Source: Bdellovibrionales bacterium (GTDB taxonomy: Bacteria; Bdellovibrionota; Bdellovibrionia; Bdellovibrionales; UBA1609). Taken from it: a stretch of 64,000 nt of DNA. Location: positions 1 to 64,000 of the forward strand of contig JAIBAM010000011.1 of assembly GCA_019695175.1 (NCBI GenBank). Reading direction: 5' to 3'. A program made the position numbers and the translations under genes. Below the pieces are notes generated by a model, which worked only from the letters and a program-made list of their open reading frames with translations, was not told the DNA's origin and did no database searches. How positions within the stretch are numbered: position 1 is the first letter of the stretch; each line of letters opens with the position of its first letter. Positions 1 to 64,000 of this stretch are shown piece after piece.

Positions 1-50
1 CCACTTAAATAAAATCAATGCTAATGGCCTGATGGGAAGAGAGAATTGTT

Positions 51-296
51 ATGAAAAAAGGATTGCACCCGGAGTTTAGAGAAGTTGTTTTCAGAGATGT
101 TTCCATTAACTGGGAAATGATTACAAAATCCACTGTGAAAGCCAAGGAAACCACTCAGTGGAAAGATGGTAAAGAATATCCTCTGGTTACCGTGGATATT
201 TCCAGTCAGTCCCATCCCTTTTATACAGGTAAACAAAGATTAATTGATACCGAGGGTCGAGCAGAAAAGTTCATGAAAAAATACGGCAAAAAATAA
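51..296 (+). CDS. rpmE2: 50S ribosomal protein L31 type B
   Basis: Small basic protein of 81 residues matching the type B (zinc-independent) L31 family: MKKGLHPEF start, a central [15 protein letters not shown] segment and a lysine-rich C-terminus. It binds the 50S subunit and helps bridge the two subunits. There are no cysteines, so this is the C-minus form, which in many bacteria replaces the zinc form under zinc limitation. A purine-rich GGGAAGAGAG lies just upstream of the ATG. Whether a zinc-type paralogue exists elsewhere cannot be seen here. Confidence 0.95.
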
Positions 297-751
297 AGCG
301 ATTTTGTCTAAGAGTCGTTTGGAGCTTTTGTTTCAGCTACAATTGGCGCTACACGATTCATTTTACGAAACTTTAAAGAATCGTTGTTTAGCAGCGGGCC
401 TCCGGTTGTTTGGGTTGGGGACTCTTACTTGGCTGCGCTCAGAGTTTAAACAATTTTACTTGGTCCTGCTTTAGGTTTAGTTTCCCCAAAAAAGTGTTTC
501 AATTTTTCGGAGCAATAGAATGCAGTTATTTTTTTACCTTTGGCCAGAAGATCTTCGAACGGCATTATCCTCATTCCCTTTTTTCTATTTCAGGGATGGG
601 TTGACAGTTTATTGTAAATATTTTTTGAAAATTTTAGTCTAAATAGAACTTATAAAGCTTAATCTTTCTGAATTCGGAAAAATATGGTAGGGCTTCCCCT
701 TTCTGAATTAACGAAAACCTAATCTAAAAAATAACACAAGACTTTACCATT
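297..751. other. Intergenic region, nothing recognised
   Basis: About 455 bases between L31 and the next gene. It contains only a short Phe-rich open frame at 410-604 without a ribosome-binding site or recognisable protein features. The last 150 bases are AT-rich and probably carry the promoter of the following gene. I see no RNA gene or mobile element. Confidence 0.4.
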
Positions 752-2221
752 ATGGGAACAAGGGTCGGACATTTGTTAAAAGAGTGCCTAAAGTTTGTAT
801 TGATTTTGAACTTTGTTCTATCGGGTTTATTTATTCCTGGAGGCAACCTCTATGCAGATGGTGCTCGTTGCCGTAGTCTATTGGAAAAATTAGGACCTCA
901 TTTAAACCCTGAAGCGGTTGAAGATGCCAAATTGCTTTTGCCAAACATTATTCAGCAACTTGCAGCTGCCAGAAATGAGCAGGGTATTGAGCCAAGGGTT
1001 GAAACTACACAAACTGTTATGATGCTGAATCTTATCAGGCTGCTAGCTTTAGGGATGGAAACAGAAGCTTTTGCTTTGGTTTATCCTGTATTTTATGAAG
1101 TTAAGCAAATCGTTTCAGAAATGAGAGAGATTGTTGATTGGTTAAATTCCATCGATTCTACAGCTGAGGGAGCGAAAACTAGGCTTAAACCATTTGTGAA
1201 AAAAAAAAAACGATTGCTAGAACTCATTCAAAGACTTGGTCTGGTAGTAGAAAATTATGTAGTTGTTCGTTCTGTTTTAGATAGTGTTGCTAAAGGGCAT
1301 GGTCTGTCGGACACAAGTTTAACCCGTCATTATGCCCCAACCGACACTTTAACGTCAGGTGCTGCATCTTCTTTTAATGCGCCCGCCGCCGTCGTCGCCC
1401 CCAACTTAGTTCTAAAATCAGAGGTGACAGCTGATTGCGCCAATAATGTTTTAGCAAAATTAGAAAGGGTTTTGGGGCTTGAGGGTTTGGGACTTGATGA
1501 TGGGGATGGTGGGATCAGGACTTTTGCACAAACACATCCGATTGCATCACTATCTTCCGCCCAACAAATGTTGAAAGATGTGACAAGTGCAAATAATGGT
1601 TGGCTTAAAATTTTTTATAGTATTATTGAAGTTTACATCGTTCCTGCCAATTGGTTTAAAAGATATCCACTTATGGATCAATTTACTCAGGTGGTATTAA
1701 AAGTTTTTGTTGGGCTAGCTAGAGATCAGTGGGCTCAGCAGCAATTTTTAGGTTATATTGTCTCGCTCATTGTTGCGATCAATCGAGTCGATTCCGACGG
1801 AAATCTGACCTATGTTACAAACCCACAATTCGTAGACGCAATCATAAATCAATTGTTAGCAATGAATGCGATTGGTGGCCAAGGAGAATTGTTTTTACTT
1901 TTGTTTCGAATTCCTGAATTAGCACAGGTTTCTCAATTTTTTCATCAGGCTATAATTAAAAAAGCAGAGGCTGAAGGTTCTGGTGGTGGTGTCTATACTA
2001 ACATTCTAGGTGAATTAAAAGCCGCGATTGCGAGAGCGAAACATTTACCGCCTGTGAGCCTCAGTGGTAATATTTCAAATCATTATTTAATTAGATTTAT
2101 TCTAATGCACTTGATTATATTGATTATAGTCGAATTCTTAATGGGTCCCGTAGGACCTAGGGATGCCTTGGAAGTGTTACAAAAAATGACAGTACAAGTA
2201 TTAACAAGTATTACAATCTAA
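752..2221 (+). CDS. Exported protein of unknown function
   Basis: A 489-residue protein with an N-terminal hydrophobic segment (about residues 14-33, ending near ...NLYADG), read as a signal peptide or anchor. A second strongly hydrophobic stretch lies near the C-terminus (about 440-462, rich in Leu and Ile), so the protein is probably envelope-associated. The middle is helical with a Lys-rich patch at about 150-153 encoded by a run of 12 A at 1199-1210, and an Ala/Val-rich low-complexity part around residue 210. I do not recognise a family. The start is the first ATG after an AT-rich leader, and no clear Shine-Dalgarno is seen. The gene stands alone; a C9 tract follows 25 bases after its stop. 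Confidence 0.75.
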   Translation: MGTRVGHLLKECLKFVLILNFVLSGLFIPGGNLYADGARCRSLLEKLGPHLNPEAVEDAKLLLPNIIQQLAAARNEQGIEPRVETTQTVMMLNLIRLLALGMETEAFALVYPVFYEVKQIVSEMREIVDWLNSIDSTAEGAKTRLKPFVKKKKRLLELIQRLGLVVENYVVVRSVLDSVAKGHGLSDTSLTRHYAPTDTLTSGAASSFNAPAAVVAPNLVLKSEVTADCANNVLAKLERVLGLEGLGLDDGDGGIRTFAQTHPIASLSSAQQMLKDVTSANNGWLKIFYSIIEVYIVPANWFKRYPLMDQFTQVVLKVFVGLARDQWAQQQFLGYIVSLIVAINRVDSDGNLTYVTNPQFVDAIINQLLAMNAIGGQGELFLLLFRIPELAQVSQFFHQAIIKKAEAEGSGGGVYTNILGELKAAIARAKHLPPVSLSGNISNHYLIRFILMHLIILIIVEFLMGPVGPRDALEVLQKMTVQVLTSITI

Positions 2222-2246
2222 AGGTAGTCAACGAGGCTTTTTGCAA

Positions 2247-2255
2247 CCCCCCCCC
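2247..2255. repeat. C9 homopolymer tract
   Basis: Nine consecutive C in an intergenic region just after a gene end. Tracts of exactly the same length occur at 11857-11865 and 32587-32595. Confidence 0.9.
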
Positions 2256-2359
2256 TAATGTCATGGAATATTTATCTCCTAGTCCTAGTGGGTCTCAGTA
2301 ATAACGAGAGTATTAAAGTTAAAATTTGATAGTTAAAATCCTTTAACTTAACTCTCATA

Positions 2360-2401
2360 TTACTAGGGCTACTTTACCGATTACTAGGTCTACTTTACCG
2401 A
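2360..2401. repeat. 21-bp tandem duplication
   Basis: Two adjacent 21-base copies (2360-2380 and 2381-2401) that differ at one base. They lie directly after the stop of the small minus-strand gene. The upstream stretch 2297-2357 can also form an imperfect hairpin (GAGAGT/ACTCTC arms) that could end transcription from either side. Confidence 0.85.
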
Positions 2402-2403
2402 CC

Positions 2404-2760
2404 TTATTTTCGGGGTTTATCGCAGATCTTTTTAAATTGACTGGTGTTCCCGCGGCAACGCCAAGAGGTTACGTAGTGTACTTTTTCATTTGCTTCCAGT
2501 GGAAAATATCCTGGGTATTGTAGAGGATCTAAAGTGGAGACCACGGTTTTTTCAGAATTTCCAAGGGTAGAATTTAAAATTCGGAGCTCAAAGGCCCTGT
2601 ATTCACAATTCCCTTGGGAAATTAGAAGAATAAAGTTCAAACTCAGAAATAAGGGGTGAAAAATTATTAGTGGCACACTGATATTTTCCCTAAAGCTATG
2701 GGACAGTTTTTTCACAAATAAATAAAATTTATTTTTAATTTTGTAACAGGGGTTGAACAC
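2404..2760 (-). CDS. Small hypothetical protein with paired cysteines
   Basis: A 118-residue frame. The C-terminal two thirds (from about residue 50, CEYRAFELRIL...) reads like a real compact protein with three Cys (one near 52, then WRC and KKIC close to the end) and a basic tail. The N-terminal 50 residues include a hydrophobic stretch that could be a late signal sequence, or they may be non-coding upstream DNA if the true start is internal. No Shine-Dalgarno decides this. Family not recognised. Confidence 0.5.
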   Translation of the reverse strand: MFNPCYKIKNKFYLFVKKLSHSFRENISVPLIIFHPLFLSLNFILLISQGNCEYRAFELRILNSTLGNSEKTVVSTLDPLQYPGYFPLEANEKVHYVTSWRCRGNTSQFKKICDKPRK

Positions 2761-2867
2761 ACAGTTTTATCGGCAGTAGTGCTCTCATTCTTCAAGCTGG
2801 ACTTTAGGGTGGTGAAATGGGGTGACTCCGACTTTTGAAATTACGAAGTGTTTGCGAATTTGCCTCT

Positions 2868-3191
2868 TTAATGTCTTGGAGGGTTGGAGGCTAAAAGGCT
2901 GTTGTCCAAGATATGGAAATAAGTCCGGAGTAGGATCTCATACTGTTCTGGGGGGAGGGAATGGAGAAAGTTTTGTTTCTCCCTGCCAGATGAAAGTTGA
3001 ACTAATTGACTGAATAATTCCTGGATTTGAGTTATTTTTTCTTTATTAAAAAAGTCCAACTCCTCTGTTGGTTTATGTAAGATCTGTGCAACAGTCACAT
3101 TGTCAAAAAGGATATGGACTCCATTCATAGATTGGTTTAAAAGTCGTTCAATACCTTCCAGATTAAGCTTTTGATTGGTTTCTTTGTTCAT
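2868..3191 (-). CDS. Small soluble hypothetical protein
   Basis: A 107-residue, Leu- and Gln-rich, probably all-helical protein without signal peptide or membrane segment. The start is supported by GGGGAA about seven bases before the ATG on the minus strand. The sequence (MNGVHILFDN, YFHILDN) looks like a conserved small cytoplasmic protein rather than a shadow frame, but I cannot name the family. It precedes, in the same orientation, the small gene at 2404-2760, with about 100 bases between them. Confidence 0.65.
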   Translation of the reverse strand: MNKETNQKLNLEGIERLLNQSMNGVHILFDNVTVAQILHKPTEELDFFNKEKITQIQELFSQLVQLSSGREKQNFLHSLPPEQYEILLRTYFHILDNSLLASNPPRH

Positions 3192-3515
3192 TATTTTTCC
3201 CCATGTCTAAAAGTCGGGTCGGAGAGGCTGCGTTATCTTGTTATCTATAAAGATCAACTCAATTAATGTCATTTTATCAAAATGAGACCACTCTCAAACC
3301 AAGACACTACTTAAGTTTGTCTGTTAAACTGCGGAGATAGCAAGGGTTAAATTTTACCTTATTTGACATGCCAGGTCGTTCAACCTATCATTTAATTAGA
3401 GTCCCTCTTGTGGTGATGGATTCTATGAAAGGGATGAGGGCTGTCTCCTAGAGAGACACAAAACATTGCAATGAAGTTATTAAATTTAATGGGAATGGAA
3501 CTTTGAGGAGCCTTT

Positions 3516-4376
3516 GTGAGTATACAAAAGCGAGTGGTTACCGCAAAAAAAAGAAAAACTGCGGCTAAAATTGTCATTGATGAATCCAAGGGTTTAGTTT
3601 TTGCGTCGGAACAAGACCTCTATCGCCATTTTAATGATCAAATTGAAGAGTTGGAGCAAGATTTCTTCCGGTTGCGAAGCCGTGGGGATGTACCTGAAAG
3701 TGAGTTTGCTAAGTATGAAGGTAATCTGACTCCTTTGTTGGAAGATCCCGATGAAGTTTGGGAAGATCAAAAGACGTTAAAGGATCACCCTCTTATTATT
3801 TATTTAAGAAAAATGAACAGTGATGAAAATGGAGATGAGGATCCTCTCTATCATGTGGCTGTTTGCTACATGACCAATGATGTTCCCAGCTTTGTTTATC
3901 TACACTTTCCCACTCATGATGTGGACCTCATAGAAAAATACCGTCGGGGAGTTAGGATTTATGATCGATCTTTACGGGATGTTCCTATTGGGGCCATGGA
4001 AGGGGATTCTCTCAATGAAGGAGACCATTTAGCCTCTGGTCTCTATATGGCTATGTTAAAACTAAGAAGTGAGAGGGATATAGTGGAAGAGGACTTCCCA
4101 GATTTTTTTGAATTGCGCGAAGAAACTTTGGAAGAAGCGGATGAAATTTGGCGGAGTAGTGATTCCTTGGGAAATGTATTGGTTACTTTTGTAAAAGAGT
4201 TTCCGGACTTTGGTGATGATGGGGTTCACTATGTGGCCGTGACATTAGAAGATGCTGTTTCTAATAGCCATGCTCTACTTTTTTCTTTTCCCACTCGCGA
4301 TCGCAATCTTTTAGAACGCTATCGTCATGGAGATAATCTACAAGCCGAAGAAGTTGTTCAAGAAGCATCTCATTAG
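3516..4376 (+). CDS. Acidic protein with a duplicated domain, PBECR-like
   Basis: A 286-residue, strongly acidic protein starting at GTG, with GAGGAG five bases upstream deciding the start. Two halves are clearly homologous: each has a helical lead-in, an LxDPDEVWE- or LEEADEIWR-type motif, a strand-rich stretch (HVAVCYMTND / HYVAVTLEDA) and then FPTHDVDLIEKYRRG or FPTRDRNLLERYRHG. The D-P-D-E-V-W motif followed by strands resembles phage-associated PBECR (Barnase/EndoU-like) domains, but this is inference from pattern only and no catalytic residue is identified. The N-terminus is Lys/Arg-rich. The gene is followed, after a short gap, by a lipoprotein gene. Confidence 0.75.
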   Translation: MSIQKRVVTAKKRKTAAKIVIDESKGLVFASEQDLYRHFNDQIEELEQDFFRLRSRGDVPESEFAKYEGNLTPLLEDPDEVWEDQKTLKDHPLIIYLRKMNSDENGDEDPLYHVAVCYMTNDVPSFVYLHFPTHDVDLIEKYRRGVRIYDRSLRDVPIGAMEGDSLNEGDHLASGLYMAMLKLRSERDIVEEDFPDFFELREETLEEADEIWRSSDSLGNVLVTFVKEFPDFGDDGVHYVAVTLEDAVSNSHALLFSFPTRDRNLLERYRHGDNLQAEEVVQEASH

Positions 4377-4410
4377 GTTTTTCTGTTATTATTGTCGGAG
4401 TATGGGATCA

Positions 4411-5295
4411 ATGAAAGTGATTAGACCGCGACTCAGTCTAAAAATAGTTTTTTATATTTTTCTTTTTATTATTTGCAATACTATGGGTTGCACTCATCAA
4501 AAGCTCAAACCCAGTGCGAACCCTTTCAAATTATGGTCTTTGCAACTAAAAGGAGTTGAGGGGAATTCTTCCTTAACTCGTTATTATTCCAACTCTCGCG
4601 TGCAGGATTATGAATTAGATCAGTTGGTTCGCTTCCATGAAGAGATTGTGGATTTTAAAGTCAGTGAAACCGTCACTCGTCAACTGGCAGAAAAAAATAA
4701 ATTCAATGTGCTGACTTCCACTGTTTCTAAAGAGGGTACGGTAGATCTTCACGAACTAGCTTTTCCAGAGTTGGGCGAGGAAATCGAATACACTCTCGAT
4801 AACCGTGGTCTTGTGTTTAAGGCCGGTGATTATCCTCCCGAATCTATATTTTTTGTTCCTCAATTACCCTTACCCTCATCCAAAGTAAAAGTAGGTGACA
4901 CCTGGACGTTTAATCATGAATGGTTGAGTTTGAAAAATGGAATTCCCTTGGTCATTGAACTGGTAACTATTTTTAAAAATATATATGATTGTGATCTAGA
5001 GCACTGTGCAGAATTGGAAATTTCAGGGGATGTGCGATTGATGGGAGTGATTCAGGGTAAATCCCAGTTTAATGGCACGGTGTGGGGTAGGGTTTTGATG
5101 AATGTGGAGTCAGGTTTGGTGGTGTGGTCAGAAATTCGAACTCAGGAAAAAATGATAGTGGAGGACCATCGCACAGAGGTTCTATCTTGTCTCAGTTCTG
5201 TGATCGAGAAACCGCAAAATAAAAAGTGGGCCCAGATTAAACGGCAAAACTGTGTGCCGGATGAAACAGTTGTGCCTGGATTTGATCGACTTTAA
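4411..5295 (+). CDS. Lipoprotein of unknown function
   Basis: A lipoprotein precursor of about 294 residues: a basic start (MKVIRPRLSLK), a hydrophobic core and a lipobox ending in TMGC, so it should be lipidated and membrane-anchored. The mature part is mixed alpha/beta with no family I recognise. The frame extends upstream to 4327, overlapping the previous gene, but ATG 4411 has GGAG ten bases upstream and gives a standard signal peptide, so I prefer it. It is followed 12 bases later by the SRPBCC protein gene, so the two probably form an operon with the outer-membrane protein after them. Confidence 0.8.
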   Translation: MKVIRPRLSLKIVFYIFLFIICNTMGCTHQKLKPSANPFKLWSLQLKGVEGNSSLTRYYSNSRVQDYELDQLVRFHEEIVDFKVSETVTRQLAEKNKFNVLTSTVSKEGTVDLHELAFPELGEEIEYTLDNRGLVFKAGDYPPESIFFVPQLPLPSSKVKVGDTWTFNHEWLSLKNGIPLVIELVTIFKNIYDCDLEHCAELEISGDVRLMGVIQGKSQFNGTVWGRVLMNVESGLVVWSEIRTQEKMIVEDHRTEVLSCLSSVIEKPQNKKWAQIKRQNCVPDETVVPGFDRL

Positions 5296-5307
5296 AGGAA
5301 GACTCCC

Positions 5308-6138
5308 ATGGGACGAGTCCTAACTTTGTTTTTCTTTTTTCATCATTTTTCACAGGGCTTTTTAAATCATGTATTTGCCGATAATGCTTCTCAAAAAATA
5401 GCTTCTCCAAAAGTGGTCGTTGAATTGCAAGATTTAGGTGGAGTTAAAAGTGAGTATTCTGAGCCGTTAAAGAAAATTTTATTAAAATGGATCCATCAAC
5501 CAGAAGTTGAAAAACCATCACCAACAAAGGGCTCTAATGCCATTGAAATCACTTGTTGGAGCCATGCAAAAGATTCACTCTATATTGGAGTGGAGCAAAG
5601 AATGGTGATTCAGGCTCCTCTTGCAGAAGTGTCAGCGATTTTGCAGGACTTTAATAATTACAAAAAATTATTCGAAGACTTTGCCGATGTTCATGAGGTT
5701 TCGCGGGAGGGGAAAAAAATTATAACTTACTGGGAACAAAAAATTCCCATCCCTTTTGTTCCCAATATCAAATACAATATGATTTATTTTATTCAAGAAA
5801 TTTCACCGGACAGCACCTATTTCCTCTATCAACTTTTAAAAAGTGGAAAAATCACTTTTAGTGATGGTTTTATTTTTCTAAAAAAAATTACTGAGAATAA
5901 AGTGCTGTATATAGAATATGATTTTTTTAATGCCCAATGGGGAAGTGCTAAAATTTTTGGGGTTAAAAAACTTTGGCAAGATGCGGTAAAAAGTTTGGCA
6001 CTGTCTGATTTGGCAATTAAAGTGAAGGCAGAAAACAAGGACCTGGATTCAAAAAATGTTTTGAAAAAATCAAAATCATTACTAAACAACAAACAAATGG
6101 AGGAATGTTTTGCAAACAAAAAAGAATTCCCTATTTAA
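5308..6138 (+). CDS. Exported SRPBCC (START-like) domain protein
   Basis: A 276-residue protein with an N-terminal signal peptide (to about residue 25). A START/polyketide-cyclase-like domain spans about residues 95-235: it begins with an MVIQAPLAEVSAILQDFNNY segment and continues with alternating strands and a long C-terminal helix. Such domains bind hydrophobic ligands in a helix-grip pocket. An exported copy suggests lipid or envelope-ligand binding, which is inference. AAAGGAAGA upstream fits a ribosome-binding site. It is tightly linked to the lipoprotein gene before it and overlaps the next gene by 29 bases. Confidence 0.8.
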   Translation: MGRVLTLFFFFHHFSQGFLNHVFADNASQKIASPKVVVELQDLGGVKSEYSEPLKKILLKWIHQPEVEKPSPTKGSNAIEITCWSHAKDSLYIGVEQRMVIQAPLAEVSAILQDFNNYKKLFEDFADVHEVSREGKKIITYWEQKIPIPFVPNIKYNMIYFIQEISPDSTYFLYQLLKSGKITFSDGFIFLKKITENKVLYIEYDFFNAQWGSAKIFGVKKLWQDAVKSLALSDLAIKVKAENKDLDSKNVLKKSKSLLNNKQMEECFANKKEFPI

Positions 6139-6961
6139 GAAGTTAATGAATTCTGGAATTATGATCTATTTTCTATTCCTCGCGGTTTTTGCATCGGCTG
6201 AAACAGTGTGGAATCCACCCTCGAATCATCAACAGTTTTTATCCTATGGACTTTTTTTTGATCCACAATCTATGATTATCTTAAAAAGTGGTCGAAGAAG
6301 TTGGGGAGCAGTGGGCGGATCTGTTGCCATTCTTGAAGTCAATGATCAAAAGTGGAAACCGCAATACGTTTTGCATGTCTCCGCAAACTCATCTTTTCGT
6401 TTTCCCCCAGAACAAGATGGAGTGCTTCATACGGAGACTATTGATGCTCGTTTGGGTGCTGCTGTGGATTTGAAGTTTTCTGAAAGTTTTCGGGGAACTA
6501 TTATTTGGACCCATCAATCCGGACATATTTCTGATAACGTCACCGATCCTGATTTAATTGGTCCAGACCTTAGTAATGAGTTGGTGGATTTTCGCTGGAT
6601 CAAGGATGTAAATAAAAATTGGAGATTCGGCGGGGGATTTCGTCCTTTAATCCTATCAAGTCCTAAGATGTCCTTTTTTGGCGGGCATCAGTTTGTCGAG
6701 TGGTTTCCCTACGGAGTCTATCGAAGTCACTGGTCTCCCTTTGCAGCTGCTGGTCTGGAAGAATATGGTGTCACTAAAGTGGATTTAACTCTGCATGTTC
6801 AAATGGGTTGGGTTGTTGGAGATCATTTTAGTGCGGGACCCACCCAAGCCATGCGCTTCGTATTAGGGGCTTATAATGGTCAAGATGCACGTCTTAAGTA
6901 TGTCAGCTTTAAAAAGAAGAAAGATGATTTTGTATACGCTGGACTTTTCTTCGATTTCTAA
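6110..6961 (+). CDS. Outer-membrane beta-barrel-like protein
   Basis: A 283-residue protein with signal peptide (...FLFLAVFASA), then many alternating short strands rich in Trp, Tyr and Gly, ending in Phe (LFFDF). This is the pattern of an outer-membrane barrel. The start at TTG 6110 is supported by GGAGG six bases upstream, inside the end of the previous gene; an in-frame ATG at 6146 is the alternative and would also leave a signal peptide. It resembles DUF1207-type proteins only loosely. The 3' end overlaps the converging gene on the other strand by about 50 bases. Confidence 0.75.
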   Translation: MQTKKNSLFKKLMNSGIMIYFLFLAVFASAETVWNPPSNHQQFLSYGLFFDPQSMIILKSGRRSWGAVGGSVAILEVNDQKWKPQYVLHVSANSSFRFPPEQDGVLHTETIDARLGAAVDLKFSESFRGTIIWTHQSGHISDNVTDPDLIGPDLSNELVDFRWIKDVNKNWRFGGGFRPLILSSPKMSFFGGHQFVEWFPYGVYRSHWSPFAAAGLEEYGVTKVDLTLHVQMGWVVGDHFSAGPTQAMRFVLGAYNGQDARLKYVSFKKKKDDFVYAGLFFDF

Positions 6962-8648
6962 AGTGTAAAAGATATTGAGTCGAGAAATTTCCCAGAAGAA
7001 TTGCGATTAAAATATTGAAACTCAGTTCGGAACGACTCGATAAAAAAACAAGAGAGGTTAAAAGCAGACCTATTCCTATTCTGGTTTTTGTGTTGAGAAA
7101 AACTAAAATGGATCCGAAAATTGCAAAAACTCCCAAGGAGAGATGATTGAAAAAAGTTAAAGGAGTTTTATGGATAAAATCTAGGTGGGGAAGGATCTGA
7201 ATTAGGGAATGGGAGATTAATTGATTTGAAAAAAACCCTATTATAAAAGGCAAAATCATAAAATGGGGGCCCGCAAAAGTTTCAATTAAACTACTTAATA
7301 AAAAAGTGCTAAAAAGAAGCGTTGTCCAATGGCCTAGGGAAACGGTGGCGGAGTTTAGAGTCCAGGACAGCAGAATCAAAAAAACAAAGGACCAAGTTAC
7401 AGGAAGACTTAACACCCAGTTGTGTTTTTGTTGAGGTAAGGGGTTTAAAATTGTTTGAGAGGAAAGAAAAGGTTGAAAAGATTCCGTAGGATAAAATTGT
7501 GCGATGGAATTTTTAAGAGTTTGAATGATTGTATGTAAAATTCCCTTTGGAAAAAGAGCATAAAATAAACCAAGCAGTGACTTTCCTGCTACGGATAAAC
7601 TCAAATTGCCGCTGAGTTTAGGTGTGAAAACAATAAGGTATTGGGCTTCCCAAGATTCGGGTTCAAATTTTTCTTTAAATTTTGCCAGGGATTTAAATCC
7701 ATAAAAATTGTTGAAATGATTGTAGATCCAATGGAGCATTTTATAAGTGTTGGGATGGTTGGGGGTCTCACTAGTCAGTTCTGGGGTCAAGGGAGAAAGA
7801 CCTAGCGTGACTTCACGAGCACCTATTTTTTTTAAAGCAGCCATGGCTTCAATGATCAGTAACTCACTGGAGCCAGCAACTGAATTAGGGGAGCGCATCA
7901 GATCTACCAAATACCATGATTGTCGCGCGGGGATAGGTACTGCGGCGAGAAAGGCCTGACACTGCCCCTTATAAACCAGTTGAAAATACTTTTTCTGGGC
8001 GTGATTTTTAAATAAATCTACTTTATTTAAAAAATCAAGGGTGGCGCATTTACGATTCTGGAACCAATCTTCTTTTAATTTTTCCACGGTTTGAAATTCT
8101 TGTGGGGTAGCTTGTAAGGGATTAAACTCTTGGACTCGGCCCCCTTGCTTTTGCAGCTTTTTTGCGGAGGGTAGGATCTTAAAGAAATCAGAACTGTGGC
8201 GGCGTTCATTCAATTGAATCCAAGGTTCTTGGCCAATTTGTAAAATATAGGAGGGAAGCCCCTCTTGGCGTACAAGGTCAACCAGCTCTTTGGAAGCGGG
8301 TAAGAGCAGGGGTGACTTATTATGATCAAAGGCTGTTTGTATAAATTGTTGTAACAATGTGAGCCATAGGTGTTTAGGTCCCACAGGATCACCGGCGACC
8401 ACCCAGGCTGTTGGAGTCTCCACATAGGCAATACTGGCTTGACTGTTGGATTCTTGATCCGAGCGCAGATGAAAATAAAGATAGTGATCATAAGAAGTAA
8501 GGAAAGCGGTACTTGATAATCCAAATTTATTTATAAGATCAAGATGACTCATAAATTTTTTCGGGAACATCGAACTTATTTGGGGAAAGGGAAGAATTTT
8601 TCCATAAGGATTTTCCCTTTTTACCAGGGGAGAGAAAAAAGAATTCAT
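6909..8648 (-). CDS. DUF2156 (MprF C-terminal-like) acyltransferase with membrane domain
   Basis: A 579-residue protein. The first about 345 residues match the DUF2156 / phosphatidylglycerol lysyltransferase catalytic fold, a GNAT-like pair that moves aminoacyl groups to lipids or acts on related substrates: AWVVAGDPVG, a Lys-rich helix, and the late GFKSLAKFKEKFEPESWEAQYLI block typical of the family. The C-terminal about 170 residues contain several hydrophobic segments, giving a catalytic-then-membrane order opposite to MprF. The start at 8648 overlaps the upstream stop as ATGA and has GAGGA nine bases before it, so it is translationally coupled to the receiver-TPR gene. The substrate is unknown. 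Confidence 0.8.
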   Translation of the reverse strand: MNSFFSPLVKRENPYGKILPFPQISSMFPKKFMSHLDLINKFGLSSTAFLTSYDHYLYFHLRSDQESNSQASIAYVETPTAWVVAGDPVGPKHLWLTLLQQFIQTAFDHNKSPLLLPASKELVDLVRQEGLPSYILQIGQEPWIQLNERRHSSDFFKILPSAKKLQKQGGRVQEFNPLQATPQEFQTVEKLKEDWFQNRKCATLDFLNKVDLFKNHAQKKYFQLVYKGQCQAFLAAVPIPARQSWYLVDLMRSPNSVAGSSELLIIEAMAALKKIGAREVTLGLSPLTPELTSETPNHPNTYKMLHWIYNHFNNFYGFKSLAKFKEKFEPESWEAQYLIVFTPKLSGNLSLSVAGKSLLGLFYALFPKGILHTIIQTLKNSIAQFYPTESFQPFLSSQTILNPLPQQKHNWVLSLPVTWSFVFLILLSWTLNSATVSLGHWTTLLFSTFLLSSLIETFAGPHFMILPFIIGFFSNQLISHSLIQILPHLDFIHKTPLTFFNHLSLGVFAIFGSILVFLNTKTRIGIGLLLTSLVFLSSRSELSFNILIAILLGNFSTQYLLHFRNRRKVQRIQNHLSSF

Positions 8649-9805
8649 TGTAAGGTTCCTCGAGAAGAAAATTGAGAGACTAAGCTCTGAATTTGAGGGT
8701 GGTGGGGGCAATATTGTAGAGCCAAATGCAATAATTTTTTGTGCTCTTGGGGGGAATCGACTAATTGGACTAATTTTAGATAAGGAAGTGGAGCGCAAGG
8801 GTTAAAATTCAAAGTATTTCTGAAATAATTAATGGCTTTAATCCGTTGTCCTTGCTTTTCAGCAAAGAGTCCTGCGAGTAATAAAAATTCCCATCTATTT
8901 TCATCTAATTTAAAGGCTTTTTTTAAAAGAGATGGGATATTTTTTTGAGGTTTAGTTTTAATGAACCTTCTTGTTTTCATAATGAGATCTCGGGAAGGCC
9001 ATGCGTTTAATACTCGTTTGGAAATGAGTGATAAAAGCTCCTCCCAATTCATAGAGGATGTGGATTTTAATTTTGTTGTGGAGGACTGAGGGTGATCAAT
9101 ATATAAGTCGCCGATAAGGCGGAATTTTTGAATCAGCGAAGGGTCACGGCTTAAAAAAACCATGGGTAAGCTGCGATCCTGGGTTTTTTTTTTGAGCTGT
9201 AAACACCAGTTTGTAATGTTTTCGTCACAGGATTTAGGATCTAGAATAAGGGCTCCGATTTTTGTTTTATTTCTATTAAAATACTCAATAAAAGATTTTG
9301 AGTCCGTGAATACATGGAGTTGGGACCAGTGACCTAAGTTTTCTTTTTTAGTAAATAAATTTGATTCAATAAATGCGTGATTCAGAACTAAAATATGATT
9401 TCGTTGCTCCCAACGCAACTGATGGGCTTGAATGATTCCATCAGAAAAATGGGAAAGATTAAAGGGTCTTAGTAGGAGGCGATCTATACGAAAGTGGATG
9501 GGCTTATTGTTTTTTTGTGAGAAAAGTGGAGTGGGGTTACAATCGATGAATATTAATGGAACGAGGTCTAAGTTTCGATTTTGTGCTATTAAATTAAAAA
9601 AATTATGATGACTTTCTAAGTCCAAGTGTTCTGCGGACGAAAAAATAATAAGATCTATTTTGTGGGTGAATTTTAAAATAAGCTCTTGGGTGTTTTCAAT
9701 ATTCTGAGAGTGAAGTACGGACTTGTAGCCGACATGGTTCAAAAAACGTGTGATTATTTGCGAGGACCTAAGGTCACTTTCAAATAACAATGCAGTTTTT
9801 GCCAT
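8645..9805 (-). CDS. Degenerate receiver domains plus TPR protein
   Basis: A 386-residue protein. Residues 1-120 look like a CheY-like receiver (MAKTALLFESDLRSSQII...), but the phosphoacceptor region is atypical. Residues 135-240 look like a second, more divergent receiver (HILVLNHAFIES... IGALILDP). The C-terminus has TPR-like helices (FAEKQGQRIKAINYFRNTLNF). It probably acts as a protein-interaction or phosphorylation-independent signalling scaffold. The 3' end overlaps the acyltransferase start (ATGA), which suggests the two products work together. Function unknown. Confidence 0.7.
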   Translation of the reverse strand: MAKTALLFESDLRSSQIITRFLNHVGYKSVLHSQNIENTQELILKFTHKIDLIIFSSAEHLDLESHHNFFNLIAQNRNLDLVPLIFIDCNPTPLFSQKNNKPIHFRIDRLLLRPFNLSHFSDGIIQAHQLRWEQRNHILVLNHAFIESNLFTKKENLGHWSQLHVFTDSKSFIEYFNRNKTKIGALILDPKSCDENITNWCLQLKKKTQDRSLPMVFLSRDPSLIQKFRLIGDLYIDHPQSSTTKLKSTSSMNWEELLSLISKRVLNAWPSRDLIMKTRRFIKTKPQKNIPSLLKKAFKLDENRWEFLLLAGLFAEKQGQRIKAINYFRNTLNFNPCAPLPYLKLVQLVDSPQEHKKLLHLALQYCPHHPQIQSLVSQFSSRGTLQ

Positions 9806-10084
9806 TTCAACCGTCCCAAGATTCTTTAAGTTAAATTCATTAAAATTTTAAATTGCTCTAAACTTATGGGAGCAAGGTCTGTGCCACTGCTGCAGACCGA
9901 ATGAAAACTGTTGAAATCCTAAAAAACGCTCCACAAGTGAGCCATAAAGAAAGTTAAATTGAGTTGGGGGCCTTTATAAGGGTTGTGGTTTGCGTTTCAC
10001 CTATGTACGTAAAATGACCACAAAAATGCCTTAAAACGTCACTTTGTCGTAGTCGCATCAGAGGAACTAATATAAGTTGCTTCG

Positions 10085-11662
10085 ATGGTTCATTTAACAC
10101 AAATAGCAAAACATTATGGTAGCAAAACTCTTTTTAATAATGCCTCTTTTCAGATCAATCCTGGTTCCAAAATAGGTTTAGTTGGCCCAAACGGGGCTGG
10201 AAAAACCACTTTGTTTCGGCTGATTATGGGCGAGGAAACTCCGGATATGGGTCAAGTCACTCGATCGGAAAAAACCGTGGTGGGATATTTTTCCCAAAAT
10301 ATTGAAGAAATGAAGGGTCGAACTGTTATTGATGAGGTTAAATCAGCTGGAGGTAAGGTAGAACCTTTGCAGCTAAGAATAAGAGAAATCGAAGAGCTTT
10401 TAACCACGGATCTTGATGAAGTTAAAATGGAAAAAATTTTAACTGAGTACGGAGAATTGCAGGCTGAGTTTGAGCGTTTAGGGGGATATGACTTGGAGGC
10501 TCGAGCTGCCGAAATTATCACTGGACTTGGTTTTCCAATTGATTGGCATTCCCGTCCAACTGAAAGTTTTAGCGGTGGTTGGAAGATGCGAATCGCCTTG
10601 GCAAAGATACTGCTTTTAAATCCAGATGTACTCCTTATGGATGAACCGACCAATCATTTGGATGTGGAGTCCATTGTTTGGTTGGAAGACTGGCTTATGA
10701 ACTTTAAAGGTGCTTTGTTTATGACCAGTCACGATCGGGATTTTATGAATCGCTTGGTGACCAGTATTGTGGAAGTGGCAAATAAAACAATTACTGTTTA
10801 CTCTGGAAACTATGATTTTTATGAACGAGAAAAAGAAATTCGTAAAGAGCAACTTATAGCAGCCGCTCGTCGTCAAGATGAGATGTTGGCAAAAGAAGAG
10901 GAGTTTATTGCACGATTTGCAGCTCGTGCTTCCCATGCGGCTCAGGTCCAATCTCGGGTCAAAAAATTAGAAAAAATTGAGCGCATTGAAATACCTACCG
11001 AGGAAAAGGAAATTTCTTTTGTTTGGCCGGTTCCTCCCCGAGGGGGTGAGGAAGTTGTTAAAATAGAGAGTTTAGGTAAAACCTGGATTACAGAAGAAGG
11101 TAAAAAAATCCCTGTTTTTGCAAATGCCACGGCTTTGGTAAAGCGTTTGGATCGCGTGGCAGTTGTCGGGGTGAATGGTGCAGGGAAATCCACATTACTT
11201 AAAATTGTTGCCGGACAAGTGGAGCCGACTCAGGGGAAAGTCACTTTAGGAGCCAGTATTGAGGTGGGTTATTTTTCTCAAAATTCATTGGACGTACTAC
11301 ATCCTAATAATACTATTTTGGAAGAAGTCCATTCCAGTATTCCCACGGCCACTTTAGGTTATGTGCGGAGTTTGTTGGGAGCCTTTAAATTTTCTGGAGA
11401 CGAAGTTGAAAAAAAAATCTCCGTTCTTTCAGGAGGAGAAAAAAGTCGAGTTGTACTGGCGCTGATTTTAGCTCGACCGGTTAATTTTCTCATTCTGGAT
11501 GAACCCACAAATCATTTGGACATACAGTCTCGTGGGGTTTTATTGGAGAGTATAAAACAATTCCCCGGAACAGTTATGATAGTGAGTCACGATCGACATT
11601 TCCTGCGGCAAATTACCACGCGCACATTTCGTTTAGATCGGCATGAATTAATTATGGATTGA
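10085..11662 (+). CDS. ABC-F family ATPase
   Basis: A 525-residue soluble protein with two ABC domains and no membrane segments. Walker A motifs are GPNGAGKT at residues 34-41 and GVNGAGKST near 362-370. Signature motifs are SGGWKMR and LSGGEKSR, and Walker B regions LLMDEPTNHLD and LILDEPTNHLD. The linker between the domains (about 240-305) is charged and helical, as expected for the P-site tRNA-interaction motif of ABC-F proteins. These bind the ribosome E site and help translation or give antibiotic resistance. The subfamily cannot be fixed by eye, but the length fits housekeeping Uup/YbiT/YheS-like members. Monocistronic. Confidence 0.95.
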   Translation: MVHLTQIAKHYGSKTLFNNASFQINPGSKIGLVGPNGAGKTTLFRLIMGEETPDMGQVTRSEKTVVGYFSQNIEEMKGRTVIDEVKSAGGKVEPLQLRIREIEELLTTDLDEVKMEKILTEYGELQAEFERLGGYDLEARAAEIITGLGFPIDWHSRPTESFSGGWKMRIALAKILLLNPDVLLMDEPTNHLDVESIVWLEDWLMNFKGALFMTSHDRDFMNRLVTSIVEVANKTITVYSGNYDFYEREKEIRKEQLIAAARRQDEMLAKEEEFIARFAARASHAAQVQSRVKKLEKIERIEIPTEEKEISFVWPVPPRGGEEVVKIESLGKTWITEEGKKIPVFANATALVKRLDRVAVVGVNGAGKSTLLKIVAGQVEPTQGKVTLGASIEVGYFSQNSLDVLHPNNTILEEVHSSIPTATLGYVRSLLGAFKFSGDEVEKKISVLSGGEKSRVVLALILARPVNFLILDEPTNHLDIQSRGVLLESIKQFPGTVMIVSHDRHFLRQITTRTFRLDRHELIMD

Positions 11663-11806
11663 GGATCTAAATTCTGGCCAAATTTATAGCACGAAGGAAT
11701 ACAGAAGCAAGGTATAGAATAAGACTTTGTTTCCCGACGCTTTATTTTTCGAATGATTTATTTTTATATTTCAAGTTTAGGTGAGAAGAAGATTTTTGTT
11801 TAAAAG

Positions 11807-11832
11807 ACCAAGGAGTTGTTAGACTCCTTGGT
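11807..11832 (-). terminator. Hairpin terminator of the small secreted-protein gene
   Basis: Ten-base perfect stem (ACCAAGGAGT / ACTCCTTGGT) with a 6-base loop. Read on the minus strand it is followed by CTTTT, so it most likely ends the gene whose stop is at 11906. It may also stop ABC-F transcription from the other side. Confidence 0.7.
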
Positions 11833-11856
11833 GAATTTCCATATTAGTTGCATCAT

Positions 11857-11865
11857 CCCCCCCCC
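11857..11865. repeat. C9 homopolymer tract
   Basis: Nine C between the 3' ends of two converging genes, identical in length to tracts at 2247 and 32587. Confidence 0.9.
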
Positions 11866-11905
11866 TTCAGAACAATCACTTAGGGGAATCTTCTAATTAT
11901 CTGTG

Positions 11906-12409
11906 CTATTTAGCATTAGTAACAGGAATTTCTTCTTCTGTTTCATGGCAGTTTTGCAATAATATCTGATTATATTTTCGTGCAGATTTTTTAAAGTAAA
12001 TTTGAATTTGCGTTTCTGCTAAGTTACTCCCTGACCTCCACTCTTGACCAAGGTCTTTAGATCGAGTGACATCCATAGTAACTTCGACTCTTGAAATGCT
12101 GTGAGTATTCACCCTATTGGGTTTAGGAAAATAGGGGAGAAGAATTTTAGTCACATTCACCCCTTCAGCAACAACTGTATTGTACTCTCCATCAAGTTCT
12201 AGATTCGCAACTAATTTATTTAGATGGTAAACCTTAAGATCAAAAATTTTAATTACAACAGTGTACCCATCAGGTGTACCACATTCAGTTGTCTTCTTTG
12301 GAACCACGGTATGGGCATCATGGATAGTAACAGGTGCCTCCTTTGCGAAGGTAGGGGTACTTAGGAAACAAGCAAAAAAAGCAGCAGTAACAACCACGTA
12401 TTTTTTCAT
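11906..12409 (-). CDS. Secreted protein of unknown function
   Basis: A 167-residue protein with a clear signal peptide (MKKYVVVTAAFFACFLSTPTFA, cleavage after AFA-like site). The mature part is strand-rich with two Cys (ECGTPDG near the start, NCHETEEE near the end) that could form a disulfide. Its minus-strand leader has an AAAGGAAAG ribosome-binding site. It is first of three similar-sized exported proteins on this strand, each with its own downstream hairpin. Family not recognised. Confidence 0.75.
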   Translation of the reverse strand: MKKYVVVTAAFFACFLSTPTFAKEAPVTIHDAHTVVPKKTTECGTPDGYTVVIKIFDLKVYHLNKLVANLELDGEYNTVVAEGVNVTKILLPYFPKPNRVNTHSISRVEVTMDVTRSKDLGQEWRSGSNLAETQIQIYFKKSARKYNQILLQNCHETEEEIPVTNAK

Positions 12410-12435
12410 AGAACTTTCCTTTATTTAAAAAGTTT

Positions 12436-12472
12436 ATAAACCAACGGCTGAGACAATCTGGCGTTGGTTTAT
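12436..12472 (-). terminator. Hairpin terminator
   Basis: Eleven-base perfect stem (ATAAACCAACG / CGTTGGTTTAT) with a 15-base loop. On the minus strand it is followed by CTTTTT. It lies about 100 bases after the gene ending at 12573 and just before the start of the next one. Confidence 0.65.
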
Positions 12473-12572
12473 GATTTGACAACCTGTAGCAAGTTTTTAT
12501 TTAATTTTCAGTAGATTTTTGAGGACCAGTAATTTTTATATATTTTATATTTTTTTTTGGAAAAAAATTTAA

Positions 12573-13031
12573 TTAATCTAATTTAGTTTTAATTTTATAA
12601 ACTGCAGTAGATTTGCAGACCATATTTCCAGCGCTTCCATCGCACTTTGGGGATCCACACTCCAAGTTGATAATTTTATTTTCTTTATTGTCAGTTCGAA
12701 ACGTTTTTTTCCAAGAATCACAGGCTGTCTTCCACTTCGTTTTAGCATCTTTTGCTGTAGCCCCGGTATCTCCTTCAATATCAGAATTACCATCCGTGAT
12801 TTCCCATTTTCTGTCTTTTGATTTCTCTTCGGTTGGGGCGGTATCAGCGCTTCGTTTACCCTTATGAATTTTAATAGTAGTTTCTTCGTCCCCAGCACTT
12901 ATATCCTTTACATCCACAGACTGGGAAAAAGCGGAATAGGAAATGGTAAATAGAGTGAGGGTGGTCATGATTAAAAAAACCGAAACGAGTCGGGGGCTAA
13001 AATTAAATTGGTGCAAGGGATTTTTTTTCAT
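12573..13031 (-). CDS. Secreted Cys-containing protein of unknown function
   Basis: A 152-residue protein with a hydrophobic signal or anchor (residues about 14-36, ...YSAFSQS). The middle is highly charged and Lys/Asp/Glu-rich, probably disordered. The C-terminal part (about 100-152) has four Cys (TACDSW, LECGSPKCDG, MVCKS) and may be a small disulfide-bonded module. AAGGAGCACTCAC precedes the ATG on the minus strand. No family recognised. Confidence 0.7.
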   Translation of the reverse strand: MKKNPLHQFNFSPRLVSVFLIMTTLTLFTISYSAFSQSVDVKDISAGDEETTIKIHKGKRSADTAPTEEKSKDRKWEITDGNSDIEGDTGATAKDAKTKWKTACDSWKKTFRTDNKENKIINLECGSPKCDGSAGNMVCKSTAVYKIKTKLD

Positions 13032-13211
13032 GTGAGTGCTCCTTTAGACTGAGAGTTAGTACGGCTCTCTACGTTAACGTTATAGTTAAGATTAGGTCTA
13101 AGAATGATAATGAGTTCAAAAGCCAAAAGCATCAAAAAAATTTATGTTCATTTCTGGCTGGCTTTATTTTGGAGGTTGGAGAGAATAAGAACGTAAAACA
13201 GGCATCAATTT

Positions 13212-13266
13212 AAAAAACAACCGGTCATAGAACTGATATTGAAAGTAATGGCATCACGGCCGGTTG
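13212..13266 (-). terminator. Hairpin terminator
   Basis: Seven-base arms (CAACCGG / CCGGTTG) around a 35-base loop, followed on the minus strand by six T. It lies about 45 bases after the gene ending at 13311. Confidence 0.55.
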
Positions 13267-13310
13267 AGTTTCAAGTGTTATAAGAGGGTCAGATCAAGTC
13301 GTGCTCCTAC

Positions 13311-13796
13311 TTAATTCTGACTTTTAGGATCTATTTTGGTGCATTTAAGCTCATGGAGAGGGCTACTGTGATCAATAGGGACAATTCCTCCTATATAAAC
13401 CCAGGCATATGATTCGTCGCTTACACCGTTAAGAGTTCCTAACAAAACTATGTATTTTGAGTGTGCTTGACTTTCTTCTTCAAATTTCTGGATTTTCCTC
13501 CCATCTTTCTCTATGGTTTTTTTGGTAGAGTTAAGCACACGACATTTTTTATATAAATAGCCGGCTGGATTGGGGTCGATCAAATAAAGGGATGAAGAGG
13601 TTAGTTCTTCCATTACCACTCTTGCACTCTCCCCAGTAGGTTGAGTCCAGTCGGTGCAACTAATGTGAGGTCGACTCTCGATTTCTATCACCGTTTCATT
13701 GCAAGGGTCTCGTGATAGTTCTTCGGCGAAGGACAAGGAGGCGCCAAAGGTCAATAAGGAAGCTACGGCAATGCTAAACATTTTTTTATTTTTCAT
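13311..13796 (-). CDS. Secreted Cys-containing protein of unknown function
   Basis: A 161-residue protein with a signal peptide (MKNKKMFSIAVASLLTFGASLSFA) and a mature part with four Cys (DPCNET, ISCTDW, KKCRVL, LKCTK), likely two disulfides in the periplasm or outside. GAGGAAC precedes the start. The 290-base gap before it, facing the divergent fimbrial subunit gene, is AT-rich and should hold both promoters. Family not recognised. Confidence 0.75.
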   Translation of the reverse strand: MKNKKMFSIAVASLLTFGASLSFAEELSRDPCNETVIEIESRPHISCTDWTQPTGESARVVMEELTSSSLYLIDPNPAGYLYKKCRVLNSTKKTIEKDGRKIQKFEEESQAHSKYIVLLGTLNGVSDESYAWVYIGGIVPIDHSSPLHELKCTKIDPKSQN

Positions 13797-14086
13797 ACAA
13801 AGTTCCTCTTTTAAAATAGTTAATGGGTTGATGACAGACCGGGAGTCTCCAATTATTTTTTTTGTTTTTCATTAAAAAATAATTTCGTAGTAATTTTTAT
13901 AATTTTTTCCAAAGCTGTCCTGTGTTTCTTTGTTTCTTTCACGGGCTGATTCGGACTAAGGACTGGATTATTTGGTAGACCTTAAAGTTCTTTTTATTTC
14001 AGACGATATTTTCTTTGAGCCGTAAATCTTTGCGAAGGAATAAATAAACGCATTGATTATAATGAAATTTAAAATGAGAGGGATCT

Positions 14087-14629
14087 ATGAGAAATATATG
14101 GGGTAATGTTTTTGCTTATTTGATGGCACTGTCGCAGGTGTTAAGTCCTGTAGCCATGGCAGCAGATACCTCCATCGCTGTGTTGAATATCAGTGGAAAC
14201 GTTCCAACGGTGTTCAGTGTAACTGCTAGGGGGTTACCGGGCGATTTGGATTTGACTCCTAATGTGAGTGTGGCCAATCGGTTGCTGGGGATCCTTCATT
14301 TTAAATACAATGCAGATGTGGCCAGTATGACTTTAGCAAGCAGTACAGCCAGTGGAGTCCCTGAAAAATCAGGAACAGCCTATGGGTTTGGAGCGGCTGG
14401 GTTTAAAGTCGCTGTTACTGCAGGTTGTTCGAGTGTGGATGCAACTTACAACACAGCATTTTTGCTTACGAATGCGGGTGTAGATGTGAAAAGTGCAGCC
14501 GCTGCGACTTTGACTGCCGGTGTGGAAGAAGACTGCAGTTTGACGGCGACTTGGGCTGGAACAACTTCGACTCTTCCTCTTGCAGGAAAATATTCTATGG
14601 TCATCAATTTGACTATGATTTCGAACTAA
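14087..14629 (+). CDS. Fimbrial major subunit-like protein (copy 1)
   Basis: A 180-residue exported protein: signal peptide ending PVAMAADT, then a strand-rich Ala/Thr/Val-rich mature domain with two Cys spaced about 46 apart (TAGCSSVDA, EEDCSLTA). It ends in alternating hydrophobic residues (YSMVINLTMISN), like a beta-strand used for donor-strand exchange. It is a close paralogue of the gene at 21987-22547; NVPTVFSVTARGLPGDLDL is nearly identical in both. Because chaperone, usher and tip genes lie between the two copies, I infer that this is the shaft subunit of an archaic-type chaperone-usher fimbria. AGAGGGA precedes the ATG. Unusually it is on the opposite strand from the rest of the cluster. 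Confidence 0.75.
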   Translation: MRNIWGNVFAYLMALSQVLSPVAMAADTSIAVLNISGNVPTVFSVTARGLPGDLDLTPNVSVANRLLGILHFKYNADVASMTLASSTASGVPEKSGTAYGFGAAGFKVAVTAGCSSVDATYNTAFLLTNAGVDVKSAAAATLTAGVEEDCSLTATWAGTTSTLPLAGKYSMVINLTMISN

Positions 14630-14670
14630 CTGAACCAGAATAAGAATAATAGGAGCTAATAGGAGCTAAG

Positions 14671-14698
14671 AGTAAAAGGGTCGAGGGCCTTTTTACTC
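14671..14698. terminator. Bidirectional hairpin terminator
   Basis: Arms AGTAAAAGG and CCTTTTTACT (one bulged base) lie between the converging ends of the subunit gene and the tip-protein gene, with T-rich sequence on both sides. Confidence 0.6.
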
Positions 14699-15646
14699 CG
14701 TTGTGGTTGCAGTAATAGTGATATCATCTTGGTGATTTCCTCCAACCAGATTCAATCCGTTTAAACTTCCCACTACAATTCGAAGGGGATAAGCCAGTCC
14801 ACTGAGCGTGGTTTGGCCATTACCCGATAAACCTGTTACGGGTACAGAGCTACTTGTGCTCAAATTAAGCAGGGAAGAATTCGCATAAAACAAGTAAGGA
14901 ACAAGAGAGTTTTTAGCCGGATTTATGTGATGTAATTTCCCGTTGTGAGTGGAGGAAAAAGTCACACTAAATCCAGCATTGGTTCGGATGCGAAGATCAA
15001 AACTGGCACTGGACCCTTCCGCCAGTGTGCCTAAATTTATATTTCGTGTGGTCGATCCAAGCGAAAAACCTCCACCTGAGTCTACCAGAGAGAGTGCGAT
15101 CATTTTTAGAACTTGAACAGTGAGAGTCATAGAGGCACTGGCGACAGGAGTGACGAAGGCTAAGGGATTATCACCCTCATAAAGATTGATCGTGAAAGTG
15201 TCATTGTACGTTCCTGAACTGAGAAGAGTGGGAGTTGTTGCCAAAGAATAGGGAATATCCAAATAGTATAATATGATTTGGGAAAGGTTGGTTCCGGTTT
15301 GAAAACCGCCCTGCAGGACGTCATTGTCACTGGTGATATCAGGAACATCTTTGATAATATTGGAAAGGCTGTTTTCTTTATAAATTTGGTAGCGCGCCGA
15401 AAAACTTCCACTGTTCGCTGCTCTTTGGGAATAACTGGAGGCTCCGCCTTTGCTGATGCCAATGCCATAACTACAAGAATCCGCATTAGCTTTGTCCACG
15501 CGGATTTGAACCGCCACATGAGTGAAATTTAAATTCCAGTCGATGTTAATATTATTTGTTGAAATGGAAAGGCCACAATCAGCGTGGGATTGTAATGTGA
15601 AGCTCAAGGTTACGAGAGAAAAAAATATTGGTATCCACATAATCAC
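14693..15646 (-). CDS. Spore coat U-like fimbrial tip/adhesin protein
   Basis: A 317-residue exported protein with signal peptide (...LQSHA) and two strand-rich domains. Features typical of spore coat protein U (SCPU) domains are the start of the mature chain (DCGLSISTNN), the middle (FTINLYEGDNP) and the end (DDITITATTTE). SCPU proteins are pilins or tip adhesins of archaic chaperone-usher systems. Length suggests two tandem pilin-like domains, as in a tip adhesin. The start lies two bases from the usher stop, so it is the last gene of the chaperone-usher-tip operon. Confidence 0.8.
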   Translation of the reverse strand: MIMWIPIFFSLVTLSFTLQSHADCGLSISTNNINIDWNLNFTHVAVQIRVDKANADSCSYGIGISKGGASSYSQRAANSGSFSARYQIYKENSLSNIIKDVPDITSDNDVLQGGFQTGTNLSQIILYYLDIPYSLATTPTLLSSGTYNDTFTINLYEGDNPLAFVTPVASASMTLTVQVLKMIALSLVDSGGGFSLGSTTRNINLGTLAEGSSASFDLRIRTNAGFSVTFSSTHNGKLHHINPAKNSLVPYLFYANSSLLNLSTSSSVPVTGLSGNGQTTLSGLAYPLRIVVGSLNGLNLVGGNHQDDITITATTTE

Positions 15647-15647
15647 C

Positions 15648-17873
15648 TCACAGACCTTTTTGTTTTAGTTGAATAACACCCAGATCAAAATCAGTAGGGG
15701 TCGATGGACTGAGTGTAAATTCAATAGGCTCATAAATATCTGTGGCTATTTCCAGGCGGTATTTTCCAGGTTTGAAGCCTTCTGAACGAAGGAGTCCTTC
15801 CCTATTAGTGAAAATTAAAATGGGAGGATCCTCTTTATGTGTTAATGGAATAATATAGCCCGCTGAGGAGGAAAGCGGAGCTCCATCCGGACGATGAATT
15901 TCCATACCTAAATAAATAATGGCATCTGTTCCCACATGAAAAACATATCCACTTTTGTAGGTAGGATAGAGATTGAAATGATCCCGTGGCAAAGCTGTAT
16001 TTGGGGGTAAGTTTTGGGAACCCAAATGAAGTGTGGTCAAATTGTAAGAGGAAAGTTCCGGGGCCACGGCAGAGCCGAACTCATCTGTGAGAGCGGTGTA
16101 GGAATCATCGGATTGTGGATTGAGTCGGATTTTTTGCGCACTTAAATTTTTCGTATTGTTGATAATAGCAAAACTGTCAGTCACAGGACGACTGATGGCA
16201 AAATGTCCGTCGGCAAAGACTAAAGCTGTACTCAACTGAAGGGTGGTTGTATTAAGGGTGTTTTTAGAGGGAGAGTCTGAGGTCAGTAAGTCCTCTTGTT
16301 GTTTTTGAATGGTCACTTCATGGGAGGCTATGGCTTTCATGCGATTTCCATTGTACTGGATTTGCCCATTGTAACCTTTTTCACTGCGATCTTCATTGAT
16401 GCCAGCTTGGATAATGGAAGATCCAGCTCCATTGGAAGGATTGTAGGTCCAGTTCACATGACTAGAATTATCACTGCTGCTATGACTTGCAGTGACTACT
16501 TGTCGGTCCTTAGGAAAGGACCATAATAAAAAGCCAAGAAGAGTGAGATCATTACCCCCATGAACTGTTTGCGAGTGACGGGCCGTAAGGCTTGTTGTAA
16601 TTCCATTGTCCCATCTTCGGTTTAAACCTGCAGTGATCGAGAATGAATCGCTCACATCGGGTTTGTTTTTTCGATTAATTTGGTAAGTCATACCGAAGCT
16701 CATCGACATATATTTGGAAATTCCTCGGGTCAGACTTCCTGCAAGATCTGCATATTTTTGGATATCAGCAAAAGGTAATTCTAGCTGAGTAAAATCTCGA
16801 TTGTAAAAAGTCACACCCAAATTATAGGATCTTTGCGTTTTGAAAGGTCCATTGTAATCTAGGTAAAGATATTTAGTGAGCAAGGCCCATCCTGTTGGTG
16901 TGTCGCTGTCAGAGTGAAAGGCAGGTTCTAATTTAAAAAAACCAAATTTTGTCGAGAGCACCCCTTCCATTCCCAGGACAGACTGGGTTTTGTGGGCTTG
17001 GGCGTTCACTCCTAGAGTGAAGTGATCACTGAAACCATAACGATGAAATCCCGTAAATAATAAATTGTTGTTTTCATAGCTTCGGTCCCCGCGATAGGGT
17101 GATGAAAGAGCTCCCAAAGCATAATTATATTGGTGGAGATTTTTTTTGAGCAACTCCGTGTTGGAGAAGTAAGAGTAGTTAAGGACTTCTTGTCGACCTA
17201 CATCATCAATTATTTCTAAACGAATATCATTTGCTCCTCCGTTGAATGGGAATTCCTTGAGTTGATGCTTTCCGGCTGGTAAATCGAGAAGTTGATGGAG
17301 TTGCTCATTGATCCATACATAAACTTTAGCGGGTCTTTTAAGAAAAATTTCGTAGTTTCCAGAGGGATAAGTGAGTTGAGAAGGTTGCATAGAAAATTGT
17401 TTGGTAAGTGCTAAACCCGCCATAGGTTTATAAAGTTGAAAATGCGTGATTGGATAAATCAGGTCCCCCATTTGTGTTCTTACCATGGAATTGGGAAAAT
17501 CCTTGATCAGTCGCGTGTCCTCGCGATTGAAGGGTCTTTCCGTAGGGCCCATTTGGCCCCGATTTTCGGTGTAACTTCCAAAGCCTTCAAATACTAAACT
17601 ATTTAAATTTATTCCAAGCTCTAGAAGCCCTCTCACTGGGGCTCGTCCATCTGAATGGGATAGATGATTGCTGCTTACAGAGTCAGCAACATTAATGTTG
17701 AGATAACTGCTTAAGGTGGCAGGATATTCCAATTCCTCATCTTGGGGGGTTTGTCCTATTTTGCTCAGAGAAGAAATCCGAGGTCGGCGAAGCTCTGGAG
17801 GAACTGAGATATCAATTCTTAACTGGGATTCCTGGTAACGAAGAATCAGGCCGGAACCATTAAAATGGTCCAA
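15648..17873 (-). CDS. Fimbrial outer-membrane usher, main part
   Basis: The 741-residue remainder of a PapC/FimD-type usher, the outer-membrane channel that assembles chaperone-delivered subunits. It holds the end of the N-terminal domain (GLILRYQESQLRIDISVPPE), a long barrel region with repeated aromatic-ended strands, and C-terminal periplasmic domains. It has no signal peptide of its own and no good start. The frame continues upstream without a stop to the A9 tract at 17917-17925, where the short frame 17912-18244 encodes the missing N-terminus. Adding one A would fuse both into an usher of about 865 residues, a normal length. So the gene is either frameshifted, decoded by slippage, or mis-sequenced. 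Confidence 0.85.
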   Translation of the reverse strand: MDHFNGSGLILRYQESQLRIDISVPPELRRPRISSLSKIGQTPQDEELEYPATLSSYLNINVADSVSSNHLSHSDGRAPVRGLLELGINLNSLVFEGFGSYTENRGQMGPTERPFNREDTRLIKDFPNSMVRTQMGDLIYPITHFQLYKPMAGLALTKQFSMQPSQLTYPSGNYEIFLKRPAKVYVWINEQLHQLLDLPAGKHQLKEFPFNGGANDIRLEIIDDVGRQEVLNYSYFSNTELLKKNLHQYNYALGALSSPYRGDRSYENNNLLFTGFHRYGFSDHFTLGVNAQAHKTQSVLGMEGVLSTKFGFFKLEPAFHSDSDTPTGWALLTKYLYLDYNGPFKTQRSYNLGVTFYNRDFTQLELPFADIQKYADLAGSLTRGISKYMSMSFGMTYQINRKNKPDVSDSFSITAGLNRRWDNGITTSLTARHSQTVHGGNDLTLLGFLLWSFPKDRQVVTASHSSSDNSSHVNWTYNPSNGAGSSIIQAGINEDRSEKGYNGQIQYNGNRMKAIASHEVTIQKQQEDLLTSDSPSKNTLNTTTLQLSTALVFADGHFAISRPVTDSFAIINNTKNLSAQKIRLNPQSDDSYTALTDEFGSAVAPELSSYNLTTLHLGSQNLPPNTALPRDHFNLYPTYKSGYVFHVGTDAIIYLGMEIHRPDGAPLSSSAGYIIPLTHKEDPPILIFTNREGLLRSEGFKPGKYRLEIATDIYEPIEFTLSPSTPTDFDLGVIQLKQKGL

Positions 17874-17911
17874 AGCTATCCAACGGGAAGGGATTTTGGA
17901 TTGGAGTATTT

Positions 17912-18244
17912 CTAAATTTTTTTTTCTTTAAACCAATCGGCTATCACCAAACGTTTTAAATATTCCACTAAATTTTGCTTTTCAAGAAGTAGAGGTTTCC
18001 CCTCCTCAACTTGAGTGAGAATATTTCCTAGAGGGTGGGATGAGTTTTCATAGTAAAGAGGCATAACGACTTCTTGAGGTGAACTGGTGGCATTGGAAGA
18101 TTTTTTAAAAAGACTTTGAAGTTTTTCTTGAAATATTTTTTCTTTTTCTTCACTCCATCCCTCAGACGAAGAATCCTCAGCAGAGGTTCCTTGGGAAAAA
18201 AGAAATAGACTTAAAATTAAAGAACTAATCTTGAGCAATATCAA
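17912..18244 (-). CDS. Usher N-terminal fragment (frameshifted)
   Basis: A 110-residue frame with signal peptide (ILSLFLFSQGTSA), then a charged helix and a stretch (VVMPLYYENSSHPLGNIL) resembling the usher N-terminal domain that receives chaperone-subunit complexes. It ends at a TAG right after an A9 tract. With A10 the reading would continue KKNLEILQSKIPSRWIALD into the 741-residue usher frame. Its start overlaps the chaperone stop by 20 bases, as in a coupled operon. I therefore read it as the 5' part of the usher gene, not a separate gene. Confidence 0.75.
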   Translation of the reverse strand: MILLKISSLILSLFLFSQGTSAEDSSSEGWSEEKEKIFQEKLQSLFKKSSNATSSPQEVVMPLYYENSSHPLGNILTQVEEGKPLLLEKQNLVEYLKRLVIADWFKEKKI

Positions 18245-19040
18245 GACTCACCTTCAAGTTCCCACGAGTCAATTCTTTGGGCCAAGGTAGGATAAACATT
18301 CTTGATTTTTTTGCGAGGATATTTTGGTTAAATAAATCTCTTAAACTGTTTCCAGAAATAAGAATGGGTTTTGCATCTTTTGTTGCTGTGAGTGAAATTG
18401 TTAATTTGGGGTTTTTAATTACTTGGTGAGCGGTGCCTTCATTCTCAATTTGAAGAACTAAATTTTCTTTATTTTCTTTAGCAGGAAAAGCCTCCACTTT
18501 TAATTTCGGTTTGGCTCCGGTGGGAGTGATATAGAGCGATCCGATGTAGCGTGTGGAAATAGCAATTTTGGCTACGGCGTTCTTGTAAACTTTATTAGGA
18601 TCATCCAAATCTATAGGTAGTTCTTCCGCGATGATTCGAAATGGAATTTCAACTGGGCTGTTTGATTCGCCGATCCAGGATACACGGATGGTTCGAGTTT
18701 CTTTTGGGTTGAGCACAAGTTGAGGAGGATAGATATTAAACTTCTTGGCAATTTCTTTGGCGGCTTCTGGAGTGACTTTATAAGTTTCTTTTCCCATCAT
18801 GTCTGGTTCTCTGGAAACAATGGAAATTTGTACCGGAATTTTTGTGGCATCTAAGTTGGTCACAGAAAAGGAGACGGTAGCGCCTGGTCCCGTTGGGGTG
18901 AGCTGGGCTACAATGGGATTGAATTCAAAGGAGGCTGAGGCTTCTGTCCCTGCGAAGTGAATGAGTCCCATGAGTCCAAACCCGATGCAAAACGGATAGA
19001 TGGATTTGCGGTTTTTTTTATACGTGGAGGAATAAATCAT
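18225..19040 (-). CDS. Periplasmic fimbrial chaperone (PapD-like)
   Basis: A 271-residue protein with a signal peptide (...GTEASASF) and the two Ig-like domains of fimbrial chaperones. Family features include an N-terminal FEFNPIVAQLTPTGPGATVSFSV strand pair, the YPPQLVLNPKETRTIRVSW strand that carries donor residues, and the IPFRIIAEELPI strand. It binds unfolded subunits in the periplasm and delivers them to the usher. The minus-strand AAGGAG is seven bases before the ATG. First gene of the chaperone-usher-tip operon; a 52-base palindrome begins about 40 bases upstream of the start. Confidence 0.9.
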   Translation of the reverse strand: MIYSSTYKKNRKSIYPFCIGFGLMGLIHFAGTEASASFEFNPIVAQLTPTGPGATVSFSVTNLDATKIPVQISIVSREPDMMGKETYKVTPEAAKEIAKKFNIYPPQLVLNPKETRTIRVSWIGESNSPVEIPFRIIAEELPIDLDDPNKVYKNAVAKIAISTRYIGSLYITPTGAKPKLKVEAFPAKENKENLVLQIENEGTAHQVIKNPKLTISLTATKDAKPILISGNSLRDLFNQNILAKKSRMFILPWPKELTRGNLKVSLDIAQD

Positions 19041-19082
19041 TTGAGATCTCCTTGAAGTGGGGAGTTTGGAAGGAATGGTCCA

Positions 19083-19134
19083 CTCATCTTAAATAAATAA
19101 TTTAAATTTATTTAAATTATTTATTTAAGATGAG
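19083..19134. repeat. Perfect 25-bp inverted repeat before the fimbrial operon
   Basis: Positions 19083-19107 and 19110-19134 are exact reverse complements with only TT between them. The arms begin CTCATCTTAAATAAATAA. It lies 43 bases upstream of the chaperone start codon, in the expected promoter or leader. It could be an operator for a dimeric regulator, a cruciform or an mRNA hairpin. No T-run follows on the chaperone strand. Confidence 0.9.
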
Positions 19135-19558
19135 AGGTTAGACTCAAAAATATCAACCTTTGGGTCAGAGAAGAAGAGGGCTGGGGAAGTTTAGGACGAA
19201 AGTCCTGGAAGTGTTTTGATGTTTTTAGGTGGATATCAAGTGCGATCCCTTTTACAAAGGAAAAGTAGCTGCTGCAATACTTGACAGTTTTCTGTGGGAA
19301 TAGCTATCGGAATGAACTAATGAACTAATGAACTAATGAACTAATGAACTAATGAACAACTAAATATTTGCTGCAGCAGACAATTCAAAATCGGGGGGCT
19401 TTTGTTTGTCGGACTTCGATCAAGGTCCTGTCAGATCAAATCGTGACTACTGCACGTCACTTCACTTCACGAATGTGGTTCCCGACTTTCAACTAAAAAT
19501 GAAACATCTCCGGAAAAGCCTCTGGACAAAAATTAACCTATTGGTTTGTTTTAAGGCT
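19135..19558. other. Intergenic region upstream of fimbrial operon
   Basis: No gene seen. It holds the ATGAACTA tandem repeat and, around 19431-19454, a short sequence (CAGATCAAATCGTGACTA) that recurs almost exactly at 35970 and in part at 13288. It presumably carries the fimbrial operon promoter. Confidence 0.5.
19312..19357. repeat. 8-bp tandem repeat (ATGAACTA, about 5.75 copies)
   Basis: Five exact ATGAACTA units and a partial sixth, about 270 bases upstream of the chaperone start. The unit length is not a multiple of three and the copies are perfect, so length changes by slipped-strand mispairing are likely. Confidence 0.9.
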
Positions 19559-20296
19559 TTAACTAAAATTTCTCAGACATTCTAAAGTAATGTCATGATA
19601 ACCTGATCTCGTACAATTTTCTTTGACCCACTCTAGGCATTTATATGTCATAAATTTAGGCTCATCGGGTTTATAAGTAGGTTCAGAACAGATGAATTGT
19701 AATTCCTTTGCTAAAGCTTCTTGCGCTGCTCTGGTTTGGTAAATATCAGATAAACCTCCTGCCATAAATAAAAGTATCACGCTATCTATAATGAATCTTA
19801 TGGTGGATGGTAAAAAAAGAAAAAGTTTCCATGTGGCAGCTAATGCTCCAACCAAAGTAAAACCCGTTATAATTTTTCCTCTGAGGTCCGCTTTAAGAAT
19901 AGCCATGTGAAAAATTTCCTTAGGAGCTTTTTGGTCTCCATAGCAACTATTAAGCGCGTTTTGGTATCCATCACTGTTAAGGACAACGATGGAAGCATCT
20001 CCATTTTCAAAAAGATGATTTAAATCAATTTCAGTTAACGAATCATTGAATTTTTGTTGCGCGCTCTTTTGAATATAAGAAAGAAGATCTGTAAACTTTG
20101 GTGAAGGAAACAGGCCGGCTCTTAAACTGTCCACAATTGCAGTTCCTGGCTTAAGGTCAGGTAAATTGGAACAGGCTTCTCTTGTCGCCGCTTCAACTTG
20201 TTTGTTGCTGAGTGATCCTGTCCAGCGAGCCATGACCGCCGGACAGAATATTAGTGCAGAACACATTATGATGAATGAGAGTAGTTTTGGTTTCAT
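19559..20296 (-). CDS. Exported/membrane protein of unknown function
   Basis: A 245-residue protein with signal peptide (MKPKLLSFIIMCSALIFCPAVMA). A domain with two Cys (REACSNL, LNSCYGD) is followed by two adjacent hydrophobic segments (about 150-185) and a C-terminal Cys-rich tail (FICSEP, YKCLEW, NCTRSG, LECLRN) that could hold disulfides. It follows the gene at 20346-21116 by about 50 bases on the same strand and has a comparable layout, so the two probably form an operon. Family not recognised. Confidence 0.7.
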   Translation of the reverse strand: MKPKLLSFIIMCSALIFCPAVMARWTGSLSNKQVEAATREACSNLPDLKPGTAIVDSLRAGLFPSPKFTDLLSYIQKSAQQKFNDSLTEIDLNHLFENGDASIVVLNSDGYQNALNSCYGDQKAPKEIFHMAILKADLRGKIITGFTLVGALAATWKLFLFLPSTIRFIIDSVILLFMAGGLSDIYQTRAAQEALAKELQFICSEPTYKPDEPKFMTYKCLEWVKENCTRSGYHDITLECLRNFS

Positions 20297-20345
20297 AAAT
20301 TCATGGCTCCATCGTATAATGTTATTAAGGGGTAATTTTTCTTAT

Positions 20346-21116
20346 TTACTTTTGATTTCTTTCGAGTAGTTCAGCTTTTCGATCTAGCTCAGTCCTCAAC
20401 ATTTCTATGGCTTCAATTGTAAGCTTTATCCTATTAAGCAATGATGATACTTCATCGTCTTCTAGTGCAATTTTTGCTTCTATTTCTGTGGAAGGTTTGA
20501 TCTTATAGATGAAAATACCAGCTCCTACTCCCAAAAGAATAGGAAGAAAGAATGGAGCCTTAGCAGTGTAACGCTCATAGCCGGGGAATGTTCTATCAAC
20601 CCAACTTTCCGTTATGGCTCTAGTCATAGCATCAAATTTACTTAGAGCAGCCATCTCGATATTTTCAACTGCTCTTGGAGTCAGAGAAGAGCCTTTCGCG
20701 GCTTCACCAATATCCTTTCTTAGTTCAGTTCTTGCCTCACTTATTAATTTAAGATTTCTAATTCTAATTTGCGTTTGAACATAGCTATTAACTATAGAAG
20801 CCACAGTTACTATAATAGTTGTTGCCATCAAAACTTGTCTTGTTTTTAACAACAACCTTCCGTCTGAAGTTCTCTCTTGGAGTTTGATGCTACTTTCAAG
20901 GTTTGCTTTGAGCTCGATGAGTTCAGCACTTTTTTGATCAAGGAAAGCATTAAGTTCTTCTATTTTTAATTGTATTACTTCACGCCTATCATCGCTGCTA
21001 TAGTCAGAAAGTGATGGAGCTTTACCATAAACCCTATGGGGGTTACTTGCGACCATAGAAAGGCTTAGGCATAGAGTCCAAGCGAATATTTTTCGGCTGG
21101 TTGTTTTTATTTGCAT
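20346..21116 (-). CDS. Exported coiled-coil membrane protein of unknown function
   Basis: A 256-residue protein with signal peptide (...LCLSLSMVASNPHRVYG), an acidic coiled coil (about 45-80, VIQLKIEELNAFLDQKSAEL), a hydrophobic segment (about 93-112), another helix, a second hydrophobic segment (about 190-208) and a C-terminal coiled coil (from about 220). GAGGAGAAA precedes the start. It is likely anchored by two membrane segments. Together with the next gene it may be a two-protein envelope system; no homology is recognised. Confidence 0.7.
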   Translation of the reverse strand: MQIKTTSRKIFAWTLCLSLSMVASNPHRVYGKAPSLSDYSSDDRREVIQLKIEELNAFLDQKSAELIELKANLESSIKLQERTSDGRLLLKTRQVLMATTIIVTVASIVNSYVQTQIRIRNLKLISEARTELRKDIGEAAKGSSLTPRAVENIEMAALSKFDAMTRAITESWVDRTFPGYERYTAKAPFFLPILLGVGAGIFIYKIKPSTEIEAKIALEDDEVSSLLNRIKLTIEAIEMLRTELDRKAELLERNQK

Positions 21117-21451
21117 ATATTTTTTCTCCTCAAGGTAATTGTTTATAGTTTTTCACTAAATCATTATTAAACAAATTTAGATTTAACGAACCATCGACTC
21201 ATTGGATGCAAATGCTGGACCAAATAATTTAATTTGATAATTATCTTGCAACGTATTCAAACAGATTAAAAATTTCCTGTAAATTCTCATATAAAAAAGA
21301 AAAATTAGATTTTCTTATAATAAAGTTTTTTTGAATAACTTTTAGACACTTCGCTCAATTTGTCGATAAAATAAAACTCTCGCCGTATTTTAGAGGGGGT
21401 ATTTAGAGTCCACAGCAAAGTGTGCTGGCTATAGATTGAATACGCATTTGC
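21117..21451. other. Intergenic region, AT-rich, nothing recognised
   Basis: About 335 bases between the exported coiled-coil gene and the macro-domain remnant. Very AT-rich, probably containing the promoter of the minus-strand operon. Confidence 0.4.
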
Positions 21452-21766
21452 TTATAAGAACCTGTAAGATGTTATGAACATCTTACAAAGTCTTGTAATC
21501 TTGTAATCTTGTAATAAAGATTTGCCTCGCCAATTTCTCTGGGTCGAAAATTCAGAATTTGCACTGATTCCTGTTGCCATAGGATATGGCTGGCCAGGTT
21601 TTACTTTGCCCAGATCACTTTTTGTTTTGTAGGAGCCAAACCTCTTCCGATAGAGGTTCTTAAATTCTAGGGCAACGCCTTTACCCATAACACCAACACA
21701 GTTCACAGTATTCGCGGGCTTCTGAGCTGAGGATTCGAAAATGTCGCCTTTAACGAAGGTAACCAC
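21452..21766 (-). pseudogene. Truncated macro-domain (DarG-like) protein
   Basis: The first about 80 residues match the macro domain of DarG/ADP-ribosyl-glycohydrolases: VTFVKGDIFES, then NTVNCVGVMGKGVALEFKN, which binds ADP-ribose, and NWRGKSLLQD. After that the frame runs out in unrelated sequence at residue 104, whereas complete macro domains have about 150 residues. The break coincides with three tandem copies of an 8-base unit (TCTTGTAA at 21491-21514). No DarT toxin gene is seen next to it. I read it as a decayed antitoxin or ADP-ribose hydrolase gene. Confidence 0.65.
21491..21514. repeat. 8-bp tandem repeat (TCTTGTAA x3)
   Basis: Three perfect copies inside the 3' part of the macro-domain frame, at the point where family similarity ends. 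Confidence 0.85.
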
Positions 21767-21986
21767 TATTTATTCGCGCACTACCATCACAGGCCATGGA
21801 TCCAGAAGTTACCAAAACTTCTAATGAAAAGCTCAGAAACAGCAGGTCAGCATTGTGAGATTGATTGATCACAGGTAATGGAGTTTTTAGACCAAGGAGT
21901 GTTCCGCTTGTCACTTATGCGGTGTCAAAAATACCGTTCACAATATGCGCAATGATCGCATCGATTGAACCGGTTTTGCAATGTTG

Positions 21987-22547
21987 TTAATTAGAAACCA
22001 TAGTGAGTGTGATTCCCATAGAATACTTTCCTGCTTTGGGTAAGGTTTGACTGGTTCCCGTCCAACTCGCCATGAGAGCACAATCCTCTTCAATTCCAGT
22101 AATTAAAGCCGCTGAGAGAGCACTTTTGATATCAGTCCCAGTGTTGGATAAAGTAAATGGGAGATTGTAACTGGCGTCGACGCTCTGGCATCCCGTTTCA
22201 ATGGAAACCTTAAAACCACCACCTTGAAAACTGTAAGGGACACCGGAGGCCTCAGGTCCACCACTTAAAGTATCGCTGGAAATGGTGAGACTTACGACAT
22301 CGCTATTATATTTAAAATGAAAAAGACCCAGAGTGCGACGGTTGACGATCACATTGGGAGTTAAATCCAAATCTCCGGGGAGACCTCGAGCCGTTACACT
22401 AAATACCGTGGGTACATTAGCGCTGACGTTAATGACAGCCACAGCCGTATCTGCAGACCAGGTGGATCGGGGAAATAGTGAAATGAAACAAAGAAACTCA
22501 AAAAGAATCTGGGTTGTTCGGGCTAAGTAGATGGGTTTCCTCTGCAT
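21987..22547 (-). CDS. Fimbrial major subunit-like protein (copy 2)
   Basis: A 186-residue exported paralogue of the subunit at 14087-14629: the same order of strands, the same two Cys (ETGCQSVDA, EEDCALMA) and the same C-terminal end (LTMVSN). The N-terminal leader is different and longer (MQRKPIYLARTTQ...), with cleavage probably after TWSA. No good Shine-Dalgarno is seen. It lies on the chaperone-usher strand but several kilobases away, separated by unrelated genes. Could be an alternative shaft subunit or adaptor for the same fimbria. Confidence 0.75.
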   Translation of the reverse strand: MQRKPIYLARTTQILFEFLCFISLFPRSTWSADTAVAVINVSANVPTVFSVTARGLPGDLDLTPNVIVNRRTLGLFHFKYNSDVVSLTISSDTLSGGPEASGVPYSFQGGGFKVSIETGCQSVDASYNLPFTLSNTGTDIKSALSAALITGIEEDCALMASWTGTSQTLPKAGKYSMGITLTMVSN

Positions 22548-22613
22548 AATTAATTTATCGACTTTGGCCCAGTAAAACTTTAGGATTTGTTAATTTTGTC
22601 CGAAGAAACTCAA

Positions 22614-23348
22614 ATGAAGCCCATATTGTTGATTTCTTATCCAGCAGACAAAATTCCCCAGGAACTTAACTTTGTTTTCGAAGCCAATTCTTCAGTGAAA
22701 AAAGATTTTTTGTTTAAATTTGAGAAAAGCACCAAAGCTTTCGATGCTGATTTTTGGCAAAAAAACAGTTTTGCAACAATTGTTTATGATTGTCACAATC
22801 TGCAACAGCAAGAGTTGATCACCATGCTTCGTTTAACCAAAATTGCCCCTGAAATTCCTCTGATGGTTTTAGCTAATCAAATTTCACTTCAATCTTATGG
22901 ATGTATGGATTTGTTAAAAGACATGGTGGCTTTGCAAAAACCCTTTGAGCCATCCATGTTCATGACCTTGCTAGAAAGGGTGGTGACACGGCAACACTTT
23001 CAATCGGCTCGAACCCCGCGATTCATTACTAATCAGCCTGCAAATATGTTGGTCATTAAAACAGGATTGTTAATTCCCACAAGAATGCGCAACTATTCCT
23101 CTGGTGGGGCATTTTTAGAATATCACGGTATTTCTTTAAAAGTAGGAGACCAAATCAAGTTAAAGTTGCAGACCAGTGAAACAGATGTGTCAAAAAGGAC
23201 CGAAAAAAATAAAAGCGACCCTACAAAAAACTTTGCTGCTAACAAAGAACAATTTCCGGCTAAAGTTGTATGGATTAGGGATGGTGCGGGCTTAAACGAT
23301 CGTAGTCCTGCCCGGGGCGTCGGCATTCAGTTTTTGACCTCAGGATGA
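22614..23348 (+). CDS. Receiver-like plus PilZ domain protein
   Basis: About 244 residues from ATG 22614 (the frame is open to a TTG at 22587). The N-terminal half (MKPILLISYPADKIPQ..., IVYDCHNLQ..., LMVLANQIS) has a receiver-like alternation but lacks a clear phosphoacceptor. The C-terminal half is a PilZ domain: RTPRF followed by the NYSSGGAF motif, the RxxxR and (D/N)xSxxG elements that bind cyclic di-GMP. It probably links c-di-GMP to an output such as motility or attachment. It is divergent from the second fimbrial subunit gene with a 60-base gap, so shared regulation is possible. A small hairpin (ATGATT/AATCAT) spans its stop. Confidence 0.8.
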   Translation: MKPILLISYPADKIPQELNFVFEANSSVKKDFLFKFEKSTKAFDADFWQKNSFATIVYDCHNLQQQELITMLRLTKIAPEIPLMVLANQISLQSYGCMDLLKDMVALQKPFEPSMFMTLLERVVTRQHFQSARTPRFITNQPANMLVIKTGLLIPTRMRNYSSGGAFLEYHGISLKVGDQIKLKLQTSETDVSKRTEKNKSDPTKNFAANKEQFPAKVVWIRDGAGLNDRSPARGVGIQFLTSG

Positions 23349-23451
23349 TTAAAAAATCATTTTCACCTCATACAAATATCATCTCAGTAGGTTAAATTTA
23401 CTTTAAAGGGCCTGTAAGTTGCCCCCAAACAAATAACCAAGAGGTGAATTT

Positions 23452-23658
23452 ATGAAAAGTCTAATTGTTGCTATCGCAATGTTGTCCAGTTCTTTTGCTT
23501 TGGCTGATGATCACGCTCCAGCTCCAGCACCAACAGAACCCACTGCCGCTGCACCAGCAGAACCTGCCGGTAAGCCAGTTGCTAAAGCTCAAGAAGCTCC
23601 TAAAGCTGGTAAAAAAGGCCATCATAAAAAAGCTAAGCCTGAGGGTGCTAATCACTAA
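23452..23658 (+). CDS. Small secreted Ala/Pro/Lys-rich protein
   Basis: A 68-residue protein with a signal peptide (MKSLIVAIAMLSSSFALA) and a low-complexity mature chain of AP, EP and AK repeats ending in a basic HHKKAKPEG tail. AGAGGTG precedes the ATG, and a strong terminator follows. This is a typical small, probably abundant periplasmic or surface protein, perhaps binding acidic polymers. Function not known. Confidence 0.75.
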   Translation: MKSLIVAIAMLSSSFALADDHAPAPAPTEPTAAAPAEPAGKPVAKAQEAPKAGKKGHHKKAKPEGANH

Positions 23659-23673
23659 CGGTCCTTTTGCGAT

Positions 23674-23709
23674 AATCATGGGGTAGAGATCTTCTTCCCC
23701 ATGATTTTT
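23674..23709 (+). terminator. Rho-independent terminator
   Basis: Ten-base perfect stem (AATCATGGGG / CCCCATGATT), 13-base loop, then TTT(T). It follows the small secreted-protein gene by 16 bases. Confidence 0.85.
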
Positions 23710-23809
23710 ACTCTGAAAGTCAGGAACAGCTGACGCAGCCTCTTCGATTCGTCTCTTAAGCCACGCTCACCATAGACATTGTCTTCATATTTAGATATTT
23801 TTCCAAACT

Positions 23810-24493
23810 ATGCACATACTTGTTATTGAAGATGATCCAAGGCAATCCCACTATATTAGAAATAGCTTAAGCCAAGAGGGTTACTCCATTGACGTCTGTT
23901 CGTCGCTGGATGAGGTCCACACCTACATGGTTTCTCTCAATGAGGCGCCGCAAATTATTATTTTAGATCGAATGTTAGGGCGAAACGATGGGGCTATATT
24001 AATCCCTAAGTTAAAAGAGAAATATCCCGATGGAAAAATCCTTGTACTTTCCTCTTTAGATATGGCTTCTGAAAAAGCTCGAATTATCGATTTGGGTGCG
24101 GATGAGTACTTGGGTAAGCCCTTTGCTCTTGAGGAGTTGAGTGCTCGATTGCGTTTGATTTTGCGTCGACCCCAATCCTCAGGAAGCGTTGAAATTACAG
24201 TGAGGGTGGTGGGAAATTTGGTGGTGGATTTAAAAACTCAGCATGTGACAGTGGGGTCATTTAAATTGGATCTAACACGGAAAGAGTTTCAGCTCATCAC
24301 ATTATTGATGGAACACCCAGGTCGAGTTTTCAATCGCTTTCAGATTCTTGATCGTGTTTGGGAAGTGGAACGAATGACTGAATCCAATGTGGTTGAAACT
24401 GCGATTAAGAATTTGCGTCGTAAATTGGAAGAAACCCATTGCACCGCTCGCATAGAAAGTAAAAGAAATGTAGGATACTGGATTGAGGCGTAG
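23810..24493 (+). CDS. OmpR-family response regulator
   Basis: A 227-residue two-domain regulator. The receiver has acidic residues at 8-9, the phosphoacceptor Asp53 (IIILDRMLG), Ser/Thr around 81 and Lys103 (LGKPF). A winged-helix DNA-binding domain (about 130-227) carries LTRKEFQLITLLMEHPGRVF and ends with RNVGYWIEA. It is activated by the adjacent histidine kinase, whose gene overlaps by 11 bases. The target genes are not evident. Confidence 0.95.
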   Translation: MHILVIEDDPRQSHYIRNSLSQEGYSIDVCSSLDEVHTYMVSLNEAPQIIILDRMLGRNDGAILIPKLKEKYPDGKILVLSSLDMASEKARIIDLGADEYLGKPFALEELSARLRLILRRPQSSGSVEITVRVVGNLVVDLKTQHVTVGSFKLDLTRKEFQLITLLMEHPGRVFNRFQILDRVWEVERMTESNVVETAIKNLRRKLEETHCTARIESKRNVGYWIEA

Positions 24494-25877
24494 ATTTTTT
24501 ATTATTGTTTTTGTGTTTTTGTTTTTTTCCATCCTTACGGTTTCCTTTTTACAGGTCTTCTTTTTTGAAAATGAACGTTTGCGTTTTTTGGATCAAAGGT
24601 TGGAAGCCATTGCTTCCACTTTGATTGCTTCAGGATTGTCAATGGATCTGATTGATAATCTGGAATCCACGGATGACCTTATTCATGATTTGTTGGGCGA
24701 AGAGAGAGTAGATCAAATAATTAATATTTATTCTTTAGAGGGGGATATATTAGCGCAAAATTATACCGGAACTAATTTTCCATTGGAATTTAATCCTTCT
24801 GAACGGCGGCAAACCTATCAGGTGAAAGATCGAACTGTTCGTGTGCTCAATATTCGGAGCAATCAATTATTGATACAGGTGGCCACTTTAATGCCGGCGC
24901 CACTGAGTCGTTCTAATTTTAAAAACATACGATTCCTTGGTTTCATCGGCGGGGTGTTTATTTTGCTTGTTATTATCGCCTATCTTAGTTCTGGGGTTTT
25001 GTTCCATCCGTTGCGGAAATTGACTGTGGAATTTAAAACCATGTCCCACTTGTTAGAAAAAAAAATGGGTCAACCTCTGACTGGATTTGTGTTGGGATCA
25101 GAGATTAAACGTCTTTCCCGGAGTCAAGATAAGACAAAGGACGATTTTCAAATTCTGTGTGAGGAAATTAGAGTTTTTCTCAATAACTTAGAATCTTATA
25201 CGAAGTCATTTCACACCCAAATGGCCATATTGACCCATGAACTAAAGACACCCTTAACTCTTTTACAGAATTTTTTAAGTGAAATGAGCCTTCATATAAA
25301 TAAAGAAAACTCACGGGCTCGAGTGAAGGAATTGATCCAGCACAGTCGAACGGAAATTAGTACCATGGTTGAACTAATTAATAATTATTTACAATGGAGC
25401 GTTCTCTCAAGTAGCCCCAGCCAACCTCAGACTATTTATGCACTCAAAGTTTCTTCTGTGCTACACAAGTTGGTCCACGACCTCAATATTTTGGGTCATC
25501 AGCGGATACGACTGGAATTTATTGAGGATCCAACGGTGTTTGTTTTGCCAGAACATTTGCAACAGCTTTTTTCTAATTTACTAGGAAATGCTTTGAATTA
25601 TTCCCCTGATCCAACAGAGGTCTTGTGTCGTGTGGAGAGAAATCGGGTTTTGATTAAGGATAAAGGCCCCGGGATTTCAGTGGACGTATTGAAACATTTA
25701 GGAGAACCTTTCAACCGTGGTCCTTCAGGAGTTTTACAAAGTACGGAAAGGAAAAGTTCTGGTTTAGGACTTGCCTGGGTTCATTCCTTATGTGAAAAGT
25801 ATCACTGGAAACTTACTATTGATTCTTCCTCTCAGGGAACCTGCGTGGAAATTCAATGGGGGTCGGAATCCGTTTGA
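24483..25877 (+). CDS. Sensor histidine kinase
   Basis: A 464-residue membrane kinase: N-terminal membrane segment (IVFVFLFFSILTVSFLQVFF), an extracytoplasmic sensor of about 110 residues without obvious ligand motif, a second membrane segment (about 160-182) and a short linker. The dimerisation domain has His252 in THELKTPLT, and the ATPase domain carries N (LLGNALNYSP), DKGPGIS and SSGLGLAW boxes. It starts at TTG inside the regulator's 3' end (11-base overlap), so it is translationally coupled. It phosphorylates the neighbouring OmpR-type regulator; the stimulus is unknown. Confidence 0.95.
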   Translation: MRRRFFIIVFVFLFFSILTVSFLQVFFFENERLRFLDQRLEAIASTLIASGLSMDLIDNLESTDDLIHDLLGEERVDQIINIYSLEGDILAQNYTGTNFPLEFNPSERRQTYQVKDRTVRVLNIRSNQLLIQVATLMPAPLSRSNFKNIRFLGFIGGVFILLVIIAYLSSGVLFHPLRKLTVEFKTMSHLLEKKMGQPLTGFVLGSEIKRLSRSQDKTKDDFQILCEEIRVFLNNLESYTKSFHTQMAILTHELKTPLTLLQNFLSEMSLHINKENSRARVKELIQHSRTEISTMVELINNYLQWSVLSSSPSQPQTIYALKVSSVLHKLVHDLNILGHQRIRLEFIEDPTVFVLPEHLQQLFSNLLGNALNYSPDPTEVLCRVERNRVLIKDKGPGISVDVLKHLGEPFNRGPSGVLQSTERKSSGLGLAWVHSLCEKYHWKLTIDSSSQGTCVEIQWGSESV

Positions 25878-25962
25878 TCTGAGGGGAACCTGTGAAATCC
25901 AGAATTGGATTTCCGGATAAACATTCAAGCTCTAAAAATTTAATTCACTTGGAAGGGGAATT

Positions 25963-26355
25963 ATGACTCAGTGGAAAAGTAAAATTCAAAAAAAAATACA
26001 ACAAGGAATTCAGTCCCAAGCCCATGAAGCCAAGGCCAATATTGATTCGGCATTGTTGGAAATACGCAATCAATTTTGTAAAAATATGAGTCAATTGGAA
26101 AAATCTTCCGATGCCATTTTTAAAATCGCTACGAAGGTTCTTAGTAAAGTAAAAAAAGTCAGGAAAAATTTAACACAAAATCACCCGTGGTCCGCTAAAG
26201 AAACCCCTGGAACTTCTAAAATAGCCAAAACAATTGTGGTGCAACGACGTCAAAAGAACTCAGCAAAAAAAGTGACCAAGCAATTCAAAAAAATTAAAGC
26301 TGTGCCTTTGAAATCAAAAAAATTAAAGTCCTCACGAAAATTGAATGTGCATTAA
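25963..26355 (+). CDS. Lys-rich small basic protein
   Basis: A 130-residue protein with a helical N-terminal half (QSQAHEAKANIDSALLEIRNQF) and a Lys/Arg/Ser-rich C-terminal half (KSKKLKSSRKLNVH), like histone H1-type or nucleoid-binding tails. GGAAGGGG lies a few bases before the ATG. It may bind nucleic acid; this is inferred only from composition. It sits between a two-component system and queC with no overlap. Confidence 0.65.
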   Translation: MTQWKSKIQKKIQQGIQSQAHEAKANIDSALLEIRNQFCKNMSQLEKSSDAIFKIATKVLSKVKKVRKNLTQNHPWSAKETPGTSKIAKTIVVQRRQKNSAKKVTKQFKKIKAVPLKSKKLKSSRKLNVH

Positions 26356-26406
26356 CACTTCCTCCTTGTTTTTTTAAACAGAACAAATTTATTCTGAGGT
26401 TTCCCT

Positions 26407-27111
26407 ATGGGATCAAAAGAAAAAGCTGTGGTATTGTTGTCGGGGGGATTAGATTCTTCTTACAATCTTTGGTTGGCTTCTAAGGATTATGAAGTTGTTT
26501 TGGCTCTGACCTTTGATTATGGACAAAAAGCCTCTGTTGCAGAGGTGGTGAGTTCTGCAGCGCTATGCCAAAAACTCAATATATCTCACAAAGTAATAAC
26601 TTTACCCTGGTTTAAAGATTTTTCCAGGTCGGCGCTTACAAGTGAAAAAGAAATAATTCCTACGAAAGAAAAAGTAAAACTTGATGATAAAGAGAGGAGT
26701 TTAAGTACAGCCCGTCAGGTTTGGGTCCCCAATAGAAATGGAATTTTTTTAAATATTGCAGCCGGTTATGCAGAAGGATGGGGTGCCTCTACCGTGTTGA
26801 TTGGATTTAATAAGGAAGAGGCCCAAACTTTTCCTGATAACTCTTTGTCTTATCAGCAGGTTTTGAATCAGGCTTTAAAATACTCCACTGCTAGTGGGGT
26901 GCAAATAAAAAGTTTTTGTGGTGCCATGACCAAAGCTGAAATTATATCCCATGGTTTGAAAATGGGTTTGCCTTTGAATCTTTTATGGCCTTGTTATTTT
27001 TCAGGTTCCCATTGGTGTGGGGAGTGTGAATCTTGCCTGCGGTTTAAAAGGGCCTTGGAGGGGCAGAAAATAGAGCTTAGGGAAGCCCTACCCTGGGCAA
27101 CAAAAATATAA
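26407..27111 (+). CDS. queC: 7-cyano-7-deazaguanine synthase
   Basis: A 234-residue enzyme with the PP-loop SGGLDSS at residues 12-18 and the C-terminal zinc-binding cysteines (WPCYF...HWCGECESC). QueC converts 7-carboxy-7-deazaguanine, ammonia and ATP to preQ0, the precursor of queuosine in tRNA. It is somewhat longer in the middle (KEKVKLDDKERSL) than typical. Seven bases separate its stop from the upstream frame of the DUF366 gene, which belongs to the same pathway neighbourhood in other bacteria. Confidence 0.95.
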   Translation: MGSKEKAVVLLSGGLDSSYNLWLASKDYEVVLALTFDYGQKASVAEVVSSAALCQKLNISHKVITLPWFKDFSRSALTSEKEIIPTKEKVKLDDKERSLSTARQVWVPNRNGIFLNIAAGYAEGWGASTVLIGFNKEEAQTFPDNSLSYQQVLNQALKYSTASGVQIKSFCGAMTKAEIISHGLKMGLPLNLLWPCYFSGSHWCGECESCLRFKRALEGQKIELREALPWATKI

Positions 27112-27124
27112 ATTAAGGTTGTTT

Positions 27125-27694
27125 ATGAAAATTAAATGGATTGATTCGACTTTTTGTTATGATGGATCTCAACTTCGCTCCCATTATGCCTATTTGAATC
27201 ACGGGGTTTGTGGTGACTCTTTAATCGCTTGGAAGGGCCCTTGTCGAGTGGAGCTCGAGCACATGGTTGATGGGGAAGACAAACTTTTAAATTCTCAAAT
27301 ATGCGGCGATGAAATGATTCATTTTATTATGGAAGTTTTTAATGCCTCCTTGCTGGCGGGGGTCGCTTTGCAACGGTTGTTCTCCAATGTGGTTCGTGAA
27401 GTTTTAGTCGAATTAAATTCCACCAACAAGCAAGCCAAAGAGCTTCGTCGTGAGGGTGATGATCTTTATTTTGAAAATTTAAAGTTAAGCATTAGTATTG
27501 CCACGGTTTCACCACTTTCAACCTTGATTCATTTTGCAGTCAATGTGAGTCGTTTGGGAACTCCAGTTCCCACCCTGTCATTAAAGGATCTTGGAGTGGA
27601 TCCCAAAGTTTTTGCCTTAGAGGTTATGAAATCATGGCAACGAGAAATGGTGGATGTTATTTTTGCCACACAAAAAGTGCAGTGGGTGAAATAA
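27125..27694 (+). CDS. DUF366 family protein
   Basis: About 189 residues starting at ATG 27125, with AAGG six bases upstream (a TTG two codons earlier is in frame but less likely). The sequence fits DUF366: IKWIDSTFCYDGSQLRSHYAYL, IAWKGPCRVELEHMVDGED and EMIHFIMEVF. These proteins occur next to queuosine genes and have no proven activity. The position right after queC suggests a role in preQ0/queuosine metabolism. Confidence 0.85.
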   Translation: MKIKWIDSTFCYDGSQLRSHYAYLNHGVCGDSLIAWKGPCRVELEHMVDGEDKLLNSQICGDEMIHFIMEVFNASLLAGVALQRLFSNVVREVLVELNSTNKQAKELRREGDDLYFENLKLSISIATVSPLSTLIHFAVNVSRLGTPVPTLSLKDLGVDPKVFALEVMKSWQREMVDVIFATQKVQWVK

Positions 27695-27788
27695 TGCCAA
27701 AAAAAGAATTGGATTTGTTTTTTAAAAACGCTTTGATCTAAACATATTATTTTAATTTCAAAACAGCGCATAAGGGTGGGGGGATATC

Positions 27789-28937
27789 ATGTCATTTCGT
27801 TTAAAAATTTATTTTGTTAGTCTATTCATTTTAAATTATTTTAGTTTAAATTCCTGGGCCGTTGTCGATCCACCCGATCAATACGTGGTTTTGGCTTTCG
27901 ATGGCTCCAAATCATTATCAATGTGGGAGGAAACCCGGGAGTACTCCAAAAACAAAGGCTTTGTTAAATTTACTTATTTTATTAATGCGGCTTACTATTT
28001 GCGGGATGCTTATAAAAACGTTTATGAGGCGCCTGGTTTAGGCCGTGGACAGTCTGCCATTGGTTTTGGTGGCACTAAAAGCGATGTTCTTTCCCGATTT
28101 GTGCAAACCAATGGCGCCTATGATGAAGGTCATGAAATTGCAAACCACGCCGCTGGACACTTTGATGGCAGTAAATGGCAAGCAACTCATTGGAAGAGTG
28201 AGTTGAATCAGTTTTATGATATTTTATTTCGAATTTTTGACCACAATGAAATTAGTGAAAATGAAAGACCTCTTTTGTCATGGAAGTTGGGTCGTCAGGA
28301 TATTATTGGTTTTCGGGCCCCGCAATTGGGACGTAATTCAAGCATGTATGACGAGCTTCCTAATCAAGGAATTAAATATGATACTTCAGGAACAGCGGCT
28401 CCAAATCAGTGGCCGAAGTACGATGAAAAAAAAGATCTTTGGCTTTTCCCCTTAGCTGAAATAAATGTGGCTGGAACAAAAAGAAAAACTTTGTCCATGG
28501 ATTATAACTTTTATTATTTTCAATCGCAGGCACAACCGGAACCAAGTCGCAGTCAGGAGTTCGAAGAACAAATGTTTCAATCTTATATAAATTATTTTTT
28601 CAGTAATTATAATGGGAATCGAGCTCCGATCAATATTGGTCACCACTTTTCAAAGTGGAATGGAGGAGCTTATTGGCGAGCCATGCAACGTTTTGCTGAG
28701 TATGTTTGCGTGCTGAAGAATGTAAAATGCGTTACCTATTTAACTTTGGTAGAAGAGATGAATCGCATTAAAGGTAGTCCTGGTTTATTAGCTTCTTATC
28801 AAAAGGGAGAGTTCCAACATAGTAACTATCCCAATCCATTTGAACGACTGAGTTTGAGCCAAACTCCAAGTGTAGGTCCAGAGGTTGATGATTCCAAACT
28901 ATTACAAGCAGATCCTCCAGAAGCTCATGAGGAGTAA
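27789..28937 (+). CDS. Exported NodB-like polysaccharide deacetylase
   Basis: A 382-residue protein with signal peptide (...NSWAVV) and a carbohydrate esterase 4 fold: motif 1 VVLAFDGSKS, where the usual second Asp of FDD is Gly; the metal-binding motif HEIANHAAGH; and the GFRAPQLG motif. It ends in an acidic tail. Enzymes of this type in Bdellovibrio bacteriovorus deacetylate peptidoglycan of prey. The sequence suggests a metal-dependent N-acetyl hydrolase acting on peptidoglycan or another polysaccharide in the envelope. GTGGGGGG is a strong ribosome-binding site. The 3' end nearly meets the converging MFS gene. Confidence 0.85.
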   Translation: MSFRLKIYFVSLFILNYFSLNSWAVVDPPDQYVVLAFDGSKSLSMWEETREYSKNKGFVKFTYFINAAYYLRDAYKNVYEAPGLGRGQSAIGFGGTKSDVLSRFVQTNGAYDEGHEIANHAAGHFDGSKWQATHWKSELNQFYDILFRIFDHNEISENERPLLSWKLGRQDIIGFRAPQLGRNSSMYDELPNQGIKYDTSGTAAPNQWPKYDEKKDLWLFPLAEINVAGTKRKTLSMDYNFYYFQSQAQPEPSRSQEFEEQMFQSYINYFFSNYNGNRAPINIGHHFSKWNGGAYWRAMQRFAEYVCVLKNVKCVTYLTLVEEMNRIKGSPGLLASYQKGEFQHSNYPNPFERLSLSQTPSVGPEVDDSKLLQADPPEAHEE

Positions 28938-28943
28938 GTGGCT

Positions 28944-30182
28944 TTATAAGGACGGGATTGATAGTGAGTTTGTGGGGTTTTGATTTTTTTTGTACCACAG
29001 TACACTAGAAAGCGCTAAAAATCCCACTGTTATGATCTCAATAGAAAGTGTGTACCCCATGGTGTCGGCAACGAAGCCAATGGGAAATCCCATAAGGGGA
29101 CCGATACTGACAAAACAAAGGCCAATGACAGAACTAAGTCTGCCTCGAAACTCCTCTTGTACTTCCAATTGAATGGATACGGTAAGGGAAGCAAAGGTCA
29201 AATACATAAAGAATCCAGCAAAGGCCATGTCTACGGCGGCAAGACTAGCTGAGGGAGCAAAAGGGACTAAGATCATGGCCAGAGTTGCACCAGGAATTCC
29301 AATCAAAAGAGTTTTTAGTGGTTTTTTAGGTTGGATAAGAGTGAAACTTAAAGCTCCAGCCATAGAACCTAGAGCGGGTAAAGTGAAGGTATAGCCAAAT
29401 TGTTCTGCGTTGAGTGAAAATTTCTTTTGAATGTAAGTGCGAAAGACAACCAGCATTAGGGGGAACATAAAACTGATAGTTAAAAGTAATTGCATGACCA
29501 CGTAACGTAGGGGTGATTGAACTATGTATTTGATGCCATCGTAGAGGGCCTGCCACTGGCTTTGCATGACTTTTTTCATTTCACGAATGGGAACCAATTG
29601 AATTCCTGCGATCATAAAAGCCAATATCAGAAAGGTAATCCCATCAAACAGAAATACCAATGAGGGGCCATGCCAGGCCATTAAAATTCCAGCAATAAAT
29701 GGGCCAAGCATTCGAGACATGTGAAAGTTAGTGGAGTTTAAAGCGAGTGCTTGTTGAAAGTCCTGACGGGGAACAAGTCGAACCGTAAGGGCCTGATAAG
29801 CTGGAGCATCGAAGGCTGTCACAAGTCCATCTAAAAACCCAAAAATTAAGAGGTGCCAGTATTCGATATGGGACAGCTCAACTAAAGCTGCCAACCCTAA
29901 AACAATAAGTCCCAATAGAGTTTTGGTCCAAATCATTACCTTTTTTACATCGACTCGATCGATCAATACTCCGCCATGAAGGATTAGAAAAAGTCCTGGG
30001 GTAGCACTTGCTAATAATAATCCGCCCAGATCCGCTGCGGAACCATGATTGGAAAGGATAATCCAGGCACGAGCCAAATCCGAAGCCCAACTTCCTGTTA
30101 AAGAAAGGGTTTGTACAAAGAAAAATTGTCGAAAACTTTTGTGACGAAAAGGAGCTAATCGATTTTTTAAAAGTTGTTTCAT
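28944..30182 (-). CDS. MFS transporter (exporter type)
   Basis: A 412-residue membrane protein with about 11-12 hydrophobic segments, an initial FRHKSFRQFFFVQTLSLTGSW segment typical of MFS_3 (EntS-like) exporters, the AWIILSNHGSAADLGGLLLA region and DRVDVKKVMIWTK loop between segments 2 and 3. It most likely exports small organic molecules, but the substrate is not readable. It converges with the deacetylase gene (gap six bases). Confidence 0.9.
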   Translation of the reverse strand: MKQLLKNRLAPFRHKSFRQFFFVQTLSLTGSWASDLARAWIILSNHGSAADLGGLLLASATPGLFLILHGGVLIDRVDVKKVMIWTKTLLGLIVLGLAALVELSHIEYWHLLIFGFLDGLVTAFDAPAYQALTVRLVPRQDFQQALALNSTNFHMSRMLGPFIAGILMAWHGPSLVFLFDGITFLILAFMIAGIQLVPIREMKKVMQSQWQALYDGIKYIVQSPLRYVVMQLLLTISFMFPLMLVVFRTYIQKKFSLNAEQFGYTFTLPALGSMAGALSFTLIQPKKPLKTLLIGIPGATLAMILVPFAPSASLAAVDMAFAGFFMYLTFASLTVSIQLEVQEEFRGRLSSVIGLCFVSIGPLMGFPIGFVADTMGYTLSIEIITVGFLALSSVLWYKKNQNPTNSLSIPSL

Positions 30183-30336
30183 AGAGCTGAGTTGAGTCCG
30201 TATTAACGAATCCTATTATTGGGATTATTATTGGGATTATTGGGAAATCATAATAAGAATTATGAGACACTTTGACTTGATTTAGAAGCTTAATCTCGTT
30301 AGGTTCCCCAGGATTCAAAATTTAAGCGGAGGTTCA

Positions 30337-31260
30337 ATGACACCAAGAGTAAGAGAAATTTTAAGTTGGTATGGAGCTGAAAACCCTGGAGTCTTAACGA
30401 ACATGGCTCGAATGTTAAATCATGGCCGGTTAGCAGGTACAGGAAAGATGGTTATACTTCCTGTAGATCAAGGCTTTGAGCATGGTCCAGCCCGTAGTTT
30501 TTCTAAAAATCCAGATGGATATGATCCCTCCTATCATTTTAACTTGGCCATTGAGTCGGGATGTAATGCTTATGCCGCTCCCTTAGGATTTATTGAAGCC
30601 TGTGCGCGGGAGTATGCTGGTGAAATCCCTCTCATATTGAAAATAAATAATTCGGATAGTCTTTATAACTCCAAAGCAGGGCCTATTTCCGCACTGACTT
30701 CTTCTGTGGAGGATGCACTTCGTTTAGGTTGCGTGGGAATAGGATTTACGATTTACCCTGGAAGCCATTTTAGAAAACAAATGTATGAAGAAATTGCTCT
30801 GGCCACTCGTGAAGCCAAAAAAGCCGGCCTCGCAGTTGTTATCTGGTCCTATGCGCGTGGGGAACAATTATCTAAAGAAGGCGAAACCGCAATTGATGTG
30901 ATTGCCTATGCGGCGCAAATTGCCGCCCAGCTGGGTGCTAATATAATAAAAGTGAAACCTCCCTCGGCTCACATTGAGCAAAATGAAGCAAAAAAAGTTT
31001 TTCAGTCCCACTCCATTCGGATTGAAAAACTGAGTGATCGTATTCGACACGTCATAGAGTCTTCTTTTAACGGCAAAAGGGTGGTGATTTTTTCTGGAGG
31101 AGAAGCCAAAGGAACAGATCAGCTCTTAGAAGAGGTAAGTGAGCTCGCCTTAGGGGGATCTTTCGGAAGTATTATGGGTCGTAATGCATTTCAACGTCCG
31201 AAGGCTGAGGCTATTGAACTCTTACGAAGAGTCATGGATATTTATGTTGGTAAAACTTAA
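30337..31260 (+). CDS. fbaB: Class I fructose-bisphosphate aldolase (DhnA/FbaB type)
   Basis: A 307-residue enzyme of the archaeal-type class I aldolases: VILPVDQGFEHGPARSF near the N-terminus (substrate phosphate region), IKVKPPSAHIEQ carrying the Schiff-base Lys, and VIFSGGEAKGTDQLL and SIMGRNAFQRPKAEA near the C-terminus. It splits or condenses fructose 1,6-bisphosphate in glycolysis and gluconeogenesis. GGAGG precedes the ATG. The last codons overlap the downstream rhodanese gene. Confidence 0.95.
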   Translation: MTPRVREILSWYGAENPGVLTNMARMLNHGRLAGTGKMVILPVDQGFEHGPARSFSKNPDGYDPSYHFNLAIESGCNAYAAPLGFIEACAREYAGEIPLILKINNSDSLYNSKAGPISALTSSVEDALRLGCVGIGFTIYPGSHFRKQMYEEIALATREAKKAGLAVVIWSYARGEQLSKEGETAIDVIAYAAQIAAQLGANIIKVKPPSAHIEQNEAKKVFQSHSIRIEKLSDRIRHVIESSFNGKRVVIFSGGEAKGTDQLLEEVSELALGGSFGSIMGRNAFQRPKAEAIELLRRVMDIYVGKT

Positions 31261-32182
31261 CTATAGAGCTTTAAACTATGGAGTTTTAATCTATGGAGCT
31301 TTAAACTATGGAGCTTTGTTTTTATTTACTTTATTTTCCTTGGTAGGATGTCAACTAAGTCCTACTAAGGGGAGAGAGGTTTCAGCCTTTGATTCCAGTC
31401 TACTACTTAAAAATGCTTCCAGTAAGCTGCAGGTTGACAGTCAGACTGTAATTGTTGATGTGCGGTCTGCTTTTGAGTTTTCCCTTTCCCATTTACCGGG
31501 TGCGATAAATTTTAGATGGGAAGATTTTGCCGATGTAACCGGTCCGTTCAAGGGACATGTGACCCGAGATATTGCCAGTATTACGCGCCGCCTGGCTTTA
31601 AGTGGTATAGGACCTGAAACAAGAGTTTTGGTTGTGGGTAAAGGTCGTTCCGGTAAGGGGGAAGAAGGGAGGGTGGCTTGGTCGCTTCTCCAACTAGGGG
31701 TAAAGAATGTACAAACTGCAACCCTTGGAGCTTTTAAACTTGGTTTTCAACTCAATGAAACTGAGCTAAGACCTCGAGTGAGTCCATGGAAAGCTCAAGT
31801 GATTTCGTTTCTGGAAATTTCAAAAGCAGGACTTTTTAAAATTCAGAAAGAAGAGGGTAGAAAAACCCGTTGGCTAGATGTTCGCAGTGAAAAGGAATAC
31901 TTGAAAGAAGATCCAAGACGATTGGGTCATGAACTTTCTCAATTGGAGATCATAAATATTCCTTGGGATCAATTTTATAATGAAGAAGGGCGTCCCGATT
32001 TGACGTTGAGAAAGCGCTTAAGGCAGATGGGATGGAGTTGGTCTGATCAAATAATTGTAGTGAGTCATCACGGCATTCGATCCGGAGCCGTTGCTTTTGC
32101 ACTTTTGACCCTGGGATTTACCTCAACGGTTCATTTTTCTGGTGGTTACCAAGAGTTGTTTAGTTCTTCTTCTTCGCTTTGA
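31244..32182 (+). CDS. Lipoprotein with two rhodanese-like domains lacking the catalytic Cys
   Basis: A protein of 312 residues from ATG 31244. The signal contains four imperfect 15-base repeats encoding a recurring NYGAL pentapeptide (31258-31320), then a lipobox ending LVGC with Cys36. Two rhodanese folds follow (about 55-170 and 190-305: VIVDVRSAFEFSLSHLPGAIN and WLDVRSEKEYLKED). In both, the active-site loop lacks Cys: VGKGRSGKG in the first and VSHHGIRSG in the second. So it probably cannot transfer sulfur and may bind a ligand or partner at the membrane. The frame overlaps the end of fbaB. Confidence 0.8.
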   Translation: MLVKLNYRALNYGVLIYGALNYGALFLFTLFSLVGCQLSPTKGREVSAFDSSLLLKNASSKLQVDSQTVIVDVRSAFEFSLSHLPGAINFRWEDFADVTGPFKGHVTRDIASITRRLALSGIGPETRVLVVGKGRSGKGEEGRVAWSLLQLGVKNVQTATLGAFKLGFQLNETELRPRVSPWKAQVISFLEISKAGLFKIQKEEGRKTRWLDVRSEKEYLKEDPRRLGHELSQLEIINIPWDQFYNEEGRPDLTLRKRLRQMGWSWSDQIIVVSHHGIRSGAVAFALLTLGFTSTVHFSGGYQELFSSSSSL

Positions 32183-32254
32183 TTTTTAATGACGTGACTT
32201 TTAATTTGATTTTCAAACGGAATTTTTAACTAACTTAGAACTTGGCTCTTCCTA

Positions 32255-32554
32255 CTACTTTTTTTGAATTCTTGTTTCATGTAAAATATATTTAGCAAAT
32301 AAAAAAATTATAAGTGCAACAATGATAAAATCCAGTGCTGAACCTAGAACTTTACCGTAGAGAATTCCATTTATGCTTAATTTACGAATGTCATCAACTC
32401 TTGCTGCCTGAAGAGCCGGTTGAAAAAGAATGGGCATTAAAAGATCATTGACGAGGCTCGAAATAAATAAATTGAGTTTTTCTCCTATAATCACCGCAAT
32501 TGCTAAGCCCACGACCCCATATTGTTTTAAGAAAGCCATAAAATCTTTTAACAC
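32255..32554 (-). CDS. mscL: Large-conductance mechanosensitive channel MscL
   Basis: A 99-residue membrane protein, slightly short for MscL, with the family layout: N-terminal amphipathic helix (MLKDFMAFLKQYG), first membrane helix with VVGLAIAVIIGEKLNLFISSLVNDLLMP, an outside loop and the second helix (GKVLGSALDFIIVALIIFLFAKY). It opens under membrane tension to release solutes during osmotic downshock. Start at GTG 32554 with AGGAG five bases upstream on the minus strand. A C9 tract (G9 on this strand) lies about 33 bases before the start. Confidence 0.9.
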   Translation of the reverse strand: MLKDFMAFLKQYGVVGLAIAVIIGEKLNLFISSLVNDLLMPILFQPALQAARVDDIRKLSINGILYGKVLGSALDFIIVALIIFLFAKYILHETRIQKK

Positions 32555-32586
32555 AAGGACTCCTTTCTACGAGTCATTTATCACAG

Positions 32587-32595
32587 CCCCCCCCC
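32587..32595. repeat. C9 homopolymer tract upstream of mscL
   Basis: Nine C on the plus strand, G9 on the mscL strand, about 20 bases before the mscL ribosome-binding site and downstream of the FGE-lipoprotein stop. Confidence 0.9.
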
Positions 32596-32638
32596 TTTTT
32601 TATCATTAAATGAAGCGATTCTGATTAAAAGACAAGCC

Positions 32639-35608
32639 CTAATGGAAAGTACAACGAAAACCAATGAGGCTATCGGTAAGCCAAGGATCTCCGGATAAAT
32701 CTGTATAGAATAATCCTTGATAAGTAGGACTTCCCAGAGTTCCTCCGCCTCGAATAACAGCGCCTGAGTTGGAATTGACCCAACCATAACCAAGACCACC
32801 ATATTGAGAGGCTCCCAAGGCATAAGTTCCTGAGGGTCCAAATAAATATTTTGCATTTCCAGTGAGTCCACCAACAGTCCCTGTGGTTCCATTGGAACTC
32901 AGAAGTGCTGTAATCCAATTATTTGCTTCAAACGTGGTGGTGTTATTATCTTTTACCCACTCCCAAACATTTCCCGCCAAATCCCATATAACCTCACCAT
33001 TTGATAGTGTAAGAGTTCTACTTTGTTCTTTACCGCTTCCCCACGTTTGACCCGAATTATTTCCTGTCTGATCATAACCGTCGCTTGTATTAATGACCTC
33101 GAGGGAAGTATTTGGGTTACCGTCGACGTGACCACGATACATCATTTGAGTACCAACAACCCCGCTGGTCCAATTCGCAGCGACCCACTCAGTATTTTGA
33201 GCTATGGATTGCCACTCCGCATTTGATATTAAATCATATTCCGCGCCTAAGTTTCGACAAGCTTCTATGGCTCCTTGTCCTGAGCTATTTCCATTTTCTC
33301 CGCGTTTGATATACACCCAAGGACGACCGCTTGGGTTAGAGACAGCCACATATTTCGCTCTTTCTGTTGGAGTCTCATAGTTCGTGTCATAATTGTAGGT
33401 ATTCGATGCATTTCCGCTAGCTATGATGACTCCATCATATTGAAGCTTCATCTCATATTTTGCGACACAGAATGTAGAGTTGGTGTAGGGAGAGCGTGCC
33501 GGTACTTGGATAAAATGAGTGGGGCATTGAAATGCTATCCATGAACCTGACTGTGTAACGCCACTTGTGTTCCCCGCATTGTCCACAGCTCGAATATTGG
33601 CATAATAGGATTCACCGCTGGTTAGAAAATTGGATCCTTCATTATAACTCAGTCCGGAACCATTTCCTGAAGCTGTTACATATGATTTGATAATTGAGTT
33701 GTCTGAAGATTTTCTGACTTCCATTTGGTAAAAGGCAATTCCGCTCAGACTGTCTATACTTTCCGAAAAAGTAAAAGGGGGAGTTTGTTGTTTGAATAAA
33801 GTAGGAACTGTCCCAATAGTGATAGCACCAGGATTTGTTGGGGCGTTTGTATCAACAGTCCAACCATCACTAACAACTTCGCTTGAATAGTTACCAGCGT
33901 TATCTATGGAACGAACAACCATTTTATAGGTAACACCAGAAGTGAGTGAAAGTCCGGTGACAGAATTCCAAGGGATATGGGCTGAAAAATTGGTTACATC
34001 CGTATTCCCATTCGTAGAATCAATGATTTTCAATTGGTGGGAAGCAATGCCACTCTCTAGATCTGTGCCAATAGTATAAATTAAAGTGGGTGTTTCACTG
34101 GTTGAGTTGGACCATGTACCATCTATGAGTGTACTTGGTGGTGTGGGTCTTGTCGTATCAATCATAATATTTTTAAGGGAGCCTAAACTTGATCCACCAC
34201 CTATTGCGGGTAAAGTGAGATCGGCTGAGTTACCAAAATTATCTTGAATATTAGCTCCTGATAGCCCTAGAGAGGTGATCTGAGAATATTCTAGATCTGA
34301 TGTTGAATCAGAAAGTCCGACGGTATATCTAAAAATTAAAATTGTTGAACCTGTGCCGCTGAGATAAGTGGCTTTAGCATTCATATGGGAGTTTAAATCG
34401 AGAGTGGGAGAACCTGAAGTAACATTAACAATTTTTGAAAAAGTAATTGCGATGTCGATGTTGACTCCGGTGCTGTACGCTCCATTGGCCTTCGCTGAGT
34501 TTACTGAGATTACATTGGGGGCAACAGTGTCTTTTATCCAGGAGGTGCTTGTAGCGCTTGCTGTAGACTGTAAGTTCCCAGCGTTGTCCTTACCAAGCAC
34601 ACAAAGAGTGATGTTTCCGTCTGAAATTGCGGAAATGTCGTTTGTAATGTTTTGTGATATTAAAGTATCAGTGCTGTATCCCGCTGCTAAACCACAGTTA
34701 GTGGATCCAGTGGCCCCCACTTTATATTGATAGGAAACCACGCCCGAACCACTGACAGAAATAACTAAATTTTTAGTGCCACTTGTTCCTATGGGTTCGC
34801 CTGTTAAAAGAGCTGTAGGTGCCACCGTGTCTTTAGTCCATGTGTATGTAGTTGCATTTGAGTAGAGTTGTTGAGAGCCATTTGAATCTTTTCCTACTAC
34901 ACATAAAGTTAATGGACCCTCTGGATAAGAAGAAAGATTTTCCATGAGATTCGAACTTATGGAAAAATCAACACTGTAATCTGCGCTCAAATTACAAAAC
35001 GTAGTCGCACTGGGTCCTATTTTGTATTGGTAGTTAACCACATTGTTACCGCCGATGGATGCATTCAAAAAAAGACTGTTGGAAGGATCTGAAGGCAATC
35101 CTGAAAGAGTGGCCGAAGGTACAGAAGTTGGGTCGGGATCATTATCATTCAGAGAAAAATTCAGAGTATCAGAAGAATCAATAGAAGATGAAGTGCTAAA
35201 GACTCTAAGGGTCCACTGGCTTGTTGAGTGATAAATAGTATCGTTTATGGTGACAATCGAGAATTGTGCTGTGGTCTGACCTGCGGGAATTACAAATGAG
35301 TTTTGCGTGAGATCAAAATGAGTCGTGGAAATTTCTCCTTGGGAACCCTGTAGGTTTAAAGTGAATATAAGGCCTTGGTTTGTAGCGGCGCTGAGCTCAA
35401 CCGTTATACTGAGTGATGAGCCTTCGTTGAGTGAAACAGAACTGGGTAACGTATCTTTTTTTATGGTCAGAAAGGGTTTTTGACTATTACCCCCTGACTT
35501 CATTTCTTCAGCCACATATTTTAAATTACAGGAGCTGAGAAATAATAAAGAATAAGATAAAAATATTATTTTATATCTATTTATCAGTTTACGTTCAGCT
35601 AAATTCAT
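32639..35608 (-). CDS. Large lipoprotein with Ig-like repeats and FGE-sulfatase domain
   Basis: A 989-residue protein: signal with lipobox LLFLSSC, then a Calx-beta-like domain (about 45-160). Several Ig/cadherin-like repeats follow (about 160-690), including two copies of an element with Cys pairs (FCNLSADYS, NCGLAAGYS) joined by WTKDTVAPT/WIKDTVAPN linkers. A C-terminal formylglycine-generating enzyme (SUMF1/FGE-sulfatase) fold spans about 690-989 (NAEWQSIAQNTEW, GEVIWDLAGNVWEWVKDN, final IGFRCTFH). FGE-fold domains in such surface proteins often serve as binding domains; the catalytic Cys pair of true FGE is not evident. Likely a cell-surface adhesin or ligand-binding protein. Confidence 0.85.
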   Translation of the reverse strand: MNLAERKLINRYKIIFLSYSLLFLSSCNLKYVAEEMKSGGNSQKPFLTIKKDTLPSSVSLNEGSSLSITVELSAATNQGLIFTLNLQGSQGEISTTHFDLTQNSFVIPAGQTTAQFSIVTINDTIYHSTSQWTLRVFSTSSSIDSSDTLNFSLNDNDPDPTSVPSATLSGLPSDPSNSLFLNASIGGNNVVNYQYKIGPSATTFCNLSADYSVDFSISSNLMENLSSYPEGPLTLCVVGKDSNGSQQLYSNATTYTWTKDTVAPTALLTGEPIGTSGTKNLVISVSGSGVVSYQYKVGATGSTNCGLAAGYSTDTLISQNITNDISAISDGNITLCVLGKDNAGNLQSTASATSTSWIKDTVAPNVISVNSAKANGAYSTGVNIDIAITFSKIVNVTSGSPTLDLNSHMNAKATYLSGTGSTILIFRYTVGLSDSTSDLEYSQITSLGLSGANIQDNFGNSADLTLPAIGGGSSLGSLKNIMIDTTRPTPPSTLIDGTWSNSTSETPTLIYTIGTDLESGIASHQLKIIDSTNGNTDVTNFSAHIPWNSVTGLSLTSGVTYKMVVRSIDNAGNYSSEVVSDGWTVDTNAPTNPGAITIGTVPTLFKQQTPPFTFSESIDSLSGIAFYQMEVRKSSDNSIIKSYVTASGNGSGLSYNEGSNFLTSGESYYANIRAVDNAGNTSGVTQSGSWIAFQCPTHFIQVPARSPYTNSTFCVAKYEMKLQYDGVIIASGNASNTYNYDTNYETPTERAKYVAVSNPSGRPWVYIKRGENGNSSGQGAIEACRNLGAEYDLISNAEWQSIAQNTEWVAANWTSGVVGTQMMYRGHVDGNPNTSLEVINTSDGYDQTGNNSGQTWGSGKEQSRTLTLSNGEVIWDLAGNVWEWVKDNNTTTFEANNWITALLSSNGTTGTVGGLTGNAKYLFGPSGTYALGASQYGGLGYGWVNSNSGAVIRGGGTLGSPTYQGLFYTDLSGDPWLTDSLIGFRCTFH

Positions 35609-36067
35609 TGAATCCCTTTTTCAATTTTTTTCTATCGTAGAAAAAATCTTGGTGGGAAATAAATAAAGAGTTCAAGATGGAAAATGAAAAAAATGAATAA
35701 ATTGAGAGTTTTTCAGTTATAAAAGAACATCAATTTCTTAGTAATCATTTTATATTTATATATTAAAATAATGTTAGCATTGGGGTTGGGACTTTGACAT
35801 AAAATTAAGACTTATTATCATAATAAAACTTATTTGTTATCAGATTGAAACATATTGAAAATAATTATTGTGAGTTTCTCAGCTGCATCCGGAGTTGAAT
35901 TACAGTAGAGCTTGCATGGGTAAAGCTTGTATGGGACTACTATTCGAATAGGTATCTACAAAAGTTTGCCAGATCAAATCGTGACTATTGCATTTGATAC
36001 TTGCTCTCGGGGTCAAGGGTCATCACTTTCAACGTTCTTTCCCGCTTTCTTTCCCGAGTCCCGCCTC
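35609..36067. other. AT-rich intergenic region
   Basis: About 460 bases without a gene. The stretch near 35700-35870 is very AT-rich. The short repeat CAGATCAAATCGTGACTA recurs at 35970-35990. An approximate duplication of AGCTTGxATGGG occurs near 35910-35935. The promoter of the FGE lipoprotein should lie just upstream of 35608. Confidence 0.4.
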
Positions 36068-37903
36068 TTATTTTAGAAGAATTATTCCATTCAGGTTATT
36101 AATGGAGGGCATATCCTCATTGTATTCTCCTATCATATCTTTAATGAGCAATTTTACTTTCACAAAGTCATTTCCACCCTCTACTGTCAGTTGATCATGC
36201 GATGTAAGTAAATCATTGTTAGGATTTTCTGTCCTTTGCGCTGCTCGAAGTTTTTTAATTAAATCGGCCATCGGAAGTGTGATTACATTCTTTGAGTTTT
36301 CCCTGATAACAAAACTCGAGGTGGACTTCTCAACGCCTATAGAAAAATCCTTTCCTTTAAGGGAAACCGACTTCCAGTTTTCATTGCCGTAAGTGTTGAA
36401 ATTCACTAAGACAGCATTATTAAATCCTGCAACACTAAATGGCGCTATGGTTAAGTCTGATCGAAAATTGAATGATGATTTTTGCTCAAGGTTCCACTTG
36501 TCCTTATACTTAAGGCCTAAATGTTCCATTAGTGCTTGAGCATTCTGACTCCTTGGTTTCTGAACGGTTATGGCATCGTTACTGCGGCCTAACGCTATCA
36601 GCGTAGACTTAGGAAACCATTCGCTAATCGCATCTGATCCGTGATTTTGAATAATATAATCAAAAATTGAGCTCAGCTGTCTCTCGTCTGCAGAGTTGAC
36701 ACTGACAGTTGCGACCTTTGTCGTGTTACCCACAAGCAAACGATATTTTTCTAGGATTTTCTGAGCTCTGGATTTTTGATTTCGAAGCGAATAGTTGTAG
36801 GCGCTCCAAGGTCCCCACAGCGAAAGCACTACGACGGCAAAGAACGAGATTGGTATCACTTTAATATTTTTTTTCGCACTGAAGATGAAATATGCTGCCA
36901 AACCAGTGAGTAGACTTCCAAGTATGATTAGAAAATATCGCTGTTCTGTAACTCCATATTCCGAAACCCTCTTGCCGATGGCCATAAAGAACATGCCTAG
37001 CAGAGGCAAAATCAGAATATAGTAGTATTTTGAGTAACTACTGATCCATCTATTTTCAGCCTTTTGTTTTTCGGGATCTATTAAAAGCAGATTGAAAATG
37101 CCAAGAACAGACATTATTGAAACCAACCAACCAATGTATCCGTTAGGCCAATTCCAGGTAATCAAGATCTTAGTCATGTAGCAGTACAGGATTACCATAT
37201 AGAGAGACACTAAAGGAATTAAGAGGAACTGGACAAAGAAGCGCAGGCCTTTTGGATAACTGGTGTCCTCTTTCAATTCAACTAATTTTGGTACTCCTGC
37301 AAGAAAGTGCCATGTCGTAAGGACAAACGCAGAAATTAACCAGAGTTCAAAATAACGATTGTGGCTGATATTAAATAAGAAAAGCTTACTAAAGGTTACA
37401 AGCGCGATGGCAAGTCCGCAGAAAAATACTCCAGAGTATAAAACTGAAAGAACGATTCTAAGAAACAGGTATCGATTAAATTGCCAAAACTCATTTTTAT
37501 CCCGCTTATGAGTAAACGCAATGAATGCAACCAAAAGGTGGAGACCCAAGCTAATGTGCAAGTATTTTAAATAATAATTATTTGTACCATCATTGGCGGT
37601 GAAGAAATAGTGCAGGGTCAAAAAAATTGTGCCAATTCCGAATTCGATGGACTTGTGACGAAATGACGTCCAACCCTTCGATTCCCGCAGCAAGGTCATT
37701 GCGAAGAACAAGGGAATTCCGAGGGCAAGGGTCAAAGCTAGTTTGGCATCGTCAAGTCGGATATCCCACTCAACGGCGTAGATTGAATACGACGTTGCGA
37801 GAATCGCTACGATTATGGTGAATGGAAATCGTAAAAATGTATTTTTAGCTTCATCAGCTAGAAATTTTATAGATGGTAGGTTTTGAATGAATCGCATCGT
37901 CAT
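36068..37903 (-). CDS. DUF4153 family membrane protein
   Basis: A 611-residue protein with about 10-12 hydrophobic segments in the first about 370 residues, then a soluble C-terminal domain of about 240 residues. Hallmarks of DUF4153 are the N-terminal RFPFTIIVAILATSYSIYAVEW and LGIPLFFAMTLLRE stretches, the middle IPLVSLYMVILYCYMTKILITWNWPNGYIGWLVS, and the interface WGPWSAYNYSLRNQ. The activity of this family is not established. It stands alone between an AT-rich gap and the accessory region. Confidence 0.85.
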   Translation of the reverse strand: MTMRFIQNLPSIKFLADEAKNTFLRFPFTIIVAILATSYSIYAVEWDIRLDDAKLALTLALGIPLFFAMTLLRESKGWTSFRHKSIEFGIGTIFLTLHYFFTANDGTNNYYLKYLHISLGLHLLVAFIAFTHKRDKNEFWQFNRYLFLRIVLSVLYSGVFFCGLAIALVTFSKLFLFNISHNRYFELWLISAFVLTTWHFLAGVPKLVELKEDTSYPKGLRFFVQFLLIPLVSLYMVILYCYMTKILITWNWPNGYIGWLVSIMSVLGIFNLLLIDPEKQKAENRWISSYSKYYYILILPLLGMFFMAIGKRVSEYGVTEQRYFLIILGSLLTGLAAYFIFSAKKNIKVIPISFFAVVVLSLWGPWSAYNYSLRNQKSRAQKILEKYRLLVGNTTKVATVSVNSADERQLSSIFDYIIQNHGSDAISEWFPKSTLIALGRSNDAITVQKPRSQNAQALMEHLGLKYKDKWNLEQKSSFNFRSDLTIAPFSVAGFNNAVLVNFNTYGNENWKSVSLKGKDFSIGVEKSTSSFVIRENSKNVITLPMADLIKKLRAAQRTENPNNDLLTSHDQLTVEGGNDFVKVKLLIKDMIGEYNEDMPSINNLNGIILLK

Positions 37904-38154
37904 AGAACTTGGTACCTAAATGGTTAGGATTTGAAAGTGGACTCCAATTAAAAAATAATCTTTATTTGCAGTAAATCAAGATATGGAGCGTAAGGAAGTA
38001 AAGTGTGCATCTAAAACAAATACAGGTGGGGTATTTTACAAAGTTTGAAGTTGCACAATTTATTTCGTCACGCTCTATATTTGCAACAAACCAAGGCGTC
38101 CATAAAATGAAAATAATAAACAATATATAAAATGAAAAGTAAAATCTGATTTCC

Positions 38155-38184
38155 CATGAATAAACATGAATAAACATGAATAAA
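38155..38184. repeat. 10-bp tandem repeat (CATGAATAAA x3)
   Basis: Three perfect copies just before the broken IS110 transposase. Confidence 0.85.
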
Positions 38185-38202
38185 TAAGATCTATGTCAGT
38201 GT

Positions 38203-38660
38203 ATGAGCTCGTTGTATGAGTGTATTGGACTCGACGCCCATAGCGCAACATCAACTTTTGCAGTCGTAGACGAAAATGGACAGTGTGTTTTGCCCGAGAC
38301 GGTCAAAACATCAGAGCAAAGTCTATTATTTGTGCCTTCTAGTCCCTGATCTACCGAAGATACTTCTCACTGGATGGGGATTTGCACCACAGTCAGTGGG
38401 TTATTGATATTGTCGAAGAGATCGTTCGTTTTAAGAATCGGCTCAAAGCTGTGTTTAGGGCTGAAGCCATTCAAACAGATGAAAATAGTTTTTATAAAAA
38501 TAATTTGAGAGTCAAGGAACTCAAAAATCCAGCAGCAAAGTTTGTCGCTGAAAAATGATTCAATCAAATTGAGTTTTTGGAACAGGAAAAAGAAAAATAC
38601 AAAGAAGTTTTTGAAGAAAAAAAGAGCTTTCAGAGAGACTACGACGACCGGGGTGCAAGC
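38203..38660 (+). pseudogene. IS110-family transposase remnant
   Basis: The first 48 codons (to a TGA at 38347) read MSSLYECIGLDAHSATSTFAVVDENG..., the start of an IS110-type DEDD transposase with the first catalytic Asp (GLDAH). After the TGA another frame continues the family similarity: QWVIDIVEEIVRFKNRLKAVFRAEAIQ, then KNPAAKFVAEK, a stop and FNQIEFLEQEKEKYK. The element has thus been broken by stops and at least one frameshift, and the C-terminal transposase part is missing. The first break falls in a sequence (CCTTCTAGTCCCTGAT) that is related to a repeat at 42290 and 61258. Confidence 0.75.
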
Positions 38661-38953
38661 CTAAGGTCCCAATTTAGTTCGAGAAATCGAACGAAGGCAA
38701 ACTATTACTTTTAATGGCTTGCTTTCTTAAAAAAGAAGATCAGATGGATCCATGGAAGGAAAGTATAGTTACTTATTTTCTGTTTGGGTTTTTGTTCTTT
38801 TCTGTTTGGGTCACAATTTTTGAAAGTTTTCACTTCAGAAGGTATTTGTTAAGGAAGAAATTGGATATCCAACGTTGGCTTTATTGAAACTTTTGAAACT
38901 TCAAAAATGACCCCAGGGGCCATTGCTGATATGAGTATATAGACTCGCCAATC

Positions 38954-39136
38954 TCATTTTTTTTGAACCGGGTACCGGGTAAATCCCACTTGATCGGACC
39001 ACGGCCTTGGGCCATGAGCTTGCTTCGCACAATAGCCTCTACGGCCCTTATTTCGTGAAATTTCTTGTGTGCCTATTGCACACTTATGAAAGTCAAGCTT
39101 GTGAGCAATTGCAGACTTTGATAGGCCAGTTCTCAT
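38954..39136 (-). pseudogene. IS30-family transposase N-terminal remnant
   Basis: A 60-codon minus-strand frame reading MRTGLSKSAIAHKLDFHKCAIG and then EISRNKGRRGYCAKQAH. This is the helix-turn-helix region of IS30-type transposases (usual form: ...STIGREISRNKGRRGYR...KQAH). The catalytic domain is absent and the tail is out of frame. A fossil IS next to the IS110 remnant and the tRNA. Confidence 0.7.
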
Positions 39137-39437
39137 AGGTTAGGTCACATGACGATAAACTATTTTTGCAAACTCTATTTTGTAGAAAAAAACTGATTTG
39201 TAGAAAATATACTGAGCCGCAGATGGCCTATCATATCAGGTGGTACATGCAGCTCATCTGGTTAAATCTGGTTAAACACTGAGTTAAACACTGAACTGTT
39301 CCTGAAAAACATTTTTCGGTAATGACGTTATACTGCTAGCTATTGCTTGAAATACATGAATGTTTCTGATTTACTGTGTGCTTTCTTAAATACACGAATT
39401 TTGAATATTGATAATGGCACCAATACCGATATTTAGG

Positions 39438-39511
39438 GGTGGCGTAGCCAAGTGGTTAGGCACCGCTCTGCAAAAGCGGCGACAGCGGTTCAAATCCGCT
39501 CGCCACCTCCA
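39438..39511 (+). tRNA. tRNA-Cys (GCA)
   Basis: A 74-base cloverleaf: acceptor arms GGTGGCG (39438-39444) and CGCCACC (39501-39507), D-arm TAGCCAAGTGGTTAGGCA, and anticodon stem CCGCT/AGCGG around a loop with GCA. The T-arm CAGCGGTTCAAATCCGCTC is followed by discriminator T and encoded CCA. It lies between IS remnants and a protease gene, a usual site for integration of accessory DNA. Confidence 0.95.
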
Positions 39512-39724
39512 AATTTCTCTCAAGCAAGAGCCAGAAAAACAGGTAAATCACGAAAATCAGTAAACAAAGGTTTCAAGGGGTTGGCCATTTCGGCCCGACC
39601 TGAACATCACTTTTCATCACGTTCAATCGCGGTTTTTGGCGGAATCCTGACGGCATTGATTGAGGCCAGTGATTCGCTAAAAAAACCAGATTTTGGCATT
39701 ATTTTTGATCTTCTTAAAGGTGAT

Positions 39725-39746
39725 GTCCAATCTGCTGGGATTGGAC
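39725..39746. repeat. Dispersed 22-base hairpin repeat, copy 1
   Basis: GTCCAATC (39725-39732), six-base loop TGCTGG, GATTGGAC (39739-39746). An additional GATTGGAC half-site follows at 39748-39755. The same 22 bases recur at 54241 and 56132. Confidence 0.9.
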
Positions 39747-39797
39747 AGATTGGACAAGGTGATAAATTTGAAATGTATAGAAATTAAGGTGGTCGCT

Positions 39798-41546
39798 ATG
39801 AAACCCGTTAAATCGCTTTTAACCGTCATTTATCTAACAATTTTCGTCACTTCGACGGCTACTCCGGCACATGCTAATACAATCCAGCAATGTATTGTGG
39901 AGGTATGTAAAGGCACATCTCCGCATGTCAGAATCGGAGATTTTCTGGCCCTTGAAAAGAAAAACCACCCTGATCTTGAAAGGTTTTACAATCGTTATAA
40001 AAGCAAACTCAATCAAATCCGAATCGCAAGAGAAAAACAGGTTCGCGAGTCATTACGAGTTCTTGGTGAAACGCAAAAAGTAACCGACTCGATTCGCCAA
40101 ATGTCTGATTTAGCCTTGATGTCACTATTTGTGGAACGCAGTCCCTGGAATCTTGGGACGGATCGAGCCAATGGGGAGTACATCGTTGTGCCGAAACCTA
40201 TTACGGCGGATCCTCAGCAAGGTGAAATTATTAAACAGATCTTTTCACGGCTTCAGTCCGTCAGCCCTCTGTTCGCTGCGCAACTGAAGATATTTCAACT
40301 CAATGCCGATCCACGCGCAGCTCTTCGTCTATCAGACTCTCAAAAAACAGATACATTTGTGATTAATTCCATTAAAAATAGGATCGCCCAACTTCCGCGC
40401 AAAGCACGTTCAGAATATACACAGAAGCTAAATCAGTATCTTTCTCGGTTGGCTAATTTCAAAGATCACTATGGCGACAAGGTCTATGTTTTGCTTGGTT
40501 CATTGGATTTGGAAGTCCAAGTGAAGTTCGGTCGCGTCAAGTTTGAGCAAAATGAAAGATCTGTGGTTGAAAAAATCATGATTGATGAGATTCCAGGGGT
40601 TATTGAAAGTCGCAGAGCAGGCATTGCTAAGATTGATCAAATTTATTCTCCTGCAACCTGGGAAAAAACTTGTCGATCAGCTTATAATCGCGCCCTTCAC
40701 TATGGTTTAACACAAGCCGAAAAGGATCGTGTTGAAAATCAGATGAAACCAGAGGCGTTGAGACGTGCGCAAATGACACTTCAAGGATTGTTTGGCACTG
40801 ATTTAACTTCTGTAATCATGGAGTTTGTAAAAACTTTGAATATCGGTGGCCCTATGAGTATGCCTGAATATATTCAGTACATTGAGCAAAACATGAAAAC
40901 GGCCCTTGATGAAAGCAAAAAAGCTGATTTGAGTCTGCTTGATCGTTATGAGATGGTGAATAGTTTAGGAAATGATGAAGATGGAGTCATTGGAGATCTC
41001 TGTAATGCTTGGATCTTTGAGCCCATTCGGGATTCTGTTACAGGAAAATACGTGATTTTGAGTACGTACACGGCAAAAAACTATGCTGTCGGTCTTTCGA
41101 TCTCAATTCACGAAATGGGACATGTAGCAAGTCTTGCACTTGATCTATTGAAGCGTCAAGGCGTTTCAATTGCACCGTATGAAGATATACGTGCCTGTAT
41201 ATCTGAAAACTACGCGACTTCTGATCGAAAGCCTGTGTACGATCATAGTCACTTCAATGCCGACAAGTTATGGACCGAAGAAGATTGGGCTGATTCTTTT
41301 TCAGGTCATGCGATGCAAGACCTTGGAGTCAATGATAGGTGTGGATTTCTTGGGGCGTTTCCTCAGTATGATTTCGTAACGATAGCCGAACGTTCTGGAG
41401 ATACTCACTCGCCAACATTTTATCGAATTTTGAACATTGACGCTCATTTGGGAAACACTCAACCCAATCAGTGTAAGCAGCCACTGCAAAATCAATTTCA
41501 AGGCGTGGTCTTCAAAGACTGTATTACACCATATATGCGTAAATAG
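39798..41546 (+). CDS. Secreted HExxH metalloprotease-like protein
   Basis: A 582-residue protein with signal peptide (MKPVKSLLTVIYLTIFVTSTATPAHA). It is largely helical, with a late zinc motif HEMGH at residues 438-442 within SIHEMGHVASLALDLL, the HExxH pattern of zincin peptidases. The third ligand may be a Glu in the downstream TEEDWADSFSGHA segment. The C-terminus has several Cys (RACISENY, DRCGFL, NQCKQP, FKDCITP). The frame is open upstream to 39693, but ATG 39798 has GGTGG seven bases before it and yields the signal peptide. I infer a secreted or periplasmic peptidase; no named family is recognised. Confidence 0.75.
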   Translation: MKPVKSLLTVIYLTIFVTSTATPAHANTIQQCIVEVCKGTSPHVRIGDFLALEKKNHPDLERFYNRYKSKLNQIRIAREKQVRESLRVLGETQKVTDSIRQMSDLALMSLFVERSPWNLGTDRANGEYIVVPKPITADPQQGEIIKQIFSRLQSVSPLFAAQLKIFQLNADPRAALRLSDSQKTDTFVINSIKNRIAQLPRKARSEYTQKLNQYLSRLANFKDHYGDKVYVLLGSLDLEVQVKFGRVKFEQNERSVVEKIMIDEIPGVIESRRAGIAKIDQIYSPATWEKTCRSAYNRALHYGLTQAEKDRVENQMKPEALRRAQMTLQGLFGTDLTSVIMEFVKTLNIGGPMSMPEYIQYIEQNMKTALDESKKADLSLLDRYEMVNSLGNDEDGVIGDLCNAWIFEPIRDSVTGKYVILSTYTAKNYAVGLSISIHEMGHVASLALDLLKRQGVSIAPYEDIRACISENYATSDRKPVYDHSHFNADKLWTEEDWADSFSGHAMQDLGVNDRCGFLGAFPQYDFVTIAERSGDTHSPTFYRILNIDAHLGNTQPNQCKQPLQNQFQGVVFKDCITPYMRK

Positions 41547-41893
41547 GTGGCTTTGTCAGTTTATCCAGCAAATGCCTATTTGAGATTTGCGAGCTTCGGG
41601 TAGGACCGGAGCTTCATTTTTACCAACTCCATGTGCTGGGTTGGATCGACGAATGGAATTGTGTTACCAGTCATAATAGTTGGTGAAGGAACGACTCGCG
41701 ATGCGCATCAATTTCGAGCATCCCCGGATTTGCTGAAGACGCTACCGACTGGAACTGGTGCGGTTTTGGTAGCTCACGGGCGAGCGATGCCACACGAGGC
41801 TTCGAGTGTGTTACGATCAGGTTCCCACCACTAAGATGCTTGTCTCAGACTGAGACATCGCCATAGGTCTGCTTTTGATGCTTTAACAGATGT
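41547..41893. other. Degraded accessory DNA, origin unclear
   Basis: About 350 bases of somewhat GC-richer sequence with a 67-codon frame at 41631-41834 that has no ribosome-binding site and no recognisable motif. It abuts the Fic remnant and is probably decayed coding DNA. Confidence 0.35.
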
Positions 41894-42136
41894 GATGAGC
41901 TTGCCGCAAGATTCCATCGTCGCCTTGTCGCGATTCACGCCTTTCCAAATAGAAATGGTCATCACGCGCGCCTGATGACAGAGGTCATTCAAACTGTTAA
42001 TAGCGAAATCCCGTTCACTTGGGGGAGCTCTGACCTTTATGGCTCTGAGTCAGAAGCTCGGAAAGATTACCTTGTAGCATTAAAAGCAGCCGACAAGAGC
42101 AACTTTTCTCTGCTACTAAAATTTGTAAGACAGTAA
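41894..42136 (+). pseudogene. Fic-domain 'mobile mystery protein B' C-terminal remnant
   Basis: An open frame of 80 codons to a TAA reads DELAARFHRRLVAIHAF, then PNRNGHHARLMTEVI, FTWGSSDLYG, EARKDYLVALKAADKSNF and LLKFVRQ. This is the C-terminal half of mobile mystery protein B, a Fic/DOC family protein that transfers AMP or similar groups. The Fic motif HPFxxGNGRxxR is altered to HAFPNRNGHHAR (Gly to Arg, Arg to His), and the N-terminal half cannot be found upstream in frame. So it is a decayed remnant. No mobile mystery protein A gene is seen next to it. Confidence 0.75.
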
Positions 42137-42678
42137 ATCTACTTAACCAATCCCACATATCAGCTCCTCTACTCATGAACAAACACGAGGAAGCAAGCAT
42201 GAGAGCAATTTATTGCTCGCTTTTATTTTGCTCACCAATTGATGCAGCACACTCGATCAATCTTTTCAGCTTGGGGCAGCTACCCTTCCCACCTTCTAGC
42301 CCCTGATATATTACAGACAACTTTTTTACGTCGACTAGATGTGTATATTTAGGGGGTTGACAGGAGTCACCTGCCGGATAACAGCATTTCTCCCGATGAA
42401 GATTCCATCGTTTTGAGAGCTTGCAGAGGCAACACAGTTGTGATGAGAAGGGATTTTATTGGGCCAATTCTTGTCCTTAAAATTTCTAGGGTTAGACAGA
42501 CTCGATTTTCTGACTATCTTTGTCTACATAGCTGTATTTTCAAAACGAACATTTTCTTGCTGCACATTTTCTGGACACAACAGGTCAGGTACGCTTTGCT
42601 TCACTTGAGAGTTCTTTTGCATAATCTCGGATTATACTATCAAGAAAAGATTTTAGTTTCGTTTGCAACTCCAAATGA
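42137..42678. other. Accessory intergenic DNA with dispersed repeat
   Basis: No convincing gene; a 134-codon frame at 42413-42817 overlaps the next gene and looks spurious. The repeat at 42290-42327 is shared with 61258-61295. On the minus strand 42205-42360 is open and reads ...KKLSVIYQGLEGGKG...CPKLKRLIECAASIGEQ, ending in a stop, which may be the tail of a decayed repeated gene. Confidence 0.4.
42290..42327. repeat. Dispersed 38-bp repeat, copy 1
   Basis: Begins CACCTTCTAGCCCCTGATAT and runs through ACAGACAA to a run of T. It differs from 61258-61295 at only about four positions. A shorter related core occurs at 38334-38349. Confidence 0.8.
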
Positions 42679-43728
42679 TTATCGACTTTTGCACCATTGG
42701 ACTAACTGGGTGAATGTTTTAGACAAGGAGTATGTCCCTAATTTGCAAATTGCATGTGCCAGGACACCATCTTTAGATTTCAGGTTGCCACTTTTAATCA
42801 TGTCCAAAAATTGTTGAGCAGCCTCCTGTTGAGCGCCTATTTTGGTAATTGCCGTTAAAATAAGTTCGTCACCGTGGCTCCGAATACTCTCTGAAACTCC
42901 ATCCATTCTCTTCAGGATGACGGGAATTGTCGTTTTAGACTGTGGCCCTATTTCTCCAAGTGCAACGATAATTCCATAAGGATCTTTCACTGCTGGAAAT
43001 TTTAAATTAGTCTCCGTTTTATTGAGCAGGCTAACCAGCTCCGAAATTAAATCCGTCCTGCCATCTTTAATAAGAAGAATGTTCGTTCCGATTTCAACAC
43101 CTTTATAACTCTGCTCTAAAGCGATTAAAAAAGCTTTCCTCAATTGGGCCTGTGGAACTTCGTGATGATTTACGGCTAATGCAATTAAAAACACAGCTGC
43201 CGATACACGCTTTTCTTTCATAGAATTATTTTCGGGGGTATTAATGACTTGCACTAATTTTTGAATCGACTTCTCAGAGCCAAAATAAGCTTTAACGAAA
43301 TATGAGGTCTCAGCTAATTGCAGTTCATTATTCCACTGAACTTGGATGGATTCACTTAGGGACTCGATCGTTTCAGAACTTGGACCTTCTAAGGCAAATT
43401 TAGGGTTCAATCCTTTATTCACGAATACAATGTCATTGATATTTAAGCGAGGGCGAGGGATTAAATTCAAAGAAACAGAAATTGTTTGCCCAATCATTTT
43501 TTCAGCATTTGTTTCGAGGCATCCCATTTGAGTTGTTGAGCCAAATGTTTTTTTAAGGGTTACCCACGCTTGCATGGCATTAAGGTCACTTTTTGTAACT
43601 TGACCCATAATTATACAACGAGGTTCTGCTTTCTCGGTACCACCTCCAGGCATGTTACCAAAGGCATTGGATTTTAAAATCAGTAGAATTACTATCGCAA
43701 ATAGTTTCAGTTTGCCACCCATACTCAA
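42679..43728 (-). CDS. Secreted protein with HEAT-like repeats
   Basis: A 349-residue protein with signal peptide (KLFAIVILLILKSNAFG). A strand-rich N-terminal part (about 30-130) has two Cys (PRCIIMGQV, MGCLETNA). The C-terminal part is an all-helical array (about 150-345) whose spaced helices (VSAAVFLIALAVNHHEV, IIVALGEIGPQSKTTIPVILKRM, ELILTAITKIGAQ) resemble HEAT/ARM repeats, suggesting protein binding. No family is recognised. It precedes two more exported protein genes on other parts of the region. Confidence 0.7.
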   Translation of the reverse strand: MSMGGKLKLFAIVILLILKSNAFGNMPGGGTEKAEPRCIIMGQVTKSDLNAMQAWVTLKKTFGSTTQMGCLETNAEKMIGQTISVSLNLIPRPRLNINDIVFVNKGLNPKFALEGPSSETIESLSESIQVQWNNELQLAETSYFVKAYFGSEKSIQKLVQVINTPENNSMKEKRVSAAVFLIALAVNHHEVPQAQLRKAFLIALEQSYKGVEIGTNILLIKDGRTDLISELVSLLNKTETNLKFPAVKDPYGIIVALGEIGPQSKTTIPVILKRMDGVSESIRSHGDELILTAITKIGAQQEAAQQFLDMIKSGNLKSKDGVLAHAICKLGTYSLSKTFTQLVQWCKSR

Positions 43729-43893
43729 TTAAATCTCGACAAGAGGGGGTGGTCAATTAGATTACTTTGTAGAGCGGTGAAAATCGTCACGAGACTGCTT
43801 TTTCATGATCTCATCGGAATTTCAAGACCAGGATTTGAAAAATGACGCCAGCAAAACTGTGCACCTTTCTTTTTTCAATCAAGGAATTTTTGG

Positions 43894-44448
43894 TCAAAGC
43901 ATCTTATTGTTAACATGGCCATCTTGTAAACAACGGGTTTTTTCCGGATTTAGCTTTTTAGATTCTAGCCAAGCTTTGATCTGGGATTTAACCACAGCTG
44001 GATATTCACCACATTTAAAGTTTTTAGATGCCAGGAAAAGTTGCGGCGTTTTATCAAATTTTCCTTGATAGACAAAATGCACTATCGCCATCGCAGATTT
44101 TTTTTCTTTAGAATTGGCCCAATAGAATCCCTTCTCGTCACAACTGTGATGTCTACAAGCGGTCAAAACGATCGAATCTTCATTGGGAGAAATGATGTCA
44201 TCCGGTGGGCCACTTAGCACGGTTATTAAGGCCTCATCCAAACGGCTCTTTTGACGTTTTTTTCCAAATCCAAAATCTTCGCTAAATTTAGGCAACTCGG
44301 CTTTCAAAAAATTGAGTTTCTTCAGTTCCCAAATCACCGAGTTCGTATTTTTTCCCTTGGAAGATCCTACCCATTCCCAGCTGGTTTGCGCGTAAGACAA
44401 AACATTAAAAAGAAAAAATGAATAAAACCGCAGAAAATAATATCCCAT
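43894..44448 (-). CDS. Exported protein of unknown function
   Basis: A 184-residue protein with signal sequence (MGYYFLRFYSFFLFNVLSYAQ) and a mature domain containing four Cys (TACRHHSCDEKGFYW, NFKCGEYP, TRCLQDG). The pattern suggests a small disulfide-bonded periplasmic or secreted domain. Family not recognised. Near other secreted protein genes. Confidence 0.65.
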   Translation of the reverse strand: MGYYFLRFYSFFLFNVLSYAQTSWEWVGSSKGKNTNSVIWELKKLNFLKAELPKFSEDFGFGKKRQKSRLDEALITVLSGPPDDIISPNEDSIVLTACRHHSCDEKGFYWANSKEKKSAMAIVHFVYQGKFDKTPQLFLASKNFKCGEYPAVVKSQIKAWLESKKLNPEKTRCLQDGHVNNKML

Positions 44449-44541
44449 GCTTCGACTAAATCACGATATTAAAAACCGATCAACAGAATAAGCCCAACTG
44501 TGTGTCGTTAAATCATAGAGGTAATGGTTTAGACTCTTCAT

Positions 44542-44862
44542 TTATCTATAAATCGGTGTGGCCTTCATTTCGCAGCTACCTTTGACACACGTAACATTCC
44601 ACTTCTTTTTGTCATGTACACAATCACAGCGTCCACCCTTGTACGTCACACAATTTGCTTTAATAAGAGCAATAATTTCCTTCTGATATTTCCGATTAAC
44701 CGCCTTACCATGACTGCAACAGTGTGCACAGTCGTTCTCTAGGGCGATGCAATCACTATTTTCTTTTCTGAGCAAGAAAGAATTTTTTTTGGAGTCTCGA
44801 TCGATTCCACCTTGGGAGAAGAACGTAGGGATGATGAAAAAACAAAGATGGCGAAAATACAT
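44542..44862 (-). CDS. Small secreted Cys-rich protein
   Basis: A 106-residue protein with a short hydrophobic N-terminus (MYFRHLCFFIIPTFFSQG) and eight further Cys (SDCIALENDCAHCCSHG, ANCVTY, RCDCVHD, TCVKGSC). The DCxHCCSHGK part and the CDCVHDKKKWNVTCVKGSC part resemble the layout of the 76-residue protein at 60753 (CxxxSDCRCQ...WTCNLKTNRCDQC). Likely an exported disulfide-stabilised peptide. Function unknown. Confidence 0.6.
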   Translation of the reverse strand: MYFRHLCFFIIPTFFSQGGIDRDSKKNSFLLRKENSDCIALENDCAHCCSHGKAVNRKYQKEIIALIKANCVTYKGGRCDCVHDKKKWNVTCVKGSCEMKATPIYR

Positions 44863-45501
44863 TATGACAGAATTATTTTGTTTGTATTCATCACTTTGTA
44901 TGCATCACTCAAATTGTCTTGTTAGGTTGCTTGTCGGTCAACATGGGAATCGTTGTGTGGCGCCGAATCACTGATGGAGTTTTCTTAAGGAAACTTGGAT
45001 GGGACCTTCTGATATTCCGCTTAAACAAACTGTCCACTTTTCTTAGGGAACTCCACATACACTCCACGATCCCTATCTTCGTTGTTTGCCAGAAACAATT
45101 ATAAAAATTAATATCAATTCTTAGCGAGGTTCCTTATTAAGGGTTTGTTTTTGTAGACATAATATTTTTTATTTATTGTTCAGTTCTTAATTTATACTTT
45201 TTACAATTTCTCTTCATTTATTTACTTTCACTAAATCTTCTTTAAAGATATCAGCAAGGCTCTGGTGTTTGGAAATAATGAATAATAACTGATCCTTGAG
45301 TTCTATTGGGAGATCATGCCTTAGATGCTACAGTCTACAAACTTCTTAAGTCGTTGCTGGTAGGTTATCAATTGGCGAACTATTTTTTTTCTTATGGATG
45401 GAGAGACTGCTTCACTTAAGAAGTTTTAGTTTAATTTAGTAGATCTGGTGGTCCTATTAAGAGGTGTCCTGACCAATACACAGAGAGGACGAGGGGGATA
45501 G
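44863..45501. other. Intergenic region, nothing recognised
   Basis: About 640 bases. Short open frames around 44919-45104 have no ribosome-binding site or known motif. The region 45120-45300 is AT-rich. It may contain decayed mobile DNA, but I cannot identify it. Confidence 0.35.
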
Positions 45502-46794
45502 ATGATTCGTTTTTCTTTTATTTTTTTTTACTATTTAAGTATTTCCAGTTCCTTGGCTCACTCTTCCTCTATAGAGGAGCAACAGATTCCCATTCTCCAA
45601 TTTACTTCATCTGATTATGGGATAAAAATTCTCACTGCAGGAGAGAGACTGCAGCATTGGATTAAAATAATAAATGATAAACGGCAGGAACAAAATATAG
45701 CTCCGCTCGTCCTTTATAAGGGAGGGGGAGGCTCTCCCATTTTTAATTATGATAGCCCGTATTATCTTGGCCCCTTGCTTATTATGTCAAAACTCGATCT
45801 TCTCAAGAAAGAAATGCCTCAAGCAATGCTGGACATTTTATTTTCTAAAAGTGAACTGCTTCCCATTATTCCTGAAGGACTTAGCGACGAAAAATTCACC
45901 TCCCTCGCTCATTCCTTTAAAAGAATATATTTAGAGGTTATCGAGTGGCAAGATGTGGAAGTCAATTATGCCGCTTACAAAATGAGAGCGAATCGCGATG
46001 TTCGTCCTTACTATCAACTTCTTAAATTGAATTCTTTGGAAGCGAAAATGGCTGAATTTAATAAGATGACTGAAAACAAACTTGGCTGGTTATCAGCTGC
46101 CGATCAACGCACCATTGAAAAATCACTTTTAGGAATGTGTTTGGCAACCAATGTTCTCAATGAAGCTTGTGAAGCTGAGTTGGATGAAGCTATCCGAAAC
46201 AAAAACATTGAGAAAATGTACCATCAATATATTGACTTAGCAAAATATTGGGTGAATTTTCCATTTAAAATTTCACCATCAAAAAGAAATACTCGTATTC
46301 ATTTAGATATTGTAAATAAACAAATTATCGTGCCATTTTTTGATCCCAAAGATGAAGTCAGAGAAAAGTTTTCCACAGAGGATCCAGACCAACTGGATCG
46401 CCACGTGGAACAGGCAAGAAATTTCATAAAAGAAAATATTGAGTTAGAATTTAAGTTAGAGGGCTGGCAAGTTCTTATTCAATTCACAGACAATAATGAG
46501 ACGGCCGCTGCGAAACTTCAATTTGTAGAAGGGTCTTATGCAGCTACCGAAAATGCATCCGTTATAAAAATGGGAAAATTGGAGTCATTTGATGATAACT
46601 TCTCTAAGTGGAGTATCACCCATGAATTTGGCCATGTTCTTGGATTCGAAGATTGTTACTTGCGGTTTATTGATAGAGAAAATCCAAACCAATTGGTTTA
46701 TTATTCGATTGACCCACAAAATCTCATGTGTGCTGTTGGGGGAAAATTTAATAAAACTATGTTGAACGAAATTATTTCGGTGTACGCGAAATAA
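45502..46794 (+). CDS. Secreted metzincin-like metalloprotease
   Basis: A 430-residue protein with signal peptide (FIFFYYLSISSSLAHS) and a long helical middle. The C-terminal peptidase domain carries HEFGHVLGFED at residues 374-384 (HExxHxxGxxD, the metzincin zinc signature), followed by a probable Met-turn in DPQNLMCAVGG. Three Cys near the zinc site and middle may form disulfides (GMCLAT, NEACEAE, FEDCYL, NLMCAV). GAGGGGGATAG precedes the ATG. It probably degrades proteins outside the cell or in prey. Not related by sequence to the HEMGH protease at 39798. Confidence 0.8.
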   Translation: MIRFSFIFFYYLSISSSLAHSSSIEEQQIPILQFTSSDYGIKILTAGERLQHWIKIINDKRQEQNIAPLVLYKGGGGSPIFNYDSPYYLGPLLIMSKLDLLKKEMPQAMLDILFSKSELLPIIPEGLSDEKFTSLAHSFKRIYLEVIEWQDVEVNYAAYKMRANRDVRPYYQLLKLNSLEAKMAEFNKMTENKLGWLSAADQRTIEKSLLGMCLATNVLNEACEAELDEAIRNKNIEKMYHQYIDLAKYWVNFPFKISPSKRNTRIHLDIVNKQIIVPFFDPKDEVREKFSTEDPDQLDRHVEQARNFIKENIELEFKLEGWQVLIQFTDNNETAAAKLQFVEGSYAATENASVIKMGKLESFDDNFSKWSITHEFGHVLGFEDCYLRFIDRENPNQLVYYSIDPQNLMCAVGGKFNKTMLNEIISVYAK

Positions 46795-47259
46795 TTTGCA
46801 GGAGATTACGATGTGATCTGAAAGATGGAATCTTACTCAAGGTACCATTTCTTTTGCTCACCAATTCGTGAAGAAAAGAAACGCACGGAATGAATTCTTA
46901 CAGAACCAAAAAAATCTAAATAAATGAAAATCTTTAAAAGGCATAAGAAAGAAATTCTATTTTGCCTTTAAACATAAATAAAACATCAGCCGCTATTGCC
47001 GGCAAATGAATGGATATGACAATACATGTACCAAATTTTACCTGGTAACGTTCTTAATTTGGTCGAACCATCCTATTGATTTGCTCAAATCATTTTTAAT
47101 TCTCTAGGCAATGGCATCTTGATTGCAAAGTATAAATTAATATTATTTGTACACTCTTGTAAAAAGTGAGTTTAAAAAATTGAATTTAAATAATATCGAA
47201 TAAATAAAATATAAAATATAAAATAATAGAGTGTAAGGTTGATAAGTAAGGATGGAAAA
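46795..47259. other. Intergenic AT-rich region
   Basis: About 460 bases without a gene. A 15-base match (TTTTGCTCACCAATT) to 42229-42243 lies at 46852-46866. The part next to the OmpA lipoprotein gene is extremely AT-rich and likely its promoter. Confidence 0.4.
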
Positions 47260-48633
47260 ATGAAAAACATAAAAAAAATAAATATTAGCAGATTCCTAGC
47301 CATATTTGTTACTGTAGTCTTTTTTTTGGGTTGCAAATCAGCTCCTAAAGGTGAAATTTCGAGTTCTGCAAATCCCCGCGATGAAATAGAAAGACTCTCC
47401 TATGATTTAAAAAAAGCACAAGAGAGAAATGTAGATGTTTTGGCTCGAAACGAGTATTTGAAATCAAAAAAATTTCTTGAGAAAGCAAAAGATCACCTGA
47501 CAGAAGGAAAGGCTCAAGAAAAAATAATCGATGATCTGCGGTTTGGAAGAGATTTTTTGAAAAAAGCCTTTGCAAAATCTGAGAGAAATCAAGGCAAAGT
47601 CCCAGGTCTGTTTGAGGCGCGGCAAAGTGCGATAAAGGCAGGGGCTTCTCAATCCTCAGAACTCAGAAAAGAATGGACTGGTTTGGATGAGGATGTTGCT
47701 GCAGATGCCAAGGATATCGATAATGTTAGTATCGATACTTTAAATTTGTATCAGGCCCGGTATGTAGAGCTTGAGAAGCAAGCTGTCATTGAGTCGCAAC
47801 TTGGAAAAGTAAAATCACAGGTTAAGGGTGCGCTCAGTGATGGTGCTAAAAAGAAAGCTCCTCAAACGCTTCGTCAAACAGAGCTTAGTTTAATAAATGC
47901 GGAAAGTTTAATTGGTTCTAATTTAAAAAATCCGTCTGAGTTTAGTCCGTCTGTGGTTCAAGCCAAAAATGACGCACAATTTTTGTCAGAGATTATGGAG
48001 ACCATAAAACAAAATGGAAAGTCGCTTTCGGAAGCTGCAGCCATTAAAATGGTTTTACAAAAAAGACAAATTTCAGATATGGATAAAAGTCTTTCCGTTG
48101 CAGAAGGAACTATTAATGAAGCCGTGTCACGTCTCAATGAAAAAAATAAAAACTTACAGCAAAAGGAAGTGGATCTTGATAGATCGCAAGCGAGCGTGGC
48201 CCTACAGAGTGTTTTGGAAAAATCAAGACAACAGTTTTCACCCGATGAAGCTGAGACTTATCAACAGGGAAAGAATCTGTTGATTCGTTTAAAAGCAATG
48301 AACTTTAAAATCGGTGGTTATGAGCTTCCTGAACACTCATTGGTGTTACTTAACAAGGTTTCTGAAGTAGCCAAAGAACTGAATGCAAAAGAGCTTAAAG
48401 TGGAAGGACATACGGATTCCGTTGGGTCCTCAAAAAGGAACCAATGGCTTTCTGAAAAAAGAGCTAATGCCGTAGCGACTTATTTTAAAGTGAATGGTTT
48501 TGAAGATACGGAGGTGGTGTCAGAAGGTCATGGTTTTGAAAATCCGATTGCAACAAATAAATCAAAAGAGGGTAGATCCCAAAATCGTCGTGTTGATATC
48601 ATAATCACTCCTAAAGAAGCTAAGGTTCAATGA
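47260..48633 (+). CDS. OmpA-family lipoprotein with coiled-coil region
   Basis: A protein of about 457 residues from ATG 47260 (an in-frame TTG lies 21 bases earlier), with GGATGGA just upstream. The signal has lipobox FFLGC. The next 300 residues are mostly charged helix and coiled coil, the first part like DUF4398 (ARNEYLKSKKFLEKAKDHL). The C-terminal OmpA domain (about 340-455) has the peptidoglycan-binding signature LKVEGHTDSVGS...NQWLSEKRANAVATYF and NRRVDIII. It should tether the outer membrane to peptidoglycan. Confidence 0.9.
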   Translation: MKNIKKINISRFLAIFVTVVFFLGCKSAPKGEISSSANPRDEIERLSYDLKKAQERNVDVLARNEYLKSKKFLEKAKDHLTEGKAQEKIIDDLRFGRDFLKKAFAKSERNQGKVPGLFEARQSAIKAGASQSSELRKEWTGLDEDVAADAKDIDNVSIDTLNLYQARYVELEKQAVIESQLGKVKSQVKGALSDGAKKKAPQTLRQTELSLINAESLIGSNLKNPSEFSPSVVQAKNDAQFLSEIMETIKQNGKSLSEAAAIKMVLQKRQISDMDKSLSVAEGTINEAVSRLNEKNKNLQQKEVDLDRSQASVALQSVLEKSRQQFSPDEAETYQQGKNLLIRLKAMNFKIGGYELPEHSLVLLNKVSEVAKELNAKELKVEGHTDSVGSSKRNQWLSEKRANAVATYFKVNGFEDTEVVSEGHGFENPIATNKSKEGRSQNRRVDIIITPKEAKVQ

Positions 48634-48903
48634 TTCAATAGAAAATTATAACTTTACTTTTCATTTTTTTAAGCTTGAAATTTGAGTCTATAAATTAGGG
48701 GTAGCGTTTGAGTTAATCCAACACAAAGAAATATCTTAGATCTTTTGGACAGTGATCAAAAATGTAGGTTTTGTGGGTTAAGCCTTTGGGTGCGTGAAAC
48801 ACATAAGGTAAAGACACGCTCTAAAAGTTTGAATTTGTCGGTGTCTAGATCAGGCAAACTTGTTCGTTTTGAGTCTATTTGCCAGCCCAAATCGATCTCG
48901 TTC

Positions 48904-51048
48904 CTAAAACTGAATTTGTGCCCCAATACCCGTACTTTTCTCTGTGATCATCAATCCTGCAGACCAGTACCACGAAGGACCGTACATCAGGCTCACTTCA
49001 AACTCAGAGTCACGCTCACCACCCCAGTGGGGGCGCCAAGTAAATTCTGCATTGGAATAGAAGTATTTTGTCCATTGAAATCGTTTTTCCAAATCCAATC
49101 TTATTCGACCTTCGTGATTAACTGATAGAGACGTTTTGATTAACATGGGGAGTTTATAGCCTAAACCAAAAGTTGCAAACCCTTCTTCGTGGTAAAGTGT
49201 TCCACCACCGAAAACATTAAAAAAATTTGAGAACCATCGGCGATAAATTAAATCACCTTCGGTCTTCCAGGTGTTATTAATAGTGAAATTTTTCTCGTTT
49301 AAATTCGCGGCTTCGAAATTGAAATCAATTTCATCCAAAGAACGCATCAATCTAAATTGAGCTTTCGCATGATTTGTGGCTGTTTCCAAAAGAGTGTGAG
49401 TGTAAAAGTGATCATGTAAATGGGGATCTAGCTTATCAAGCATCGTCATTTCATCGTTTAAATAAAAATTATTGTATCTTATCACTCGTGCCATTCCTGT
49501 TTTCATATGATAAAGATTGTGGCAATGAAGCATCCATTGTCCGGGTTCGTTGGCATAAAATTCAATCTTTCTTGTTCCATGTGGAGGAACATCAACTGTA
49601 TGTTTGAGTGGAGATTGATCCCCTTGGCTGTTAATTACACGAAAGAAATGTCCATGGAGGTGCATCGGATGATGCATCATTGTCTTGTTTTGAAAAATAA
49701 AGCGAACGATTTCTCCTTGGTTAATAAAGAGCAGACGATCTCTTTGAATCGGTTGCCCATTTATGTTCCAAACGTAGCGTTCCATGTCTCCGTTTAAGAC
49801 AAGTTTTATTTCATGTATTTTGGCCTCTTTAGGGAGTGTTGTTGAATGGATTGCTGTCAGGGCTTCCACGTCTAGGGTTTCGAGTTTCTGGACCGTAGTA
49901 TCATGGTGATCATGATCACCATGGTGAGAATTAGTCACCTCTTGTTGTTTAGAGTTTGAATTCTGCACTACTGGTTTATGAGCTTCACTGTGTTCATGAG
50001 CTTCAGTGTGTTGTGGGTGATTCATAGATGAATACATCTTGGGTTGAGATTTGGTGGGAGCAAAAACTTTTTCTCCACTACCAATCCAAGTTGATGCAAA
50101 GCCAGTGACATCTTGGGCCGTAGCTCGAATTTCGTAGTTTTTGTAGTCTGGAACTTTAAAAAGCACATCATAGGTTTCCGCCATTGCCATGAATATTTCG
50201 TTGGTTTCTGTCGGTTTTACGTCAACTCCATCTGCCGAAATGACGGTCATGGGAACACCCATGGAAACATAAAAGTAGCTTGAAGCAGCGGCATTGATAA
50301 TTCGGAGTCGAATCTTTTCTCCCGGTTGGGCGATGAGAAGTTGTGAGTCACTTCTTCCGTTGATTAAAAAGGCGTCGTATCCAACATCAGATAAATCCAT
50401 TCCCCCCATTCGTGACCATTCATTTGAAAGGTGTGATAAGAGCCCTCCAGCCCTAAGAGCTCCGAGATAAGAACGCAAAGAATTTTTTTTGTATAAATAA
50501 AAATCACCATCTTTTCTTAAATGGCTCATGATCTGATCGGCATTTTCATCTGACCAGTCGCTTAATACAAGAACCGCCTCTTTGTCGTAGTTCATCAATT
50601 TCTTTTTTGGATGAATTATAAAAGCTCCGTAAACACCTTTTTGTTCTTGAACAGCGGTGTGTGAGTGATACCAGTAGGTACCACTTTGGCGGATCCTGAA
50701 TTTGAAGACACGCTGCTTTCCTGGAAAAATAGGGGGAGTGTTCACATAGGCAACGCCATCCTCGACTGGAGGAAGTAGAATACCATGCCAGTGAACTGAA
50801 ACTTCTTCTTTGGAAAGCTGATTGCGAACCGTAATTTCAGCATCATCACCTTCAGTGAATTCAAGAGTTGGAGCCGGAATTCCTCCGTTGACTGTCAGAG
50901 CAAAATCCACCATTTTTTTTCCACTCATATTAAGTCGTTTGTTTTCAATAATCAGTTCGTAACGAACAGTTTTGGCAAAACTTGCCGAAGAAATTCCTAG
51001 AGTTAATATAAATAATAATTGATGATAAAAATTCATATAAGTTTTCAA
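48904..51048 (-). CDS. Multicopper oxidase fused to CopB-like outer-membrane domain
   Basis: A 714-residue exported protein. A signal peptide (LGISSASFA) is followed by three cupredoxin domains with all copper motifs: HWHG (about 86), WYHSHTAVQ (about 126), HPMHLHGHFF (about 473) and HCHNLYHMKTGM (about 521, type 1 site). A His/Glu-rich Met-containing loop (about 345-405) may bind copper. After about residue 540 comes a domain with alternating aromatic strands and a final Phe (IGAQIQF) that resembles the CopB/PcoB copper-resistance barrel, normally a separate protein. It oxidises Cu(I). Starts three bases after the regulator stop. Confidence 0.85.
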   Translation of the reverse strand: MKTYMNFYHQLLFILTLGISSASFAKTVRYELIIENKRLNMSGKKMVDFALTVNGGIPAPTLEFTEGDDAEITVRNQLSKEEVSVHWHGILLPPVEDGVAYVNTPPIFPGKQRVFKFRIRQSGTYWYHSHTAVQEQKGVYGAFIIHPKKKLMNYDKEAVLVLSDWSDENADQIMSHLRKDGDFYLYKKNSLRSYLGALRAGGLLSHLSNEWSRMGGMDLSDVGYDAFLINGRSDSQLLIAQPGEKIRLRIINAAASSYFYVSMGVPMTVISADGVDVKPTETNEIFMAMAETYDVLFKVPDYKNYEIRATAQDVTGFASTWIGSGEKVFAPTKSQPKMYSSMNHPQHTEAHEHSEAHKPVVQNSNSKQQEVTNSHHGDHDHHDTTVQKLETLDVEALTAIHSTTLPKEAKIHEIKLVLNGDMERYVWNINGQPIQRDRLLFINQGEIVRFIFQNKTMMHHPMHLHGHFFRVINSQGDQSPLKHTVDVPPHGTRKIEFYANEPGQWMLHCHNLYHMKTGMARVIRYNNFYLNDEMTMLDKLDPHLHDHFYTHTLLETATNHAKAQFRLMRSLDEIDFNFEAANLNEKNFTINNTWKTEGDLIYRRWFSNFFNVFGGGTLYHEEGFATFGLGYKLPMLIKTSLSVNHEGRIRLDLEKRFQWTKYFYSNAEFTWRPHWGGERDSEFEVSLMYGPSWYWSAGLMITEKSTGIGAQIQF

Positions 51049-51051
51049 CTC

Positions 51052-51477
51052 CTATTCATGAGCTAAATTTTCTAATATAGGACATTCAGGACGATTGTCT
51101 CCATGGCAGTTTTTAGTCAGATGAAGAAGTGTATCTCGCATCTCTTCCAATTCTTTGATTTTCTGATCTAAGGCACTGATATGGGATTTTGCCATAGCTT
51201 TAACCTCAGCGCTTGTTCTCGAACGGTTTCTCCAGAGACTTATAAGTCTTTTTATTTCTTTCATTGAAAACCCAAGATTTCGAGCTCGTCTTACAAAAGT
51301 GAGAAGATGAATATCATTTTTAGAATACAAGCGATATCCTGAATCTGTTCGATTTACTTTTGGAACAACACCAATGGATTCATAGTGCCGAATGAGTTTT
51401 GCATTCACACCAGAGGCTTTGGCGGCTTCACCTATATTCAAAAAGTTACTTAAAAAGTGATTCATGTCTTTTTTCAT
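51052..51477 (-). CDS. cueR: MerR-family copper regulator, CueR-like
   Basis: A 141-residue regulator with the MerR winged helix (LNIGEAAKASGVNAKLIRHYESIGVVPKVNRTDSGYRLY), a coiled-coil dimerisation helix and a C-terminal metal loop CHGDNRPECPI, two Cys separated by seven residues as in CueR-type sensors of monovalent copper, silver or gold. Met 5 (MNHFL) is a possible later start. It controls itself with the oxidase on one strand and probably the ATPase on the other, through promoters with 19-bp spacers. Confidence 0.9.
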   Translation of the reverse strand: MKKDMNHFLSNFLNIGEAAKASGVNAKLIRHYESIGVVPKVNRTDSGYRLYSKNDIHLLTFVRRARNLGFSMKEIKRLISLWRNRSRTSAEVKAMAKSHISALDQKIKELEEMRDTLLHLTKNCHGDNRPECPILENLAHE

Positions 51478-51483
51478 GAGAAA

Positions 51484-51514
51484 ACTATAAACATTCCAAT
51501 AGTTGGAAGGTCAA
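51484..51514 (-). promoter_or_regulatory. MerR-type promoter of cueR-oxidase operon
   Basis: On the minus strand: TTGACC (-35, 51514-51509), 19-base spacer, TATAGT (-10, 51489-51484). The spacer contains the palindrome TTCCAACTATTGGAA. A 19-base spacer is the hallmark of promoters that MerR proteins untwist to activate. The same TTGACCTTCCAA core occurs in the divergent promoter. Confidence 0.8.
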
Positions 51515-51609
51515 GTTGATAAAGACCTGCGTCAGATGTTTAGAGATTGCTTGCAGCCTTAGTATCTCTAAATAGACACTAAAGGTCACAAAAATATTTA
51601 AAATACCTA

Positions 51610-51640
51610 TTGACCTTCCAATGATAGGAAGGAGCAAAAT
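51610..51640 (+). promoter_or_regulatory. MerR-type promoter of the copper ATPase
   Basis: TTGACC (51610-51615), a 19-base spacer and CAAAAT (51635-51640). The palindrome CCTTCC-N7-GGAAGG at 51614-51632 lies across the -35 and spacer. It matches the element on the other side of the intergenic region, so one CueR-like protein probably drives both. Confidence 0.75.
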
Positions 51641-51726
51641 CCTAGAATGAGCATCTTAGGTACTGCATTTTTGATTGAGCGGGAATCAAAGAGGTAATTT
51701 ATATTCACTTCTTGAAAGGGTTCGAA

Positions 51727-54156
51727 ATGATAAAACCAAGTGAAAATGTGGATCTTCATCAAGATCACAATTCTGTGTCAAAATATTCTAATTTAGCAGA
51801 TAATGTTCATTCAAAAGAACTAAACTTAGTTATGGATCCAGTGTGCAAAATGAGCATTGATCCCAAGACAGCCAAAGGTGGGAAGTCTACTTTAAAAGGA
51901 CATGATTACTATTTTTGCAATACAAAATGTAAATTAAAATTTGATTCCAATCCGTATAATTATCTTAATAAATCTGTTAAAAAAGAAATCGTAAATCGAG
52001 AAAATTCAAATCGTATTTATGTTTGTCCAATGCATCTCGAGATCCGTCAAATGGGTCCTGGAAGTTGTTCTATTTGTGGAATGGCTCTTGAACCCGAGGA
52101 AGTCAATTTAGACGATTCTGAAAATACAGAGTTGGTGGACTTTAAGCGTCGATTCAATGTGGCTCTTATACTTTCTACCCCTATTTTATTTTTATCCATG
52201 TCTGATTTCATTCCAGGACAACCTATACAGAAGGCCTTTCCCTATTGGTTATATTCAGGAATTCAACTCTTGTTTTGTACTCCTGTAGTGCTTTGGGGAG
52301 GGGGTCCTTTTTTTGAAAGAGCTTGGGCTTCACTCAAAACGAGAAATCTAAATATGTTTACTTTGATTGCATTGGGGACTGGTGTGGCCTATGTATTTAG
52401 TCTAGTGGGAACCTTTTTTCCACAGGTTTTTCCAAACAGTATGCACTCTCACGGTGGTGTTGTTCCACTTTACTTTGAGGCTGCTGCGGTTATTATCACC
52501 CTGGCTTTACTTGGACAGGTTTTAGAATTAAGGGCTCGCAGTCAAACTGGAAATGCGATCAGAGCGCTTCTAGGTTTAGCACCAAAAAATGCTAAAAGAA
52601 TTAGAATAGATGGGGAAGAAGAAGATATCTTGGTTGACCAAATTCAAACCAATGATTTACTTCGGGTCCGACCGGGTGAAAAAGTTCCTGTGGATGGTCA
52701 GATCATTGAAGGTCGAAGTGCCGTTGATGAATCCATGATTACAGGGGAATCTATTCCTGTGGAAAAGGAAATTGGCAGCATGGTCATCGGTGGAACTGTA
52801 AACTCTACAGGATCCTTTGTTGTGAAGGCAACGAGAATTGGTTCTGATACAATGCTAGCTCAAATTGTAAAAATGGTGTCTCAAGCGCAACGAAGCCGTG
52901 CGCCTATTCAAAATTTGGCGGATAAGGTTTCTTCTTATTTTGTTCCTATAGTAGTTTTTTTATCTGTTGCAACAGCTTTTGTTTGGTATTTTTGGGGGCC
53001 AGATCCAAAGCTTAATCATGCCATTGTTAATGCTGTTGCTGTTCTCATTATTGCTTGCCCTTGTGCTTTGGGGTTGGCGACGCCTATGTCGATTACTGTT
53101 GGAACAGGTCAAGGGGCCACTTATGGTGTTCTCATTAAAAAAGCTGAAGCTTTGCAACGTTTGGAAAAAATAACTACATTGGTTGTGGATAAAACTGGAA
53201 CTTTGACTCTCGGTAAACCTCGACTCACAAAGATTATAGTGCTTTCAGAGTTTGATGAAAATGAGGTTCTGGAACTTACAGCGTCGCTGGAAAAATTAAG
53301 CCAACATCCCCTTGCTGATGCGATTGTATCTGGAGCTTATGAACGTGGCATTTTACTTCGATCTGTTTTAAACTTTGAATCCTTCCCAGGATTGGGAGTT
53401 AAGGGAGTCATAGGTGGACAAACAATTCTCGTGGGTAACAAACGTTTTTTAGAAGATTTTGGTGTGGATTCGTCTGAAGTAACAAATATTGCAAAGGATT
53501 TTCAATATAATGGTTCGAGTGCAGTATTTATCGCTATTAATGGAAAACCCGCAGGAGTAATTGCAGTGAAGGATCCGATAAAGGGGACTTCCAAATCGGC
53601 TCTTGAATATTTTCAAAATCGCAATATTGAAGTGATTATGCTGACTGGTGACAATCAACTTACAGCTTCAGGAGTGGCGCAAGAACTGGGAATAAATCGA
53701 TTTGAAGCAGAAGTTTTACCGGATCAAAAAAGCGCAGTGATTCAAAAGCTTCAGGCTCAAGGAAAATGTGTAGCTATGGCGGGGGATGGGATTAATGATG
53801 CGCCCTCCTTGGCTTGCGCTGATGTTGGTATTGCAATGGGAACGGGGACAGATGTCGCCATTGAAAGTGCTGATGTGACTCTTCTGAAAGGAGATCTCTC
53901 GGGTCTTGTACAAGCGCATCGTCTGAGTCAGCAGACAATGAAAAATATTCGACAAAATCTGTTGTTTGCATTTGCGTATAATATTTTAGGAGTTCCAATT
54001 GCGGCAGGACTTTTGTACCCTTTTTTTGGAATACTACTAAACCCAATGATTGCAAGTCTTGCGATGAGTTTGAGTTCGGTGTCAGTTATCAGTAACTCTC
54101 TTCGATTATTTAGGGGAACTAAAAGAAATCAAGAACTCTCCACATTGTCTGTGTAA
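51727..54156 (+). CDS. copA: Copper-exporting P1B-type ATPase with YHS and heavy-metal domains
   Basis: About 809 residues from ATG 51727, with AAAGGG six bases upstream (an in-frame TTG at 51712 is less likely). Instead of the usual MXCXXC domain it has an N-terminal YHS domain (about 32-80: [20 protein letters not shown]). A heavy-metal-binding domain follows (about 98-127: [24 protein letters not shown]). The core has eight membrane segments, a TGES box, the CPC copper channel motif at about 445, DKTGTLT with Asp488, an HP motif (LSQHPLA) and GDGINDAP. It pumps Cu(I) to the periplasm, where the oxidase would detoxify it. A hairpin at 54199-54226 follows. Confidence 0.92.
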
Positions 54157-54198
54157 AGGTTAATTTCCTAGTCTATATTGCGGTAAAGCTGATTCGAC

Positions 54199-54226
54199 GA
54201 GTCTCTTTAAGACTCATAAGTTTTTT
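54199..54226 (+). terminator. Terminator after the copper ATPase
   Basis: Six-base stem GAGTCT/AGACTC with a five-base loop, then ATAAG and six T, 40 bases after the ATPase stop. Confidence 0.6.
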
Positions 54227-54240
54227 CTCGTGTCATACCG

Positions 54241-54262
54241 GTCCAATCTGCTGGGATTGGAC
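54241..54262. repeat. Dispersed 22-base hairpin repeat, copy 2
   Basis: GTCCAATC-TGCTGG-GATTGGAC, preceded by GTCATACC as at copy 3. It lies between the copper ATPase terminator and the converging photolyase. Confidence 0.9.
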
Positions 54263-54431
54263 ATCTTAGTAAACATTATTGTGTTTTAGGAATGAAATGT
54301 GTCCATGACATTTGGAGAAATGATAAACTTAACTTTTCCACCTTAACCCATTCGTGCCATTCGATTCCAATCATTCATTTTCGGAATCATTTTGTTTTTT
54401 TTCAAGCCTCAGTGAAGCCACTTTTTTAATC

Positions 54432-55922
54432 TCACTTTACTTTGTAAAGACTTAGAGCTTTATGCTTTTGCACCCCATGATTAATGATGGGTTTTGGATA
54501 TTTCCACGGTCCTCTGTCTGCGTTGGGATCATGAAGCGTTTCACGGGATGCCGCCTTGAGTTCTGGGATAAAGGTTTTGATATATTCTCCTTCGGGATCA
54601 AACTTTGCTCCCTGAAGCCAAGGATTAAAGACACGGAAATAGGGCTGTGGATCACAGCCTGTCGAGGCTGCCCACTGCCATCCTCCATTGTTTGAAGCGA
54701 GGTCTCCATCCAAAAGCTCTTTCATAAAATGATTTTCCCCCCATCGCCAGTCAATCAAAAGATCTTTAGTCAGAAACGAGGCCACAATCATCCTTACGCG
54801 GTTGTGCATCCAGCCTGTTTGTTTGAGCTGCCTCATTCCAGCATCAACAATTGGAAAACCAGTAAGGCCTTCTTGCCATTTTTTGAAAAGGTTCTCGTCA
54901 TTTTCCCACTTTAGGTCTTTATATTTGGGATTAAAACTTTCTTTTTCTACCTCGGGACGATGAAATAAGATCGAATAGTAAAACTCACGCCACACAATCT
55001 CTTTTAAAAATCGATTGCGACCCGATTCTGCCTTCCAATTTTTTCCGTCAAGTTTAAGATTCTGAACAATTTGTGTCGGTGTTAGAGTGCCATTTTTTAA
55101 ATACAGGGACAGTTGAGAAGTGCCATTAATTCCTGGAAAATTTCTTTGTTCGTTGTATGAATCAAGATTTTTTTTAAATTTCTGAAGTTTTGCGTAGGCT
55201 GCAAAAAAACCAGCTTCAGGAATTTCAACCGTCACTTTTTTTGAGTTTATTTCTATAAATTTTGCTGCAGCATCAAGGAATGGAAAATTGTTGTCTTTTC
55301 TTAAATCACCCCATCGCATTTTAAATAAATCTGTTTTTCGATTTTTTCTACTGAAGTATTCGTTGGCATTTGAGTGAGCATTGACTCTGGCTTGACCATC
55401 AGAGCTTTCAAGAAGTGAAAACCACTTTCTCGAAAAAGGAGAATAGATTTGATAAAAGTCGTTTGGCTTATTACTTTTTAAAACTTCATGGGGCTCGAAT
55501 ATTAGATGATCTCTACAGTCTAAATAGGAGACACCCTCTTTTTTAAGTAAAGTTTTAATACGTTCATCCCTTTGGCGAGCGAAGGGCTCATAATCCCGGC
55601 TTGATGTGACAATTTCAGGCAGACTTATTTTATGCCACCGACAATAGAGAAAAAGTTTTGCGAAAAAATCATATGGAAGACAATCCACGACGAGTAAATC
55701 TCCCCCTTGTTCTTTCAAATCAGTTCGGAGACTTTCCAAAGTTTTAAGAAAAAATGCGAATCTGTTATGGGAAAAGTCTTCTCGACTTAAAAAATGAGAG
55801 TCAAAACAAAAAATGCCCAGGGTTTTTCCTTGTGTGACTTTCAAATTTTGCTTTAAAGCCTCGTTTCCTGGAATACGAAGGTCGCGCCTGAACCAATGCA
55901 GACCCCATTTTTCATTTTGCAT
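54432..55922 (-). CDS. phrB: Deoxyribodipyrimidine photolyase/cryptochrome
   Basis: A 496-residue protein: N-terminal Rossmann-like photolyase domain (WGLHWFRRDLRIPGNEAL) and the C-terminal FAD-binding domain with FLKEIVWREFYYSIL, TGFPIVDAGMRQLKQTGWMHNR, DWRWGENHFMKELLDGDLASNNGGWQWAASTGCDPQPYFRVFNP. These are the hallmark flavin- and DNA-contacting blocks of class I CPD photolyases. The C-terminus is the usual KYPKPIINH region. It repairs UV-induced pyrimidine dimers using light. Its start overlaps the small membrane-protein frame upstream by 11 bases. Confidence 0.95.
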   Translation of the reverse strand: MQNEKWGLHWFRRDLRIPGNEALKQNLKVTQGKTLGIFCFDSHFLSREDFSHNRFAFFLKTLESLRTDLKEQGGDLLVVDCLPYDFFAKLFLYCRWHKISLPEIVTSSRDYEPFARQRDERIKTLLKKEGVSYLDCRDHLIFEPHEVLKSNKPNDFYQIYSPFSRKWFSLLESSDGQARVNAHSNANEYFSRKNRKTDLFKMRWGDLRKDNNFPFLDAAAKFIEINSKKVTVEIPEAGFFAAYAKLQKFKKNLDSYNEQRNFPGINGTSQLSLYLKNGTLTPTQIVQNLKLDGKNWKAESGRNRFLKEIVWREFYYSILFHRPEVEKESFNPKYKDLKWENDENLFKKWQEGLTGFPIVDAGMRQLKQTGWMHNRVRMIVASFLTKDLLIDWRWGENHFMKELLDGDLASNNGGWQWAASTGCDPQPYFRVFNPWLQGAKFDPEGEYIKTFIPELKAASRETLHDPNADRGPWKYPKPIINHGVQKHKALSLYKVK

Positions 55923-56127
55923 AAGGCACCCAAGTGAAAAATTGATTTTTGCGTTTTTGATAAAACATAAATAGGTCTTCTTTTGATTCTAAGGGAGGAT
56001 CTTCCTTTGGAGAATCTCCAATAATAAAATTCAAAAGAATAAAAACCAATAAAAGTTCCCAATGCTTTGTAAAATCAACCAATACAGCTAGTAGCCAGGA
56101 AGTCGTCATTAGTATGAAAAACGTCAT
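55912..56127 (-). CDS. Small membrane protein of unknown function
   Basis: A 71-residue protein with one or two hydrophobic segments (FFILMTTSWLLAVLVDFT and WELLLVFILLNFIIG), followed by a charged tail that overlaps the photolyase start by 11 bases. The overlap suggests coupling, but no Shine-Dalgarno was found. It may be a truncated member of a DUF2878-like group sometimes found with photolyases; that is a guess. Confidence 0.45.
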   Translation of the reverse strand: MTFFILMTTSWLLAVLVDFTKHWELLLVFILLNFIIGDSPKEDPPLESKEDLFMFYQKRKNQFFTWVPYAK

Positions 56128-56131
56128 ACCT

Positions 56132-56153
56132 GTCCAATCTGCTGGGATTGGAC
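56132..56153. repeat. Dispersed 22-base hairpin repeat, copy 3
   Basis: Identical to copies at 39725 and 54241, and again preceded by GTCATACC. Copies 2 and 3 bracket the photolyase and small membrane-protein genes. Confidence 0.9.
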
Positions 56154-56191
56154 AAACTGAATAACATTTAAAAGAAATACTGAGATAAAAC

Positions 56192-57547
56192 TCAATTGAG
56201 CCTACCTTCTGAATACAAAGTTTTAATTTTTTCTTGCCTATATTGGAAAATTTTTTTTAGGTCTTTTGTCACCAGCGGTAATATCAGAAGCCCGAAAATC
56301 CAACCAGGCATTTGAAATGTCACTTCATCTGAAATCAGTGTGCCACCAGGAACAGTTTCAAATGAGTGAAGATGGTGCCACTTCCTATAGGGTCCCTTAA
56401 GTTGCTCGTCAACAAAAGATGTTTCAGGATTCCACTCGCTGATAACGGTTCTCCAATGCACGGGAATTCTATGAATTTTAAGTTTGTAATCGATGAGGCT
56501 ACCTTTGGCGATAACTTCTGTGGATTTTTTTGTTAAATGAAAATTGAGCCACGGAGGGGTTAAAAGTTCAAGATTCTCTGCGTCTCTAAAAAAAGGAAAA
56601 ATTTCCTGCTGAGACTTGGGAACAAATTGGCGAGTGCAATAATGATGATCGAGCAGAGAGTCATTTTTCCAAAGTGATGATATGGCATCTTGAATTTTGG
56701 TAAACTGAAACTTAAAACCAGAGGTAATCACTTTTTCAGGCAGAACTTTTTGATTTGCTAAAACAGCTTCCGACATTTCTCCCAAAATGAGTTTCAAAGC
56801 TAAGCTTGGGGCATGGACGGTGATTGGTATTGACATCGCTTTTGCTAAAGATTTTGTAAACTCAGAATTTGTAACAGGATTTGGAGCTGTTAAATTATAA
56901 GGGCCGCTCATTTGGGGGCTTTTAATAGAGTGCAGGATAAAACTAACCATGTCGTCAATGTGAATCCAACTCATCCATTGTTTGCCGCTTCCCAATATGA
57001 CAGGTCCTGATTTAGCAAGGACACCGCCTCCTCTTGATAATACCAATCCCGTTCGCAAGATAACTGTGCGAATACCATTTGACTGAGCCGATTGGGCTTC
57101 ACTTTCCCAGGCTTTACATAAGGCCGCCAAAAATCCGCTTCCGAGTTTTGATTTTTCTGTTTTTGGTTCATTATCAGACCCATAAATTCCTATAGCTGAG
57201 CCACTAATAAAAGTTTTTGGACGAGAAGATTCAGGCAAGCGAAGTATCGCTGAAATCAAATTCTTTGTGCCAATAACTCGAGAGTCCCAAAGCCTTTTTT
57301 TTCTAGACTTAGTCCAGTATTTATCAGCTATTCCTTCGCCAGCGAGATGAATAACGACCTCGACATCCGAAAAGCATGAAGATTCAGGGATCTCTTTGTC
57401 TGACCAGACAAAAATATTTTTCTCAGGCAATTCGGGAAGTGCGGATTTTGATCTGGTTAGAGCTTTAACTTCGAATCCTGAGGTCAAGAGACGATAAATC
57501 AGTTTTCTGCCGATCAAACCAGTGGCTCCGGACACCAACACTTTCAT
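56192..57547 (-). CDS. TIGR01777-family epimerase fused to SRPBCC domain
   Basis: A 451-residue protein. Residues 1-295 are an extended SDR of the YfcH/SulA-homologue group (TIGR01777): NAD(P)-binding GATGLIGRKL, VVIHLAGEGIAD, the FISGSAIGIYG segment and the C-terminal GEMSEAVLANQKVLPEKVITSGFKF block. Residues about 300-450 form an SRPBCC-like domain (CTRQFVPKSQQEIFPFF... DEVTFQMPGWI), a combination known in this family. The substrate is unknown. It is divergent from the GbsR-like regulator and shares a 175-base promoter region, and lies beside the photolyase genes. Confidence 0.9.
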   Translation of the reverse strand: MKVLVSGATGLIGRKLIYRLLTSGFEVKALTRSKSALPELPEKNIFVWSDKEIPESSCFSDVEVVIHLAGEGIADKYWTKSRKKRLWDSRVIGTKNLISAILRLPESSRPKTFISGSAIGIYGSDNEPKTEKSKLGSGFLAALCKAWESEAQSAQSNGIRTVILRTGLVLSRGGGVLAKSGPVILGSGKQWMSWIHIDDMVSFILHSIKSPQMSGPYNLTAPNPVTNSEFTKSLAKAMSIPITVHAPSLALKLILGEMSEAVLANQKVLPEKVITSGFKFQFTKIQDAISSLWKNDSLLDHHYCTRQFVPKSQQEIFPFFRDAENLELLTPPWLNFHLTKKSTEVIAKGSLIDYKLKIHRIPVHWRTVISEWNPETSFVDEQLKGPYRKWHHLHSFETVPGGTLISDEVTFQMPGWIFGLLILPLVTKDLKKIFQYRQEKIKTLYSEGRLN

Positions 57548-57700
57548 TGTAAAAGTCTCCTATCCCTAAAGTGGTTACAAATTATAAATCACTCATCGGG
57601 AAGTTGATAATTTCAACAAATCCTTGCTTAAGCTAGTATTTAATTTCACGTCAGGAAAAACGACGAAGATTTTTCGTGGATGATTTCAAAAGTAGTTCCT

Positions 57701-57738
57701 TTTTCATATTGTTCATAGTAGTATGAACAATATGAAAA
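57701..57738. promoter_or_regulatory. 17-bp-arm palindrome over the regulator start
   Basis: TTTTCATATTGTTCATA (57701-57717) and its exact complement (57722-57738), separated by GTAG, cover the ATG at 57723. A site of this size between divergent genes is likely the operator of the MarR/GbsR-type protein, giving autorepression and control of the epimerase-photolyase side. Confidence 0.75.
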
Positions 57739-58229
57739 GTAAAGAAAAAAAAATTGCACTTCGTCAGTTGTCTCTGTCGATAGGTGATTTTATTCGTTAT
57801 TGGGGATTCCGGCGTATCCATGGAGCCATTTGGACCCAAATATATCTATCCATAACGCCCTTGAGTTGCACAGACTTAACAAGACGTCTTGGTATGTCCA
57901 AAGCGCTTATCAGTCCCGCCTTAGTTGAACTTTGCAACTATAAACTGATCAAAGAGGTGCCCTCACCGAATGAAAAAACTAAGCTTTATGTTGCTACGAA
58001 GAATATCAACGAGGTCATCCACAATATACTGAAATCTCGAGAGTCCGTGATATTAAAGCAAATCACTGATGACTTATCATCATTCAGTGCTGTATCAAAC
58101 AGGGACAAAGACATCAACCAAGAACAGGTATGCTCTCTGAGTGAGATGGTTGCCTCTGCGAATCTGATGTTGAAAATTCTGTTAAGTCAGAAGGACCTAA
58201 TGAAACTTCCAGGGGAGATTGATTTATGA
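57723..58229 (+). CDS. GbsR/MarR-family transcriptional regulator
   Basis: A 168-residue winged-helix protein. The GbsR-type start (SLSIGDFIRYWGFRRIHGAIWTQIYLS) is followed by SCTDLTRRLGMSKALISPALVELCNYKLIKEVPSPNEKTKLYVATKN, which holds the recognition helix and wing. The C-terminal helices should form the dimer. It probably represses itself and the divergent gene through the palindrome at 57701. ATG 57732 is a possible later start, as the first codons lie inside that palindrome. Its stop overlaps the next micro-ORF as ATGA. Confidence 0.85.
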   Translation: MNNMKSKEKKIALRQLSLSIGDFIRYWGFRRIHGAIWTQIYLSITPLSCTDLTRRLGMSKALISPALVELCNYKLIKEVPSPNEKTKLYVATKNINEVIHNILKSRESVILKQITDDLSSFSAVSNRDKDINQEQVCSLSEMVASANLMLKILLSQKDLMKLPGEIDL

Positions 58230-58399
58230 ATTTCTTTTGGTATTTGAGAAATCAACTTTTTATCATTGTTAGCCCTGTTGGCCCTGTTAGCCCTGTTAGC
58301 CCTATTGGCCCTGTTAGCCTTATTGGCTTTTGCCAAATTTCGATTCTTTTATTTTCAAAAAAGGACGCCATTTTTTATGCGGACGAGAGGAAAGGGTGA
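58226..58399 (+). CDS. Micro-ORF with Val-Ser/Gly-Pro repeats
   Basis: A 57-codon frame whose ATG overlaps the regulator's TGA (ATGA) and has GGGGAG seven bases upstream. It encodes a short leader (MNFFWYLRNQLFIIV), then PV(S/G) repeats from six imperfect 9-base units at 58271-58324, then a Leu/Ile-rich segment and a charged tail. The 9-base repeat keeps the frame. It could be a coupled small membrane peptide. Confidence is limited because of the low complexity. Confidence 0.45.
   Translation: MNFFWYLRNQLFIIVSPVGPVSPVSPIGPVSLIGFCQISILLFSKKDAIFYADERKG
58271..58324. repeat. 9-bp tandem repeat (AGCCCTGTT-like, 6 units)
   Basis: Six imperfect copies inside the micro-ORF. The differences (A/G, G/A) keep a Pro-Val or Pro-Ile pattern. 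Confidence 0.9.
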
Positions 58400-58506
58400 A
58401 TTTGCAAAACTATCTTGTTTGGATTAAATGGGCGATAAGAGCGTTAAGGTCTCAGACTTTTTGAGCTGATAGGTATGATGAACTTAAGTAGCATAGGCGG
58501 TATGCC

Positions 58507-59811
58507 ATGAAATCTTCAGCATTTGCTAGAAGCATTGAACTTGCCAAATTAGCGGCGAAGGTTGGCATTAAGGAATTTAGATCAGGCGATTTCAAATCAA
58601 GACTGGAGCAAGCAACTTTGATTGTCAATAGCCTTTCGAATTTGAAAGGTGCTGCTATGAAAGCAGGACAACTTCTGAGTCTTGACTTGGAAACTTATTT
58701 TCCTCCTGAAGCCATAAAAATCCTAAGCCAATTACAGAGCTCTGCTAAAGCCCTTCCATATTCACAGATCGAGGAGATCCTTCGACGAGAACTTGGTGAT
58801 TCCATGTTTCTAAAAGTGACTGGTATTGAGATAACTCCAATTGGTGTTGCCAGCATTGGACAGGTTCATCGAGCCCACTACGAGGACAACGATATCGTTT
58901 TGAAGGTTCAATACCCTGGCGTTGCTGATTCAATAGAATCTGACCTAAAAATTCTTAAGATCCTTGCTTCTTCATTTTGTACTTTGACCGGACGTCGAAT
59001 GGACCTAGAACCCTTATTTCATGAATTTAAAAATATTCTTGAGCAAGAGGTAAACTACACGAAAGAAGCACAGTATCAGTTTCAATATGGATCTCATGCT
59101 GCAAAATTGAAATCAAAGAATGGCATTTTCGTCAAAACACCAACTGTCATCGAAGAGCTCTCTACAGAAAAAGTCATTGCGATGAGTTTTGAACAAGGGA
59201 TGGGCCTGAGGCAATGGATCAATGGCAATCCTTCAAAAGCTCGTCGTGAACAACTAGCCATTACAATACTGGATATTTATTTTCATGAGTTCTTTCAGTG
59301 GGGTCTTGTTCAAACGGATCCCAATTTTGCCAATTTTTTGGTAAATGAAACTTATGGAAATGTCGAACTTATATTACTCGATTTTGGAGCCACGAGGACT
59401 TATTCTCGCCAATTTATTTTGAACTACATTAGGCTGTTGCATCTTGCAGCTGAGGGAAAATCAGATTTGTTGAAATCTCATGCCATCAAATTTGGGTTAA
59501 TCGATAGCAGAGAGTCTGATTCAGCATTTAATGCTTTTGAAGAAACGCTGAAAACAGCGTTACGTCCGTTTTTTCCTCATACAACGGGAAACTCCGTCTT
59601 CGACTTTTCTGATCAACAACATGCAGTCAATTCGCAAAAGTCCACGAAAGCATTAGCACAAGAACTCGTTTATTCTCCGCCGCCTTATAATCTGGTTTTT
59701 CTGCACAGGAAACTGGCAGGAGTCTATTCCATATTAAAAAGTTTTGGTGTTAGTCTTGATGTATCTGGATATTGGCAGCAAATGAAAGAGTTATCAAAGC
59801 AAAATTCTTGA
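58507..59811 (+). CDS. UbiB/ABC1 (AarF) family kinase-like protein
   Basis: A 434-residue protein of the ABC1/UbiB atypical kinase group: the KxGQ motif (NLKGAAMKAGQLLSLD), IGVASIGQVHRAHYEDNDIVLKVQYPGV with the catalytic Lys, WGLVQTDPNFANFLV (catalytic Asp and metal-binding Asn, where the usual HxDPHPGN is QTDPNFAN) and LLDFGATR (DFG-like). Such proteins bind ATP and support ubiquinone or lipid metabolism. No C-terminal membrane segment is evident. It follows the regulator and micro-ORF on the same strand. Confidence 0.9.
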   Translation: MKSSAFARSIELAKLAAKVGIKEFRSGDFKSRLEQATLIVNSLSNLKGAAMKAGQLLSLDLETYFPPEAIKILSQLQSSAKALPYSQIEEILRRELGDSMFLKVTGIEITPIGVASIGQVHRAHYEDNDIVLKVQYPGVADSIESDLKILKILASSFCTLTGRRMDLEPLFHEFKNILEQEVNYTKEAQYQFQYGSHAAKLKSKNGIFVKTPTVIEELSTEKVIAMSFEQGMGLRQWINGNPSKARREQLAITILDIYFHEFFQWGLVQTDPNFANFLVNETYGNVELILLDFGATRTYSRQFILNYIRLLHLAAEGKSDLLKSHAIKFGLIDSRESDSAFNAFEETLKTALRPFFPHTTGNSVFDFSDQQHAVNSQKSTKALAQELVYSPPPYNLVFLHRKLAGVYSILKSFGVSLDVSGYWQQMKELSKQNS

Positions 59812-59927
59812 AGGGTGCTAAACCGGAAAGTTTTTTTTGTAACCGCTTAATGGTCTAACTTTCAAATTAATTTTTTGTAAATCATGGTGTACCTATCCTT
59901 TTAACAAAAGGAGCCTTAATGGAGAAA

Positions 59928-60050
59928 TGATCTTCCCCCTTCGGTCTTGGACATAGTTCATCTAAAATTCCCTGACCGTCTCCGAAACGAAACATCCTTC
60001 GGAGTGAAGTTCAGGTTAGATTCTGTGTCCACAAAAACGGGGGAAGATCA
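59928..60050. repeat. MITE-like 123-bp segment with 12-bp inverted ends
   Basis: TGATCTTCCCCC (59928-59939) and its exact complement (60039-60050) flank 99 bases, which contain a further stem CTCCGAA/TTCGGAG. Reminiscent of a small non-autonomous element or a structured RNA. Confidence 0.5.
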
Positions 60051-60450
60051 AAATCAGAAATTAAATAATATTTATATAAAAATTTTTCTGAGTTTCAAAA
60101 TTATAAAGCTACAAAATCTTCTTATGCAAAGTTGCATCAATTAAAACAAAAATTATTTTACAGTTGGTGCAAGAAATTTGAACTACATTTGGTATAGTTA
60201 TTTTTAAATTCTAATGGAGCCAACCTTTTCAAGGAGTCATCTTTTTTTTGGTGTTATAGAATTCAATAAACCCCATTGTTTGTTTATAAGCTTCCTCAAA
60301 TGTGGCAAAGTATTTTACCTGTAGCCTGTATGTTGAATCTCATATTCTGAAAAGAATGAATCTATAATATACCCAAAGGGAGCAGGTTTTCCTGGTCTAG
60401 GAATTAATAAGTCCTTTATCTAGGGTGTCGAAACGTGTTTAACTTTTCAA

Positions 60451-60570
60451 ATGGAAAAGTTTCTGACAACTGTTCAAAGACAAGAGCTTCTTGAAGAGCA
60501 CTGACGAGAAGGTCATAAAAAGTACGCCGATTGGATTAAAACGATTTTATTGCAAAATTTCATAAAACGG
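60451..60570 (+). pseudogene. IS630-type transposase N-terminal remnant
   Basis: Reads MEKFLTTVQRQELLEEH, a TGA, then REGHKKYADWIKTILLQNF. This matches the helix-turn-helix start of an IS630-like transposase in which a CGA seems to have become TGA. The frame decays afterwards. Confidence 0.5.
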
Positions 60571-60752
60571 GATCCTGCGAATTTCACCATTGGGAACCAC
60601 TCAATTTCAAAAAAGGGAGTCACTTAAAATGTTATGTGAAACGATTTACTCCAGCTTTAATAGGTAATAGGGTTAAACTGCTCGAACTTTACTATCCACT
60701 AAATTTGGGGAATTCCACTTGATCATCTGAAGTTATTTGCTATCCTATTTTT

Positions 60753-60983
60753 GTGAAACGAAAGATGATCTCTCTAGTTGTGTCGGTGCCAGTATTGGTT
60801 TTGATTTGGTGGTATGCGAATAATTACAATGTTATTGGAAAAGTCACCGGTCCAGAGACAATTTGTAAGGCAAATAGTGACTGCCGTTGCCAGGACTTCA
60901 CAGGTGCGGAATTCATGAATCGGACAGTTGAATGGACTTGTAATCTAAAAACTAATCGTTGCGATCAATGTATTTACGAGTAA
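60753..60983 (+). CDS. Small membrane-anchored Cys-rich protein
   Basis: A 76-residue protein from GTG with an N-terminal membrane segment (LVVSVPVLVLIWWYA) and an outside domain with six Cys (TICKANSDCRCQD, WTCNLKTNRCDQC). The pattern SDCRC...WTC..NRCxxC recalls the small secreted protein at 44542, suggesting a local family of exported disulfide-rich peptides. No clear ribosome-binding site. Function unknown. Confidence 0.55.
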   Translation: MKRKMISLVVSVPVLVLIWWYANNYNVIGKVTGPETICKANSDCRCQDFTGAEFMNRTVEWTCNLKTNRCDQCIYE

Positions 60984-61220
60984 AGAGAATAATGACACGA
61001 TATTTTGATGGCGAAGTCATTCACTGTTAATGAACTTTTTTCGATCAAAATTTCGCGGAAATATTGTTCGAAAATGAAAACAAGACAATGCAAGAAAGCG
61101 AGCACCCCCTCAAATAGGGACATCTACAAATGGACCTCAGGCGGAGGTAAATTCATACCCTTCTATTCCTGTCTCAAGTATCATGGTCAGGTTAATGGAC
61201 TTTTCATACAGAACTATCAG

Positions 61221-61988
61221 CTATTGTGGCAATCGCTGGTCGAAGCGCTGATGTCGACACCTTCTAGCCCCTGATATCTCACAGACAAATTTTTTCCCAT
61301 AACAACTGACCATATGATCATGCATATCAAGTTTATATCCATCTGGGCAGGTTGGACGACTGATTACTTTTGTTATTGGAGTTCCGTATCCTTCTACACA
61401 GAATGGCTCACCACCAATAGTTCCGTTTGTCATTATAAAACTGCGAGGTATTCGTACAGTTTGTTTTTTATAAGCTAAGTTTTTTGCTGAATCGATTAAA
61501 GACCTCCCCATAGTATATAGAATTTCAAGTAAACTGTTGCCCGGAGGTTCATAATCTACAATATAATTACGACGAATAAAACGCATTCCACAAGGTGAAC
61601 CAAGAAGTCGAGATCTAGACAGAACATTTTCTGAATCACAATCGGCAAAGTCCCAAACTCCTTTTTGGAATTCAATAACTTCATCTTCATAAGGTTTGTT
61701 TACAGCAGAAGTATAACTTCCAATAAATACAACATATCCTCCGTCAGAGCATTGGGCTGGCTGAGCCTCATAAATAGTATAGTGACTAAGACGATCCCTA
61801 TAACAATCATACTGATCATTACGATGTGAGTTTCCAGTGCATTCTAATTCTATTTCTCAACTTCCAATATATTCTGCGTTTTGAGGGCAATGTCTATAAA
61901 AACAAACATTTTCTGGGTTTGGTTGAACTCCCATAACAGTGAAAGGAAATGCACATATTGTAAGAGCAATTTTTAAATACTTTCTCAT
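61221..61988 (-). pseudogene. Secreted Cys-rich protein with in-frame UGA at codon 44
   Basis: A frame of 255 codons beginning at 61988 with a signal peptide (MRKYLKIALTICAFPFTVMG). It has many Cys (CFYRHCPQN, LECTGN, YDCYRD, AQCSDGG, ADCDS, SPCGM, FCVEG, PTCPDG, VSCYG, VCEIS). It is open apart from one TGA at 61857-61859. A Cys or Trp codon there would restore the gene; no frameshift is seen. The last 25 codons overlap the dispersed repeat at 61258, so the C-terminus may have been replaced. Probably a recently inactivated gene. A start at Met 61586 would give a 121-residue fragment. Confidence 0.6.
61258..61295. repeat. Dispersed 38-bp repeat, copy 2
   Basis: CACCTTCTAGCCCCTGATAT, then ACAGACAA and a T-run, matching 42290-42327. 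It lies inside the 3' part of the broken Cys-rich gene. Confidence 0.8.
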
Positions 61989-62053
61989 AGTTTTTTACCT
62001 CGATTAAAAGCGTAAATATGTACATATTTAAATGCAATAAGTAGGCCATGTGA

Positions 62054-63398
62054 TTTTCCCCCGAATTTACTCATCGAAAATGTGATTGAAGGGGCAGTTG
62101 ACTCATATTGCGGTCATTGAAAGGCCCCGTTGAGTCATGATCCTGCCGTCCAGTATGATTTGAAATTGCGTAATCAAATCAAAGGGGGAGGATCATGCCC
62201 AAAGAGGTATCGAGAGAGTACATTTTGCGTCTACAGGAGCGCTACTTAAAATCGAGTAAGCGAAAAAAAAGTTTAATTTTGGATGAGTTTTGCGAGTCAT
62301 TTGGCTACTCGCGTGGTCACGCCATTAGGCTTCTAACGACACCGTTGTTTGGATCGAAGCCTAGGCCTGGGCCAAAGCTCACGTACGGGGCTGAAGTAGT
62401 TAAGCACCTTGTCATCATTTGGGAGGCGATGTGTTTTGCGAACTCGAAGAAGATGGTGGGGGCAATGCCAGAGTGGCTTTCGTTTTATGAAGGGGGTGAT
62501 GAGATGACGAGATATTTACTCCTTAAGATCTCGGCATCAACCATTGACCGAAAGCTCTCTAAAGTTCGTTTAGAGCGGAATAAAGGGCTCTCAACCACAA
62601 CCCAGTCTATGCTTAAGAGCAAGATCCCCATCAAGCTCCTCGATCACGACGTCAATGAGCCCGGATATATTGAGGGCGACACGGTTGCTCACTGTGGAAC
62701 TTCAATGGCGGGTCACTTCGTAAACATCCTGACGATGACTGATATTTTTTCGCAGTGGACTGTGAACAGAGCGGTGTGGCGAAAAGAAGGAATTACGATA
62801 ATGAATGCGATAGAGAAAGTGGAAAAAGCCTTGCCGTATAGGATCAAGGGTTTTGCCTCAGATAATGGCAATGAATTTTTAAACAATGACTTAGCAACCT
62901 ACTTCCGTGATCGCAAGCGGGGTAAAGTTGAGTTCGTTAGACGCCGACCTTACAAGAAAAATGATAATGCCCATGTCGAGCAAAAGAACTGGACGCATGT
63001 TAGGGAACTCATTGGCTATGACAGGCTCGAGCGAGCCTACCAGGTCGATCAACTCAATGAAATTTATCGTCTCTGGAATAGCCTATGGAACTTCTATATC
63101 CCTGTGATGAAGCTTGAATCAAAGACGAGAATCGGCGGAGCGCTTAAGAAAGTGCACGACGATCCAAAGACGCCCTATCAAAGACTTCTAAGCTCCGGAC
63201 ATCTTTCAGAGGAAGAACAACAAAAGCTAAGAGAGGAGCATAAACACATAAACCCCTTCGGGCTTAAACGCCAATTGGATGAAAAATTAAAGTGGTTCAA
63301 GAAACTTGTCGACATAGAAAGGCGACGTACTCGGATGGCAGGATAACTCGTCGCTCCTCAATCACATATACCCATGAGTAAATTCGTCCCCCTAAAAA
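62054..63398 (+). mobile_element. IS481-like insertion sequence with inverted ends
   Basis: The transposase gene is flanked by related inverted sequences. On the left, CGAATTTACTCAT (62062-62074) and TGTGATTGA (62081-62089). On the right, their complements at 63374-63386 and 63358-63366, with C- or G-runs outside. The element boundaries are estimated to within a few bases; no obvious target duplication is seen. It sits next to an IS3 remnant. Confidence 0.75.
62195..63346 (+). CDS. DDE transposase (integrase core, IS481-like)
   Basis: A 383-residue intact transposase. The N-terminal helix-turn-helix region (ILRLQERYLKSSKRKKSLILDEFCESFGYSRGHAIRLL) is followed by an integrase core with the acidic triad: Asp in YIEGDTVAHCG, Asp in FASDNGNEF and Glu in NAHVEQKNW. 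A basic C-terminal tail follows. GGGGGAGG lies a few bases before the ATG. The reading frame has no lesion, so the element may still be active. Confidence 0.9.
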   Translation: MPKEVSREYILRLQERYLKSSKRKKSLILDEFCESFGYSRGHAIRLLTTPLFGSKPRPGPKLTYGAEVVKHLVIIWEAMCFANSKKMVGAMPEWLSFYEGGDEMTRYLLLKISASTIDRKLSKVRLERNKGLSTTTQSMLKSKIPIKLLDHDVNEPGYIEGDTVAHCGTSMAGHFVNILTMTDIFSQWTVNRAVWRKEGITIMNAIEKVEKALPYRIKGFASDNGNEFLNNDLATYFRDRKRGKVEFVRRRPYKKNDNAHVEQKNWTHVRELIGYDRLERAYQVDQLNEIYRLWNSLWNFYIPVMKLESKTRIGGALKKVHDDPKTPYQRLLSSGHLSEEEQQKLREEHKHINPFGLKRQLDEKLKWFKKLVDIERRRTRMAG

Positions 63399-63410
63399 GT
63401 GGCACCAAAA

Positions 63411-63532
63411 TCACGATGCGAGTGCCACTTTTTCGTACTCAGCGGGAGTCATGTAGCCCAAGCTTGAGTGCCGTCTTTGGCGGTTGTACCAGGGGTCTTA
63501 ATCCATTCAAAGATTGCCTGCATAGCTTCTAG
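63411..63532 (-). pseudogene. IS3-family orfB C-terminal remnant
   Basis: The minus strand reads WYNRQRRHSSLGYMTPAEYEK and ends VALAS, the C-terminus of an IS3 transposase, with EAMQAIFEWIKT in another frame upstream (one-base frameshift). Everything further upstream is missing. Confidence 0.7.
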
Positions 63533-63618
63533 GGCGTGTCCTCATTTGACTGGACCAGTTTCAAGCTCAAAACCATCATCTGGCGAATCCAGTGAAATGG
63601 GAAAACGGGTGCCTTTTA

Positions 63619-63643
63619 ACAAAAAAGCAGGCTGAACCTGCTT
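63619..63643 (-). terminator. Possible minus-strand terminator
   Basis: Stem AAGCAGG/CCTGCTT with a five-base loop and T6 on the minus strand. It also lies inside a short minus-strand frame (QVQPAFLLKGTRFPISLDSPDDGF...), possibly the tail of a decayed gene, so the assignment is uncertain. Confidence 0.35.
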
Positions 63644-63731
63644 TGAATCTTTCGTCTGAATTTTTGCGAGTTGAAGGAATTAGATGGGGTTGTGGGCGTC
63701 CACCTGACCTATTGATTTTATTAATGTAGAC

Positions 63732-64000
63732 ATGCTGGTGACTACAAGTTACTACAGTTACATGGCCACAGCCATTGATCTCAATTTTTTCCCGTATTTA
63801 TTTTTGCTAATTTCGGTCATTGCGTGCGGAACCACGCCAGCAAGAGTAGCTTGGATTTTGTTCGGTATTGCAAGTGTGGTTGCACTCTTGCTTCAACGGA
63901 TTCAGCCGCTCGGGTTGGCTTGGCTGCTGATGTCGGGTCTCAGTCTTTGGGCTACGACCCACGTCTCCCTACAAATTTGGTTGCGATGGATCGGGTGTGC
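63732..64000 (+). CDS. Membrane protein, N-terminal part (runs off the window)
   Basis: An open frame without stop to the end of the window. From ATG 63762 (or 63732) it encodes MATAIDLNFFPYLFLLISVIA, then two more hydrophobic segments (VAWILFGIASVVALLL, LGLAWLLMSGLSLW). A polytopic membrane protein, perhaps of the CPBP protease group, but the diagnostic part lies outside. Neither start has a good ribosome-binding site. Confidence 0.55.
   Translation, partial: MLVTTSYYSYMATAIDLNFFPYLFLLISVIACGTTPARVAWILFGIASVVALLLQRIQPLGLAWLLMSGLSLWATTHVSLQIWLRWIGC

Follow-up and report, generated by a model that had tools for sequence, protein, structure and literature searches.

A possible slippage deletion at a nine-A run splits the usher gene of a chaperone-usher locus in a Bdellovibrionales bacterium

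The usher gene of a chaperone-usher locus in the genome of a Bdellovibrionales bacterium is carried in two reading frames that meet at a run of nine A residues. This arrangement raises the question of whether one base has been lost from the DNA or only from the assembled sequence, and whether the break silences the gene, switches it or is bridged during expression. We examined the locus itself, its counterparts in related genomes and the other frame breaks at A/T runs in the same genome. Coordinates without a locus label refer to the window, that is, the whole stretch of 64,000 nucleotides that was analysed.

The chaperone-usher locus and its split usher

The features of the locus are as follows.

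14087..14629, plus strand: intact open reading frame for a secreted pilin-like protein of 180 aa (putative role)
14693..15646, minus strand: probable pilus adhesin or tip subunit, 317 aa, intact, directly 3' of the usher stop (from its likeness to the usher neighbours of relatives)
15648..17927, minus strand: 3' portion of the usher gene, in a different frame from the 5' portion and 759 codons long from stop to stop
17917..17925, minus strand: nine-A run (T9 on the plus strand), the site of the frame break, by direct reading
17912..18244, minus strand: 5' portion of the usher gene, 110 codons, beginning with TTG and ending in TAG (from the list of open reading frames)
18225..19040, minus strand: intact gene for a PapD-like periplasmic chaperone of 271 aa, which overlaps the start of the usher (Pfam PF00345 and tblastn)
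21987..22547, minus strand: second secreted pilin-like protein, 186 aa, a paralogue of the one at 14087 (putative role)

The locus combines a PF00577 usher with an adjacent PapD-like chaperone. It has in common with the chaperone-usher pilus operons (PF00577/PF00345) the order chaperone, usher, adhesin and the presence of pilin-like genes nearby, whereas the usher is split and divergent, its full-length frame being broken at the A9 run. The score of the chaperone against PF00345 lies barely above the cut-off (E = 7e-5, 23.2 bits vs. 23.0 bits), and in tblastn searches the protein matched the chaperones adjoining the ushers of five relatives with E-values of 3e-35 to 4e-21. The adhesin, which matched no Pfam family, shows 42% identity over 310 aa to the protein adjoining an usher remnant in genome G027 and ∼ 30% identity to the proteins adjoining the ushers of G042, G053 and G057. 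The two pilin-like proteins are 60% identical to each other, and their genes lie on either side of the chaperone-usher region, one on each strand; neither gave a Pfam match that could identify it as a pilin subunit with a donor-strand Ig-like fold. The usher gene is the only one in the genome (2.6 Mb, 97% complete, a draft of 56 contigs). Upstream of the chaperone, at ∼ 19085–19133 and 19312–19358, the sequence contains, as judged by eye, a long AT-rich inverted repeat formed by ATCTTAAATAAATAATTTAAATT with its complement, together with GAACTAAT repeated in tandem.

On the plus strand, the sequence around the frame break reads ...TTCTAAA(T9)CTTTAAACC..., with the T9 run at positions 17917–17925; on the minus strand, the N-terminal frame ends with TTT AAA GAA AAA AAA ATT TAG. 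The initial annotation had the TAG codon directly following nine A residues; the nine-A run is there, and two T residues separate it from the stop codon. The further proposals, that one extra A unites the 110-codon frame with a 741-codon frame and that both halves are otherwise intact, agree with our results: one base added in the run fuses the two frames into ∼ 865 codons, of which the break is the single lesion found, and the 741-codon part (15648–17873, counted from the TTG at 17873) is fully open. The run also provides, by direct reading, an in-phase A_AAA_AAA heptamer. The joining of frames alone is weak evidence because ±1 edits at random positions outside the long frames fuse two 80-codon frames in ∼ 0.9% of cases (257/29,576); it is the match to intact ushers that makes the reading of a split usher convincing.

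That match comes from the second frame, which aligns with PF00577 over profile positions 5–540 of 549 (E = 5e-11, 42.6 bits vs. a cut-off of 27.1 bits) and, over its full length, with the ushers of relatives. The usher is divergent, with 22–27% identity to these relatives, and a comparison with PDB gave no significant sequence match. The second frame encodes the second half of the N-domain, the beta-barrel and the C-terminal domains, and by itself has no signal peptide. Its start aligns to columns 58–100 of the N-domain profile built from relatives (hhalign probability 85%), so it begins in the middle of that domain and the first half must therefore be encoded upstream. The 110-codon frame, overlapping the stop codon of the chaperone gene, opens with an apparent signal peptide; it had been annotated as signal peptide plus usher N-domain. 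We infer from its position, the signal peptide and a forced alignment that it encodes the first half of the domain; a sequence match of this half alone does not bear the assignment out. Against the N-domain profile it gave nothing significant in hhalign (E = 0.53) or in Pfam, and its score was equalled by 11 of 100 shuffled sequences, so the attempt to prove an N-domain by profile failed.

The usher in related genomes

Among 141 genomes of the order, 23 others have an usher match, and in 20 of these the usher is one open frame of 802–864 codons. The ushers of five relatives, read at the DNA level, contain no run longer than 7. Because the relatives' ushers are unbroken and have no long run, both the split and the run are particular to this genome; on the sequences compared, the split is a lesion of this genome and no conserved recoding site.

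Within the family, usher matches were found in three of the 47 genomes, including the one studied here, and G001, a genome of the same genus that is 74% complete, yielded none. In G027, a member of the same family, the usher is cut to the last ∼ 123–130 C-terminal residues beside an intact adhesin (L182:6437–7776), and no chaperone was found in the stretch that was read. Since G027 keeps only the C-terminal end of the usher, loss of the pathway does occur in the family and, judging from these genomes, the locus has a patchy distribution and some relatives have lost parts of it. A strain-level comparison was set aside: the same-genus genome has no detectable usher, and when genome records were searched for exact copies of the tract and its flanking sequence, none turned up in any other record. 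A search for the usher protein in the same collection of records found nothing.

Frame breaks at A/T runs across the genome

To place the usher in its genomic context, we asked where in 2.595 Mb of its sequence a ±1 change at a run unites two long frames. The genome was read in stretches, each analysed alone, and genes cut at the stretch ends may have been missed; broken genes were told from adjoining genes by eye, so the break counts are approximate. There are ∼ 938 coding A/T runs of at least 8 bases, of which ∼ 930, including more than 170 of at least 9, are in frame. Two in-frame A9 runs of the window lie at 11409–11417 and 25057–25065. Breaks at such runs were found in five homology-supported genes and in two candidates.

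A9: usher, homology-supported
T9, L109:13994 (C34): cheA-like gene, in which the break parts Hpt from HATPase and CheW
A8, L068:15900 (C15): MBOAT acyltransferase, second part from profile position 84
T8, L022:3968 (C13): sulfatase-family envelope enzyme (sulfatase/phosphoglycerol-transferase-like), membrane part in the other frame
T8, L053:291 (C44), at a contig end: AbiEii-type nucleotidyltransferase (defence gene), second part from profile position 17
A8, L020:8099 (C11): candidate, membrane protein, no family match found
T8, L012:11477 (C3): candidate, unknown protein, no family match found

At runs of 6–7 bases there were ∼ 3 breaks among 5,848 runs, an upper estimate by eye, which makes them more than 10 times rarer than at runs of at least 8 (5–7 of ∼ 938; odds ratio 10–15, p = 0.002 or less). 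Such a dependence on length is what slippage predicts, either in the DNA or in sequencing. Each of the seven breaks lacks a single base (two-sided p = 0.016 for the seven, 0.06 for the five homology-supported ones). The broken genes act in the envelope, chemotaxis or defence, and no recognised housekeeping gene is among them.

Most of the frame pairs united in this way are adjoining genes. Among those at A/T runs of at least 8 bases that were judged by eye to be of this kind are, for example, the end of a cobalamin-adenosyltransferase-like gene, murA, xseA/xseB, rimP/nusA and a response regulator/kinase pair. Within the window, the frames 6909–8798 and 8645–9805 overlap around a C6 run at 8749; they appear to be two genes, with no break. 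A T6 run upstream of an Hpt-like frame (L153:5513, C55) marks another possible frame break.

Coding A/T runs of at least 9 bases number 192, against 229 expected in codon-shuffled genes (ratio 0.84), while runs of 6–8 are enriched 1.5- to 2.1-fold over the same expectation. Runs of C or G of at least 9 bases occur 20 times in the 2.6 Mb (39% GC), compared with the ∼ 3 that base composition would predict; the majority are intergenic and a few lie inside long frames. The three C9 runs on the plus strand of the window (2247–2255, 11857–11865 and 32587–32595) are all intergenic.

Origin of the frame break and expression of the usher

The most likely reading, to which we give about an even chance of being right, is a real and recent slippage deletion that turns the usher down or off. 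Slippage during DNA replication would have cost the run one base, either in the strain that was sequenced or in the greater part of its population; the base is presumably absent from the DNA of the cells, and the deletion appears to be recent. Such a single-base deletion would affect only the usher and leave the rest of the chaperone-usher operon intact, and the regaining of one A could restore the frame, so that the change would be reversible in principle. At the A run of swrA, slippage is biased towards deletion, with rates of ∼ 1e-4 for 9 to 8 and ∼ 1e-5 for 8 to 9 (quoted in PMC2831843). Defective mismatch repair was considered as a cause and rejected: both mutS-like genes are open, and with these genes intact there is no sign of a mutator.

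Expression of the split gene is probably leaky. Bacterial RNA polymerase slips efficiently at nine A residues, inserting an extra A (PMC5009743), and at A/T runs its slippage mostly inserts (PMC5574713). By analogy with this published behaviour, the polymerase may add an A at the nine-A run and so give rise to a minority of full-length usher, and a backward slip of the ribosome at A_AAA_AAA could offer an additional route. As some full-length product is probably still made, the usher would be turned down rather than strictly null.

The same data would be obtained if the true run were A10 and the usher intact, the missing base being an assembly or sequencing error, which we regard as a minority possibility to be taken seriously. 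The genome is a draft, many reported pseudogenes stem from assembly errors (PMC11017572), and all of the five to seven broken genes are short by one base, the usual direction of homopolymer undercalling. However, more than 99% of the long coding runs are in frame, which excludes gross or systematic miscalling and holds the error rate to at most ∼ 1%, a level that is still possible, and random error would not be expected to spare housekeeping genes. The classes of broken genes are better explained by genuine mutation under weak selection than by errors made at random, albeit in a small sample. The loss in one direction is compatible with slippage biased towards deletion, with undercalling and with rescue by RNA polymerase. 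A different outcome of a real deletion would be irreversible early decay, in which the need for the pilus has ceased and the usher is heading to loss. The remnant in G027 and the scarcity of ushers in the family point this way, but the single lesion, the open 741-codon part and the intact operon partners speak against it, and we rank it slightly behind error, likewise as an alternative to be taken seriously. It overlaps the preferred reading of a slippage deletion in that decay could start from a real deletion.

Two further explanations assign the run a function. The choice of switch, slippage or error in the initial annotation was the right set; several observations given below speak against a dedicated switch. 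A selected contingency locus, with A9/A10 switching kept to vary pili among cells, would account for the long A run in the 5' region of a surface-structure gene, where it sets the frame and is potentially reversible, and for the other broken genes acting likewise in the envelope, chemotaxis or phage defence; it has precedents in manA (A9) and wbeL (A8) (PMC3441752) and in swrA and inlA (PMC2831843). By this resemblance, the A9 site has the anatomy of the known poly-A switches and possibly works like one. Nevertheless, the run is neither conserved in the relatives (none of the five ushers examined has a run of 8 or more) nor part of a genome-wide enrichment of coding A/T runs of at least 9, and the locus is patchy, which leaves a selected switch improbable. 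Programmed recoding, in which the usher would normally be produced through transcriptional slippage or through a −1 ribosomal frameshift at A_AAA_AAA, could draw on a run long enough for efficient slippage by bacterial RNA polymerase (PMC5009743) and on a heptamer in the correct phase. It is disfavoured because the site is not conserved, 20 of the 23 matching relatives having one frame of at least 802 codons and the five that were read having no long run; moreover, there was no RNA structure in the 97 nt after the run (z = −0.34) and no Shine-Dalgarno-like stimulator was seen upstream. We view it as very improbable.

Comparison with known poly-A frameshifts

One of the closest known systems is found in Vibrio cholerae O1, where poly-A tracts in wbeL and manA mediate phase variation of the O antigen genes (PMC3441752). 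As in the usher, a one-base loss in a run of 8–9 A close to the 5' end of a surface-biosynthesis gene results in a truncated product. In V. cholerae, experiments recovered and selected both alleles, the change in manA was shown to be reversible and wbeL was tested for non-standard decoding of its run (PMC3441752), whereas here there is one consensus sequence from an unstudied organism, and the gene codes for an usher. Poly-A frameshifts near the 5' end also occur in swrA of Bacillus subtilis (8/9 A) and in inlA (6/7 A) (PMC2831843); in these genes reversion is measurable and switching frequencies are known, with deletion exceeding insertion in swrA, while the usher is known from its sequence alone. 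The presence of several genes per genome with one poly-A/T indel, otherwise in frame, is a feature of Blochmannia and Buchnera, for which rescue by transcriptional slippage has been suggested as possible (PMC3017870). Those are AT-rich endosymbionts whose affected genes include the replication genes dnaX and dnaG, in contrast to the 39% GC genome studied here, in which no recognised housekeeping gene is broken.

Implications

It is conceivable, if a long shot, that the lineage keeps several environment-facing genes, namely the usher, CheA-like, MBOAT, sulfatase and AbiEii genes, one base short as a form of bet-hedging. Transcriptional slippage would then provide low and variable expression of the broken genes, and DNA slippage to the full-length run would generate heritable ON cells. 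The evidence leaves such a multi-gene scheme unseparated from random slippage or undercalling; if true, it would be a genome-wide low-level scheme in a poorly studied group.

The kind of event that we propose for the usher is itself ordinary and known, and our literature search found no reported A-run frameshift of this kind in this bacterial group. If the deletion is real, it would be a further natural case of an A-run frameshift that silences or dims a gene for a surface structure. Annotation as plainly intact and annotation as plainly dead should both be avoided for the usher and for at least four more genes in the genome.
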